DNA from: Plumapathes pennacea
Lineage: Eukaryota; Cnidaria; Anthozoa; Antipatharia; Myriopathidae
Assembly (NCBI GenBank): GCA_964036295.1
Contig: OZ038469.1
Coordinates: forward strand, 2,402,501-2,466,500
DNA length: 64,000 bases
Direction: 5' to 3'
The translations under genes and the position numbers were made by a program. The notes under the pieces are model-generated. The model saw only the letters and a list, made by a program, of their open reading frames with translations. It was not told where the DNA came from and searched no databases. Of this stretch, positions 1-64,000 are shown piece by piece; the stretch's first letter is position 1; every line of letters starts with the position of its first letter.

Positions 1-64
1 GATTTCATTGTTGTTCTCGCCATTTTGCTTTATTTGACAGCTACGCTATGATAAACCGGTGGAG

Positions 65-1621
65 ATGTTGAAATTTTTGTTGATCGTGAATAAGCAGGGA
101 CACACGCGGACTTCTCAATATTATGAGTTCATCGAGCTGGAGGATCGCAAGAATCTGGAAGCGGAGATCATACGGAAATGCCTCACAAGGAACGACAACC
201 TCGTAAGCAAGTTTCCTCTTTTGAAAGATTAAAATGATTTCTGACCTGACCTTTTCAAGAAAATACTTATGAAGTGTGAAGTGTGGGATGTGATAGATGT
301 GGACAAAATCATTATATTTATTGGCCGATATTTAAACTAAGGATTTTCTGTTGCCCTCATCCTAGTGTTCCTTCATGGAGTTTAAGGACTACAAAGTTGT
401 ATACAGAAGATATGCTTCTTTGTACTTCATAGTTGGAGTTGATTCAGAAGAGGTAAGGTCAGTGGAACCTACCCAAGCAACCATGTGACCAAAGTACTGA
501 CTGGCTCCTCAGTCAAATTTGAAATTTGTGAATAAGCCTCCCACAAGCAACCACAACCTCCTTTGAGGCGATCATCATTTCGGTTTTCTTATTGGAATTC
601 TTAAACCCACAAGCAACCATGCCATTTGTGAAAATCTGGTATTCTTGATATAGTGTTTGCCAAACAATGTCAGGCTATATGTGAATGTATTTTATGTAAA
701 AACCTGGTCAGAGTCAAGCATCAAATTTCTTGACCAACCACCTTGTTACAAAGTCTTGATTTCTTTCACATTTTAATTTGCTGTATTTTATGCAGAATGA
801 GTTAGCCATCTTGGAGTTTATTCATGACTTTGTGGAGACATTGGATAGATATTTTTCAAATGTTGTAAGTATTCAATCTTCACTACTGGTACATAAAAAA
901 TACTTCTCTCTTTCTCTTGATTGTGGCTCAATTATCCACACACCTGAGCTACTAATCTTGCTTCATAAGTAAACCTTAGAACTATGTGCCCGTTGATATC
1001 TAAATCCTTATTTTCACCTTTTACTAACTGTCATAGTTCAGCCTTTTCAAAAATATTATAATATTGTATTCAAAGCTAAAATTAATAACAGCAAAGTTTA
1101 TCACTTACCTTGCTTGATATTTATGTTTTCTCCTTATTTTTAAGTGTGAGCTGGATGTATCCTTTTTCTCTACTGAACAAACCATAGACTATTAATATGT
1201 TCTTAGTATTAATATTATTATCTTGATATAGACATTTAGCATGCTATCTTCAAGTGTAATACACTAACTCCCAAATGATAGCTTTTGTAGTGCAAAGTGT
1301 TCAGCATGTTTTTTCAGAGCCAAACAAACTTTTCAGTCCCACAGTGAACATGGTCCCTAATTGTGTGCTGTTGTTTGCCAAAAATGGAACTTGCCATTTT
1401 AAGTCATTTTGTGGGGGTGGAGTGGGGTGGGTTAGGGAGGGGAGGGAGAAAATATCAGCCTTATTCATGACAAGCTCCTTAACCTGGTGATAAAGATCAT
1501 GTTCCACCTGGATAAAGTGCACATGATTTTGGATGAAATGATCATGAATGGACATCTTGTGGAGACGAACAAGGACCGTATACTAGCTCCTATTGCTGTG
1601 CTGGACAAATTGGCAAAGTGA
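65..1621 (+). CDS. AP4S1: AP-4 complex subunit sigma-1, complete coding sequence in five exons
   Basis: Small (sigma) subunit of the AP-4 adaptor, which sorts cargo at the trans-Golgi network. Coding exons are 65-202, 366-452, 796-864, 1145-1156 and 1496-1621. All joins are in phase 0 and use GT-AG sites; the fourth exon is only 12 nt and encodes CELD. The product is 143 residues, against about 144 in vertebrates. It begins [15 protein letters not shown] and carries the family segments [48 protein letters not shown] and [19 protein letters not shown]. An acceptor at 39-40 precedes the start codon, so at least one non-coding 5' exon lies left of the window. Identity rests on remembered family sequence. 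The sigma-4 assignment over sigma-1/2/3 is favoured by the VNKQG...R start and the ETN-RILAP ending. Confidence 0.93.
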
Positions 1622-3174
1622 AACAGTGTTAAAACCTTGAGTTATTTAAGCGAAACCAAAGTCTGCTGGACGTTGAAGGAAAGAGAGGCTTGAGAGGTGG
1701 ACATACAGTAAAGTAGAAGTATTCCTGGTCTATGATACGAAGAAACGCTAACTGTCAGCAAGGCATGAGTGTGCAAACTGGAAATGCACAACTAAACTAA
1801 ACTAAACTAAACATTATTTTCTTAACCTTTTAAGGACGTTCGCGTACATTGTTTATGCGCACGCATTTACAATGGTCACTTGTACTTGTGCTTTGTTCTG
1901 CTAATCTTAGACAGATTGTTTGCCGTTTGGCGTGAATTTTTTTCAGGATCTAATTTTCGCGGATTTTCCCGCGAAAATTAGTTACCTAAAAAATAAACTC
2001 CTGCGCAAAAAATTATCCGCGAAAATTTACTCCATTTATTTAGATGACTGAGTTTCAATTAAATTGACTGCAAACAATGTTACGACCCTTTTCGACAGGA
2101 ACTTGACTGAAATCCGCGAAAATTTGTTCCCAGCAATAAAGTCTGAAATCCAAATTGTTCCCGCGAAGCGCAAAAAAATCGGCAATCCGCGAAATTAAAC
2201 TCCCGCGAAAATTTCATGTCACACTGGAGTCTAACTAGACTCGTGCCACAGGCGACATGGTTCACAGGCTTTTGTAATAAAGTATTAAGTGTTTTTGTGA
2301 AAAGAGGACAATTTGAATTATTTTGTAAACTCAAATATCCAAGTTCGTGTGGAGGGGAGTTCATGTTTCTTTGATTAGTTTTAAACTTCAGGCAGTGAAA
2401 CGTTAAAGATGTGAATAAAGTTGATCATTAACTAGCTACCACAATGATTGCTAGTTCTACCTGCAAATTTTGTCGGTTGTCTAACACCAACTGGTACCAC
2501 AAAATACAGGACATCCTTCTAACTTGTGGGGTTATTGTTTATCGCAAAAGGAAAAACTCCGGGAGCACGAGTGATTATTAAAATGCGATAAAGACGGGAT
2601 AAAAACGTATACGCTTCTGCGGCGGGCTTTTCATCGTGTGAATTTTCTCAGAAGGTAAGTGTCACGAGCTTATTTCGCTACCGTTTTGCGATTTACTACA
2701 GTCCGTCCTTTGTTGCAAGAGAAACGCTATGAAAAACTCAGAGGCCTTGTCCAATAAAACTTTTACAAGTGTATTCTACAAGTTGGACATAACAGACACT
2801 TATCCGTAACTTTTTAGTCTCTTCACCAGATGAAAGCCAGTTTAGTGATGTTGATAATAGTTCAGCTTGTAAAATTACACGCGCGCGGGACTCACGTAAA
2901 CGTACATTGAATTGACCCTTAGCGGGAGGTTATAATTTATCAACTAAGCCACATGTCTCTTTCTAAAAATCTACTGTAGTTGTACTAAACGTGGATATGC
3001 AGATCTGGCAGCATTGTTTGTGAAAATGTCGAATTTGTTTTTGTTTCGTTCTCCCAGTCGGCAAAATTGTTATGTCTCACCAACTGCACAATTTCGCTTA
3101 CACAGATTTCACGTTGAGATGAACGTCCCTGGTCTAATTTCTCCGTTCCATCTTCACTGCGATGGCAACAAGAT
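1622..3174. repeat. Intergenic spacer with simple and dispersed repeats
   Basis: No gene was recognised here. It holds a short pentanucleotide run of the ACTAA type near 1790-1812. At about 1935-2215 there is a stretch in which motifs such as CCGCGAAAATT recur in both orientations, which looks like a dispersed repeat. A possible poly(A) signal AATAAA at 2414-2419 is about 790 bases past the AP4S1 stop; its use is unproven. Confidence 0.45.
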
Positions 3175-5997
3175 ATGAGACAACAATCTCATTTCCCGCT
3201 CCTTGTCTTTCTTGTGGCCGAGTTCTCGCGTTTCACAGCCGTATCAGTTATCACTTCCAACAACCTTACAATCAGAGAACAAATCGTCGGTTTTAAGACC
3301 ACGTGGTGTCATCAACGAATCCGTCGATATGAATGGAACAGTTTGCTTCGGCCGTGTCTTCCCAGCATCCATTGGGAATCTGATGTCTGGAATTGCGAGT
3401 ACAGCACGGACGCTAGCCAGAGTTTTGTGAAATCCATGAAAATAAATCCCTCGGGTTTCTTTAGTGAAATTGTCATCCAATCCGTGTCCGCTGCAAGCAC
3501 AAACAAAACTATTGGCGGGGATTCATGGCGAGTTAACATCCGGGGACCCTCCAACATGGCTGTCCCCGTGTATGACAACAACGACGGTTCTTACCTGGTC
3601 GTGTTCTTAGTAACCGAGCCTGGAGGCTACCGTGCAGACATCATGTTGGACTACACGGCGTGCAATGGTTACCGTGATCCTCCGCGAGACTGGTTTAGTC
3701 GAGGTGAGTGACTGTGTGTTTTAAAAGGTGTTAGAGTGAATTTCGGGTATAAATCAAGAACCAAAGCCAAAGGCTGCGAGAAGACACTTTTAACCAACCA
3801 AAAGCCAAACCAGTTTGAAATTGATTTTACTTTGAAGTAGATCGACTAATCAGCAGTGCGAGTAAACGTCATTGGCGCCACTTCAGTGCTTGCTTGCGTG
3901 AGAAGATCGCAATTGCGTTTTACTGTTGTTCCTCTTCGGCCAAGAATGCTGCACCAAAATGGTAAACTTTCGACAATCACCTGAAAACCGCCATCTTTCT
4001 TGGGTTTTCCAGGTTGCCGTCACGGATCGTTTCAGCCGCCAGGGAGCCTCCGCCACCGAATAAATGACTTCCTGAACGAGCCTCTGGGGGGAGGGGAAGG
4101 GATCGTATTTGAAGTGCCAGCAGCCGTTAATCCTTTCATCCCAGGTAATTGTTCAAATTTTGTTGGATGTTGTTCAGTCCCACGGTTTAGGAGGGAAAAT
4201 AAATACGATGGTAACAACAATAACAACTAAACAACAACAACAACAACAAGTTCAAAGTTCACACAATCAAAACTCATTGCAAAGATCTAATTGACACGAC
4301 TATCTAATTTGGGGTTTGGATTGTTTAGAGCTGGAGACGTTTAAGATCAACAGTCAAGTTGCCTGCAAAGAGAAGTGCAACTTACTCTGGGACGGCTTCG
4401 GCAGTTGGACCAATGAAAGATGGATGACGTTTCAAACGGGTGAGTTACGCCTCACGGGAACAGGTCACCAAACCTGCACTGGGGAGGGGAGGGTGCTTTA
4501 CATTTGCAACCGCGGAGATACATTTTCGACCCTGCAATCACCTTATTTTTACTGTCAGCGGGCATCGCACAACGACAGAAAATTCACGTTCAGTTTTCGT
4601 AGTGCGTGTAACGATTGTAGAACCTCAAGTCTTGGCCATGAAACTCAATACTAGGTCTCTATACTCCAGTATAGTACGCGACTCTTGTTCACTTTCCGTG
4701 TTCGGTTGTAGGACTTCCCGTCAGCCTCTCGCGCTCAGGCCACCAACAAGGCCGCGGTGTACTATGGGTGTACGGCGATTCAATCAACAGATATTTCTAC
4801 GAGGCCCTTCTGCGGCGGCCTCTGTGCTGGAGCGTGTTTCGCGCGTGTTACCACACCATGCTCTGGGTATACGTGTTGACGCGAACGGCCAAGGAAGAGA
4901 TGGACCTTGCAAATGGCGGGAAAAACCTGAACATTCCCATGATTCTAAGCGAGCTGCGCGCAGTGGTGTCTCGCGCGGATATGGACGAGGCGAGTGTACT
5001 GGTACTGAACGCGGGAGTGCATTTGTTGAAGAGTGCCAGTTTTTACCAGTATCAAGAAATTATCAATGGCTTTGTTTACATTCTGAAAAATTACTACCGA
5101 GGAACAGTGGTGTGGAAAAGTACGACTTCAGTTCACGACCAACAAGAGCTGTACAGCGGCTGCTTTCGCCGTTTTCACACAGAGCAGGTGAGCGAGCCTG
5201 ATCCAGGCCCCACTCCCTTTGTGCAGAAAATTTATTATCCCTCAATAATGATGGTGCATTGCGCGCTCAGTGTTAGCTTTGTGCCTCTTTTTTAGATATA
5301 TCTCAAACTCGACAGATCTTTCGTTTTTTAATTGGCATCATTGAATCCGACGCAATCTTTTTCATACCAACATTCTTTGTAACTAATAGCAGTAAATCTA
5401 AATAGTATTGGTTCATTTTTTTGGTTGATTTTGTCAGTAAAAAGTTTAGTCAAATGACAAGTTCCCTGATAACACAAGCGCGCAAAGTCTTTAAAGACAG
5501 CTTTTAAAACAAATTGCCGCGGCGTGACCAGCCGGCTAAAACAGTGAGTTTTGCTTTCGATCCTGATTGGCTGAGCAATTGCTTACAACCAATCAAAAAG
5601 CATTTAGAACAACTCTATGTAGGGCAGCAAGGTGCTGTCTAATATACAAGTGTCCCCGATTAGTATACCACACGCGATACGCTAGAAGATTTGACACTTA
5701 AATAAAGTTCATGATGATGACACAAAAACTGATGCAAGTATCAGTTCTCGTCATGTTCCCCACACGTTTAAAAGTAGAGTAGTGTGGAGAATTTTATAAT
5801 TATTTACACCTTTTTTTCAGCGCGTGCAGCTTTTCAACTCTTACGCTACGAGTGTCATGTGCAAGGCCGGCTTCCTGGTACTAGATGTGTACCCGTTATC
5901 AAGCTCCTACCCTGGAGGTACCTTAGACGGAGTCCATTACCAGGACTCTGTATTCGACCCCGTGATTGATGTCCTGGAAACGTACTTTCAAACATAG
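3175..5997 (+). CDS. NXPE family / PC-esterase domain secreted protein, five exons
   Basis: Predicted secreted or luminal protein with an Ig/filamin-like N-terminal part and a GDSL-type PC-esterase C-terminal part, as in the NXPE family. Exons are 3175-3703, 4013-4144, 4329-4439, 4712-5187 and 5821-5997. Joins fall in phases 1,1,1,0 with clean GT-AG sites, giving 474 residues. The N-terminus has a hydrophobic stretch (HFPLLVFLVAEF) that could be a signal peptide. Around residues 125-175 lie GGDSWRVNIRGPSNM and NNDGSYLVVFLVTEPGGY, typical of the NXPE beta-sandwich. The esterase nucleophile motif GDS is at residues 279-281 and the late Asp-x-x-His (DGVH) at 452-455. The exact family member cannot be named. 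The start is the first in-frame ATG of the exon; an upstream exon remains possible because the first 80 residues match the family poorly. Confidence 0.75.
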
Positions 5998-6174
5998 ATT
6001 GGACCTTGTGCACTGTCTGTGGTGACTAAACCCTCTTACTGGCAACTATTTTAGTTATGAAATGCTGCTTAACGTTTCCTCGTGTTCTCTCCTCAGTGCT
6101 AAATTTTATTTGTATACAGTTTAAGCAAAACCTATTGTGCAACGATAGAGCCAAACCTGAATCATTCACTATCA

Positions 6175-6429
6175 AAGGCGAAGTCAACCCGAAAAAATGT
6201 CCAATTCCTGAACTGTTAAAAGTAGCATAAAGGTGTGACCACTCAAATGAAAGCTCTCAGCTAGAGCATTCGAATAGCAGTGCTCACTTCCAACTCTTGA
6301 GCTGTCAAATGAAACCTAAAGGTGTGACCACTCAAATGAAAGCTCTCAATGGGTACATTCTAATAGCAGTGTTCGCTCAAACGAAATTCTAAACGTGTTA
6401 CCACTCAAACGAAAATTTCTCAATTAGGG

Positions 6430-6460
<31 letters not shown>
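6175..6460. repeat. Imperfect tandem repeat (GACCACTCAAATGAAAGCTC type) and poly-T tract
   Basis: The phrase GTGACCACTCAAATGAAAGC occurs at about 6236 and again at about 6325, followed by degenerate versions, then a pure T run at about 6428-6460. A related array lies at 38735-38935. It looks like a dispersed repeat family rather than coding sequence. Nothing else recognisable lies between 5998 and 8380. Confidence 0.55.
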
Positions 6461-6465
<5 letters not shown>

Positions 6466-8380
6466 CAGTTACTTTTTAAGGCGCTAATCGCAGTAGCGCG
6501 TCGTGATCAAATATGAATGGATAAAAGTGGCATAAATGGAAGACCATGACAAACAACATTCCAGTTAAATTTAATAGCTAAGGGGCCTGGTCGCACTAGT
6601 CGAAAATAACTCAGCATCGAGAGTAATACGACGGCTTCTTCAATGTTTGGTAACAACTTGCTGACATATATTTCTTGTGGCAAGCGCTGTTTGCACTTCA
6701 AATGATGCAAATGTCGATATGATGTCGCCGTAAAATTACGAGTGCGACTAGGGCTTAAGGTGCCAAATATATACTGTTCCACTTTTCCTCATTTAAACAA
6801 ATGATCGTATAATCCATTCACAACCGATGAACAGCGTAAAAAGACTTCCCTGCCCAGTATATACAAGCTTGTACATGTACAGAGGCACGTTGCAATCTTT
6901 TGGGCTGCCATATTGAAAATGAAACAAAAAACGTGGATCCTGACTGGTTGTGCGGTTCGACAAAGCTTTCAGTCTTTCTATTCGGATATGTTTTCGCAAT
7001 TTTATCTTCTAGACGTTTTGTTTCTGTTATGCAAAGCCAGAATTAAATTTGATAGCATGATTCCGCCAGATGAACAACGCTCGCATGCATATGACGTCAT
7101 TTCCGGCTGAAACCGCGCTGTGTCGACTCTGAGACACTCGCACCACCGGCTCTGCCTGTTGATCTATTTTAAGAAGTATTGAATTCCACGAACGCTTGCT
7201 CTCTAGCCGAGAGTTTTTTCTTTTATGAAGCCGGAAGGAGAAGAGGGTAGTATCCAATACATCCGATGTGAATCTGATGGACACTGTAGGAAGTTGGATG
7301 GGTGTCCAATGGACAGATGGCTTTAAATCGGACCAACCGGACGGTCCGTCCGATCGTGTCAGATAGACCGATGGAGATATAGTGAGTGAAAATATTCCAA
7401 GTGTCGTGTCTACACTGCTCCAAAATGTTGATCAATGGACCGATGGACGAACTAATCGGACATTCTCTTTAGAACGAAGCAACACGTGTGAGTCTCCATA
7501 CAGGCCCCTAAAAAGTTGATCGACGGTGACCATAGAACCGATAGATACAGATAAAGAGGAGACATAGCCAACCAAATGATGCATTTATGAGCACCAAAAG
7601 ATCGAAATACCCCAAAACTTGTTATCATTAGGTAAGATACCGGATGCCGATACGGTTTAGTGTACATTGTGTTGGTATCAGAAACTATTTAAAATTAAAA
7701 AGACTGGAGCACACAATATCAACAACAAAAGAAAGAAAGTCAAAAGGCACAACGATGCGATGGCTTGTTCACAAACATAATTTTAATATTTTACTTTCGA
7801 TTTTCTCGTACAAGACATCCTCACTATTTGAGAGAGAGAGAGCAGTGTCAGTGTTAGAGTCACCGCCAGTCTCCGTGAAATGTTCAGGACAGTCCAGTTT
7901 GAGCTTGTTGATGCCGCGTTGACTGAAAAGTGTCCTTGGCCAGTTTGCAGTCTTGTCGGCATTCTGAAGCTCCGGCTGATTGAAGATAATATAACTTGCT
8001 GAGATGCTGTTCGTTCTGAAGTTCCCCCCTCAAATTTGTGTGAACCGATGCAGCTATTGACCGGCGGGAATGTTGCAGTTCATCATAGCTTGCTCCCGGA
8101 AAGCCCACATAATCCCTCGTCGAAGAAGCTGTATACAAAGGAGCTGAAATGTCTAGCTCGACAACGAAAGCTCAATAAGTCGAACATTTAAAAATACAAA
8201 AACTGGATTTTTTTTTACCTTGGTCCCTGTTGCAGACTTTCTCTACTGAAAAACTCCTTAAATCTGATCAATAGCGCACAGCGTATCAAACCGGCACTAT
8301 GAAACAAGCGGTAAATCAAATCTTTTCTATACATATTCTTAAATTTCCAACTGATTCGAACAGGTGCGTGTAGAAGCCTT

Positions 8381-8599
8381 TCAAACAATTCCGTCACAGG
8401 TGCAAACGCAAGAATTTGTCTGCTCTTCTTTCTTGTCGTGACAAGGAACCCATGAATCTTTCAGTTTTACTTCCAGCTCACTTTTGCGTGATACATCCCA
8501 CAGCTTCTTGAACAGAAGAACAAGTGCGAGTAGAACCAGAGCAATAACTGCAATGGTGGCAACTTGGAGGACCAAAAACACTTGCTCGTCTGAAAACAT
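8381..8599 (-). CDS. Candidate small single-pass membrane protein (72 aa)
   Basis: Not recognised. The ORF encodes 72 residues: a short acidic N-terminus (MFSDEQVF), about 25 strongly hydrophobic residues including TIAVIALVLLALVLLF at about 15-30, then a basic/charged tail (KKLWDVSRKSELEVKLK) and a Cys-containing end (CVCTCDGIV). This is the pattern of a type I or III single-pass micropeptide. Upstream on the same strand is a TATA-like sequence at 8655-8664, placing a plausible start site near 8630 and a short leader of about 30 nt. No clear AATAAA was found downstream, and the ORF could instead be the first exon of a spliced gene. Chance ORFs of this length are common, so confidence rests on the transmembrane pattern plus the promoter spacing. 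Confidence 0.4.
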   Translation of the reverse strand: MFSDEQVFLVLQVATIAVIALVLLALVLLFKKLWDVSRKSELEVKLKDSWVPCHDKKEEQTNSCVCTCDGIV

Positions 8600-8654
8600 C
8601 CTGTCGACATAAAACTGCGACTGAACTACTGCTATGGTATTAGGGGCGCCCCCC

Positions 8655-8664
8655 TATATATTTC
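8655..8664 (-). promoter_or_regulatory. TATA-like box upstream of the small membrane ORF
   Basis: Read on the minus strand this is AATATATAGG, about 56 nt upstream of the ATG at 8599. With the usual 25-30 nt TATA spacing, transcription would begin near 8630. Inferred from sequence only. Confidence 0.4.
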
Positions 8665-9549
8665 ACTTTCGACCAATGAAATCACAGCACATATCGTTGT
8701 CACAGAAACGCGACCACTTTCAAAGTTATGTCAAGCAGCTAGCAGGTTTTACTCTAAGTTTCGGCTAGTAATATTTAAAATCAGAATGTTTCAACGGAAC
8801 AGAGGTTGCTGTGCGTAAAAGATGTACAAAAGAAACCTTCCACTGATGAAGAACTTGTGCTCGAAACTTCACCTAACACTATATTCTTTACGGCGTTCCT
8901 AAATCTTACGCTAATGCAATCTGCATTTTTACCGCCACGCGGCGATACAGACAGAACTAAGTAGTTCTCAAAGGGATTGGGCGCTTATATTTTGTATCCT
9001 TTTTTGTGTACGCAGCAACACCCTAATCCTTAAACTCAGCCATACTCAGACACTCGACTCGCCAGCCTCATTAAAATCCAGCTCCAAGAGAAGGGAATAT
9101 ATTGGCTACAGCCAAATCCTGACGACAGAAGAATTCAAACAGAATTATTTTGATTAAAGGAAAGTTGATTTTGGATGCGGAAAATTTAAGGCTACTATCC
9201 TTGCTAAGGAGACTTTTTGCATATCGACACTTAGCAATTTAGTATCTATCCTTTCGTCGGTATTGTGATATTGTACCAGCACGACCTATTTTGCTGTTGA
9301 CATAAACCACTTCCGAAACAGTTAATAGATGAATGTCTCAGCGACGTTCAAGCAAGTTTTCAAGGATGACTAAGACTCCGCTGAGAGGACGCTAAAAGGA
9401 ATATCAGCCTTGAAGTCTATTTAAACCTTCCGCACATGCAGATTAATATACACAAGCTTACTAACCACCAAATCAGCAGGGGTCACATAGTAGAGAATGT
9501 ATAGTTGATTTCACTCATTTTTTTCGATTTTGTAAAATACACGACGTAC

Positions 9550-9625
9550 GTTACCCGCTAACTGCTGATGTAAATTTGATGTTACACTGATCGACTTGCA
9601 ACGATGTCTTACAGCGATACGATGT
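9550..9625. repeat. Degenerate copy of the GGTGTTACACTGGTCGATTTGC MITE
   Basis: The stretch reads GATGTTACACTGATCGACTTGC followed by GCAACGATG..., matching with several changes the end of the intact elements at 30517-30739 and 35577-35795. The remaining sequence from 8665 to 10231 shows no gene I can support. Confidence 0.5.
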
Positions 9626-10231
9626 TGGTCAATTTTTGGCGCAATACTCGACGGCTCCAACAAGTATTGTACAACTCTTCCTGCAGTTCTCATTGTGGTT
9701 GTGTTTCGTCCATTTCGACGACCACGTTTATCATTACAGTCTGTAGGATATTACACCTGAATGATCTGTAGCACAAAATTGTTGGTGCGTCTGCTGAGAA
9801 CCACGTGACGAAGCCTGAAAAGTGACCTTCCACGCACAGGACACGTGACCGTTGGCGCGTGACTTACCACGGCCCTTGAGCAAAGCAGTTGCAACTTTTT
9901 CGTGACATCGCAATCTGCCAGTAGAACACTTTCCCTTTTCGGACAAAAGTGAAGTCCTCAGACGTAACCCGTGCGAGGAAACGGAAGTGCGTGGTCGGTG
10001 CGTGGTTTATAAACAATGCTTTGTACAGCACTTTCGCACAGCATGCATGGTTGAGTTTCACTTGCAAGCGCTCTCGCGGTTTTATGGTGATTCGTGCCCT
10101 GACATGAACCCCTCAGGGGCCCTGGATATCACGTTCCAGTCCCATATATCCGTAAAATTACTAACACACAGCAATTTTTGTACCCATACGCAAATCGCTG
10201 ATGTCCGCCGCTGTCCTCAATGCGTGCTGCC

Positions 10232-12507
10232 TCATTCGTGTGCTGTGAGCTCAGGCTTGTTCACGTGACCAGTCTGCGCTGCCTCGCATTTTCTGCGCAG
10301 TTTAAGTAGAACAGGGTAATGTATGTTCTCATCATAACTGGAATCTTGCTCTTTTGCCTACAAGAAAGACAAGCAAATGCATAAAGACTGCAAATAAAGT
10401 TTGCTCTTATCTACATAAAATACTTTTTTTTTCATAAAAATCTATAAAATAGTTTCTACCGTAGGGAGCCCAAAGTAATTCTTAAACTGGTTTACCTGTT
10501 GATGTTTAGTCCAGATGACGTCATCATAATTGTGACAGAGGTCCACCTGGAAGTGAGGCTTTGCTAAATCACAGAACTGTTCAAGTGTGCCGCCACGACG
10601 TGGAGCTACAAAGACTGCACACCCCTGAAGTATCAAGAAAGAAGCTGATAAACCGGACATTTCACTAAATGTACATTATGAATGGTTGGATGCTTATTTA
10701 CCCCTAGCTTTCAAAGACAAAACAGGCAACCCAGGCTTAGGGTGGCTTGGAAATTAGTCTTCTTTATAGAAGAGGGAGGGAGCAAAACCACAGACAACTG
10801 AAACACAGACAAACATGTGAGACGAGTTTCAGCTCCTTCAATCAAGAGTTTCGTAAACTATTTCATGTCATCTAGATTCAAACTCTTGTGAAGACTCATT
10901 TCCAGGCTCCCTAAGCCTGGGTCACCTATGAAAACATGTTTTATTAAAAAAAAAAAAAAAACAAAACAAAACAAAAAAAAAAAAAAAGATCATACCTCAG
11001 GTTTCATCAGTATATCCAGAATGTGCAACAAACCTTTGTGATACTCCACAAAAAACAAACTGCAGAAAATAGGAGAAAATAGAAGAAAGTTAGGATTATA
11101 GAGTTTACCAAGGGTGATGAACTTCAATTTTCCCCTTCAGTTTCTCACCACAGATTATTTTATACAGTGTAGAGAATTTGACTTTTGATAGCTTGCTCTA
11201 AGTGAACTGATTGAACTATCAATTCTCAGTACATCACTCATACATTTTTCTTTTGAATGATTAGGAGAATCTGTATTATGAACCTTGGATTGAAGTCATT
11301 GTAGCTAACTTGGAGGACAAAGGAAGAGAAATGGTCATCCCATTGGTGGCTAGGAGAATTTATATTATAAGCTCAGGAGTATAAAAGGTAATAAAACAAA
11401 ATATAGGGCAGGAAGTGAGCATGACATATTTAAGGATAAGAGAGAACTAGGCAACATACCAGTCTGCACATACAATAAAGTCAAACTTGTGCTTTAAACT
11501 TTTTGTGTCAGTCAGACGTTCATCCCATAAGAGATACCTGAGTAATATAAGTTCATTTTATGCACTTAGAATCTCATTAATCATTATTAACCTTTAACCT
11601 GGATTGGTTTTTTGTTTGTCGAGTTGTTGGGCTAAGTGGTTTCAGTAACTCTACTCTGGGGGGGGGGGGGGGGGGGTACTCAATAGGAATTTGGGTAGGG
11701 GTGTTCTGCTGACTCTATAAAACTCTGACCCTATTCAAGACACAAAAATGGAAATTTTGCTACCCTGTCTAAGACAAAGTGCTCTAATTTGATACCCTGT
11801 CCAAGACTAAGTTTAGATAAGTTAGCCTGCGTTGCACGCGTTTCCACTGGAACATATGAAGAAATCATGCGAAAATGACGAGAGCAAAAATGTGTTTGAG
11901 GGGGGAGGGGAAGAGGAGAAAATCTTCAGAAAATAACCCTGTTTAAGACATGAAAATGTAAAATTTGATACCCTGTTTAAGACAGAAGACTCTGAAAATG
12001 ATACCCTATCGGGCGGAACATCCCTATATAGGAAATATATGGGAGTAAACCCAGTAACTCTACTCCAGGGGGGTACTCAATAGGAATTTGGGTAGGGGTG
12101 TTCTGCTGACTCTATAAAACTCTGACCCTATTCAAGGCACAAAAATGGAAATTTTGCTACCCTGTCCCCCCCCCCGGAACTCTACCTTGCCTGCACATTT
12201 GTAGCACCAAAGGCTGCTCTGTTTTGATCAATAATAAGTTGGGCATCTGATAGACTGTTGAGGAATCTCCACTTCAACTTACGTTAGTCTCAGCTGATCA
12301 ATTCTACGTAAGGCTTGTGGGATGTGGCTTAATTACATAATCAGAATACTGCACAATGTGCTGGTAAGCTGAAGCCACAGATTAGGGCACAAAGGCCACA
12401 GTGGCAGTGGGCATTACCCCTTGATCTACCAAAAAAAAAAAAAAAACAAAACATTGTGAGCCCAAGTCCATGCCATGTCCATGGCTGCTATTACTTGGGC
12501 TCACAAT

Positions 12508-12540
<33 letters not shown>

Positions 12541-14312
12541 GTAGATCAAGGGGTAATGCCCGCTACCACTGTGGCCTTTGTGCCCTAATCTGTGGCTTCA
12601 GCTTACCAGCACATTGTGCAGTATTCTGATCAATTCTACGTCACACTATTCACACCATTGACATATACCATTTAATACCAAGTGAATACTTTCACACAAG
12701 AAATATCATTACTCATTGGTTGGGAAATATGTAGAGACCTTTAGATTTTGTTATGATTCAACAAAAACAATGATTTGCAAATGGTTTAAAGTACTGACAT
12801 GAGACTACCAGAAGATGTCACCCGATGCCGAAAACATGGTGTTGCAAAATATTGCTATTTATGACCCATCAAATATTTCCTCCCACGCGTGATTGGTAGA
12901 ATTGTGACACGTGACCGAATAACGTCCGCTCGTGAGCGGACATTATCAGCAAATAACCCCCACCTGGCGAACTAACGCTGTTTATTGACAATATCCGAAC
13001 ACAGTTCTATTTATTTAGTCACAAAAATCACTTCAAGACGACTACTGAGGAGGACATCAATTTATTGGCCGAAAATGCAGTTCCAGAAAGCACAAAAAAG
13101 CTTCACAGTTTCCGCGCCGTTATTTGCGCTGCGAGAGGAAATATTTGAAGGATAATAAAGACAATAAACTACTTTTGGCTTTGGAAATATGCACGGATAA
13201 TTGTCCTTGGACATTATCTGTTCCTCGAAGCTCACAGTTGCCCTCGAGCTTTGCTCTCGGGCAACTGTTCGCTTCTCGGAACAGATAATATCCTCGGACA
13301 ATTATCCGTGCATATTTCCTCGCCAAAAGTAGTTTATTGTTTATATATATACCCTTGCAGGGTTAATCAGATTATTTCCTGTAAGGATACTTGTAAGACA
13401 GTCTTGATTGGCATCTGTCAATATTACTTCACAAGCACCTGAGGCAGCTGCAATCTGAGATTGTATTGCAAAATTAAACCCTTGCAAATACAGACATGGA
13501 CGAATTTTCAGCCGAGTATTTCTGTAAAGGATGAGTTGGCTGGTGATACACATTTGTAAATACCATGCACGTAACATACCATAACTCCTGCCAAGGCCGT
13601 CATTCCTGCTCCAAGTTCAATGATAACTTTGTCACTGTAAACAAATTATATAAGTCCACTTCTGAGCTCATGATAAAGATTCTCCCAAATGCTCAGGAAG
13701 AAAATGTACCAGTGATACAGTGAGAATTGATTTTTTAATCAGCACTCCGAGAAACAGTACTCACTTATATTTTTCCCGGTTCTTTAGCAAATAATGGGCC
13801 AAAACTTCTTCAGAGGGCCAAAGGCCTGCCAGAAAAAAAAAAAAAAAAAAAAAGAAAAAAAAGAATAAGGATGAAATTTATAAATTTATATATAAAATTT
13901 ACAGCTCAATATTTTACAACTCACAGACATTTCCGGTGTTGTCAAACCCAGTCAAATCCTGCAGTTCAACAGCTCGTGTTCTCTGCCTAAAATGATTAAA
14001 GAGCTATCATGCATTGATCAGTTCCAGCTGTAACAATCTCCGCCGCACCACAGAAACAAACTCTCTGTCTGAATTATTGTACAATGCTCACCTGATCAAC
14101 ACCCCTGTTTCAACATGCGGACTCCTATATTCGAACCATGCGTGTTCTCCGTTCTCATCTCCTGTTAGCTCTACCTTCCTGCTCTGCAACAGACCGAAGC
14201 CGGAGAACCTCCTGACGGAAACTTTCTTCTCGTCTTGCTCCCTGTTTGCATCTTTTTTGATGATTTTCGCGAGCATTCTCCATCGTAATTTTGCAGCTGT
14301 TACGTCCGCCAT
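10232..14312 (-). CDS. CAMKMT: Calmodulin-lysine N-methyltransferase, ten exons, complete
   Basis: SAM-dependent methyltransferase that trimethylates a lysine of calmodulin (family knowledge). Exons in transcript order: 14312-14092, 13986-13925, 13825-13765, 13634-13580, 13454-13391, 12246-12186, 11537-11460, 11059-10996, 10624-10496 and 10357-10232. Phases agree at every join (921 nt, 306 residues; the human protein is about 323). Matching blocks include [32 protein letters not shown], the SAM-binding ELGAGMTALAGVM, the acidic EVILTDAN, FDFIVCADC, FVAPRRGGTLEQFC, and the C-terminal NIHYPVLLKL followed by an extra tail ending ELTAHE. The start MADVTAAKLRW lies only 70 bp from the ATG of a BPNT1-like exon on the other strand. 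Introns carry two large fold-backs and a G-tract repeat. Expected nuclear/cytosolic location is from the family. Confidence 0.93.
11115..11285 (-). repeat. Dispersed short repeat, minus-oriented copy (CAMKMT intron)
   Basis: About 170 bp with phrases such as ACTATCAATTCTCA, ACATCACTCATACA and AGGAGAATCTG. These recur at 28826-29010 and, inverted, at 31975-32138, 32885-33012, 58186-58275 and 58915-59122. It has no coding potential and looks like a SINE or MITE family. Confidence 0.6.
11657..12175. repeat. G-tract-bounded dispersed repeat, one full and one partial copy
   Basis: A G run at about 11660-11677 is followed by GTACTCAATAGGAATTTGGG and degenerate units of the type TACCCTGTCTAAGAC. 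It ends near 12050 in a segment resembling the other copies (GATACCCTATCGGGC, then TATATGGGAGTA). A second partial copy starts at about 12065 with GGGGGGTACTCAATAGGAAT and ends at a C run near 12172. The relatives at 16010-16290 and 44691-45022 share the same order of motifs. Confidence 0.6.
12294..12641. repeat. Large hairpin (arms about 125 bp) flanked by a 16-bp direct repeat
   Basis: The left arm (about 12340-12468) and right arm (about 12493-12630) are near-perfect reverse complements. Each contains TGCACAATGTGCTGGTAAGC and a homopolymer A or T block, separated by a spacer of about 24 nt. The 16-base sequence CTGATCAATTCTACGT occurs at 12294-12309 and again at 12626-12641. It lies in a CAMKMT intron. 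Confidence 0.75.
13161..13340. repeat. Fold-back element (arms about 85 bp) in a CAMKMT intron
   Basis: The segment from ACAATAAACTACTTTTGGC to GCCAAAAGTAGTTTATTGT is an imperfect palindrome centred near 13250. Inner motifs such as TGCACGGATAATTGTCC and GGACAATTATCCGTGCA pair with each other. No ORF. It is consistent with a short fold-back/MITE family. Confidence 0.7.
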
Positions 14313-14382
14313 GTTGAAAATTAACCAGGCCTCTGCTTAGTAGCCTGGCTTTGTGCGGACAGCGAGCGTGACAGACAGTAAA
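14313..14382. promoter_or_regulatory. Compact divergent promoter: CAMKMT (-) and BPNT1-exon copy (+)
   Basis: Only 70 bp separate the two opposite ATGs. The sequence contains AATTAACCAGGCCTCTGC and GCTTTGTGCGGACAGCGAGC. It is shared with the region before the genuine BPNT1, where it is split by an inserted element (27743-27792 and 30290-30313). No TATA box is evident. Divergent promoter use is inferred from the geometry. Confidence 0.5.
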
Positions 14383-14502
14383 ATGGCTTCCAGCAGTCCC
14401 TTCGTTCTTAGGCTGATGTCTTCATCGGTGGCGATCGCCAATCGAGCGGGTAGAATTATCCGCAGTATAATGAAAACAGGCGAGTTAGGCGTAGTCGACA
14501 AG
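14383..14502 (+). pseudogene. Duplicate of BPNT1 promoter and first coding exon
   Basis: These 120 nt encode the same 40 residues as exon 1 of the BPNT1 gene at 30314-30433 (MASSSPFVLRLMSSS... ending GELGVVDK), followed by the same donor, GTAAAATCCGAAAG. Similarity runs from about 14318 upstream to about 14720 in the intron, with scattered substitutions. After that no further BPNT1 exon was found before the retroelement region, so the copy looks like a truncated 5' duplicate. It could still be transcribed, or spliced as an alternative first exon of BPNT1 15 kb downstream. The copy lacks both insertions present at 27793-30289 and 30517-30739 and therefore records the earlier state. Confidence 0.8.
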
Positions 14503-14720
14503 GTAAAATCCGAAAGAGTTTGGTAAAACTGGCCTCTGCGCGCCCGCCGGCCAGTTGCAGGATTTTACGATTTTCACAAGCATTTATAGAGAGGGGAATT
14601 TCATCACCAAAAGTCAGAAATTTGTAGTCAGCATGGGCTTGGGTGGGAGAGGGGTACTGCACTATTAAACTGTGAATTGATCTCAAATCACATCCAGTTA
14701 ATGTTTAACGAATATTACTT

Positions 14721-16009
14721 TAACGAATTTTAATTATATATACGAGGTAATATTTGTTTTGTACTGTAAGGACTTTTTTCTTTCCGTTCATTAAAGGTGT
14801 TCCTGTTCGTGGTAAATTCGTCGTCGATTAATCCTCGAGAAGATTGGCACGATCAAGCGGTGCATCAACTGGCAAAAAGTTGATAAACAATGAAATGTCA
14901 GGCTTCTTGGTTTTGTGTAGGGAGACTTAATACGGGCTTAAAAGCGAAGATACATCTCATAAACGAGGAGCAGACCGCAATCGGCACAATTATTGTGGGT
15001 TTGATAAAACAATGAAACTTGTTCTGTTACTTTGTCCAAATACTAAATGAAAGTTTACGCGAATTGTTTCTTTCTTTCTATTTTTTGCCAGATATTGTTG
15101 CGGCAACTAATGGTTCACACGAATCACGCAGGGTGACGCTACTTAAACGTCAAGCCCTCGGAAATCTTGAACCTAATAACTTCAATACAGTTAAATGCTT
15201 AATAAATATGCTCATGAAGAACTCGAAGGTGTGATCGCTCTTGCTGTCCTTGGAGCAAGTTCTTGAAGAATTTTGCGTACAAAAAGGTCACGCCTAGCTT
15301 GACGATATTACCCCAACACCCCCTAGTCACGTATATATATATGTCGGTTGGTCAACCTACTATTTGCAAGAAGTAGTCAAAATATTGTTTTCTTCCCTTG
15401 GTGATATCAGTAGGTTTAAAGCAATACAATTTGCAAAAGGCACAGTGTTCTGACTGATTTTATGTTTATTATGATAACGCACATACACGAACGACCGTAA
15501 ACTGTGTTCGAGAGGGACGGGGAGTAGGAAACCCCTAACATTACATCCAAAAGCATTAAAATCTGCATCACAAGAAATCTCAATGAAGTCTAGCCCCCGT
15601 CGCCTTGATGTGATCAGCTATGTCCTCTTCCGTTGCGCTTGGAAAAGCTTTGATGATTACTCGATCACAGATAGACAAACAGACAGATAGAAAGACAGAC
15701 AAACAAACAGACAGAAAGACTAACCCCCACCTTTCAAGCAAAATCTGCTCGAATAACGTCAATAATGCTTTGCAATTTGTGCTAGGTATGTATTAACATG
15801 TACAAGTAGGAGGCGAGCAGCCCACGAACAGCGTCTAGCATTTTCTGTTAAGGAGTGGTGCACGGCACACTTTCAACAATTTGTAATTAATCTATATCAA
15901 ATGGACCTCCCACTAGCAAAATCTGGGGCTGAATGAATTAGTTCTTTATGCTTTCATCAACATCACAGTCCCTCTGAAAATAAAAGGCAAAAGTGTCAAG
16001 ACAAATTAT
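14721..16009. other. Gene-free stretch with microsatellite
   Basis: I see no supported gene. A GACAGACA/AAGACAGACAAAC-type microsatellite lies at about 15671-15720. The short ORFs here show no family features. Confidence 0.5.
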
Positions 16010-16290
16010 CTATACCCTATTTCAGACCCAACTACAAAAATGTATACCCTATTTCAGAACTATTTCAGATATTTTTTTCATGTCCACAACAACCGATTTC
16101 TGTTAAAATCATACCATATCCCAGGCCAAAAAGACAAAATCGATACCCTATTTCAGACCAAAAAGGCAAAATCTATACCCAATTCAGACTAAAACTGCTT
16201 GAAAATGATACCCCTTGGGGCAGCACATACATATATGGCTTATATATATACATATGAAAGTACCCCCCTCCCCCCCCCCCCTTTTTTTTC
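16010..16290. repeat. Partial copy of the CTATTTCAGACC dispersed repeat
   Basis: Several degenerate units of TACCCTATTTCAGACCAAAA are followed by GATACCCCTTGGGGCAGCAC, a TATATA stretch and a C-rich end at about 16262-16280. The order of motifs matches the better copy at 44691-45022. The G-tract start is missing here. Confidence 0.65.
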
Positions 16291-16563
16291 TGGGTGCATC
16301 CCATAGTATTCTTAAAGTGCTTCCAAAGCTCTCTAGGGCTTTAACTGTTCTCAATAGACTCTTAAAAATGAAGACTTTGCTTTTTTGATGGATCTTGTTG
16401 CCAACTGGCCGGAACTGTCTGTTTTTTCCTTTGTACAGTTTACTCTTTTGTTTCAGTTCTTTGTATTCTACCATATGTTACTTCTTTTTGGGCTACTTAA
16501 GGCAATAGCTTTTTTTATCAGTCTTCAGTCAGTCAATAAATCAATCAACCTTTTTGTGTATCT

Positions 16564-18640
16564 GTGAAGTGGGCCCAACAAATCTTCAGCAACTGGACAT
16601 CTCACGAGTCTAGAGTCGAGTCATCAACATTTTTGGTCCTTCGAGCCGGATGGCAGAATTTGGAAATGATTGACTCTAATCAAGAGTTGGAAGGTTCACC
16701 AAGACCAAGAGAAGATTTAAACATCAAAGCAAATGAGTATGCAACAAGCACAAAGCAAGACGTTGCCGGCGGCGCAAGAACAAAAAAGCCCACAGCGAAA
16801 GGCATGGCTTTTCAAGCCCACATTAAATGGCAAAACGGTCAATCTGCCCAAAGGAAAATATCGCGTCAAATGAAGAAAATAGAACTGCTCACTCAAGACT
16901 ATGACAACGTGCACATAGTTCAGAGTGAACTGAAGACTTTGCATGAAGTTCTTGAAGACCTGCAGAAAACACACGTCTTATGTGGTACTCTGACCACAAA
17001 GGAAGAAAAACTCATTGCAAGGGACTAATACCAAGAGCACAAGATAATGGGTGATTTCATTAACAAAATCGGAAATTGGACTATCTTGGCAAAGCGCCAA
17101 ATAGAGGAACAGCTCAATAACGGTTCAATTATCTCCAAACTGTCTAACCGTTCCAAGGCTTCTTTAAGAGCTTCATCTGTCTCTACGAGAGCCAGAGAAA
17201 GAGCCAAAGCAGCAGAATTAGTTGCCAGAGCCGCTATGCTAGAGAAAAAACAAGCTCTTCAAAATGAAACTGTAAGGCTTGAACTGCAGGAAGGGGTTGG
17301 AGTGGCTCAAGCTCGTGAGCGCGCATACGCTCAAGTGGAACAAGAACTGAACTTTAACGACGGGATGAATGAATATCTCAATGAACACAAAGTTACAGTC
17401 GCAGCAACCCGCTTCTGCTTTATCAAAGGCTTTATCTGTCTCCCAACCTATTGAGCTACGGCCCCCAGTGACGAGCGTGATTACAACCAGATTTTCACTG
17501 AAGCAGACAAATTCCCTGTAACCAAACTTTTGAAGAACTGTACCCGGAAGGACAACCAAAGAAACTGATAAAGGGGTGTCTATTCATGGACCCCAAGAAG
17601 GGTTACCTGGAAGCAAAACAGCTGCTGGAAGAAAAGTACGGTGACACGTAGAGGATCTCCAATGCTTACCTCAAGAAAGTAACTGAATGGCCGACCATCA
17701 AACTGGGAGATGACGTTGCCCTTGATCGGTATTCAACTTTCCTGACCCAATGCCTTAGCCATGACGTCACTCTCTTTCTTTATGATCTTGGACCACCCGC
17801 AGAAATCATCAAAACATGGTGAAGAAACTCCCAATGCAGCTGCAGGATCATTGGTGCAGTGAAACCAATGGATCAGCCAATAACGGGCCCAGTATCTGAC
17901 ACGGAAACTTGCAAGACGGAATGGACATGGCAAAGCTATCAATCCCCAGATGCTACAACAAGAGTGAAGGTCGCATGGTACAGCGCCAATGTCATGTGTT
18001 TGCTGATGTGTCTGAAACTGCCTTTAGCGCTGTAGCTTACCTAAGACTCCAGTCTGAAGACGGCATTCACCACTGCTCCTTTGTGCTTGGAAAGGTGAAG
18101 TACTGAGATTAGAGCTGCAAGCCGTGGTCCTGACAGTACGGATTGGCCAAACCACCCAGAGAGAGCTAGATATTTAGGCTGAGCAGATCACCTACTGGAC
18201 AGATTTAACTACTGTGCTCCAGTACACCAAGAGTGAGAAAGCCAGATTTCACACTTTTGTAGTCAACGGGGTTGCTGAATTGAGAGAAGGCTCGGATCCA
18301 AACAAGTGGAGGCATGTTCCTGGCTACCTAAACGCTTCTGACGACTGTTCCAGGGGCTTATCTGCACAAGACCTAACACAAGAAAGCCCATGGATCCAAG
18401 GACCGAGTTTCCTCTGGCAAGACGAAAGTCACTGGCCAGAACAAAAAATCTGCCGACCTCCTGATTACTATGACCCTGAAGTTGAAGTCGAGATGTGGTC
18501 CGCTTTCTCTTCCAAAGTGGACAACACTTTAATGGATCCAGAGAAAACCTCCTCATGAATTAAGCTACGTAGAGTGACCGCATGGATCAAGAGATTCACT
18601 GCTAAATGCCAGAGAAAGTTGAAAAAGAAAGTGTCTAATC
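16564..18640 (+). mobile_element. Broken BEL/Pao-type LTR retrotransposon (gag and RNase H remnants)
   Basis: Several frames in order resemble Pao gag-pol polyproteins. 16564-17028 and 17047-17454 are gag-like, with long charged helices (RARERAKAAELVARAAMLEK). 17580-17790 contains gag-like DPKKGYLEAKQLLEEKYGD. 17909-18106 and 18214-18558 match the RNase H region (HVFADVSETAFSAVAYLRL; then EKARFHTFVVNGVAE and NASDDCSRGLSAQDL). Stops and frame changes separate the pieces. Protease and reverse-transcriptase motifs, which should lie between gag and RNase H, are absent, so there is an internal deletion near 17.8-17.9 kb. No LTR pair was identified by eye. It cannot encode a working element. Confidence 0.75.
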
Positions 18641-18727
18641 TCACTGCAGATATGAGGTGTCCTTCAAGGAGTTAGCCTCTGTTTTATCACTCATTTCTAA
18701 ACCAGTAGGGCATGGCACCAGCGACAC

Positions 18728-18955
18728 TCAGAAACGTCTTGGTGAAGTACTCAATATTGTCAAGAACATTCCATCATACGTAGCTTCAGAGTATATATAC
18801 ATGAAAACTCCCTGCGTTCCAGTTGGTATTCCAGGAATTCTCTCCGCATCAAATGTTGTGTCACCTAGCCAAGTCTCTGTGAAGATCAATACATCCAGTT
18901 GGAGTAGTAGCATTGGAGCTTGCACAGATTGGATTAGTTCTTGGAATGCGTGCAT
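18728..18955 (-). pseudogene. Possible LINE endonuclease fragment
   Basis: A 75-residue reading on the minus strand includes LDVLIFTETWLGDTTFDAE, reminiscent of the ETWL motif of LINE AP-endonucleases (asparagine/glutamate active-site region). No other endonuclease or reverse-transcriptase motif is seen nearby. It may be a small relic or a chance match. Confidence 0.35.
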
Positions 18956-19186
18956 ATAAATGCCCTGTGGTAACTGCTAGGCCAAGTTTGCTGACGCAAC
19001 CTTCAACAAGTTGCTGCTGTGCACTGAAGCAGCTCTTCTTGTACAGTTTTGCAACAGGGTTTTGTTGCAATTCTTACTACGACCCATGTCACCAAAACCA
19101 AAGACACGTTCTTACCTTAGTCCAAGAGGTGTAAAGTGATAGTCACACCAGGACAACAAGGAGACAGCAGCAGGGTGAGAGGCAGT

Positions 19187-19716
19187 AACACGCCAGGGCG
19201 ACAACCAAACACGCCAGGGCGACAACCAAACATGCCAGGGTGACAACCAAACACGCCAGGGCGACAACCAAACACGCCAGGGCGACAACCTAACACGCCA
19301 GGGCGACAACCTAACACGCCAGGGCGACAACCTAACACGCCAGGGCGACAACCTAACACGCCAGGGCGACAACCTAACACGCCAGGGCGACAACCTAACA
19401 CGCCAGGGCGACAACCTAACACGCCAGGGCGACAACCAAACACGCCAGGGCGACAACCTAACACGCCAGGGCGACAACCTAACACGCCAGGGCGACAACC
19501 AAACACGCCAGGGCGACAACCTAACACGCCAGGGCGACAACCTAACACGCCAGGGCGACAACCAAACACGCCAGGGCGACAACCTAACACGCCAGGGCGA
19601 CAACCTAACAAGCCAGGGCGACAACCTTACATGCCAGGGCGACAACCAAACACGCCAGGGCGACAACCAAACACGCCAGGGTGACAACCATGCACGCCAG
19701 GACGACAACCAAACTG
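19187..19716. repeat. 21-bp minisatellite A, about 25 copies
   Basis: The unit is ACACGCCAGGGCGACAACCA (plus one base, A or T variants), repeated head to tail with few changes. Because 21 is a multiple of three, several frames stay open throughout. The minus strand reads a heptad like LSPWRVR for over 200 residues, and the plus strand reads NTPGRQP. Identical period with no unique spacers excludes a CRISPR array. A few stray units continue to about 19840. Confidence 0.9.
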
Positions 19717-20040
19717 CCAACTGGACAACCTGATACGCCCAGTGTGTATACATTACAAAGCCAAGGAAGCATCCTACACGGCATCGAAACGCAGAACGCA
19801 AAGGCGACAATCAGACACGCCAGGGCGACAACCCCCCGCAGCTACCCAACACGCCTTACGACGGCAGGCAGGCACGAAATGGGGGAAGTAGGCACAAGAC
19901 GAGAGGCGGTCGCAGCTATGCGCCGAGGATCGAGACGGTAGGCCTGCCACATAATGACAGAACATATACCACAGCAAGACGTGCCATTCCTGCCCGCAGC
20001 AAGACAGCATAAAGGTTTCGAGAAGACAGCCGGTTATCAG

Positions 20041-20586
20041 TGCAAGACGGCAGTCGGTCACTGCAAGACGGAAGGCGGTCGCAGCAAGACGGCAGGCGGT
20101 CGCAGCAAGACAGCAGGCGGTCGCAGCAAGACTTCAAGCGGTCGCAGCAAGACGGCAGGCGGTCGCAGCAAGACGGAAGGCGGTCGCAGCAAGACGGAAG
20201 GCGGTCGCAGCAAGACGGAAGGTGGTCGCAGCAAGACGGAAGGCGGTCGCAGCAAGACGGCAGGCGGTCGCAGCAAGACGGCAGGCGGTCGCAGCAAGAC
20301 AGCAGGCGGTCGCAGCAAGACGGCAGGCGGTCGCAGCAAGACGGCAGGCGGTCGCAGCAAGACGGCAGGCGGTCGCAGCAAGACGGCAGGCGGTCGCAGC
20401 AAGACGGCAGGCGGTCGCAGCAAGACGGAAGGCAGTCGCAGCAAGACGGCAGGCGGTCGCTGCAAGACGGCAGGCGGTCGCAGCAAGACGGCAGGCGGTC
20501 GCAGCAAGACGGAAGGCGGTCGCAGCAAGACGGAAGGCGGTCGCAGCAAGACGGAAGGCGGTCGCAGCAAGACGGAAGGTGGTGGT
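20041..20586. repeat. 21-bp minisatellite B, about 26 copies
   Basis: The unit is GCAAGACGGCAGGCGGTCGC (plus A), with GGCAGG/GGAAGG variants. Open frames again run through in five of six phases (for example GGRSKTA on plus and LPSCCDR on minus). The period equals that of minisatellite A, and the units share a CAGG...AA.ACG skeleton. The 320-bp gap between the arrays contains degenerate, mixed units. Confidence 0.9.
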
Positions 20587-20599
20587 TACACGAAGGCTC

Positions 20600-21187
20600 C
20601 ACAATCTTCTTGACTGCTTCTTGCTTGTTCCTGACAAAAGGAGAAACACCCTATTTTATGACAGTGGTCGTGCTAAGAATGCCAATGACATCCCAGTTGC
20701 AGAATGGCCTGTACAAGAACTCGAGGAAGAGCTGCCTCAGTGCACATCAGAAACCTGTTGAAAGTCCTGTCTGGCAACTTGGCCTACAGTAATTGTAACC
20801 AAGTTTCTTTTCCTGTAAGCATTGGACACAGCTCAACCAATTCACCAAGGAGCAGACTTGGTGTCTGACCTCTAGCACATCTTTGAAATGCACACGATGC
20901 TCGCGAAAGCAACCATCCCCACGGCAAGACAACCACCCTTTCACTGATGATGCAAGAAACACACCAGTTTGAGACTCGATCCTCTTCCTGACCACCATCA
21001 TCCTACTTGAGACTACATCCTGGATTAGTAAGCCAACTACAAAACCTATCAGATTAGAGAGGCCTTTTCTTCATCTTGGAGCATGCCCTAGCTTGCATAT
21101 TTGAGTCCTGTAACACATGTGCTTTCCTCCAGAACTTCCCAACTGCCTTCAACAATCATCCAAGGACCCAGCCGACATCATAGGCAT
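20600..21187. other. Unassigned sequence between minisatellite B and the DIRS element
   Basis: No ORF of convincing character. It may be the 3' part of a retroelement, but I see no motif that proves it. Confidence 0.4.
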
Positions 21188-22135
21188 TTATTTTGTTGCA
21201 AATTGCATCAGATTGTATCTAGCTGTTGCCACAGCATGTTTGAACCCAGGAGTTCTGATGTAGAGCTGATAAGCACTGCTGGTCCACCTCCCCAGGGCTT
21301 GGATGGGGTGATCCGGCACTCCACTGCGTGCTGCAACTGTGGCAGCTCCGATGCAAAAGCTATGGCTCGAGAGTTGCCTGGCACACCTGCAGCTGCCACG
21401 ATTTGGCGAAGCCAGTTGGTGAGTAAGGTGTGAGTCAGGCCAACCGTCCTGCAGCAAGAACAAGGGGCCTGGGGCAATACCTCTGAGAGCTAGATAAGCC
21501 AACATGGCCTGAACAGCGCAAAGAGGTGTACCAAGGCCAATGTGAATAAAGCAGCCAACGCGGAACAGATCAGTCTTGGACGCCTTAATCTTAACTTGCA
21601 AGCAGGAAGGGTTAGAGTTGGAGTTCACAGCAATATCTGATACCTCAAGGTGAATGGAGGACTGGAAACTGGCGAGGTTGGGGACTGGAACTCTGAGGAT
21701 CTCAAGAAGCCAAAGAAGGCGAAAGTGCAGGCAGCCCAGAACATGCAGTGGTCAGGAAGAATCAGATCGAGGGAGTTGGCAACAATCCACATAATGGAGT
21801 CAGTCACAGGCAAACGTTCGTTGGCAGGAGAGCCTTGTTGACGCTTGATGCTACAAACCACCCTGGAGACGTAGACAGTTGGCTAGAGGATCGGGGAAGC
21901 CTTGTTCGATGTGTAGAGACCGTACAGCGGAAAGGTAGACCTTAATGGAGGAATGTTGGAGGGACTCAGCTAAGGAAGTTGCAAAAAGGCAGAGGGTCCA
22001 CTCATCGGCTGGACAAGGAGAGCCACTGGCGTGAAGCCTGCCGGAATGAAGACAGAACTGGTGAAACCTGTCTTGGGCGGACGTATAAGTTTGGCGAGTA
22101 GAAGGGGCCAGACCTTCGTAAGAAAATTCCAGCAC
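21188..22135 (-). pseudogene. DIRS tyrosine recombinase, frameshifted and with damaged active site
   Basis: Three overlapping frames make up the enzyme. 22135-21851 is the core-binding part (GLAPSTRQTYTSAQDRF...). 21861-21625 contains the first catalytic arginine region (AFFGFLRSSEF). 21628-21188 contains the beta-strand lysine region (VKIKASKTDLFR), the HxxR box and the tyrosine (SSAYQLYIRTPG). The HxxR box reads HSFCIG where HSFRIG is expected, so the second catalytic arginine is a cysteine. Frame jumps occur at about 21855 and 21626. Non-functional. Confidence 0.85.
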
Positions 22136-22808
22136 CGCTGCTCTGGTTGGGAGAAGTCAGATCCTTGAGAAGCTGATGCGGAATTGGAACTGGAAACGGG
22201 TGTGCCTCGGGAGCTAAACGCCGGAATTCCTGCCAATTAAAACGAGAAAGGGCATCAGCAATTGAGTTCCGCATGCCAGGAATGTGTTGGGCCGTGAAGA
22301 AGTTGAAACGGGCTGAGGCCATAAGCAGACTACACATTAGATGCATCAGCTGGGGGACCTTGGAAGTCCTAGAGTTGAGGACCAACACGACAGCTGTGTT
22401 GTCAGAACGGAACAAAATGTTCCTCTTAGCCCACCTTGGGCCCCACAGATGCGCTGCGATAACCACCGGGAAGAGTTCCTTGTAGGCAATAAACTCGTGC
22501 CGTTGGATGGGCAACCATGGACCAGAGAACCATTCTCCGCGGAAAAAGGCACCAAAGCCAAGGGAACTTGCTGTGTCAGAAGTGACCTCCAGATCTAAAT
22601 CCGGGGTCAAGCCTGGATAGAGCCAGAAGCTGACACCGTTCCCCGAAGAGACAAATTGAACCCACCACTGGAGGTCAAGGTGGAACTCCCGGTTTAACCG
22701 GATAGGATGATCAGGTTGCCAGAAGCAGCAGAGCAGGTCAATCATGCGACGCAGGAAGGTTCGGCCAGGCCAGACCACTTTGGCGACGAAATAGAGGTGG
22801 CCGATCAA
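22002..22808 (-). pseudogene. DIRS RNase H domain (longest intact frame of the element)
   Basis: 268 residues read in one frame. They contain RTFLRRMIDLLCCF and PIRLNREFHLDLQWW (end of the RT connection), then the RNase H acidic set: SDTASSLGFGAFF (Asp), AYKELFPVVIAAHLWG (Glu), RSDNTAVV (Asp) and NSIADALSRFNWQEFRRLAP (Asp). The domain itself looks fairly complete, suggesting an insertion that is not very ancient. Confidence 0.85.
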
Positions 22809-22820
22809 GGATTCGAGTTG

Positions 22821-23494
22821 CTATCTGTCGCACCAGCAGCGAGGAACCCACGAGAAGAGTAAATCTTGAAGGGCAAGTAGCTTCTCAGGTGGTAGGTGAG
22901 CTATCTGGTTGACTGAATCAAGTTCAATGCCCAAAACAACCATACAAGTTGTGGGTCTCACATATTTAGTGGGATGCAGTGGCAGGCCCAGCCGACGACA
23001 AACGTTTAAGGCAGTGTTGAGATTGTGAGCACACCGTAGAGAATTAGGAGGGCCCATACTGATGAAATCATCCAAGTAGTGAGCAAGATCGGACACCACG
23101 TAGTTCATGCGTAGGATCCATTCCACTAAGTCCGCTACCGAGTTGAAGATGAACAGTGCTGAAGGCCAAATGGGAACGTGAGATCGATGTAAAACTGGCC
23201 TTTCGATACTTCATTGGCCAGACAGGCATTGACGACGGCCGGATGTTGAAGGGCAGATGGCTTGTTACGTTTAGAGGAGCTAAGTGGAGAGGTTGCAAGG
23301 AAGCCCACCTTAAACCCCTGCCTAAGCCCCTGGATTACGAAGGAAACTCGATCCTGGTCCGGGTGCTCACGCAGCTCCTGGGTGAAGAGGTCAGGGACGT
23401 GAGGGCTAACTAATTCGACTGAAGGAAGGGGAGGCCACGCTAGAAGGGGAAGTAAAAGTGAATTGGTAACCAGAACATGCACACAGCAATGCAA
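22821..23494 (-). pseudogene. DIRS reverse transcriptase with internal deletion
   Basis: The upstream frame (23494-23135) reads the gag-RT linker (SFVIQGLRQGFKVGF; VVNACLANEVSKGQ) and then jumps directly to FYIDLTFPFGLQ. The usual stretch with the first palm motifs between those points is missing. After a frame change near 23135 the second frame (23126-22821) gives WILRMNYVVSDLAHYLDDFI, with the catalytic YLDD box, and TCMVVLGIELDSV. The deletion removes essential RT motifs. Confidence 0.8.
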
Positions 23495-23564
23495 CCAAGC
23501 AACTCAAGCAAAACGTAATGGAACTAAGAAGCAACCAAGGCAACAGCAACAGCAAAACTAGTGA

Positions 23565-24736
23565 CTAGCAAGAAAACAGAAAAGAATTAAAGTCCATTCT
23601 TGGGATGCTTGGAGAGCTCCTTGGAGTCTGGGCCAGGCGACAAACCATGTTTGGCGTCAGGCACAATGTCCCGATCGGGCGAATCAAAACAATCCTTGGC
23701 ACGATGTAAGCCAGAACAAGAACTGCATTTGTGGGTGAAGCGGCAGGAAGAATAAGGCGCAGAGCAACGACCACAGTTCCATGACCTGCAGACAGCAAGC
23801 GACGAGTTGTTACCCCAAGCTTCGCTAAGCTCCGAAGACGGGATACAGAACGGATCCGGGGTGAGGCACCCGCTGAATGGAAATTGAACAGCTGGCCACC
23901 CATGCTTGACCAATCCTGCAGCTTCGTGGCTGCGGCATGCTGGCAAATGGCACAATCATAGGCCAACCAAATGCGACCGGCAAATTGCTGGTAAGTACGG
24001 AGGATTAGAAGCTTGTAGCTCGTTAAATCACGCCAGGGATGTTGGAAGTGAGAAAACAAGGACCAAGGAAAAAAACTGAGAATGCTTCGGTCGAAGACAC
24101 AATGCCCTTGATGCACCTGTGTTGTCTCTTGGGAGTGGAGGTGAGAATGGCATGCCCATCAAACAGCAGTTGAGGCTCGGGTTCAACTTCTGACAAATTC
24201 GCAGAGAGGTCGCTGAAATCCACGAATTTGCTCGCCACAGTTTGTGCCACCAGCTTTGCAGGTACAGGAGTGAAACCAGGACCAACGACAAAGGGTTGTT
24301 GAAAGATGGGGCCAAACTAGGAACGTGAGCAGAGGTAGCCACGTGGAACGGGTTTTGGACAAAGAAGACACAGTTGGACAACACAGCAATAGACAGGACG
24401 GCAAGGGAGCAAGTGTTCCCAATGAGGGCACAGCAACCGACCTACCTTGAACAGAAGGGGTGGAGGAAGCTTGTAGATTGAGACAATCCGGCTCCATTGG
24501 AGAGGCCACCCCATGCCAAACAAGATGGAGCAACAACAGGCACACGAAGAGGTGCGATCGAACTCACGATTGGTAGAACAGATGCCAATTGCGACAATGC
24601 CGCAGGTCCAGCGGGTGGCAAATCGGCAGCTAACGCAACACGAACTGCAGCCACCAGAGGCAATGAACTCCGGCGAAGGACTAGGATCAGAATGCGGCAG
24701 CGAAGAAGGAGCTGTCACCAGAGAAGACAAAGTCAT
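23565..24736 (-). pseudogene. DIRS gag-like region with zinc-knuckle-like cysteines
   Basis: Frames from about 24116 downward contain LTSYKLLILRTYQQFAGRIW and AAATKLQDWSSMGGQLFNFH, typical of DIRS gag in metazoa. In another frame (23955-23587) a cysteine cluster follows (CGRCSAPYSSC...C..C....C). The more upstream part, to 24736, is low-complexity Ser/Cys-rich and less certain. Confidence 0.65.
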
Positions 24737-24799
24737 GGTAGAGTCGAAGCACTCAACGCCATGGCCAAAGAGTAAGCACTATCAAGACTATTACGAGTT

Positions 24800-26190
24800 T
24801 GACGCAACATCACAAACTTAGAGCCAAGCAAGAGATCTGCAACGATCTGCAAGCAAACTGCAAATGCCACAAACCGCGCAAAGCCCCAGAATGCCACGGG
24901 GCACCCCCTGCTGCGGGGAGTGACTGCTGACCAGCAATTGTCTCGAGGTTAACTTTGCCTAAATTACATTTAGCCACATTTAAAAGTGCATCAGTCTCCA
25001 GTGGCCAAGAACAGTGCTACAAACCAAGTTTCAATAATATATTATCTACCTATTTAGGAAATTTTGGAGGGAATTTTGTAATTTTGGGAAGACTTCAGAA
25101 AAGTGCTCTCTCATAAGAGAGACTGACCCGGATCAACCGCTGTGACAAATTGCACAAGGTTCTAACAAATGGTCACATCGAAGATCTTCGAATAATCAAA
25201 TAAGTGCTCCACTCTAATAGATGAACCACCCCCCCCCCCCCCCGTCCCTCCCTCTCGGCCAAAATTTTAAATAAGTGCCTCCTCCCCTTTACAGACTTTG
25301 TCGTTTTTGCACTGATGGTAAATTAGCACCATCGAAAATCAAAATCGATGTTTTATGCTTTAAAGTATGTCGCTATTAATAGATCTATACAAACTGCTTT
25401 GTTGTTCATAAGCAAATGATACACATTGCAAAAGTAAATGACTAGGGAAAATTTGATAAGGGCCTCCCCTCAAACAAGCTCGCCCTTTGAATAAGCATTC
25501 CTAACCTAAATTTGCTGAGGCCCAGGATGCTTGTGGTATGACCGAATGGTAAAAAATCTAAAACACTTCACTTATCTTTCTTGAGCCATTTTTCATTTAG
25601 AAGTTGTGCCTCAGTAAGAACTGAAAAAAAAAAAAAAAAAAAAAAAGAAGAGAGTTGCACATAACTTCTGGTGGAAGGCCAGAGGGCACAACTTGTGCTA
25701 CACTACATTTGTGGCAATGCCAATCGAGTACGTTTTAGAAAAACAACAGCAAAAAAGTTGACACCTGAAAAATAAAAACACAGGCAAAGCAATAATTCTT
25801 TGTCAACCAAACTGATTAGACATCATTGTTTTCAGCAGCCAATATCTGTATTGTTTGCACAACTTATCATTTGGGATTTTTCTGCATAATATCGTAGCAG
25901 ATCTGGAAATTTTGGCACTTTGGATGAAATCTATCTAATAAAAAAAGCAAGCTGTTCACACGTATGTGACAGACAGCAAATTAGGTTTTTGCCCAACATA
26001 GTGCAGCAAACACTAAGTATAAAATATAATATATAAAATTCAAAAGTGCCCTCCCATTTAAAAACGTTCATGTCCACAAATTAATGTAAAATAAAGTCTT
26101 TGAGAGAATAGGACTCACTGAGAACGTTTAGAGCACCTCTTTCAAAGACAAAGTAAATAACATCATACATGACTGTAGAATAACATATCA
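24800..26190. other. Gene-free AT-rich stretch
   Basis: No gene recognised. It contains a C run at about 25229-25244, a poly-A tract at about 25623-25645 and degenerate dispersed sequence. Part of it may be the terminal portion of the DIRS element. Confidence 0.45.
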
Positions 26191-26194
26191 AAGC

Positions 26195-26336
26195 TTACAG
26201 TTTTCTGTTCAATACATTTCTACATTCATCTTCCGCTTGAAGCCATCTCCAGCCAAGTAATCCTTGTAAACTTTGAGTCAAGTCCATGTGCCATGCCTCT
26301 TTTCCACTGTCCTGAAAGCTGCGTGGTGTGAAAGCT
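26195..26336 (-). CDS. Candidate terminal exon of the PB1-like gene, frame unresolved
   Basis: A good acceptor (TTTTCTCACAG) precedes 26336. If joined in phase 0 to the exon ending at 27147, the reading is SFHTTQLSGQWKRG..., stopping at 26226. Another frame is open to a TAA at 26195 and reads AFTPRSFQDSGKEAWHMDL..., which looks more protein-like but needs a different phase. A missing middle exon would reconcile this. Only the splice signal is well supported. Confidence 0.35.
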
Positions 26337-27146
26337 CTGTGAGAAAAGAGAGAAATGTATTAAATAATCTGGAATGTTTCAAAGACAGGCATAAAGCTAA
26401 GCGCAAGTTCGTTTCATTCATTTGTATGTCGCAAGTTTCAACTTAGTAAGACTCACCAGAAAGCCTGACTTTCGCTCGCTCTGCCATTTTTGGTTTACAA
26501 ATCTCATCTCGCAAACATATCCATCTTTGTCGGAGTCTTCTCACAAATGGCTTCTGTGCATGATGGAACAAAAGGTGTGAAAAATGCAGTCAAGCCAGTT
26601 TTGGCACACTTGTCAGTTGGATGCATGAACAAAACAGCATGGGATGCATGAACAAAAAGTGCACGAGGTTGGGTGGGGTTTTTTGGGTTATATGTAAATG
26701 GCCACGGCCATATAACTAAAAAATAGATATCTAAAAAGTACATGTGCCTACTGCTCTAAAGCAGGGAGGTTACTGAGTAGGCATGAGAACAAAACCTGAT
26801 AACTTTTATGTAAATTAGTGGACAACAGTTTAAAACACACTAAAAAAAGTCGAAATATCATGGCTTTTGTGCCCCTTGTACAAACAAGTTTATTACTTCG
26901 CACTGTCCTATTGTCACAGCCTGCAGATCATAAGGACATGACTCAATTGCTAATTTATCAAGGATTATGCCATCTTATGTTTTATTCATCATCGTCCGTA
27001 TAGAGAAGCTTGTCAATTTATAAGAGATAATATCATTTAAATATTATTTCAAAAGCAGCCTCTATTTTGTGTTCAACGTGAGCAACTTCAAAATATGTAA
27101 ACTAACATCAAGTCAATATGAGTATATTTATTTATAATTTGAATAC

Positions 27147-27646
27147 CTGTGCAGTTGCGTCGCCGCCCAAGTCGCCGTCTGTACTCTTCACGTTGACATT
27201 GAGAATAGCAATCATCTTGTCCTTGTTGTTTAAATCATGTAGATCAGATATTTCTACATAGTCGTTCCAGTCGCTCTCGAATCTTTGAAAATATATTCGC
27301 CTATTTTGCGAAACGTCAAAATGAGCTTTTGTATATTGATTTAGGTCCTCAAGAGACTTGAAATGCTGGACTTCAACCACTTGGCGTCTGTCACCAAGCT
27401 GTAAAAGGATCTGCAATGCCAGATAAACATTCTGTATTTTTATTCTGAACATATGCATTCCACATGGCTACTCGAGCAAACAAAATATTAAAATATGCAC
27501 CCATCTCAAGAATGAAAACACAAATATGCAAATAATCACGTTCTTATTGCTGCAGTGCACCTAACTATGACTCGACAGAACACGGATGGTTTAATTTCAG
27601 GCCAATAACTCAAGGATTTTACCTTCTTCATTTCCTCCGTCGCCAT
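27147..27646 (-). CDS. Small PB1-like domain protein, first two exons
   Basis: Not firmly recognised. Exon 1 (27646-27623) encodes MATEEMKK and exon 2 (27410-27147) encodes 88 residues, joined in phase 0 with GT-AG sites. Exon 2 reads ILLQLGDRRQVVEVQHFKSL...YFQRFESDWNDYVEISDLHDL. This resembles the beta-grasp PB1-like N-terminus found in many uncharacterised invertebrate proteins: basic strand, then an acidic loop and a hydrophobic DLxDL segment. A donor follows CAG at 27147. The start ATG is about 80 bp from a fragment of the CCAACCTCGTTCCCAGGG element. The function of such proteins is unknown; the fold call is inference. Confidence 0.5.
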
Positions 27647-27706
27647 GTTTCATGCCATGCTTTGAGACATTCTCGTTCCAATCTCCCAACGTACAGTCAT
27701 CTCCAG

Positions 27707-27727
27707 ATGGCCCTGGGAACGAGGTTG
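27707..27727. repeat. Isolated terminus of the CAACCTCGTTCCC element family
   Basis: The 21 bases match the right terminus of the 2.5-kb element (ATGGCCCTGGGAACGAGGTTG), in the same orientation as its right end at 30269-30288. The rest of the longer TIR is not adjacent, so this is a solo or degraded end of another copy. Confidence 0.6.
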
Positions 27728-27742
27728 TTGACTTCGAGCTGA

Positions 27743-27792
27743 AAAATTAACCAGGCCTCTGCTTAGTAGCCTGGCTTTGTGCGGACAGCGAG
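27743..27792 (+). promoter_or_regulatory. Displaced distal half of the BPNT1 promoter segment
   Basis: These about 50 bases are nearly identical to 14318-14366. In the 14.3-kb duplicate they run straight on into the GTGACAGACAG leader and the ATG. Here they are cut off from the gene by the inserted element and end in the target duplication ACAGCGAG (27785-27792). Confidence 0.7.
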
Positions 27793-27933
27793 CCAACCTC
27801 GTTCCCAGGGCCATCCGCGGCAGAAGCTCCCGACCAATGACCCTGGTACAGGCTGCAAAATGTACAAGATTCTTGTACATTTCCCCGCTTGGTATCATGG
27901 GAAGGTATCTGTTTTTTTTTTTTTTTTTTCAAA

Positions 27934-28820
27934 ATGGCGGTTTACGATTTCCTGCGTTCTCTGAACTTTTCGGTTCAGGAGTCAGACATATCTGTAAATT
28001 TCAAAGTGGGACAAGTGCGGGCATTAGAAGCCGTTTATCTGGAGAAGGATGTCTTTGGTGTTCTACCAACAGGATACGGGAAATCGTTAATTTTCCAGTT
28101 GATTCCCAATTTGATTGCTTTCAAAAAGCACACTGGAACCACCGTAGAAATAGATTCAGTCATTTTAGTTATTTGTCCTCTTCAAATCATTCGAAGTCGT
28201 TGACGCAGAAGGGAATTACAAGTGCTGTTTTGCGCTGCGGTGGATTACAAGAGCGGGACAACAGTTCAAGTGATAATTCAAGTGATGACGAGATGTTGTT
28301 AGAAATCGGTCCGGAGACGGAAAATATTCGCTTCTCGTTTGATTTAAAGTTTCTTTGCCATCTGTGCACTAATAAATAAATATCCTATACGTACATGATA
28401 TTGTGAATTTTAGTTCCAAGACTGCCTATCCAGTACATCGATTCGGACATGAAAGCATTTGCATCTGTACGATATGTGGCATATGACAATTGACATTTTC
28501 TGGTTTTGTTTTACTAGGGGCCAGGAATTTCGACCAGCATTTAAAAGGCTTTCTATTTTGGGTTCACTGTTCCCTGATGTTCCATTAGTTGCCCTGATGG
28601 GACAGCCCCACAGAAGATGCAGGAGACAATAATTGTCTTTGGTTTAAAATCACCAGTAAGAATTGTGGACAATGTTGATCAACCAAATATTTTTATTGGC
28701 AAGTATGGGCGTGGCCCAGCAAGGCTCGGTATTGAATCATTTGAGAACGTTTTGACACCAATTGCTGAACAGTTAAAGGTTGATTTGATAAACTACCCCC
28801 CATTTGACTCCCAAGAGTAA
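27934..28820 (+). pseudogene. Truncated, frameshifted RecQ-like helicase
   Basis: The first frame (27934-28203) starts MAVYDFLRSLNFSVQESD and contains QVRALEAVYLEKD followed by the Walker A loop GVLPTGYGKSLIFQL and VILVICPL. This is the N-terminal RecA-like lobe of a RecQ family DEAH helicase. A frame change near 28195 leads into SLTQKGITSAVLRCGG. The DEAH region is lost, and a later part (28515-28605) reads FRPAFKRLSILGSLFPDVPLVAL, again with a frame change before QETIIVFGLKSPVRI (28617-28820). The second lobe, zinc and HRDC regions are absent. It lies wholly inside the TIR element and is therefore a passenger. Confidence 0.75.
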
Positions 28821-28825
28821 TCAAG

Positions 28826-29010
28826 TTCAATTTTCTCCTTCAGTTGGCAGCACAAATTTATATTCATACAGTAAGGTGAACTTGGCTTTTGATACTTTGC
28901 TCAGATGATAGCTGATTAAACTATCAATTCTCACTACATCACTCATACAATTTTCTCTTAAAAGGTTAGGAGAATCTGCCTTTTGAACTTTGAACTTGGG
29001 AGTGAAAGGG
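28826..29010 (-). repeat. Dispersed short repeat, copy inside the TIR element
   Basis: Shares CTATCAATTCTCACTACATC and the GGTTAGGAGAATCTGCC phrase with the copy at 11115-11285. Its presence within a transposed element means it can be carried passively. Confidence 0.55.
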
Positions 29011-30313
29011 TTAACTCATTTGTGTCCAAGTGAAAAACAAAGAAAATTAATCATAAATTGAATATTTGCAGGAACATGAAAAGGCATACCTCTTTGGAAA
29101 GCCTAGTAGATATAAAGTTTGGCTGAAATCTGGTAAAAGGATGGTGGGTTCCTCAATATGATATTTGGTCAACTTTAAAAGTGAAATGGTAGACAATATT
29201 TTCCAGGAAATTCACAGTACAATATTGAATATGTTCAGAAACATGGAAAGGCATACCTCTCTGGAAAGCTTGTTAGATGTATTTCATGATAGAAGGCTGG
29301 TTTTCACAATCAGACCAACATTTGTAGCAAAAATAAACATTCAACCAGCATAAATTAGTACAATTTCACCCTGGAATTTAGGCAAAACATATCTGGACTA
29401 AACAAATTTTGTCCTGGAACAACTATTGACACACATAAAGTTAGCTTTTTATCTTGAAATCTTGTTTTGGAAGTTTAGCTGAAAGGATTTGATAAAAGGT
29501 AAGTAGGTTCCTAAGTATGATAGCCCTGCTACTTGGAAGCACCATATACTCATAATTTATTCATGATGTTATGATACCTGAATCATATTTTACAAACATG
29601 GAAGTAATTAATTAAGTGAAGGTATTTACATGCTACCAGGGTGAAGAGAAGGGTCATCTAATAGCAGTTGGTCATCCCAGAAATGAGAAACACTGCATTT
29701 GCAAACGAAAACACTTTTCTTTACAGACAATCGAAAATAGCTGTGATATGTCAACAAATCAAGCAACATTGACACGCGACTGTAAACTCTGCCCAAATTC
29801 GCTGCCGCTTTTATGATTATCGACTCTTATCATTGTAATCTAACTTTCAAACATGTTTTTGTAACAGTGTGCAAGGTTTTGAATTGGACTTGAACGGCAC
29901 TCGCATATGTAAACAGCTTTATTCTCAAAATTACATAAGATGTCGACAAACTCACTTGACTTGTCGCTGAAATCATCAGTTCGCGGTCAATTTCCGATTC
30001 TTCACCGAAGGATAATTCTTCCATGACACTATCCAGACCACTATCATCATCAGATCCCGGTACTAAAGCCAAACCTTATCAAAATTTAAGATATCGACAA
30101 TCTTTATCACGCAAAATAGTGTCATGCTGTCCGGGAACAACACAGCACAGCACAACACAACACAACACACCAATCATAAACAATATTTTATTGAGCAGAT
30201 CGGACCAATCACAGCGCGTGGTAGTTCAGCCTGTACCAGGGTCATTGGTCGGGAGCTTCTGCCGCGAATGGCCCTGGGAACGAGGTTGGACAGCGAGCGT
30301 GACAGACAGTAAA

Positions 30314-32752
30314 ATGGCTTCCAGCAGTCCCTTCGTTCTTAGGCTGATGTCTTCATCGGTGGCGATCGCCAATCGAGCGGGTAGAATTATCCGTAGTATA
30401 ATGAAAACAGGCGAGTTGGGCGTAGTCGACAAGGTAAAATCCGAAAGAATTTGGAAAAACTGGCCTCTGCGCGCCCGCCGGCCAGTTGCAGGATTTTACG
30501 ATTTTCACAAGCATTAAGCTGGTGTTACACTGGTCGATTTGCAGCGACGATTTGCAACGCCGATTTGCTCCAAATTCGCGCAACGGTGTTGCAAGTTTAT
30601 GGATTGCTTTCAAAAACTTGCAACGCGTTGCAACACTACAAACATCGCGAAAAATCGTTCGCAAATTATGGAGTGTCTCACCTGAGCAATTTTTAGCGCA
30701 ACATCGTATCGTTGCAAATCGACCAGTGTAACACCACCTTTAGGGAGGGGAATTTCATCACCAAAAGTCAGAAATTTGTAGTCAGCATGGGCTTGGGTGG
30801 GAGAGGGGTACTCCACTATTAATCAAATCACATCTAGTTAAGGTTTAACGAATATTACTACTGACAGATGTTTATGAAATATTTTGAAAGTTGTTTTGCT
30901 TCTTTTGTTGGTTACAGGGAGGCGCTGGTCAGTTTGATCCTCAGACGGAGGCTGACAGAACAGCTCAGAAATGTATCATGGCATCACTACTACGAAATTT
31001 TCCAAATCTGACTATTGTGGGGGAAGAAGAGGTTAGTGAAAATTACTGGGCTTTTCCCAGGCTCTCAAAAAGAACTGGGATGAGAAATTGCAGGCCCGGG
31101 GTTTCAAAATTAAATTAAATTTTATTATAATTTTAAATTATATTTTCTCCAAGCCATTGGTCTTCAAAACAGGCCTATGACATTTTAGGTTTGACTTCAG
31201 TCAAGCACAAAAAGAAAAATTATTGTTGAAAAAATTAGTTTAGACCAGTTTCTGAAGGTCATGTGTGCATCCAAGTGTGATTGACCACATCTTTATGGAC
31301 ACTATTTATTTGTCAAAAGTTATGATCTTGGGTAGCATACAGCCTTGAGAATGGTTACTGATCTAATTTGATAGGGAATTGTCATGGTTCATTTAAGGAT
31401 CTACTCTTATACTTGTGGTTCATGTTATAGTTTGTGTTTGTGTAAAGGAGAGTTTATAAAAATGTTTCATAGGGGGTCGATGCAACAGGTGTAAAAGATG
31501 AGCTGATTGAAACCTCCTTGGATCCAGAAGTATTAAAGCACTCCTGTCCTGATAACTTAAAATCTGTCAATGCAGAAGATGTAAGTACCTCATACCAAAA
31601 CTGCCATAATAGTAAATTATATCAATGAAAATATGTACACATGCCCTTACTTTGGTCAATTAACCAGTCCATATTAAAGTTACTGTACAGACCAGCAAAC
31701 TACAGTCACATTCTTTCCTCAATGGAAGATGCCACCTCACTTGCTTCCATACTAAAAACAAGGCCACCTCATTGTTATTATTTTCAGTGAATGTTATATG
31801 ATGGCCATGGTATGTATATTTTCTGTTCAAGCTTACTTTCGACTATATATGCGTATATATGTATTTTCATTATTTTTATGCCATTCCTATCAGGTGATTG
31901 TCTGGGTTGATCCTGTAGATGGGACCAAGGAATTCACAGAAGGTACTTATCAAATACAAATTCTCCCAACCAGAAAATAAGAAAATGTATGAGTGATGAA
32001 ACATAAATTCATGTTTTAATCAGCTGTCATTTTTGCAAGGTATCAAAAGCCAAATTCTCCATACTTTATGATAGATCTCTGGTGGGAGACTGAAAAGAGA
32101 AAATTGAAGTTGATCACTCTTGGGACTGAAAGGGTTAACAGTGTTTTGTAATGTGGGAATTATTCCAGTCTCAACATAAAAAATGACACTGCATAATATA
32201 TTTTCAACAGGCCTGTATGACCATGTGACTGTACTGATTGGTGTGTCTCTCCGTGGTAAACCAATCGGTGGAGTCATCCACCAGCCCTTCTTTGGCTACC
32301 AGAATGCTGGAGCTGGTGACATTGGACGTACCATGTGGGCCATTTCTGGCTTGGGAACCTTTGGATTCACACACATCCCACCCCCTAAAGGTCGCCGTGT
32401 CATTACCACCACTCGATCGCACTCTAACAAATCTGTGGTGGATGCTATAGAAGCTATGAAGCCAGATAACATTATCCGTGCTGGAGGAGCGGGTTACAAG
32501 GTGATTCTGTTATTGGAAGGCACTGCCGATGGGTACATATTTGCAAGCCCAGGATGCAAGCGCTGGGACACTTGTGCATGTGAAGCAGTATTAGAAGGTG
32601 TTGGGGGAAAACTGACAGATGTATTTGGAAATGAGATAAAGTATGAGCTAGCTGACTCCTATATGAACAGAGCTGGTGTGGTTGCTTCTTTGAAGGAGCA
32701 CAGTCTTTTCCTCAGCTTGATTCCAGAGAATGTTAAAAGCAAATTAAAATAA
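30314..32752 (+). CDS. BPNT1: 3'(2'),5'-bisphosphate nucleotidase 1, five exons, complete
   Basis: Lithium-sensitive phosphatase that converts 3'-phosphoadenosine 5'-phosphate (PAP) to AMP in sulfate metabolism and also acts on some inositol phosphates (family knowledge). Exons 30314-30433, 30918-31031, 31473-31580, 31894-31942 and 32211-32752 join cleanly to about 310 residues (human 308). Metal-binding motifs are visible: GEEE at the exon 2-3 join and WVDPVDGTKEF in exon 4. Exon 5 gives ITTTRSHSNKSVVDAI, RAGGAGYK and the WDTCACE motif. Exon 1 is duplicated at 14383-14502. The proximal promoter has been separated from its upstream half by a 2.5-kb element, and intron 1 holds a MITE (30517-30739). 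An AATAAA at 32748-32753 overlaps the stop codon. Confidence 0.95.
30517..30739. mobile_element. 223-bp MITE in BPNT1 intron 1 (PIF/Harbinger-like)
   Basis: Ends AGCTGGTGTTACACTGGTCG and CGACCAGTGTAACACCACCT are inverted repeats of about 30 bp. TTA flanks both sides (30514-30516 and 30740-30742). The duplicate locus at 14581-14590 lacks the element and has a TTTA at the same place. No ORF. A second copy is at 35577-35795. A 3-bp TTA duplication is the hallmark of PIF/Harbinger, hence the tentative class. Confidence 0.75.
31975..32138 (+). repeat. Dispersed short repeat, BPNT1 intron copy
   Basis: Contains GAAAATGTATGAGTGATGAA, TTTTAATCAGCTGTCAT and CTCTGGTGGGAGACTGAAAA, ending in AAGGGTTAAC. 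Close to the copies at 58915-59122 and 32885-33012. Confidence 0.6.
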
Positions 32753-32884
32753 AATGCAGTGCATACTGTTTTCTCTGATTCATGTTTGGTATTGCAGTAG
32801 CAAAGGTAATACAATAGTATTGTACATCTACCAAGTTTAAAATGCAGATTTTCCCAACCACTGAAGAAAAACCTGTAGTAAGAG

Positions 32885-33012
32885 CATTCATATTTCAATC
32901 AGCTTTCATCTGAACAAGGAAGTTCTCTATACTGTATGATATATGTGTGTATATCTGGTGAGAAAGTGAAGAAGAAAACTAAACTTGATCACTCTTGGGA
33001 ATGGGAAAGGGT
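32885..33012 (+). repeat. Dispersed short repeat, copy downstream of BPNT1
   Basis: A diverged copy of the same family, with AATCAGCTTTCATCTGAACA and CTGGTGAGAAAGTGAAGAAG, ending near AAAGGGTT. The rest of 33013-33912 has no supported gene; a T run sits at about 33221-33240. Confidence 0.5.
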
Positions 33013-33912
33013 TTTGTTATGGTGCCATGTGCAAGAACATGTGATTTTTATGGGTTAATTTATGTGCATGCCAACAGCCCAAGTCAGTTTACCCATCATA
33101 TATCATTACTCTATACATGTACACATAAAATGACATGTATTGAAAGGAGAAGTTTGCCTCAGTCTGATGTGGTTGCCTTTGTACTCAGTATCAAATATAC
33201 CCAAACAGTAAGCTTTGGTTGTTTTTTTTTTTTTTTTTTTTATATCAAGTACACTCAGCTTTACTTGCTGGTCAGCAATATTAAATATACAAAGATTTAG
33301 TATCGTTCTAACAACATTCAGAAATTTTCACACTTCAAAATTGAAGAAACTGATACATAAATAATCTTGAGCTCATGATGCACAGCAATACTACAATATA
33401 AACAACACTAAAACAATACCTACCAATCATGAATAGTATGAAGAATAATTATTAACCTTTAGTGTACAGTAATTTTTTGGTCAATTAAGTATTTTGAAAT
33501 ATGCTAGAATCGAGCAACCTTTCAAAGGTATCAGTTTTTAATTTGTATAACAAATATTGCATAATTATTATACCTTCCTGTTCTTGGAACTTACATCCCA
33601 AAAACCCAGTGATAGCTGTATCGCAGTTTGATATATCAGCTCACGCCTTATACAACATCCATAAGGTTGACTCATGTCTTATTGGCCACTCAGATAAGAA
33701 CTACACGAGGGACTAGCATTCCGAACATAGATAATTAAAAATTAGGTGTCTATGTTATCTTTGAGGCAGAGACTTATTATTTTCAATGTGCTAACGTCTG
33801 ATGTCAACATAAATTCTGTTATGTCACCATGTTTCAGAAAACAAGGTGTAAACATTAAGACTGTTGTTGTTTGTAAAGCATTTGCATTATTTCAGTGATT
33901 CACTCACTCAGA

Positions 33913-34905
33913 TCACTTAGTTCGCTTTCTCTTGCCGGATCTCAACCAACTTTCCTCATCTGTAGCGGTTCTTGTTTGTTTTCGTCTAGAACTTCGTGTT
34001 CTTGATTTCTTTTTGGACTTTGATAATTTTGCAGTGTTAACTCTTTCCTTCTGTTTATTTGTTGATTTTGAAGGTGTAGGGCAACTTACTGGTAGTTTGA
34101 ATGGACAATCCCTAAAAGAGAAAAAAAAATGGCCATGGCATAAATAAAAATAATACATAACCCTTTCACTCCTGATCAACACATGAAATACAAATTCTTC
34201 TACAGTGAGAAATGATAAATTAAGCTCCAAATATTAAATATAAAATATTATCCACCCCCGCCCCCCCTCCCCCCAGAGGGTTCGGAACATTATTTTGACT
34301 CAAAACCAATTTGAGCAAGTGAAATGCACATCTAACGAGAGACGGAGAGGGAATGAATCTTATGTCTGAAAATATGCAAATGTAATTATTTCACACGTGT
34401 TTTTAATCTGATACGGCCTCTAAATAATCTCACAAAATAAAATATTTTCATTAAAGGTCGGGAGAATATTATCGCAGTTCTTCGCCATGGTAATTGCAGC
34501 GGTGACCTGAAGTAATCGCTTTTGACAATAATTTGGTTTGTACCACATGTAAAGTTGTTTTTTTTTTAACTGAACTCACTTCATGTGATCAGGCAGTTCC
34601 CAACACCACATTTCCAGACCACACCCATAAACACATTTTCTCACGCCGAGTTGAGCTTGAGCTTCTACATTATCCTCAGGTATATCGGGCTTCTGTTCAG
34701 GGAAGGAGTTCTTGCAACACAATGGACACCTTTCCATGCCAGGTCTTCGCTTTCCCTCTTCGTCGTACAGGCAGCTCTCGCACAAGCGATGCTGACACAA
34801 CCCATAGACCATACGAAGCTTGGGTCCCCAGCAAATTAGGCAGTTAAACCTTTGCTCGAAACTTGAGGTTGAGGTTGACATCGTCTTCCCTGAACCGTCC
34901 TCCAT
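33913..34905 (-). CDS. RING finger / TRAF-type zinc finger protein, two exons
   Basis: Probable E3 ubiquitin ligase. Exons 34905-34580 and 34111-33913 join in phase 2 to 174 residues. A complete C3HC4 RING is visible: Cys22, Cys25, Cys37, His39, Cys42, Cys45, Cys60 and Cys63 (CLIC...CQHRLCESC...CPLC). It is followed by a second cysteine/histidine group across the exon join (KCVYGCGLEMWCWELPDHMK then DCPFKLPVSC) like one TRAF-type zinc finger. The C-terminus is very basic (KSKKKSRTRSSRRKQ, then KRKRTK), suggesting nuclear localisation. The frame is open upstream to an ATG at 35094. I chose 34905 because the intervening sequence is low-complexity and the start MEDGSGK sits close to the domain. 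No named orthologue is claimed. Confidence 0.8.
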
Positions 34906-35249
34906 TTTGCTGGACTGCGACGAACTGCTGGCGTTTCCCGCTTCGTAGCTCCTTTGCTCTGATTGGCCAATAAAATAAACAGCTTCTTTCGATTGGTTAA
35001 TGGTTTCCGCGGAGACACGCAAGCGCGAAAAATTAGGTCCCAGGTCTTTTTCCTGTGTGTCACGCAAATCGTCACACACGTCAAGCTTTTGCAACTGTGG
35101 AATATAAACACTATTTCAGACCAAAGACTCAAAATCGATCTACTTCAGGCTAAAATGCTGAATATGATACCCAAATTCACAAACCTATAAAGTGATCACA
35201 TTCAACAAACAAGATCACATTCAACAAACGTTGATTGGCTCGCAGACGA

Positions 35250-35312
35250 CTCCATTTGGGTGTTGACGTGACAATCACGTGCGCAAAACATGGAGGAGGG
35301 TTTTTTCTACCG
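35250..35312 (+). repeat. SLC25 5' end, copy A of a 63-bp direct repeat
   Basis: Runs from the upstream TCCATTTGGGTGTTGACG through the start codon to the eighth codon of the carrier (MEEGFFYR). Copy B at 36015-36077 differs at about four positions. Confidence 0.75.
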
Positions 35313-38300
35313 AACGTTTAAAAATTCTCTCTCTGGGACAATTAGTGGGATCGCAGTATGTCTCGTCGGTCATCCATTCGACACGCTGAAAGTGCGCCTG
35401 CAAACCCAGCCTGTGGATCGCCCTGTTTACAAAGGGTTGGTGGATTGTTTCATGAAAACCATGAAATGGGAGGGCATAGGAGGCTTGTACAAAGGCGTTG
35501 GTAAGCTGCACCGATCATGTTCGCCGTTTTTCAAAGTCGCATGACAAAGTCGTATCGTTTCGCTGTACTTCCTTAAAGGTGGTGTTACACTGGTCGATTT
35601 GCAACGACGATTTGCAACGATGCGATGTTGCGCTAAAAATCGTTGAGGTGTAACACCGCATTGCGAACGATTTTTCGCGATGTTTGCAGTGCTGCAACGC
35701 GTTGCAAGTTTTTGAAAGCGATTCAAAAAGTTGCAACACCGTTGCGTGAGTTTGGAGCAAATCGGCGTTGCAAATCGACCAGTGTAACACCAGCTGAAGG
35801 GGACTTGGACCTTTCAATTTTCTTGCCACTTGAGTAAGCTTCCTTAGCTAGTTCAGATATGATAGTGCCCAGTTTTGCAGCTAACCCGTACCTCCACTGC
35901 AAAGTCAGCAAGTAATGTAAAGCATTGCATTTTGGCTTTAGTCTCATTTAAGAACTTTGCAAACATCGCGAAAAATCGTTCGCAATGGGGTGTTACACCT
36001 CAACGATTTTTAGCCTCCATTTGGGTGTTGACGTTACCATCACGCGCGCAAAACATGGAGGAGGGTTTTTTCTACCGCAGTTTGGGTGCTCTTGCTGGCT
36101 GTATTAGTACAGATTGTTTACTTTCAACAGCAACTTGTGCTCCTTTTTAATTTGATGCTAAGACTCCAGCATCACAATCGCTCGAGTGGTTTCCGGCGCT
36201 ACTTGAGTGTTCTCCCAACTTCCCAAGTGTTTAGATGAGGCTATATTACACGGAAACACGTTATATATTTCTTTTATAAAATAGTTAGTCAAGTAAAAAA
36301 CATCCCGTATCGCATCAGCGTGTAATACACTCTCATCTAGCACGGTTAGATGAGAGTATATTATGTAGCCAATCAGGGCACGCGTAGTATCATAGTTATT
36401 TTATGATAAATTATCATAATAGAATGCGATGGATGAACATCAAGTGGCAATTAATCCCTCTAACAGCATCTGATTTGTTTGTATTTGTACTTTGACAGGC
36501 TCTCCTATTGTTGGACAGATGTTTTTTAGAGCAACCTTGTTCACTTCTTACTATCAGGTAAGTGCAACAACAAAATTAAAACACAATTTACTGTAAGAGC
36601 AGTGTATAAGACTAGAGGTAATATATTATAAGAAAATATTGATGCCTGAATCAGTAGACAATAGGTCACTAGCTGCTGATTTTCTCAAAATTCTACAGCA
36701 TATAGGTATATAGTTTTTTACCACAACACACTAGTTTCTCGCTCTCTGATTGGTCGATTTACCGTGGTAAATAAGAGTCCAGACAACGATGCTGATGCCA
36801 GCTGACGCCAGCATGTCACGTTTTGCAGTGAAATACAACGAAAGTTTCCTGTATATTTCTAAATGCTGTGGTAAAAAACAAATTTCCACTGGTTTGCCGT
36901 GGTGTGGACTCTTATTTACCACGATTTACGTCATCACATGGTCAAAATTTGTTGCAGACTCACTCGGCGAAGCGCCTCGTGAGTCCACAACATTTTGACC
37001 ATGTGATGACGTAAATCATGGTAAATAAGAGTCCACACCACGGCAAACCAGTGGAAATTTATTAAATAGTTGCAGACTGCCACTGATAAATCGCTCAACT
37101 TATATATTTTCTTTTTCCCTCTTGAAGTTTAATGCATTTTTTGCTGGAAAACACAGACAAGGCGAAAGATTGTCAATGTCAGAGTATTTTCTGTGTGGAA
37201 TGCTTACCGGAGGTGTTGTTGCATTTATTGAAGGGCCTATTGACTTGGTGAGTTTGCTTTCTTTGTTTCTCTGATTATTATCCATTGTTGCGGACACACC
37301 AGTTTACGCAACTTTCACAAGACTTCAGTATTAATATATTAGGTTTAAAAAGATGCCAACATACACATAAAGTTCAACATCCATTTTCTCATTTGACAGT
37401 TCAAATCCAAGATGCAAATCCAGATCATAAGAGCAAAATCTGGGGAGCCAGTTTTGTACCGAAACGTGTTCCATGCTGGTTGGGTTATAACAAAGAGTCA
37501 TGGTATCCGTGGAGCCTACCAGGGTTTACCAGCCACCTTATTAAGGAACATGCCAGCAAATTCTGCATTCTTTGGTGAGTACAACACTAACAAAATATGG
37601 CAATTTAAGTTTAGTGGCTTATTTTTGTATTTTTCTTTCTGATTTAATGCTCTCCCCTTTTTCAAGTGGGAAACGTTAGGCTGATGCAACTGTACAAACC
37701 AAGAGAAAATATTATTTTATTTTACACAAACTTATTGGCAATGGCTTTGGAATTGAGGGCACTTCTATCCACTTATACTCATCTTTGATACATAACACTC
37801 ATGTAGAGAAATTATTATAAATTATAAATATGCATATATAATAATATTATGCCAAAACATGATTCCAAAAACAACATGACGTGACAATATTCACTGTCTT
37901 CAAATTGTGAGTTTTGCATCATTTTGACCTGAAGCACTCACAGTATTACTACACATACAAAACTTTGAAAGTTTAAAGACAGCCAACTAAACATCATGTC
38001 TTGTGTTAGGGAGGCTTAAAAAAATAATATTAAACCTGTTTTCAGGATTCTACGAAGTGGTGAGAACAGCATTAATCCCAGAAGGGGGGACAGTGCATGA
38101 TGTATCTCCCATGGGTCTGCTGGCCGCTGGTGGTACAGGGGGGTTTCTTTATTGGTTCCTGACTTACCCCACCGATGTCATCAAGTCAAGTTTGCAGGCA
38201 GATGACTCATCAGTGAAAAAACGTCGGTTCAAAGGGATCGTTGACTGCGCGAGGACACTGTACTTCAAAGAAGGAGGCTGGAAGAGATTCTACACAGGCT

Positions 38301-38383
38301 TTACTCCATGCCTTCTTCGGTCCATCCCCGCTAATGCCACAATGTTACTTGTTCTTGAGACAACTAGAAAGCTTTTTAATTAG
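35290..38383 (+). CDS. Mitochondrial carrier (SLC25 family), five exons
   Basis: Inner-membrane transporter with the three-fold repeat of the SLC25 family. Exons 35290-35500, 36499-36557, 37128-37247, 37400-37574 and 38046-38383 join in consistent phase to 300 residues. The three signature Px[DE]xx[KR] motifs are present: HPFDTLKVRLQ, GPIDLFKSKMQ and YPTDVIKSSLQ. Each repeat has its glycine-rich partner (GGLYKGVGSP, GAYQGLPATLLRNMPAN and KRFYTGFTPCLLRSIPAN). The RN.PAN and RSIPAN ends resemble carnitine/basic-amino-acid type carriers (SLC25A20/29/45/47/48), but the substrate cannot be fixed. Intron 1 contains a MITE, an inverted MITE fragment and a second copy of the promoter/start. Intron 2 contains a large palindrome. 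Confidence 0.88.
35577..35795. mobile_element. 219-bp MITE in SLC25 intron 1 (same family as 30517-30739)
   Basis: Begins AGGTGGTGTTACACTGGTCG and ends CGACCAGTGTAACACCAGCT, with an internal palindromic core (AAAAATCGTTGAGGTGTAAC...). Flanks TAA and GAA are an imperfect 3-bp duplication. Confidence 0.75.
35952..36013. repeat. Inverted fragment of the MITE core
   Basis: The sequence GCAAACATCGCGAAAAATCG...GTGTTACACCTCAACG is the reverse complement of the core of the adjacent MITE (about 35633-35690). It ends exactly where copy B of the promoter repeat begins. Confidence 0.7.
36015..36149 (+). pseudogene. Second copy of the SLC25 promoter and first eight codons
   Basis: 36015-36077 repeats 35250-35312 including the ATG (36054). 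The frame continues as MEEGFFYRSLGALAGC... and stops at 36149 without an SLC25 motif or a good donor. It lies within intron 1 of the carrier and could act as an alternative transcription start, but its own ORF is truncated. Confidence 0.65.
36880..37060. repeat. Palindromic fold-back element (arms about 80 bp) in SLC25 intron 2
   Basis: AAATTTCCACTGGTTTGCCG at the left pairs with CGGCAAACCAGTGGAAATTT at the right. The middle is TCGGCGAAGCGCCTC. Arms include TGGACTCTTATTTACCACGA and its complement. A partial outside copy of the arm (TACCGTGGTAAATAAGAGTC) is at about 36761-36780. Confidence 0.8.
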
Positions 38384-38734
38384 ATGCTTGAAAACCCCAT
38401 ATGTACCTCACCAATGTACTCTATTTTTGGAACTTTAGGGGAAATTTATGGTGGTAAGATTTTAGGATTCATGAACATGAGCAGAATTTCAGCCAATGTG
38501 AGATATATTGAATGTGTATAATGTGAATTTCATAGAATTTAATTTTTTATAACTATTCTTCTTAGAAGTGACTGTTTTCATACAGTGAACCATACTATAA
38601 CATTTGCCAAGTATATATTTCTCAAGGGCTACATATCATTAAATGATATACAAATTTTGTGAACAGCTTGTAAGAACTACTGCACATCAAAAGAGCTAGA
38701 ACCATAACATGACTTAAACATCCTGAATTGTCAA

Positions 38735-38935
38735 GGCAGTGTTCACTTACAACTCCTGAATCATCACATGAAACCTAAATATGTGACCACTCAACTGAAA
38801 GCTCGATGTCAATGAGCACATACTATTAGCAATGATTACTTCAACCAACAAATTGAACTGTCAGATGAAAGCTAAAGGCTGGTATGACTACTCAATGAAA
38901 GCTCTCAACGAGTCTGATGCCATATCAGGATTGTG
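38735..38935. repeat. Degenerate GACCACTCAA-type repeat
   Basis: Contains TGTGACCACTCAACTGAAAG and ATGACTACTCAATGAAAGCT, related to 6175-6425. The remaining 38384-39253 spacer shows no gene. Confidence 0.5.
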
Positions 38936-39253
38936 TTAGTATATAACGTGCAATGCCCCAATCAAACGGTGATGACACTTCAAACTCTTGGACCCATTTG
39001 AACGTGATCCATAAATAATGCTAGTGCATTCATAATAATGCTAGTGCATCATAGACTATCATCTGGCTATCTTTTGCTTCAAACATATTCACATTTTCCA
39101 TGATAGTCGAGGAGAGGTTTTCCTGTTTGATCACACTTTCTATGATAAAGCCCAATTTGAACAATAATTGATATTGATTATTACTGTATACCAAATGTCT
39201 TATAAATAAATTATGTAGCAGCAGAAAAGATAAAAATAGATAGTAAAGTAATA

Positions 39254-41395
39254 TTAGTTAATACTCTTGTTGCTGGAGGTTATTGACTGCACATCATCCA
39301 GATTCTGTTCATGCACAACAAATTGCTGCATTGCCTGTGACAAGTCATTTATCTCTGTGTTGCCCTGCCACTCACCGTAACCAAGTCCATTATCATTCGG
39401 AGACGTGTAGCTAGCAGCAACACCTTCAGTCAAGCATTTTCCTTTTGCTTCTTCATTGGTGAAGCTGTCCAGGGGATTTGGCAGGCTATCATCAAGAGAA
39501 CCACCTGTTTCCACAGCGTATCTGTCCAAACAATGGGCACCTTCATTGTGAATTTCTAGATCATCTCTGTCATTGTCATTGGCCTCTGCAGCAACTTCAG
39601 CTATTGATCCTGTGGTGGCAGTTTGGTTGGGACATTCGACTCCTTGCTCCTCTGTCTGTCCAGAGATGACCACTGTGTCCACAGAGTATGCAGTGGCCAA
39701 ATCCTTGTCAAAATAAGACCATGCAAACTCAAGCCTAGGCGTACTTTCGCTGTCATCAGGATCAACTGTAACACTATCACCTTGCAGACTGGGTGCTCCT
39801 TCAATTCCAGAGTCATTGTCACTTTCGGGGTGCCCAAAGATGTCAAAGCTGTAGGACCTTATTGGTGAGACATTTTGAAAATCTTCATCGAAAGCAGCAT
39901 GAATACCTTCAGGAGAGCTGTACGATCGCCGTTTAGATGGGTAGGATCGGAGTTTGATTCTTTCAGTGGCCGTCATCTGGGCCTTGTCCAAAATGATGTC
40001 TCGTCCTGTGAAGTAAGAGAATGCAACCATGCGGTACGCTCTTGCTCTTGTGAAAGGATTCCCAGCAATGGAGAGGTACTTTAGTTGAGACATGGTACTC
40101 AACTTGGACAGCTCTTCAATGAGTCTAATTTGATTGCAAGATATATCAAGCTCGATCAGACCATTGAAGCAATCTAAAGCATAAAGTATCTCAAGGTTGT
40201 TGAAGCTGAGATTCAGAGATTTCAAGTGAGTCATCTTCCGAGGTGTCCCTGTAACAAAATGAATGTCATTGTGGGACAAATTCAAATGTGTCAAACTTGG
40301 GGACATCAGCTGTTGAAGGTCGAAGTGGACAAACTCATTATAGCTTAAATCCAACTGTATCAATAAAGGCATGAGTTTCAAGGAATTGTCAAACATGGCA
40401 AGCTTGTTGTGTCTCAGCGTCAAGTGGGTCAGCTGTAGCCACGGTTGGACAACAGTTCGGTTTTGCATCAGTTTTGCCGTGGTATGACTTCTCCAGGAGT
40501 CAATGTGCCCCTTAACCTGTGGTGCACCTCTCTTAACTTCCACCCGATCCACCAACAATTCCTTCATCGTCTTGATGCAATAATTTGCTGTGAGGTGTGA
40601 TAGCTGTGATTGAACTGCTGATAGGCCTTTGATCAAGGCAACAGGACAACCTTCAATTCTGAGCTCTCTTAGGACCTTGAACAATGATATGTCAAACTCT
40701 AGATGCCCAGCCAGTTCCTGCTTAGGCCCAACCTTGTTGATCAAGTTACTCACACACAGCTTCTTCAACTGGTACAAAAAGTCGTATAAATTAGCCAGGT
40801 CTGTGTTCCCTGGTTCACCTGGCGTTTGGGAAGGCTCTGGCAGTTGAAGTTGCCTCGTCAGACAATACAATTGCGTTGGTGTCAATGTAAATTCGCTTCC
40901 CTTTGCCAAGATATCTTCACCGACCTCATAGAGATCTTTAGCCAGCGCCTTTGTCACCGACATTACATCATGACTTCGCACCTCGAGAAACTCCATAATT
41001 TCTGGGGAACTCGATACATACGTACTGCTGTTCACCAAACGTTGAAGATAGTGTTCCAACGCCTCCTTTCGCTTCTCCAAATGCGACAACAACATCTTGG
41101 ATGTGTACTTCTTGGGAGGGATCATATCTTTGGGAATGCCATACTGACTCATAAGCTTTTTATGCAGCTGACGAAATTCGCGATATCGTCGCAACACACT
41201 CCAATGGTTGGACTTCGTCATGACATCGATCTTGTAAAGAGCATGAGGAGAAGGGAGTTTCTTTTGCCAAACTTCTCGTATCACGACGTGTTTGATAACC
41301 GGAGCCCCGACGTCGTCATCTGTTGTTAAACGACCTCTGTCTTTCCTCCATAAAGTACTCCCAGATCGAGGCAAAGAGCCTTGTAGAGAAGTCAT
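39254..41395 (-). CDS. Nischarin-like PX and leucine-rich-repeat protein, single exon
   Basis: 713 residues in one uninterrupted frame. The N-terminal PX domain (about residues 33-143) shows the phosphoinositide-binding RRYREF at 69-74 and PPKKY. A middle region like nischarin follows (ALAKDLYEVGEDILAKGSEF; TPTQLYCLTRQLQ). Leucine-rich repeats run from about 320 to 455 (LTHLTLRHNKL, LIQLDLSYNEF, LTHLNLSHNDI, LKSLNLSFNNL, LIELDISCNQI), closed by LKYLSIAGNPF. The tail is acidic and Ser-rich and probably disordered. Nischarin is an endosomal PX protein that binds integrin alpha-5 and Rac effectors (family knowledge). The vertebrate protein is longer. The lack of introns is odd beside multi-exon neighbours and suggests a retrocopy origin or intron loss. 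The start MTSLQGS is the first ATG of the frame. Confidence 0.82.
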   Translation of the reverse strand: MTSLQGSLPRSGSTLWRKDRGRLTTDDDVGAPVIKHVVIREVWQKKLPSPHALYKIDVMTKSNHWSVLRRYREFRQLHKKLMSQYGIPKDMIPPKKYTSKMLLSHLEKRKEALEHYLQRLVNSSTYVSSSPEIMEFLEVRSHDVMSVTKALAKDLYEVGEDILAKGSEFTLTPTQLYCLTRQLQLPEPSQTPGEPGNTDLANLYDFLYQLKKLCVSNLINKVGPKQELAGHLEFDISLFKVLRELRIEGCPVALIKGLSAVQSQLSHLTANYCIKTMKELLVDRVEVKRGAPQVKGHIDSWRSHTTAKLMQNRTVVQPWLQLTHLTLRHNKLAMFDNSLKLMPLLIQLDLSYNEFVHFDLQQLMSPSLTHLNLSHNDIHFVTGTPRKMTHLKSLNLSFNNLEILYALDCFNGLIELDISCNQIRLIEELSKLSTMSQLKYLSIAGNPFTRARAYRMVAFSYFTGRDIILDKAQMTATERIKLRSYPSKRRSYSSPEGIHAAFDEDFQNVSPIRSYSFDIFGHPESDNDSGIEGAPSLQGDSVTVDPDDSESTPRLEFAWSYFDKDLATAYSVDTVVISGQTEEQGVECPNQTATTGSIAEVAAEANDNDRDDLEIHNEGAHCLDRYAVETGGSLDDSLPNPLDSFTNEEAKGKCLTEGVAASYTSPNDNGLGYGEWQGNTEINDLSQAMQQFVVHEQNLDDVQSITSSNKSIN

Positions 41396-41665
41396 TCTTC
41401 AGTTTAACAATCCTTGCCCTCGAAAACTACTTTCGATCGAATAAAATCATCCAAACAAAAATATCAACAAAAAACCGAAAATAATGCCAACTCGACTCAG
41501 TTGGTAGTGCTCAGTCCCCACTGAAACTGTTTGAGTGAAGGCTGGGAAAGAGGTTGCTCCACCCCCAAAAGAGAACAATTCACTCACTTAGGGGGAGGGT
41601 ATGGAGAAGAAGACGAGCGAACATAACGGCGCGCCCGCGATCCTCCGGACACTGTTTTGACCGAC

Positions 41666-42151
41666 ATGGCTGGAAGAAGTTTATTCCAAGATGACGTTCC
41701 AGATATTGTCATTAAAAGTATCCTGAAAAAGTACGATGCAGATGGAAATCAACGCCTGGGCAAGACGGAACTTTTAGATCTCTTCAAGAACGATTTGGGA
41801 ATGAACGAACAGCAAGCAGGTACGTATTACTTGTTGGTCGACAGTGATGGCAACGGCACCGTGAATTCACAAGAGTTACTTGCTTGGTTTCGAAGTGGCG
41901 ACAGATTCAAGAACATCGACGATTCTTCTCGATACCACATTATTCGCAAAGCCGTTGAGTACTTCAAGAACTTTGATACGGATGGCAACGGGGTAATTGA
42001 AAAAGAGGAGTTCGGAAAATTGATGGAGTCTTGCGGGATCACTGACCCGTCTCGCAATGACAGCGCTCTGCGGGCTTTGGACAAGACTGGGGATGCGAAG
42101 ATTTCTTTTACAGAATTCTTGGACTGGCTGAACTGGTTGCCTGTGAAATAA
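41666..42151 (+). CDS. EF-hand calcium-binding protein, paralogue 1 (intronless)
   Basis: 161 residues from MAGRSLF; an in-frame ATG at 41657 would add MTD. I chose 41666 because the downstream paralogue starts at the equivalent MAG. Four EF-hand loops are readable: DADGNQRLGKTE, DSDGNGTVNSQE, DTDGNGVIEKEE and DKTGDAKISFTE, all with Asp at position 1 and Glu at 12. Loop 1 has Gln/Arg and loop 4 Ala/Lys at the usual Gly region, so affinity may differ between sites. Calmodulin-sized, but the linkers and the FLDWLNWLPVK tail are distinct, so it is not calmodulin itself. Small soluble Ca2+ sensor or buffer by family. It lies 270 bp from the start of the divergent nischarin-like gene. Confidence 0.88.
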   Translation: MAGRSLFQDDVPDIVIKSILKKYDADGNQRLGKTELLDLFKNDLGMNEQQAGTYYLLVDSDGNGTVNSQELLAWFRSGDRFKNIDDSSRYHIIRKAVEYFKNFDTDGNGVIEKEEFGKLMESCGITDPSRNDSALRALDKTGDAKISFTEFLDWLNWLPVK

Positions 42152-42600
42152 GTTGTAAAATATTTTAACTCGATATTGATCAACCGTGGAGTCGTATATG
42201 CACAGCAGGTCAACAATTTGACGTAAACTCCGGACGACTCCACAAACTATACAAAATGATGCATGTCAAGGTGTCACGTGACACAGGAGAACACTTTAAA
42301 GTACCAGTATGATTTCACGCGGCTCAACCCAGCTGATTTTCATGAACTCTAGTTTTATGCCTAAAAACCGACCCTTTCTGGGCGAAACCTTCCCCCGCGC
42401 CGTGAGATGCGGACCATAAGTAATAGACTCGAGCTCTGTCGCGACGACAACGTTAACAAACACCTGCTCTAGCAGATATTCATTTGCATCCCGACTTTAC
42501 CTCGATTGTCCTTTTTCTTTCAAAAGGGCGGGAAGCCGCGAGTGAAAAGACTAAAGCAAAATTAATGTGGGTACCCCATGGGACTGAATAGTTTAAACTT

Positions 42601-42611
42601 GCTCTATAATA
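42601..42611 (+). promoter_or_regulatory. TATA-like box of EF-hand paralogue 2
   Basis: GCTCTATAATA lies about 155 bp before the ATG at 42765, with a CCAATCAG-type box just downstream at about 42626. Inferred only. Confidence 0.4.
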
Positions 42612-42764
42612 GTCTCCCACGCACCAATCAGCATCCTGTTGTCAAGGCCTGTCTTGTTTGAATAAGTGCTTTCAAATAAAGTGTAGTATTATTAATCGGA
42701 GCCGATTAGCAGTTTCGTGTGACGCGCGCTGTGGTATTAGTTGCGTCGGGGCCGTCTCTCTCAC

Positions 42765-43247
42765 ATGGCCGGGAAAAGCTTCTTCCAAAAAGACGTCCCA
42801 GATGTCGTTATTCAAAGTCTGTTCAGCAAGTACGATGCCAATGGCAATCAGCGCCTGGGGAAAACGGAACTTTTAAACCTCTTCAAGAACGACCTGGGAA
42901 TGGACGAGCGACAGGCTGAAGCTTACTATTTTCTGGTCGATATTGATGGAAACGGAACCGTTAGTCCCAAGGAATTCATTCTCTGGCTTCGAAGTGGCGA
43001 CAGATTCGAAAACATCGACGATACCGCTCGGTACCATATCATTCGCAAGGCTGTCGAATATTTCAAAAAGTTTGACACAGATGGCAATGGAGTGATTGAG
43101 AAGGACGAGTTCACTGTATTGATGGAGTCTTGCGGGATAGACCCGGCTAACAGTGGCAGCGCCCTACGGGCCTTGGACAAAAATGGAGACGGAAAGATTT
43201 CTTTTACAGAGTTCTTGGACTGGCTGAAATGGTTGCCTGCCAAATGA
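42765..43247 (+). CDS. EF-hand calcium-binding protein, paralogue 2 (intronless)
   Basis: 160 residues, colinear with the gene 0.6 kb upstream and highly similar along its length (for example GNQRLGKTELL, LFKNDLGM, YHIIRKAVEYFK, LMESCGI). The loops are DANGNQRLGKTE, DIDGNGTVSPKE, DTDGNGVIEKDE and DKNGDGKISFTE. The fourth loop keeps the canonical glycine that paralogue 1 has lost. The tandem arrangement and lack of introns point to a local duplication. A poly(A) signal AATAAA is at 43418-43423. Frame open upstream to 42741 adds eight residues not shared with the paralogue, so 42765 was preferred. Confidence 0.88.
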   Translation: MAGKSFFQKDVPDVVIQSLFSKYDANGNQRLGKTELLNLFKNDLGMDERQAEAYYFLVDIDGNGTVSPKEFILWLRSGDRFENIDDTARYHIIRKAVEYFKKFDTDGNGVIEKDEFTVLMESCGIDPANSGSALRALDKNGDGKISFTEFLDWLKWLPAK

Positions 43248-44166
43248 CTGCAAATATTTGGGTTTAATTACTGCTCAGTGTTCACGCTTGATCAGATAGT
43301 GCAAACATAAAGAAGCAGACAGGCTCCGGTTGATATACCGGCCCATGGACTCTTTCAGCTAAAAATATTTGTGTCAAATATTGCTTGTCAAATACTTTAC
43401 AGTTATTCAGAAAAAGAAATAAAACAAATCAAAAGTGTTTCATTGTTTACTTTTCGTATTTAAGACAGAGGGCTGTATTGTTCTTTTTTGAAACGTGGGA
43501 AAATCTGCGGGTAATAGGCATTCGAGTGCAACATGTCCAGTGACGTCAAATGTCAAACCCTGCGGTGCTATATATCTTAACATTGTTTAAATAGATATAA
43601 AAAAGACTGATAGAAGTTTAACTTACGAACTAATTTCTATACTGACGCTTAGCGCTATTCGAAAAGCTAACTTTTCTTAATAATGGTGTTTCTGTTCTTT
43701 TCTGTGTTAACTGCGCAGAGAAATAATTTTCATTTTCAAACTTCTGCAATTTAATTACATAAAGGCAGTATGAAAATTTGGTTCTTGTGGCTGCAAGTTC
43801 CCAGAGCTGATGTCTATAAATCTCATGCATCCCCAATATCTCTTTGGGATTTCATCCTATACTATAGTGCTAAAAGTTTTGGTTATGCAATGTTGATTAT
43901 TTTCACTGTTGAGTCCCAGTATTTGACCGCAGAGTGTGAGCATGGACTGGTACGAGTGGGATGAACCGACGTGATTTTGTTCATTGATCGGATCCGATTT
44001 CAGTTCATGGAAGCCATCACAGGTTGGAAAATAGCCCTGAATGCGGTTAGGTGGTTCACATTGCGAAGATAATCAGATCTCGGGAAGATCTTGTGAAGGC
44101 ATATTAATTTATCCACGTGGCTCCATGTTTTTATTTGTTTTATAATTATCGCATTCGGTCGATAAC

Positions 44167-45976
44167 ATGGGCTGTCTTTCCATATCAAGGGGATTGTGCA
44201 GGATCCGTAGTTTCAAAAGAACAGCTATCTTTGGCGTGGTTGTCCTGGTCCAGGTTTGGCTTGCCATCCCTGTTTTATTTGGACGACCGAGCGATATTTG
44301 GCCCGAAAAATACGACATCTCTTTACCGGATGGTTTTGAAGCCCCCTTTATGCCCATAGTGATTTTCAGCTCGTATAGACCGGCGTTTTTGGAGAAAGCC
44401 TTGGAATCTATTGCAGCGTCGGGTAATGTCGTGCCAACGACCCCCTGTCTTTTTATTCTGCACCAGACAAAGGAATCATCAATGGACGATATCAACGAGA
44501 CATACAAAGTTCTGGCCAAGATAACGTTTTGTAGAAAATTAGTATGGACATTTGGCAATCATGAAGAAGAGCGGACACCTGAAATTTTGAGGGCTCTATG
44601 GTGGAATGTGATGAAGAAAGTATTTGATGAAGTTGGTAAGTATTTTGCTCAAGGGGGTGGGGTGGAGTGGGAGATGTACTATTTGAGAATCAAGGGGGGG
44701 GGGGGGGGGGGGTACCCCTCAAAATGTTGGGTGGGAGTGTGCTGCCCGGGACTGAAAACCCTTACCCTATTTCAGACCAAAATTTGTGATTTTTGACCCT
44801 AATTCAGACCAAAATTTGCAATTTTCGACCCTATTTCAGACCAAAATGCGCAATTTTCGACCCTATTTCAGACCAAATATCAAAATCTCCGACCCTATTT
44901 CAGACTAAAATGCTAAAATCAATAACCTATTTCAGACTAAAATGCTGAAAATGATACTCTTTGGGGCAGCACAATGGCTCATATATGGGAGTACCCCCCC
45001 CCCCCCCCCCCCCCCCCCCCAGGGACACTGCAACATTGCGGTAAGCCCAATGTCAAATTTTGCTAGCCACACTGATGTTATAAGTGGATTTTTTAAGCCC
45101 TAGCTACCACTCTAACAAGACTACTGTGGTGACACTTTTGGTTGTCCAGTTTGCAAATAATATTTAATTGCCTCGATCCTTTCTTTGACAGATACCTTTC
45201 AGTTGAAGAGTAATCAAACATTTGCCAGTGATGTGTTCTTCATAGAAGAAGATGTGGTACTTTCCTCAGATTTTATGGAGTGCATGTGGTATACGACAGC
45301 TGTTAAGAATTCTGTGCCTGGTATTTTGTTAAGTTCTCTACAAGGTGTAGGAGGCGGCAATTTGATTGATAATCATCCAGATACCTTTGTTGTGAGTCAT
45401 GTTCCAGTTGTACAGAGCATGAGCTATGCATTCAATGCCTCCACATGGAACTACATGAAGAAGTTCAAAGTGGGATCTCTGGGCTATTCGGAAAAAGATT
45501 GGCCTTTGTATCTGGGTCTGTTGTTTTTCTACAATCAGAACGGCACAGTGCTAAAGATAGTCACCCCAACTATTAGCCGTGTGTGGCATGTTGGAGGCAA
45601 TGACATCACCAGTGCTTTAGGAACCAGTCAGACTTTCAAACCAATGGATGTTCCACCTTGGAAAAAGGCACAAGAGCAGCGTTTTTTAAACAGGAAAAAA
45701 GCAAATACATTATCTGGTACACGGGATATGCATGGCAGACTTTGTCATCCCTGCGAACTTGAATCCAAGACCTATCAGTTTTCCAGTAGGTCTTACCAAT
45801 GCAACTGCATTTGTCCCACGAGCAATTTGCGAAAGTATTGGAACTGGCAAGTGGCCGGGTTTACGCTAAAGGGATCTGCTTCCATGCACTGCTCGCTCAT
45901 CTCACATCTGATGGGTATGGTCATTTGTCTTCTGTTGGGGCTTGTGATGTTTGGATTTCTCATGGCATCTCGTTAA
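44167..45976 (+). CDS. GT16 (MGAT2/GnT-II-like) glycosyltransferase, two exons
   Basis: Predicted Golgi N-acetylglucosaminyltransferase of the GnT-I/GnT-II class. Exons 44167-44635 and 45192-45976 join in phase 1 to 417 residues. A short cytosolic tail and one transmembrane anchor (about 17-38: RTAIFGVVVLVQVWLAIPVL) give type II topology. Catalytic-domain features in order: PIVIFSSYRPAFLEKALESI; the WW helix ALWWNVMKKVFDEV; the DxD-like metal motif IEEDVVLSSDF (EED at 175-177); YAFNASTWNYM; YSEKDWPLYLGLL; and the closing RVWHVGG. These follow MGAT2 order although identity is low. Two extras are a Cys-rich segment (CHPCELESK...CNCICP) and a second strongly hydrophobic stretch at the very C-terminus (MGMVICLLLGLVMFGFLMA). 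Exact acceptor specificity is unknown. Confidence 0.65.
44691..45022. repeat. Complete copy of the G-tract/C-tract-bounded dispersed repeat
   Basis: Begins with a run of about 20 G and GTACCCCTC. It continues with four to six units of CCTATTTCAGACCAAAAT, then GATACTCTTTGGGGCAGCAC and TATATGGGAGTAC, and ends in about 27 C. The G and C tracts with GTAC form the terminal inverted repeat. It sits in the intron of the GT16-like gene. Confidence 0.75.
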
Positions 45977-46757
45977 TGGGAAAGCCAAAATAGTTTAACT
46001 TATTCATAGTCTTATTTGGCGAATACCATAAACCTACTGACTGAAGTGGATGCAATACCAACTACTTATAGTGTAATGTATTTAAAAATAATCTAACAGA
46101 AGACACAAAGACTGTTTTTCTAAGCCCATCTGACTACATGTTGATCTCATTGTTATAATTCTATTTTCATATCAATCAGTTTTACATGTGCTCCAATTTA
46201 CTCCAGTGTTAGGAAGTGTAAATTGAAGCAAGCCTTCACAAAAGTATTTCCCTAATTGGTTTGAGAGGTTTTTTGTTTCAGCCAATGATATCTTGACTTA
46301 TTTAAAAACACATAATGTACCAATGAATCTGAACAGGCCAGGTTTATACCACTCTGAATTCAACTTGCAGCTTAGCTTTTCAGCAGTAATGTATGCACTA
46401 GCTTGTTTTAGCTAGTTTCGTGTAGTGGCAAGTTTCCTAGAATTCTTCACACAACATGTTGTGCAAGTTTCTGACTGGTGTGTATAACACTAAAGTACTT
46501 CTCCTATTTCAGAGTTTCAAAGTTGCAAGTTGCACAAACTATTTAAAATAATTACAATTTAATACACGACTTCACATTTTCGAGTGCAAATACGGGCCAA
46601 AACGAGTGCAAAGATGGGAGCGTATTGCACTTGTCAGGAACCAGATCAACTGGTTTATTAGCTTACGTGATCGGTTTTCGCAAGCAAAGTTTACGAACGC
46701 ATCATTTTTTTGTTCCATTTTGCGAGCGGCAAGAATGTTTGCCCTGCTTCATTTGTC

Positions 46758-46890
46758 GTGTAATAAACAATTTATTACACGAAAAGTTGTGCAATACGGC
46801 TGTATTTTTACTCGTCAGTTTTATTTTTTCTCACATAAGCAGGCTTGAAAAAATAAAACTGACTCGTAAAAATACTCCGCCGTATTGCAC
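46758..46890. repeat. Fold-back: GTGTAATAAACAATTTATTACAC plus GTGCAATACGGC hairpin
   Basis: A 23-bp palindrome at 46758-46780 is followed by a hairpin at 46789-46890, whose arms run from GTGCAATACGGCTGTATTTT to the complementary AAAATACTCCGCCGTATTGCAC. No gene was recognised between 45977 and 47534. Confidence 0.65.
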
Positions 46891-47534
46891 TCCTTCCCGT
46901 GTAATAACCTCTTTATAATAAATAAGAATTAAAAATAATGGTTTCTTTACCAAATACAGGTGCCATTGTGTTACTTATTAAATTCCTGAAACAAGAAAAA
47001 CAATAAATGGCATTTTCATTTTGGTAATAGACTCTTTGATTTTTATCAAGTGTACTGGTCACGTAAAACGAAATGAATGCATGTTGCAAGAATCTGTTAA
47101 GTGGACATCACCTGAATAATTATATCACACCAGGCAAAATGTTCTTTGGCAGTTATGTTGATCTCATGATAATGTATAACTAGGCAAATAATTTATGTAG
47201 TAATATAATTATAATATTATTATAAAACATATTGTATGTTATGAAACAACTGTGTAATCAAGTTTGAGACGATTTTTAACTTCTTCATGGTGAAAACTGA
47301 TCTGCCATGCACATGGAACAGACTACTGTAGTCGGCTCTGGCCGTGATAAACTGAATGTTTAGGAATCTGTACTGCATGTGCGCAACCACTAATGCCAAA
47401 CATGCTTTACAGAGCAGTTTCAAAAACCAAAATAACACCACAGTACCAATCATAGTAATAAATCATATGAAAACTGCTCTGTGAATGTAGTGTCAACACA
47501 CCACAAATCCATATCCATTTTTCCATTAAGGATT

Positions 47535-50500
47535 TCAGTGGATTTCTGATATTCCATTTGTGTAACCATTGGCATAGCTCCCTGTTCCGTTGACATAGTC
47601 ATCTGTTGCAATGCTTGGGTGAAGCTTCTTTGTGTATTTTTCTTTGGGAATAAGTTCTGGCATCTTTTCGTAAGCAGCCGTCGAGTGTTTGTGCTCTAGC
47701 AACATGTGGTTCTGAGGCTTTAACCCAATGCAGGCCCTTTTGAAGAAAAAATGAACTGAAATTAGACACATTAATATATGGTAAATTGACTGTGGAAATG
47801 ACAGTAAATTCACATGCAGTTTTTGTAATCTGTTTAGCACTTGTAAAAGTGACAAACACAGACCAATGAGAAGTAATGCCAGAAACGTTTTTCCAGAATG
47901 GCTACCAAATCTTTCAAAACCTCTAGTTAGCTGCCCTTATACACAAAAGTTGCAACCTACAATCACGGTCAAAAGTCGTTGGGATGCTCCTCTTACGCAC
48001 ATCTGGAGCACAATGTAAATCCGTACAACCTATGGGGGTCTCATATTTCTTGTTTTCAAGTCCCTCCCCCTCCCCTCCATTCAATGTTGGCCCGTGGTGC
48101 AGCTATAAGCCGAACCATGCTCAACTACCCAACATTGAATGGGGGGGGAGGGGGTAAACTTGAAATCGTCCCAACAATTTTGACCATGATTGTAGCTTAA
48201 ATGTAGGGGATGAAAATGCAGCTGTCACTACCAACCTAAAGATGTTCTCAATACAGCTCCGCTGTTTGAAGAGAGCATTGACCACAGGTGTTCCTTTTGG
48301 TACCAGTGGAGCCTTCAGCAGGTAGCTCAAGATGGACAAGACAGGGTGAAATGACTGGAATGTCTTATCTTCACCAACTCTGAATGAGATTCGCTCACAT
48401 ATTTCACACAAGATAACCAAGTCAATGATTATAGGAGAGGCCAAGAGGGAGTCCTGAGTGAGAAAAAAGTTGCATTAGAAAGGGGTGGTGAACAGTAAAA
48501 TCCAAGACTCGCCGAGACCCTTGTTTGAAAATCTGAGACCGAGATTTCAACCCCTCCGAGACAGAAAGAAACAAAAAACAAGACTCCAAGACTCATAAAA
48601 TGGCTAGGTATTATTTGCCACCCCTCATATTCTCACTACATTCCACTCAAACATTAATTTTCAACTTAACTATTTGGGAGAGTTTGTAATTTGAACTTGG
48701 AAAGTGAAAGAAGCATTAGACTCACCTCACAAGTGTTGTGCATGACAATCGTATTCAATCCATGCATGAAGATCTCAGAGGTGTATTCATCCATGGCCCT
48801 CTTGCTATCCCCGACAAAAGGAACATACTTGATAACAACACAATGGTCTGGTTTTTCATCTTTCTCATACAGAACATCATTAGATTGAACCATGTCATCC
48901 ACCACATTGCTTTTGGAGATCTGACAAGGATAAACGATTCTTTTAGTCGATTCTCATGAAGACCTGTCTGCGTAGGATTACAAAAGTAATTTGTATGGCT
49001 TGGAGAGTAATGATCATCTCATAGTCATTGCCAACCCCCACAAATTTTCAGGTTGACTATGCAGGAGACTCATGCAGTTGCCACCATTCATAACCAATGT
49101 CATTGAATACATAGAGATTACTTCATGGAAAGTGCGCGCGTACGGTTTTTATTCACGAGTTGTGAAGTATCATAAAACGAACGAGCGAGGCTTTGCGAGC
49201 GAGTGAGTTTTATGATACGAAACAACGAGTGAATAAAAACTGTACAAAGCACTTTCCATGGTGTTTTCTGTTTATTATATACATACTGAGACATTTATCA
49301 TGGGACCGGGAAACCCTTTAACAGTAGTGAAAAATCGTCGTTCGCAGCTTGTGATTGGACGAACGATTTTTTTCACGTGTGAAAAGCGTCGTTCGCGGCC
49401 TCTCATTGGCTAGAACTCATTTGCGTACGAAATTTTACGATATGGCTTTTTCGTGAGTATGTCTCAGTATGTATATAATAATATTAAATATTTGTGGTAA
49501 ATAACCTACCTCTTTGGACCTAAATTGCTTGGGAGCAGACAAGTTTTTGCCATCATTGTTGCCCAGGTGGTTGTAGCTGACAATAGATACAGGCTGCACA
49601 ACAAAAGGAAAGTTATTTGCTTTTGATAAACAAAACTTTATTTACAGTACCGCCCAGATGTAAGTTCCCCTCTTCGAGCGCGCATCGGGCATCGCGTATC
49701 GAGTATCGAGCGAGGAACATGCGGATGTCGAGCATCGCGCATCGTGTATCGAGCGGTATTGTTATACAGGCTTTGTTTTGCCAACACACGTCAAACAAAA
49801 GATCAATCTGCTGTTTAGAATATGCCGCAAACCTTCATTCGGTTGGATCTTCGATCGGTTCATTTAGAATACGCAATATACGTGATTGCCATCGACGAAT
49901 ACCTGAGGGGCCGCATGAGAACATCGCTCGTACAAGAGAAGACTATTAGTCCTCTGTATCTTTTACTAGAGATAAATCAGATATTTTGAAGAAACATTTT
50001 GTTTTAAATAATAAAAGAATTTCCACCCATGATAGAGCCAGTACCTTGATTCCAGCGCTGACAAGGAAGTCGACCAGTACTGATTTTATCTTTGTCTGGC
50101 CAGACTTGAAGTCATCCCCACCGATGAATACTTTTTGTCTTCGTGCCAGTTCAACCACACCAGGGACATTGGTGTTCTGTGGGGATCCATTGATGTAGGA
50201 ACACTACAAGAGCAAAAGAAAAGTACATTACTTTTACATTTTCCAGAGCATTGTGAAATGAATCTTCATGCAAACTGCTGGGAAAAGCAAAGCACTCCCC
50301 AGGATGTATATTTTTCTGCTGTATTACTTTTGTCCACTAAAATTTTGCCAAAAAAATGTGTGATATTAAATTTTTCCTCTCATAGTATACATCTCAGGCA
50401 TAAAAAGTAACCCTTTTTGGGCTAAGACCCAGTCAGACCCATCATGGAGTACATGCATCTATCGCCATCTCCTCTCTTGCAGAAAACACACCAAGAGCAA

Positions 50501-52416
50501 GCGTACATACCCCTTCAAGGGCACTAGCCACAGCAAAAAGACTTGACGGAGACACTTCCTTCTCGTTTCTTGCTATTGACGCCAGCAGATTATCAGCAGT
50601 ATCATTCAGACCTGTCCTGACCTCACAGAACCTCTCTGTGTTAGCAGTCCACAGAATTATCACCTGTTGGGAACAAAACACCAGAGATATGAAACTCAGC
50701 AAACTTTCAGGTGGGAAATTTGAACCAGGGAGTCTGGGATCCACTAGCCTTACTGACTCTTAGGGAGTGGGGGTGGATTGATATTAAGAGGTTTTCCATC
50801 ATAAATTCGAGCAATGCACGCAAAAAGTCTGTACCAGAAAAAAACAAGCACTATTTATGTGATTTATTTTGAATTCCTAGTTTATGAAGGAAAGGAAGTT
50901 CTGCTTGCATGAGAAGATGTTCACAACACCAATTACTGTGCTGCGAGGGACTAGGTGAGAAAATATACTTACTTTATCCAGGCCGCTAGATTTCTTGAAG
51001 TCTCGGATATCCTGTCGAATTTTCTCAAGCATTTCCTTCTTGCTTCCTGTTAGCACATTGTCAGCCCTGTCTGCCTGGTTTGCTGCAATGAAGTCCGGAC
51101 AGTAGATGGATGGGCGTGGCTTCATTTTCTCCATGTAGGGACGAAGTTGTTGCTGTAGGTTCCAATCCAGAACCTGTGCTCTTTCCATTGCATCGGCCAT
51201 GTTAAGGCTAGAGATATCCCAGCCTAGGAAAATTGGAAAAAAAAATATGTTCAAATGCAGATGTCATAATCGAGCTTCTCCAGAACTAAGCTTGATGACA
51301 AGGAATATGGTTGGAGATTTCGATATTTGGTCTGAAATAGGGTCCAAAATCGCATATTTTGGTCTGTATCATGCACAGATGTAAACGCATGTCTACTTAC
51401 CATCAAAGACAATATCATTTGGGTGTACCATGGGCAAGAGGTCCTTCAGTGGAAGATTCACATCTCCTTCTACACTTGTGCCAAGACATACAGTTGATGC
51501 TTGAGTTAGAGAACCCCAATAGTTGGCTCTCTGTATAAGAGAAGTGACTCAAAATTAACTTTTGTGCTCAGTCGTCCCAGGTACAACCCAGGGTTTGAAA
51601 TTAATGGTTGTCCAGCTGTCCCTAGCCTGCGTCGCAGATGGAACTCAACACCGGCATCTGCGACACAGGCTAGTTGTCCTGGACAACTGAAAACATGCCG
51701 GGGTAACCAAATAGTGTGCAATGGTTGTCCCTGGGGCAACCAGTGGCTTTGAGAAAAATGATGCAACTTAATGCTGTACAATGATACTACCTTTTAACAA
51801 AATATGGCCAAAGTCATGCTAGCCTCCAGGAATACCTTAAGAGATTGGATGGGGCAACTAAAACATGACTTGTGGTTGTCCCTGGGACAACTGAGCATAA
51901 AAGTTAATTTTGAACACTGCAACCATAACTACAGGTCATGCTTTGGTTGCCCCTTCCAATATTAAATGTTTGTGTATCACTATGTTGAAAAGTAGCATCA
52001 TTGTGCTCAGCACTAAATTGCAAGATTTTTCTCACAATGTGCTAATATCTTGAGTCATCAACTTTTACTCTTGCAGGAATTTGCAAGTATCTTGTACAAG
52101 TTTTCCTTCTGATATGATGGGACATTGGACAGTGACTGACCTTTGGACCACTCTTGGTGTTCCAACTGAGTTGTAACTTATTCGCTAGGACAGCTGCTGT
52201 GATGGTTGTGCCATTGTTTCCTCCCCAACCAACCAGCATACATCCAAGCTTGGGAACTTTCCGGCCAGTTCGAAATGTGTACTCGGTTTCTACAGGAATA
52301 GCTGTGTATGAATTCTTTGCATCACGCAACACTTTCGTCGTTTCATACGTGTATCTGCTTTCGATGAAGTCATCTGTATACTTTACGTTTGGACTCTGGA
52401 CTTTGATCGTAGCCAT
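47535..52416 (-). CDS. ISYNA1: Inositol-3-phosphate synthase, nine exons, complete
   Basis: NAD-dependent cytosolic enzyme converting glucose 6-phosphate to 1D-myo-inositol 3-phosphate, the first step of inositol synthesis (family knowledge). Exons in transcript order: 52416-52141, 51530-51401, 51223-50973, 50663-50511, 50203-50045, 49593-49510, 48920-48726, 48453-48236 and 47736-47535. Every phase matches, giving 555 residues (human 558). Hallmarks: the Rossmann loop [20 protein letters not shown] in exon 1, [38 protein letters not shown], the catalytic-site block [66 protein letters not shown] and [13 protein letters not shown]. Introns contain several fold-back elements. Confidence 0.97.
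49124..49260. repeat. Fold-back element (arms about 55 bp) in an ISYNA1 intron
   Basis: CATGGAAAGTGC...GTACGGTTTTTATTCACGAG pairs with CGAGTGAATAAAAACTGTAC...GCACTTTCCATG. The centre is GAACGAGCGAGGCTTTGCG. No ORF. Confidence 0.75.
49270..49485. mobile_element. MITE-like element with 22-bp TIRs in the same ISYNA1 intron
   Basis: TTATTATATACATACTGAGACA on the left and TGTCTCAGTATGTATATAATAA on the right are inverted repeats. Between them GTCGTTCGC motifs and two ATTGG-type boxes recur. It begins 10 bp after the previous fold-back. Confidence 0.65.
49664..49757. repeat. ATCGAGCATCGCG degenerate repeat
   Basis: Overlapping units of GCATCGCGTATCGAG type (GCATCGGGCATCGCG, GTATCGAGCG, GAGCATCGCGCATCG). 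Short dispersed repeat, no coding role evident. Confidence 0.5.
51549..51913. mobile_element. Element with about 45-bp imperfect TIRs in ISYNA1 intron 1
   Basis: TCAAAATTAACTTTTGTGCT...GTCGTCCCAGGTACAACCC at the left is the imperfect reverse complement of GGTTGTCCCTGGGACAACTGAGCATAAAAGTTAATTTTGA at the right. A nested small hairpin (TAGCCTGCGTCGCAGATG...CATCTGCGACACAGGCTA) lies at about 51625-51675. Non-coding. Confidence 0.6.
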
Positions 52417-54323
52417 TTTCTGCTTTCGTAGGACAAACCTGCGAAAAAGAAAACGAAATCAATGCAACCAAACTTCGGGGCCAGTTGTCTGTTATTATTT
52501 ATATCTGGTCTTTTGTTATTTATATCCACGAGCCCACAAGCTACGAGCTTTGACAATTATCGTGAATAAATAAAGGCATTTTCTTTTGTTATGTTCTGTA
52601 CGCCGGAGTATTTTTACTTTTTTACAAAACAGTACACACACGAAGTGCTCGAGGTCTGATAATGGACTTCGTTTGCGAAACTACGTTTAGTTAGGTCCCT
52701 CTCTGAATCTCCGGTAAATTACTGCATGCCAAGCTCACGTGCATGAATCCCTGGATCACCGGGGGTGGTGACAGAACAATAAACATTCGACAGTCGCGCG
52801 TGTAAATTCCCTGGTGTAATACGAGTACTGTACAAAAACCTTTCGTAATTTTCGTCACGTACTGTATAAACTTTGGCCCAGTAAATTATTTCATTGCGCT
52901 ACCAGGTCCGAAAAATCCCCCTTCTTACATCGCGAAAAATTAAAATGATCCGCCATTACGTTTCTTGATGCCCATTGGTTGAGAGACAGTCGACAAAGTG
53001 GCGTGAGGATCGTGCGATTTGCATCTTTCGTCTCTGCAGCAGATGCCATGCTGTTCGCGTTTGCTTCGAGAAAATAAATGAGCACATTATTCAGGAATTT
53101 CAGAGTACGTCACGGCTGCTTGGCTAAAAACTATAGACTCACTTTGTCAACAGATGCGACTGTCAAGTTTAACAAGTCTTATAAACTCTGTTCGATTTTT
53201 GATAGTTCGCATTGTAAAATAAATTAAATCCTCCCATACTGCGTTCGCTTAGAGGAATTTTGCGGTGTAGTAGCCAGTTAAACACAGCAAATAGAATCAT
53301 CTTACATTGCCTTGCAATCAAGCAGTATGTTTTTTGCTCTTTTGACCAATAACTGATGATATGTTGTCACGCTCTGGTGAGGCGGCGGGTGTTGCCAACG
53401 TTGGTAACGCCTTTTGTAAACCCAGAATTCGCAGAAGCTTCATTCCAACGACACACGGTGAAAATATAAATGCTGGATCTGCACATCGAAAAATTATGAT
53501 CATGTATGAACTGAAACTTTGCTGGCTAAACGGGCTTTCACAAAGCTACGAGAGTTTTACATCTCTTTCGCCGGGTTAGCGCCCAAGGATATCAATGAAA
53601 GCTCGTAAAAAGCTCGTGCTTTTCTGGTAATCAGACAAAAAGACAAAATTATCTTTCGTGGTGAATTATTGGCCGTGTAAAGTTTCGTGGTTGGGAGAGG
53701 ACAAAGACATGTCGAAATTTGGATCCTCGGAGTGAACAAAGTTGTGACTTCGGGAAGAAACAGATAGCAAAAACAATAAACTTTTTACCTTCTTTTTTTC
53801 ACTCAAAGCAGCCAAGGAATAAGCCGGTGAACTCGTCAGTTCAGAACTTCTCTTGTAGTTGTAGTTGCTAGTGCTCGTGTTACCAACCTGCAAGAAGAGG
53901 TGATTGTGAAATATGCCAGTCAAGTTTTGAGACTGGTTTAGGGACGTTCACGTACATGACGATACGTTACCCGCTATGTCACCGGCTCTGAACCAATGAG
54001 AGAAGCTTACTGGTTTATAAAAGTTCATCATGTACGTACAAATTTAACGAGACTCCAAAGTCTGATCTGTTGCGAAACACAAAGATGGTATTTTGCTTTT
54101 TTTTTATCCGAAAAATATTTTGAGGTTAATCAGAAGCGATGGGAATGCGTGGGAGAGTCTTTTCTATGCAGCCAAAGAAAAAAACGGTTAGAATTTTTAG
54201 AGTTTCTGCAGTTGAGTTTCTGGTACCCAGTCTACGCACGCTAGTCTATGATCAGCAGCACGGAGGTCTGGGAATTAGTATGGTAAAGCGTCAAGACGTG
54301 GCTGCGTGGATATTTTTGTAAAC
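52417..54323. promoter_or_regulatory. Spacer between divergent ISYNA1 and C19orf47-like genes
   Basis: No gene I can support. One exon-like piece on the minus strand (about 53813-53891) has an acceptor, an open reading of Ser/Asn-rich residues and an AAG|GTAAAA donor, but no homology. It probably contains both promoters. Confidence 0.35.
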
Positions 54324-57300
54324 ATGTCCAACTTCCAAGGTTAGAAGGATCGTCTAGAAGCGTTACATAAGATCCTTCTTCGCTTGCTTATTCGTTCCTT
54401 GTGTTATTTACAGTGTCGAAGTGGATCAAGTTCTTCAAGGCAGCTGGTATCCCAAACGATCCCGCGGCCAAGTGAGTAATGAAGGTCGCGTTGATTTTTG
54501 TTCAGTCTTAAAGATTTAGTCGTGTCACATTATTGCGGCTGCATCCAGCCAACTCGAGTTTCATGAATGCTGAAGAAGAATATTTGACTGGAGCCCAGAT
54601 TTCATTTCGATCTTCAGTAGAATTTGTGCATTCAAGTTTCGAGAAATTGATGGACAGAGAGTAAGACAAGCAGTTGTCTCGGAATCTCTGTCCATGATTT
54701 AGTGTGCGATGAACGAGGTTATTTTGCTGATCTCTTGGACTATCAAATTGACGAACTTGCCAAGGGAACATCAACTGAGACAACAGAACCTTGGATCTGT
54801 TGCAGACGTTTGAAAATCTCATATCCGGCCCATGACTAGCTTTAATTGGTCTCATGATACCTGTAAAACCGCGTTGTGATTAGATTAAATTAAATGAGGC
54901 TTTCAACTGGTTTTGTCCTTCACACTCACACAAGGATGCCATTAATATTTTATATATAATTCATGTTGCATTAAGATACTCCAACTGACAGCCACTAAAC
55001 CGCAATAATTAATTTCTTCCCAGCTATGCAATCATCTTCTGTGATAACAGGATTCAAGATGACATGCTACCTGACCTCACTAAGGTAGGATTATTCACTT
55101 TTCTACCACCTGATGTTTTTGGTAACCATCACTGCACTATCGGAACATTCTTTTGGGACTTACACATAGAATACAGTTACTGCAAACTTCTGCAAGTATG
55201 CTTGATGGAGTAACTACAGAATACCCTGTAGTTTTTGGAGTACCCCTGTAAAACGGTGGATACACATTCAAGCTAGACCACCCGCTTCAGTAGAATGAGG
55301 AATACATTGGAGTTAGGCCACCCCTCCCCCTAGCTATATGGCTATGCGGTTAAGGACTAAGTGGCTAAGTGGCTTTGCAGCAGTGCTTTTTATATATAAG
55401 CTTCGTAGTCATGTAGCCACTGTTTTAGACACTCTTTGAGAAGTGTGGGGTATGCTGTTGTTAAGCCAGCTTGATTCCCCGCTCCCCTCCCCATCCCCCA
55501 CATTTTAGATGCAAAACATCCCTCTGATGAATACCTCCCCCTGTCCCCCCCCCCCCCCCCCCCCCCCCCCCCACCTCATATGCTGATATTAGGTTCAAGA
55601 TCCAATTATCTGCTTTGTTTGGTACATTAGGAGATCTTGCGAGACATGGGTATTGCTATCATGGGTGATGTTATTGCAATTCTGAGACATGCAAAGCAAG
55701 TTCATGCTCAGGTAGGTTATGGATTAACTTTTAATCACACTGTGTTTGTTGAGAATAGTCTGATAACAATGTCAAGTGTCAAGTGTTAATGTCAAGTGTT
55801 TTGTTTAAGTTTTCTCTACTTGTTTATTGCTGCCTGACAAGCCCATTCCCAAGCAAGGGATCAGCAATTTTTCTATACTGAACCATGCATTGAAAGAAGA
55901 AGTCTGCCTCTTATTATTATTATTATTTTGCTTAATTTTAGGCTGAAAGAGACAAGGCTGCCCAAGCCTTTGCCACTAATAAAGATGTGACAGAAATATC
56001 TGAAAAACCTAAGTCAACAGGTACGTGCACTGAAGGCATTGCATCTCCTTTACTCTGACAACTTTACTCAATTTTTTAGAGTCCATCAAAGGAACACACC
56101 CTATAAGATTTCCTATTTTATCTCCACAGCAGTAAGCCGCATGGTTGATAACTGGATTAATAACCAGAAGTTTAGCACAGGTTCACGAAGTCCTAGCCAG
56201 GGAGGAGATTCCCCATCCAGAACGAACACACCACTGAAAAAGAAGCTCTCTATACAAACGTCAGTTCACAGTGACCAGCCTCCAGCAAAGGTTGTGGCTA
56301 GAAGTCTCTCAGACCGATTTGGTGGGCCTCATGTTGCCACGACAGCGAAGAGAAAAGCTTCAGTACCAAGAGATGCGGAAACACTGAGCATCTCAGTCTC
56401 AAAGAGCCCTCCTGTAAAGACGAAAAAGATTGCAAATAAACCCAAAAAGGCAGCAGCCTCAGCTGTTGGTATGTATTGAGGAGATCCAATGATTAAGCAG
56501 TAAGTTCAGATTGATTGTTCCCTGTTAATTATTGAGATGCTTGATGAGGTCAATAAAGAGCGAACAGTAGGTTGGTTGTGATTGTCCGGGTGCTCGGGTT
56601 AGAGTAGTCTCCAGAAAGACTGTTGTTGGTGACTGACGTTTCAACTACCTGAACAGAGGTCATCTTCAGAGTCAAGTGAAAATATTTGTCAGATGGTGGT
56701 ATTTATATCTATGAATACTTTCACTTGACTCTGAAGATGACTTCCGCTCAGGTAGTCGAAACATCAGTAACCAACATGATGAGTTTCCTGAAACACTGAG
56801 GGAGAATTGAAGATATTTATGGGATACAGCAGTGTGACTGTCAAAATGTGAATGTCAAAATAATAAGATTATGAAGTAAAATTATTAATTTTGTAATATA
56901 AAGGTAGAAACCCGCTATCTTGAACTTTCAAGGAAAGTGAAAAACTGATTGAGATAGTGGGGTTCTACTGAAGGAAATTTCTACCAAGTTCTTTTCAAGG
57001 GAAATCAGATTCTGTTTGAGATAATTGAGTTCAAGATAATTATTGGGTTCTACTGTATTTACTTGAAACATACTATTACACATATTGCACTGCTGGATAA
57101 GAGAAATGTAAGTGTTAAATGTAATATTATATAACTTGAGCATGGTTTTCGTTTTTTACTTTCCAGTTGCAAAAGCGAAAAGTATGAATAGGCAGTCAGT
57201 ATTTGACCGTCTTGGCAAAGAACCAAGCGAAGCTACTCAACCAACAATCAGCAAAATCAAGATGGGGACAGAATTATCTAATGCCAGCAGTAAAAAGCAA

Positions 57301-58166
57301 ATGAAGAGTTTGAAACCTCTGAAGACCAGTGTCCAACTTCAAGAAAAGGTATGCTTGGCCATGAATCTGCATATACAAATGGGCCCTTTGCATTGGGCTG
57401 GTCACAAGACCAAAATCCACCACGTGACTAAAATTCATCACCTCAGGCTTTTTGAGGGCCTGGAATGGAGAGAGTGAGAAAAACAATGTAGAAAGCACAA
57501 TTTCAGGCTTACAGCATTTATAGATCGAATTTGGCAGCATTTTAAAATTCAAAAATATTAAGAAGATTTGTATGGGAAACTGTTTCTGGGATGCAAGGCT
57601 TGTGTCCCAGCAACTTTTAAATTATGATAAAAATGGGTACCCATGAGGCAACCTGAACATCTATCTAAATCATTCTACATCTACATTTGTTGAGTCAGTA
57701 ACATCTAAAGACATCACACCAACTGTAAAATATACATAAAAGTGAGTAATAAATCTAAATAATTGAACAATAGAAAAGCAACTGCAATACCTTATATCCT
57801 ACGTTTTTATTTTTGTTTTTTGTTGTTGTTTTTTAGGACAAAACATCAGGGTCTGTGTTTAGTAGGTTAGGAGGTTTGTCACCATCAGCAACAACTATCA
57901 AAGCTTCCGCCCAACCAGTCATAGCCTCCCTTCGACCACCACAACCGAGCATCTCAATCAAGCTGAATAATCCAGGATTTGAGGGTATCGATTATACAAG
58001 TCACAGTGTTCTACAGCCGGCCAAAAAGAAGGGAATTGTGGTTGCCAAGGCAACCAAAGGAACTAAACCTATCAAACAGGTTAAGCCAGTTAAACGATCT
58101 GTAGGTCTAGTAGCGGGTACGCCAGATAACAAATCGGTTTTTGCTCGTCTAGGTGGAAAGGTTTAA
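54324..58166 (+). CDS. C19orf47 homologue with SAM-like domain, eight exons, complete
   Basis: Exons 54324-54339, 54414-54471, 55024-55084, 55631-55711, 55942-56020, 56130-56468, 57167-57348 and 57837-58166 join in correct phase to 381 residues. The N-terminus (KWIKFFKAAGIPND, NYAIIFCDNRIQDDML, EILRDMGIAIMGDVIAILRH, AKQVHAQ) matches the SAM-like helical domain of vertebrate C19orf47. The rest is basic and low-complexity. It has three spaced copies of a short motif, QSVFDRLG, GSVFSRLGG and KSVFARLGG, also repeated in the human protein; the last is at the extreme C-terminus. Human C19orf47 is nuclear and poorly characterised, so no function is proposed. A fold-back (about 56625-56776) and a C tract (about 55544-55572) lie in introns. 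Confidence 0.88.
56625..56776. repeat. Fold-back (GTCAAGTGAAA / TTTCACTTGAC) in a C19orf47-like intron
   Basis: Arms of about 55 bp pair GTTGGTGACTGACGTTTCAA...CATCTTCAGAGTCAAGTGAAA with TTTCACTTGACTCTGAAGATG...ACATCAGTAACCAAC, around a spacer of about 37 bp. Several substitutions between the arms. Confidence 0.65.
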
Positions 58167-58185
58167 TGCTGTTTGAATTTTTTTC

Positions 58186-58275
58186 ATAAATTCTCCTGAA
58201 CACTCAAGAAGAAAATGTATGAGTGGTGCTGTGAGATTTTAATGTTTAATCAGTATTCATCTCGGCAAGCTATCA
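58186..58275 (+). repeat. Partial copy of the dispersed short repeat
   Basis: Contains AAGAAAATGTATGAGTGGTG and TTTAATCAGTATTCATCTCG just after the stop codon of the C19orf47-like gene. Confidence 0.45.
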
Positions 58276-58300
58276 AAAGCAAGGCAACACAAGCTCTTTT

Positions 58301-58674
58301 CGACTTAGACTTGCGTTTTGAATCGTTTGGCCACCCGCTTTGTCCGCTTATATTTTATGTTGTCGGAGCCAAATTTTTACGCGAGATTTTCTCGATTAGG
58401 CGTTGACTTGCTTCTTGGATTGGAAGTCTATTTGGCGGCCGCCTTTGGCTTGGAATTCCCGAAATTCAGGCTCATTTTCGAAACTTTCGACTTGGACTTA
58501 CGTTTTGAATCATTTGGCCACCCACTTTGTCCGCTTATATTTTATGTTGTTGGAGCCAAATTTTTACGCAAGTTTTTCTCAATTAGGCGTTTATTTGCAT
58601 CTTGAACTGGAAGTCTATTTGGCGGCCGCCTTTGGCTTGCAATTCCCGAAAATAAGTCCAGAATTCTTGAAAAC
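58301..58674. repeat. Direct duplication, period 187 bp, two copies
   Basis: CGACTTAGACTTGCGTTTTG at 58301 and CGACTTGGACTTACGTTTTG at 58488 begin two colinear copies with about 8 percent mismatch by eye. Both contain GGAAGTCTATTTGGCGGCCG. Open frames here are short and carry no domain. Confidence 0.75.
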
Positions 58675-58914
58675 TCGGCTAAAGCTAATCAAGGATGAAA
58701 TATGCCTTCTTTTTCTTAACTTCTTCTCCAACAAACTGCAGGGTTTTGATTGAAGGTCCACTCTAAAAAAGCTTGAGACATGTACAGTCGTGTTGTGAGC
58801 GAAACCTTACCATGCTTTGAACAACTGGACCCGTACAGGGAATAAAGCTCGTTATTGTAGACTGAATTTCACCCAACGTGCGGATACAATCGCTTCACAT
58901 TGGAGCACCTCCGA

Positions 58915-59122
58915 TTTAACCCTTTCACTCCCAAGCCCAAAATATAAATTCTCTCAACCATAAAATAGGAAAATGTATGAGTGATGAAAAGAGAATTTGT
59001 GTTTTAATCAGCTGTCATTTGAGCAAGGTATAAAATGTCAAATTCTCCGTACTGTATGATATATCTCTGGTGGGAGACTGAAAAGAGAAAATTGAAGTTG
59101 ATCACTCTTGGGAGTGAAAAAC
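58915..59122 (+). repeat. Dispersed short repeat, most complete copy
   Basis: Runs from AACCCTTTCACTCCCAAGCC through GAAAATGTATGAGTGATGAA, TTTTAATCAGCTGTCAT and GGTGGGAGACTGAAAAGAGA to CACTCTTGGGAGTGAAA. The two ends (TTTCACTCCCAAG / CTTGGGAGTGAAA) are inverted repeats, which favours a MITE over a SINE. The remaining 59123-60237 shows no gene; an A run is at about 59849-59872. Confidence 0.65.
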
Positions 59123-60237
59123 TTCAATTAACCTAAGTTTCACGCTTTTTCTCGGGAGATCTTACTCTCTCCCCAGTCTGTTAAGCCGGGAGAAAAATTA
59201 GCCTGATACTCGGGTTAGGAAACTGAGCAGGCAAAGTTTTTCACCTGGCATCACATAAACTATATCCAACAGAACAATGTTATTATTACAAACAATATAC
59301 ATATATTAGGGTGTCACTGTTACTCAGAAATGGAGTACTATGAATACAGGGCCGCCACGTTTTTAAAAATTTTAAAGCCAAGGACGCCGTTTCACTTTTT
59401 CATGCGGGATTTTTATTAAAGTTTGGCTTGGAGATGGCAGTTGCCAAAGATGCAGTCACCTTTATTGTAGTGACGCTTGTCAGCGGCTCAATATAAACAA
59501 ATGGGAGTCTCCAAGCAGGTCGACAAGAAAACTCGGCCATAACCGCGCCCGCATGTGAACTCGGCAAAACGCAATGTTCTGACCTCGCACTCGGCAATAC
59601 TCAAGGTTTTGACCTTGTTGTTTGCCTCTGCCCCGAAAACTCCACAAACGGCTAAAACCCCAGGAGCCTGAGTCTAACCCCGGCTTACTAACTCCGACTT
59701 GGACTGGCGTTTTCTCCAAGACTGAAACACATTTTCAATTTCGAAGGCCAGATTCCTATCAGTTACCAGCTCAAGCACCTAATTTCTACGTTCCATTTGG
59801 ACTCGGAGACCAAGGCATTTTGGGTGAATTTGAAGATCTTTGAGGGCAAAAAAAAAAAAAAAAAAAAAAAAACACGCGGCAATCACGTTGTGGAGACTTA
59901 AAAACTGAATGACACGTTCCCGCGGACAGACGAGACAGAATTTGGGGAGAAAAAATTAAAAAAATTACAAACCCATTGTGGGAGATCGACACTTCGGATA
60001 ATGGAATCCTCTGTGCTTGTGCAGTCAGTACTGGGTAGCCTCTACATTAATGCACAGAAACCCGTTTGACATTTTCACGAATTCACTGAAAAAAGTAACC
60101 ACCTTGGTTACTCGTTCTCATTTGAGAGCGGATCGTTGAGGCTGCGTTTTGGGAAAAAAAACTATTTCGCGCCTTGTTGTCACGTGTCACGGCCCAGCCC
60201 ATTCCCACAACCCAATGCGGTGCGGGAGTAAACAAAC

Positions 60238-61334
60238 ATGGCGGAGAACGGAGTCGGTGATCCAAGTTCCGCGTTGAACGAAACCATCAATCGACAAGGA
60301 TGGCTATCGAAAAGAGGCCGATTAAGTAAGCGCTGGGAGAGAAGATGCTGTTGCCTGAAGAAAAATGAATTACATTATGGATTATCTGCAGAGGTAGTGA
60401 CGTTAACTTTTTGAAGTTGCAGATTAAAAATATGTCATTTGTAGTTAGTGTAGCTTTGGTTCAAGTGTTTTGACCATTTGATGTGACGTTGTGGTTGTCG
60501 CACGGGGAATTGAATATATCGGCTCAGTCTTTATTAGGTAATTTTGGACAGACTGATTTGAACTTTCAAGTTACAAATTTCTAACAAACGGTCAAACTGG
60601 AGTATCTAACAAAGGTTTTTGGCTATACATACGTTTATGCTTGAATTTTTGCCATATATCGACAGGAAAATATCTTACAGACTTAATGTCATTATTTTAT
60701 TATTTTTTTAGCTAGTGCAGGTATATATATTGAAATATGCAAGAGAAGAGACCTAATATTTTACTATTCTATATTTTGAGTCTAATTTAATATATGTAGA
60801 GTGTGATTTTGTTCGTTTTATTTTAATTGAAAACTGAAAGCAGCTGATCATGAATATAGCCTGAAACATACCTTTTGTCATAGGTAACCTAGCAGTGAAT
60901 TTACTTATTTTTGGGAAAGTCCAAGGCCAGAAAGGTATAGGTATTGATACAAGCCAAAAAAAATAAAAAATAAAAAATAAAAATAAAAAAATAAAAAAGC
61001 TACTTGGCAGTTTGTAGTAATATATTTCCACAAGAAAACAAAATTGTAGTTCATTACTTAAATTAGCAGGAGTTAAAAATACTGGGTGTATCCATACATT
61101 TTGCTTTCTTTTCAGAAATTAAACAAAGTGATACCACTGGAAGGTTGTGAGCTTTCTGACTGTGTCCAGGATAAAAAGGAATTTGTTTTCAAGATCAAAC
61201 CAAGAGGCTCCCAACGGGTCTACTTTTTCAGCGCTGATTCTGAACAAGAGCGTCAAGACTGGCTGCAGGCAATCTGTTTTGCCAAAGCCTCGGGGAATAT
61301 GAATGATGGTTCTCAAGCTTGTAGCATACAGTGA
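60238..61334 (+). CDS. Small PH-domain protein, two exons
   Basis: Exons 60238-60393 and 61116-61334 join in phase 0 to 124 residues. Almost the whole protein is one pleckstrin-homology domain. The first strands are INRQGWLSKRGRLSKRWERR (basic beta1-beta2 loop, the usual phosphoinositide contact) and KKNELHYGLSAE. After the intron come KVIPLEGCELSDC, EFVFKIKPRGSQRVYFFSA and the C-terminal helix with the invariant Trp in EQERQDWLQAICFAK. Probably a membrane-recruited adaptor. The short C-terminal tail (ASGNMNDGSQACSIQ) has no domain. The ATG lies in an ACAAACATGG context. A larger isoform with further 3' exons cannot be excluded. Confidence 0.82.
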
Positions 61335-62883
<1,549 letters not shown>

Positions 62884-62907
62884 GAAGCTCCATACCTCAA
62901 AACCAAC

Positions 62908-62923
62908 GGCTCCTTTAGGAGCC
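62908..62923 (+). terminator. Histone 3' stem-loop
   Basis: GGCTCCTTTAGGAGCC followed by ACCA, 25 bases after the stop codon. A perfect 6-bp stem with a 4-nt loop is the SLBP-binding hairpin of replication-dependent histone mRNA. Confidence 0.95.
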
Positions 62924-62931
62924 ACCAAATC

Positions 62932-62937
62932 AATAAA
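62932..62937 (+). terminator. Poly(A) signal directly after the histone stem-loop
   Basis: AATAAA 9 bases past the hairpin. It could allow polyadenylated H3 transcripts, as reported for some invertebrate histone genes. Use not shown. Confidence 0.55.
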
Positions 62938-62939
62938 AG

Positions 62940-64000
62940 CCCTGACTAATACGCCTCAACAGAATATAACAAAATGCAACCGAATAAGCCCGATACAAAG
63001 TTTTAAGCCCGGGTTTTAAGTCGTTAAGAAAGTGATACGACGACTGCTATCAATGAAAACCCGAAAGTTGTTGAGTCGCGCCGAGCTTGAGCTATTTTTG
63101 TTTTACTGAATTGAGCGGCAAAAGAGCAACCCCCTTACAAACTCTTCCCCCGCAAACTAATTTGGCGGTTAATAAATCTGGCGCAACTTTGAAGTATTGC
63201 GGAATTCTAGTCATTGTTCAATCAGTGCGTTTATACTTAGTGTGGAGTTTGGATTTGAGTAGTTTTAAGTTCAAACAAAATTACAGAATGAAGCAAATAG
63301 CCGCAACCCTATCCCGAACAGTTTCCTGACAGCTGGTCCACGAAATCACTTATACAATGTTCAGTAAAGTTCCCAAGAGAGCAACTGCCTTTCACGTTAC
63401 TAGTCTTCGACAGACGCAGACTGACAAATCTCGGCCGTTCAGTAATTCTCAGGAACACACTAAATATAAAAGTTTCTGAGGATAGAAGCCGAACACTGAA
63501 ACGGCTGCCGGTCCACATAACATACAATCACCTAGGACTGACAGCAGTAAGATAACGGGTCTTCAGAGTTTGTTTTGTCTTGTCCGAACACATTCATAAG
63601 TCCATTTGGAACATTTCAAACTACATTCTGACACTCTCCCAAAACTACAATCACTAGCGGTCGCGCGCGCGAAGTGTCCCCGAGGAAACCATTTGAGTGT
63701 CCTTCTTGGTCGTGAAAATGTTGCTCTTATTCCGAAAATCATTAAGTAAGAATCTCTTTTGAGCCAAATCGAAAAAATAGAATACCTTATGAAACTTTTT
63801 TGGTTGAAGCTAACATACATCAGTTGGAAAACACCAAGAAATTTAATCCTGAAGCCCTGCAAGTTCAAAACTTGTTCGACATGACCGTTTGCAACACCGA
63901 TTTGCACTGCATTTTTACCTTTTGATGACAACAATACCTGTCCTGCCGATTGCCTGAAATCTAAAGTGAAGTAATTATGTAACAAAACGACAATTGAGCA
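62940..64000. other. Gene-free right end
   Basis: No supported gene. A 140-residue open frame on the minus strand (63563-63985) lacks any recognisable domain. Near 63893 a GCAACACCGATTTGC phrase resembles a relic of the GGTGTTACACTGG MITE. Confidence 0.45.

What the first reader, a model, noticed from the sequence alone, without database searches (positions are those of the whole stretch)
27785..30297. A 2.5-kb TIR element defined by an in-window empty site
The BPNT1 5' region exists twice. At 14359-14366 a single ACAGCGAG runs straight into the leader. At the real gene the same 8 bases flank a 2497-bp insertion with 63-bp inverted termini (one mismatch). So boundaries, target duplication and relative age (insertion after the duplication) are all readable here. 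An 8-bp duplication with CCAACC...GGTTGG ends and no transposase suggests a non-autonomous member of an unassigned family. The insertion has moved half of the BPNT1 promoter segment 2.5 kb from the start codon.
Basis: partly seen in the sequence, partly recalled or inferred. Interest (0 to 1): 0.75.

Follow-up and report, generated by a model that had tools for sequence, protein, structure and literature searches.

The report
Non-autonomous transposon carrying broken RecQ helicase
A 2.5-kb DNA transposon, which carries the wreck of a RecQ-type helicase gene and is probably a deleted relative of helicase-encoding Academ elements, landed 24 bp in front of the start codon of an animal BPNT1 gene; a nearby uninterrupted copy of the same site shows where it went in, but elements of this kind are broadly known.

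Summary
The insertion is real. The element spans 27793-30289, has 63-bp inverted ends (one mismatch) and interrupts the BPNT1 leader 24 bp before the ATG; a copy at 14.3 kb shows the empty site. Two points change. (1) The direct repeat at the junctions is 11 bp (GGACAGCGAGC), so 8 bp is not forced: 8 bp with CCAACC...GGTTGG ends and 10 bp (GACAGCGAGC) with CAACC...GGTTG ends are equally symmetric. A third end-like copy 65 bp upstream matches from CAACC only, which weakly favours 10 bp. (2) From an ATG 78 bases past the left inverted repeat the element carries a frameshifted, truncated RecQ-family helicase (NCBIfam recQ_fam 9.6e-16 for two pieces joined with X). An animal DNA transposon with a RecQ-type helicase and a duplication of about 10 bp points to a non-autonomous derivative of AcademH rather than hAT, P or KDZ. 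Membership is unproven: no transposase was recognised, the host genome is not held, no second full copy was found, and the AcademH paper was not readable. The order 'duplication, then insertion' is the simplest, but divergence (1 of 63 between the ends; 8 of 384 between the copies) cannot resolve ages. The 14.3-kb copy keeps an intact leader, first exon and splice donor.

The parts
27793..30289 (.). whole element (8-bp register); 27794-30288 in the 10-bp register
   Evidence: empty-site comparison with 14317-14719
27793..27855 (+). left terminal inverted repeat, 63 bp
   Evidence: one mismatch at position 23
30227..30289 (-). right terminal inverted repeat, 63 bp
27783..27793 (.). left 11-bp direct repeat GGACAGCGAGC that holds the target duplication (8 bp: 27785-27792; 10 bp: 27784-27793)
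30288..30298 (.). right 11-bp direct repeat GGACAGCGAGC (8 bp: 30290-30297; 10 bp: 30289-30298)
27934..28182 (+). RecQ-family helicase remnant, first piece, with PTGYGKS (Walker A)
   Evidence: Pfam DEAD 6e-06, 26.5 bits against a cutoff of 26; 25.5 bits, just below cutoff, when the frame is taken from its upstream stop; BLM 0.003 in PDB
28516..28799 (+). RecQ-family helicase remnant, second piece (GQEFRPAFKRL...VALMG / TAPQKM...DNVDQPNIFIG), frame change at about 28602
   Evidence: NCBIfam recQ_fam 1.4e-06 for this piece alone; PDB RecQ and WRN; its frames give no Pfam match
28800..29017 (.). nested repeat of about 0.2 kb ending TTGGGAGTGAAAGGGTTAA; related copies at 11.1, 32.0 and 59.0 kb
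27706..27727 (-). separate 22-bp end-like copy in right-end orientation, matching the TIR from CAACC only
14317..14719 (+). uninterrupted copy of BPNT1 leader, exon 1 and part of intron 1: the empty site
30314..30433 (+). BPNT1 exon 1; 24 bases lie between element (8-bp register) and ATG; donor AAG/GTAAAA
   Evidence: downstream exons; PDB bisphosphate nucleotidase 8.9e-66

Best explanation
It is a cut-and-paste DNA transposon of the helicase-bearing kind, most likely an internally deleted AcademH-type element, mobilised in trans. A complete relative elsewhere in the genome (not seen) would supply a DDD/E transposase that binds the 63-bp inverted ends beginning CAACCTCGTTCCC, and a RecQ-family helicase that assists. 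This copy keeps both ends and the first part of the helicase gene, shows no transposase, and holds a short nested repeat. It inserted into the BPNT1 leader with a staggered cut of 10 bp (or 8 bp), after a 400-bp piece of the BPNT1 5' region had been duplicated 16 kb away. Shown: ends, flanking duplication, empty site, helicase remnant. Inferred: movement in trans, transposase type, AcademH origin, 10 bp rather than 8 bp.
For: Inverted ends and empty site. RecQ-family helicase remnant in two collinear pieces on one strand, opening 78 bases past the left TIR: Pfam DEAD 6e-06; recQ_fam 9.6e-16 for the two pieces joined with X and 1.4e-06 for the second alone; PDB RecQ 6.3e-10, WRN 3.7e-09, BLM 2.7e-08 for the joined pieces. 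AcademH makes 9- or 10-bp duplications and encodes a helicase (passage of PMC10045372); it is found in animals and fungi (title of Kojima 2020, seen in reference lists). KolobokH also has a RecQ helicase but Kolobok duplicates TTAA and KolobokH is reported only from fungi (passages of PMC9587614). 'Academ-1' repeats are counted in the thousands in each of three coral genomes (table passage of PMC12005156). The third end-like copy starts at CAACC, as the 10-bp register expects. TIRs that differ at 1 of 63 beside a broken helicase fit movement in trans of an already defective copy.
Against: No transposase was recognised: of 52 frames of 30 aa or more tested (of 61 listed around the element) one matched Pfam at E 0.05, the helicase. 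The 8-bp register is equally symmetric. The AcademH paper was not held, so its termini, TIR lengths and helicase type were not compared. The helicase scores are modest: DEAD lies at its cutoff, no single stretch of the joined query passes 1e-05 in PDB, and the best PDB hit of the first piece alone was another protein, LIC11098 (7.6e-05). The two pieces are linked by order and family, not by an open frame. A helicase fragment could have been captured. No second full copy was found, so the 2.5-kb unit is seen once. That the host is a coral is recollection of its repeats, not a result.
Confidence: 0.6

Rival explanations
1. A Mutator-like element (MULE) that captured a piece of a host RecQ helicase gene, in the manner of Pack-MULEs.
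For: MULE duplications are 8-11 bp, TIRs are often long, and MULEs acquire gene fragments; a Spectre MULE has 74-bp TIRs and 8-bp duplications (passages of PMC6446971). The helicase is incomplete.
Against: The helicase piece begins with an ATG just inside the TIR and reads inward in order, as an element's own gene would. The MULE paper has 0 occurrences of 'helicase'. No MuDR transposase piece in 52 frames, which a deleted copy would lack in any case.
Confidence: 0.15
2. A non-autonomous hAT, P or KDZ-type element with a true 8-bp duplication.
For: 8-bp register with symmetric CCAACC...GGTTGG ends.
Against: The direct repeat is 11 bp, so 8 bp is not forced; the third end-like copy lacks the outer C; a RecQ helicase is not among the genes I know for these superfamilies (recollection).
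Confidence: 0.1
3. A helicase-bearing DNA transposon of a lineage not yet named, neither AcademH nor KolobokH.
For: RecQ-type helicase with a target that is not TTAA and no transposase to place it.
Against: AcademH already covers helicase plus 9-10 bp in animals.
Confidence: 0.12
4. The 14.3-kb copy once held the element and lost it by precise excision, so that it is not a pre-insertion site.
For: Not excluded by the letters alone: a perfect excision would leave the same sequence.
Against: One clean copy of the target, no footprint; cut-and-paste excision usually leaves a trace (general knowledge).
Confidence: 0.03

Closest known systems
AcademH lineage of Academ DNA transposons (Kojima 2020; not read, known here through PMC10045372 and PMC10799480)
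   Same: helicase gene in a DNA transposon; duplication of 9-10 bp (fits the 10-bp register); animals
   Different: no transposase seen here; termini and helicase type could not be compared
KolobokH (and Kolobok-1_CCri of a red alga)
   Same: RecQ helicase in a DNA transposon
   Different: Kolobok duplicates TTAA and has RR..YY ends, KolobokH is reported only from fungi; here 8 or 10 bp and CAACC or CCAACC ends
Mutator-like elements / Pack-MULEs
   Same: duplications of 8-11 bp, longer TIRs, gene fragments
   Different: no Mutator transposase piece; helicase sits like an own gene
Coral piggyBac-related MITEs (CMITEs, PMC2872659)
   Same: non-autonomous elements, one seen with and without insertion in two alleles
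   Different: about 100 bp, TTAA duplications, CC[C/T]T ends

Membership tests
AcademH | 9- or 10-bp target site duplication | tested here: inconclusive
   10 bp fits symmetrically, 8 bp equally; third end-like copy weakly favours 10
AcademH | encodes a helicase | tested here: met
   truncated, frameshifted RecQ-family helicase; which helicase type AcademH has was not read
AcademH | Academ DDD/E transposase | tested here: not met
   none recognised by Pfam in 52 of 61 listed frames; I do not know whether Pfam holds an Academ model. Expected for a deleted copy, but membership is therefore not claimed
AcademH | terminal sequence shared with known families | not testable with these tools
   paper not held; no Repbase tool
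KolobokH | TTAA target site duplication | tested here: not met
   target is GGACAGCGAGC
hAT / P / KDZ | 8-bp target site duplication (recollection) | tested here: inconclusive
   8 bp is one of two symmetric registers
hAT / P / KDZ | superfamily transposase | tested here: not met
   no match in 52 of 61 listed frames
Mutator-like element | 8-11 bp duplication | tested here: met
   8 or 10 bp; not diagnostic
Mutator-like element | Mutator transposase | tested here: not met
   no match in 52 of 61 listed frames

The most novel reading that the evidence does not exclude
The element has switched BPNT1 to a distant start: with its own leader split 24 bp before the ATG, BPNT1 is now transcribed from the intact duplicate leader and first exon at 14.3 kb, which keeps the same protein start and splice donor, lies on the same strand, and stands head-to-head with another gene; that exon would splice over some 16 kb to BPNT1 exon 2. 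The duplicate would then have buffered the insertion.
Probability: 0.12. Interest if true: 0.55.

Novelty: new member of a known kind. Interest (0 to 1): 0.35.

Why it matters
It gives one closely bounded insertion of a helicase-bearing transposon with its empty site in the same stretch of DNA, a starting point for settling end sequence and duplication length of this family. It also offers a natural case of a leader split by a transposon beside an intact duplicate of the same leader and first exon.

Tried and rejected
Own-genome search: not possible, no genome held. Scans of public collections for further copies: CAACCTCGTTCCCAGGGCC in viral contigs 0; CAACCTCGTTCCCAGG in viral contigs 3; helicase piece in viral contigs, 22 stretches matched a pattern, 0 relatives; CAACCTCGTTCCCAGGG in genome contigs 14; inner TIR 20-mer in viral contigs 0; CTCGTTCCCAGGGC in viral contigs 79. 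In the first 17 loci the longest match to the element was 26 bases (L009, 92%, best E 0.007); in all 96 together nothing reached E 0.01 by DNA, and the helicase pieces gave nothing at E 1; I take all as chance. As a control for host-like DNA I scanned viral contigs for AACCCTTTCACTCCCAAGA: 0. These negatives say nothing about copy number in the host.

Other dead ends: Rfam, 0 matches in the window. The minus-strand frame 29830-30075 near the right end has no Pfam match. Frame 29162-29353 gave a sub-threshold Bunya_G1 match (0.072), taken as chance. A hairpin mini-element reading of 27669-27727 was dropped: it folds no better than shuffles (z -0.12) and its 10-base flanks share 4 of 10 by eye. 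The minus-strand gene starting at 14312 looked to me like CAMKMT from memory; Pfam gave 0 for its 3 pieces and PDB 0, so the name is not used as evidence. No other helicase piece of note lies in the window (tblastn of both pieces, best off-target E 0.78).

Literature, listings only unless said: AcademH 7 papers and with two more terms 2; RecQ with coral terms 1; Academ, XPG, helicase 2; TIR letters 0; Academ, TSD, coral 25; RecQ helicase, DNA transposon, Cnidaria 37, of which 15 listed; CAMKMT with BPNT1 0; Academ with coral terms 236, of which 12 listed. Passages were seen of PMC10045372, PMC10799480, PMC2872659, PMC9587614, PMC4455052, PMC6446971 and PMC12005156. I saw no paper describing this element there; Repbase and the AcademH paper were out of reach, so it may be on record.

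One search counts 10 of 386 differences between the copies; two of the ten lie at 14720-14721, past the edge of the similarity, so I also give 8 of 384; the Fisher test used 10 of 386.

Full report
What was claimed.

The element and its site. The repeat search finds inverted arms 27793-27855 and 30227-30289, 63 nt with one mismatch. Self-comparison of the window finds the host duplication in three pieces: 14317-14367 with 27743-27793 (51 bp, 100%), 14357-14584 with 30288-30515 (228 bp, 98.2%), and 14587-14719 with 30741-30859 (133 bp, 86.5%). The first two pieces overlap by 11 bp on the 14.3-kb side, the signature of a target duplication; the word is GGACAGCGAGC. Demanding that the two ends of the element mirror each other leaves two registers: 8 bp (ACAGCGAG, ends CCAACC...GGTTGG) and 10 bp (GACAGCGAGC, ends CAACC...GGTTG); a 12-bp register fails. 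So 8 bp is a choice, not a reading.

A third end. The 22 bases at 27706-27727 equal the right end in its orientation and match it from CAACC only; the next base out is A where the element has C. No partner for it was found in the window. One copy is thin evidence, but it favours the 10-bp register. The core CCTCGTTCCCAGGGCC has 3 matches in the window against a mean of 0.17 in 100 shuffles.

What is inside. From an ATG at 27934, 78 bases past the left TIR and 141 from the element's start, one frame reads a helicase start with PTGYGKS. Pfam DEAD scores 6e-06, 26.5 bits against a cutoff of 26, or 25.5 bits when the frame is taken from its upstream stop. In PDB this piece alone finds BLM at 0.003 and RecQ at 0.0071, below an unrelated-looking LIC11098 at 7.6e-05. 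A second piece at 28516-28799 carries the stretch that follows the DEAH motif in RecQ proteins (alignment). The two pieces joined with X score 9.6e-16 with recQ_fam, the second alone 1.4e-06, both far below that model's cutoff for whole proteins, as fragments must be; the joined query finds RecQ 6.3e-10, WRN, BLM and RECQ5 in PDB, though no single stretch passes 1e-05 by itself. Frames change near 28190 and at about 28602; no DEAH motif reads in any of the three forward frames of 28183-28520, and no later helicase piece was recognised in the 52 frames scanned. A repeat of about 0.2 kb with related copies at 11.1, 32.0 and 59.0 kb sits at 28800-29017. Among the 52 frames (of 61 listed) the helicase was the only Pfam match at E 0.05; no transposase was recognised.

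What it most likely is. The passages I saw name AcademH, KolobokH and Helitron as transposons with helicases (PMC10799480), and RecQ specifically for KolobokH and one red-alga Kolobok (PMC9587614). Kolobok duplicates TTAA and KolobokH is reported only from fungi. Helitrons have no TIRs and make no target duplication (general knowledge). AcademH duplicates 9 or 10 bp (PMC10045372). The element therefore fits AcademH best, as an internally deleted copy moved in trans. I do not file it as a member: no transposase was seen, its duplication length is ambiguous, and the AcademH paper was not held. Mutator-like elements, which duplicate 8-11 bp and pick up gene pieces (PMC6446971), are the main rival.

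The host setting. BPNT1 is confirmed by an exon at 32180-32749 (PDB bisphosphate nucleotidase 8.9e-66) and by Inositol_P matches in 3 of 3 exon pieces, 1 of them above its cutoff. The ATG at 30314 is 24 bases from the element. The 14.3-kb copy has the same 40-residue exon-1 reading and the same splice donor; the two exon differences are silent. It begins 4 bases from the start codon (14310-14312) of a minus-strand frame, MADVTAAKLRW. Retroelement-like sequence fills part of the interval between the copies: of 8 frames scanned, 2 matched Pfam at E 0.01, one reverse-transcriptase-like above its cutoff and one integrase-like below it, at 21.9-22.8 kb.

Timing. Between the copies 8 of 384 (10 of 386 with two edge positions) aligned bases differ; between the two TIRs 1 of 63; Fisher p = 1.0 on 10 of 386. 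The order of events is readable from the empty site; ages are not.

Limits. One copy; no host genome; no matching host-like DNA found in the searchable collections, with only a weak control. That the host is a coral is my recollection of its repeats only.

Noticed in passing
30517-30739: A second insertion, 223 bp, absent from the 14.3-kb copy: 30-base ends with 2 mismatches (AGSTGGTGTTACACTGGTCGATTTGCARCG), TTA on both sides. The 14.3-kb copy reads GCATTTATAGAG there, so it is near but not letter-perfect as an empty site. Looks like a PIF/Harbinger-type MITE (label from memory); a related sequence lies at 35570-35798.
   Followed up: partly
14091-14320: The uninterrupted BPNT1 leader copy stands head-to-head, 4 bases away, with a minus-strand frame starting MADVTAAKLRW, so it may act as a two-way promoter; which of the two arrangements is older is open.
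   Followed up: partly
21854-22820: Minus-strand reverse-transcriptase-like (RVT_3 9.8e-05) and tyrosine-recombinase-like (Phage_int_SAM_1 8e-04, below cutoff) matches side by side, as in a DIRS-type retroelement (the DIRS label is from memory).
   Followed up: partly
19144-19833 and 19995-20597: Two long minisatellite arrays with copies spaced by multiples of about 63 bp, open in several frames.
   Followed up: no
29830-30075: Minus-strand frame near the right end (SDDDSGLDSVMEELSFGEESEIDREL) with a possible splice donor after it by eye; could be the first exon of a missing gene of the autonomous element; no Pfam match.
   Followed up: partly
27858-27882: 12-bp perfect palindrome AAATGTACAAGA-T-TCTTGTACATTT just inside the left TIR, not seen inside the right one.
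   Followed up: no
35272-35541: Mitochondrial carrier domain (Mito_carr 4.6e-16) on the + strand downstream of BPNT1.
   Followed up: no
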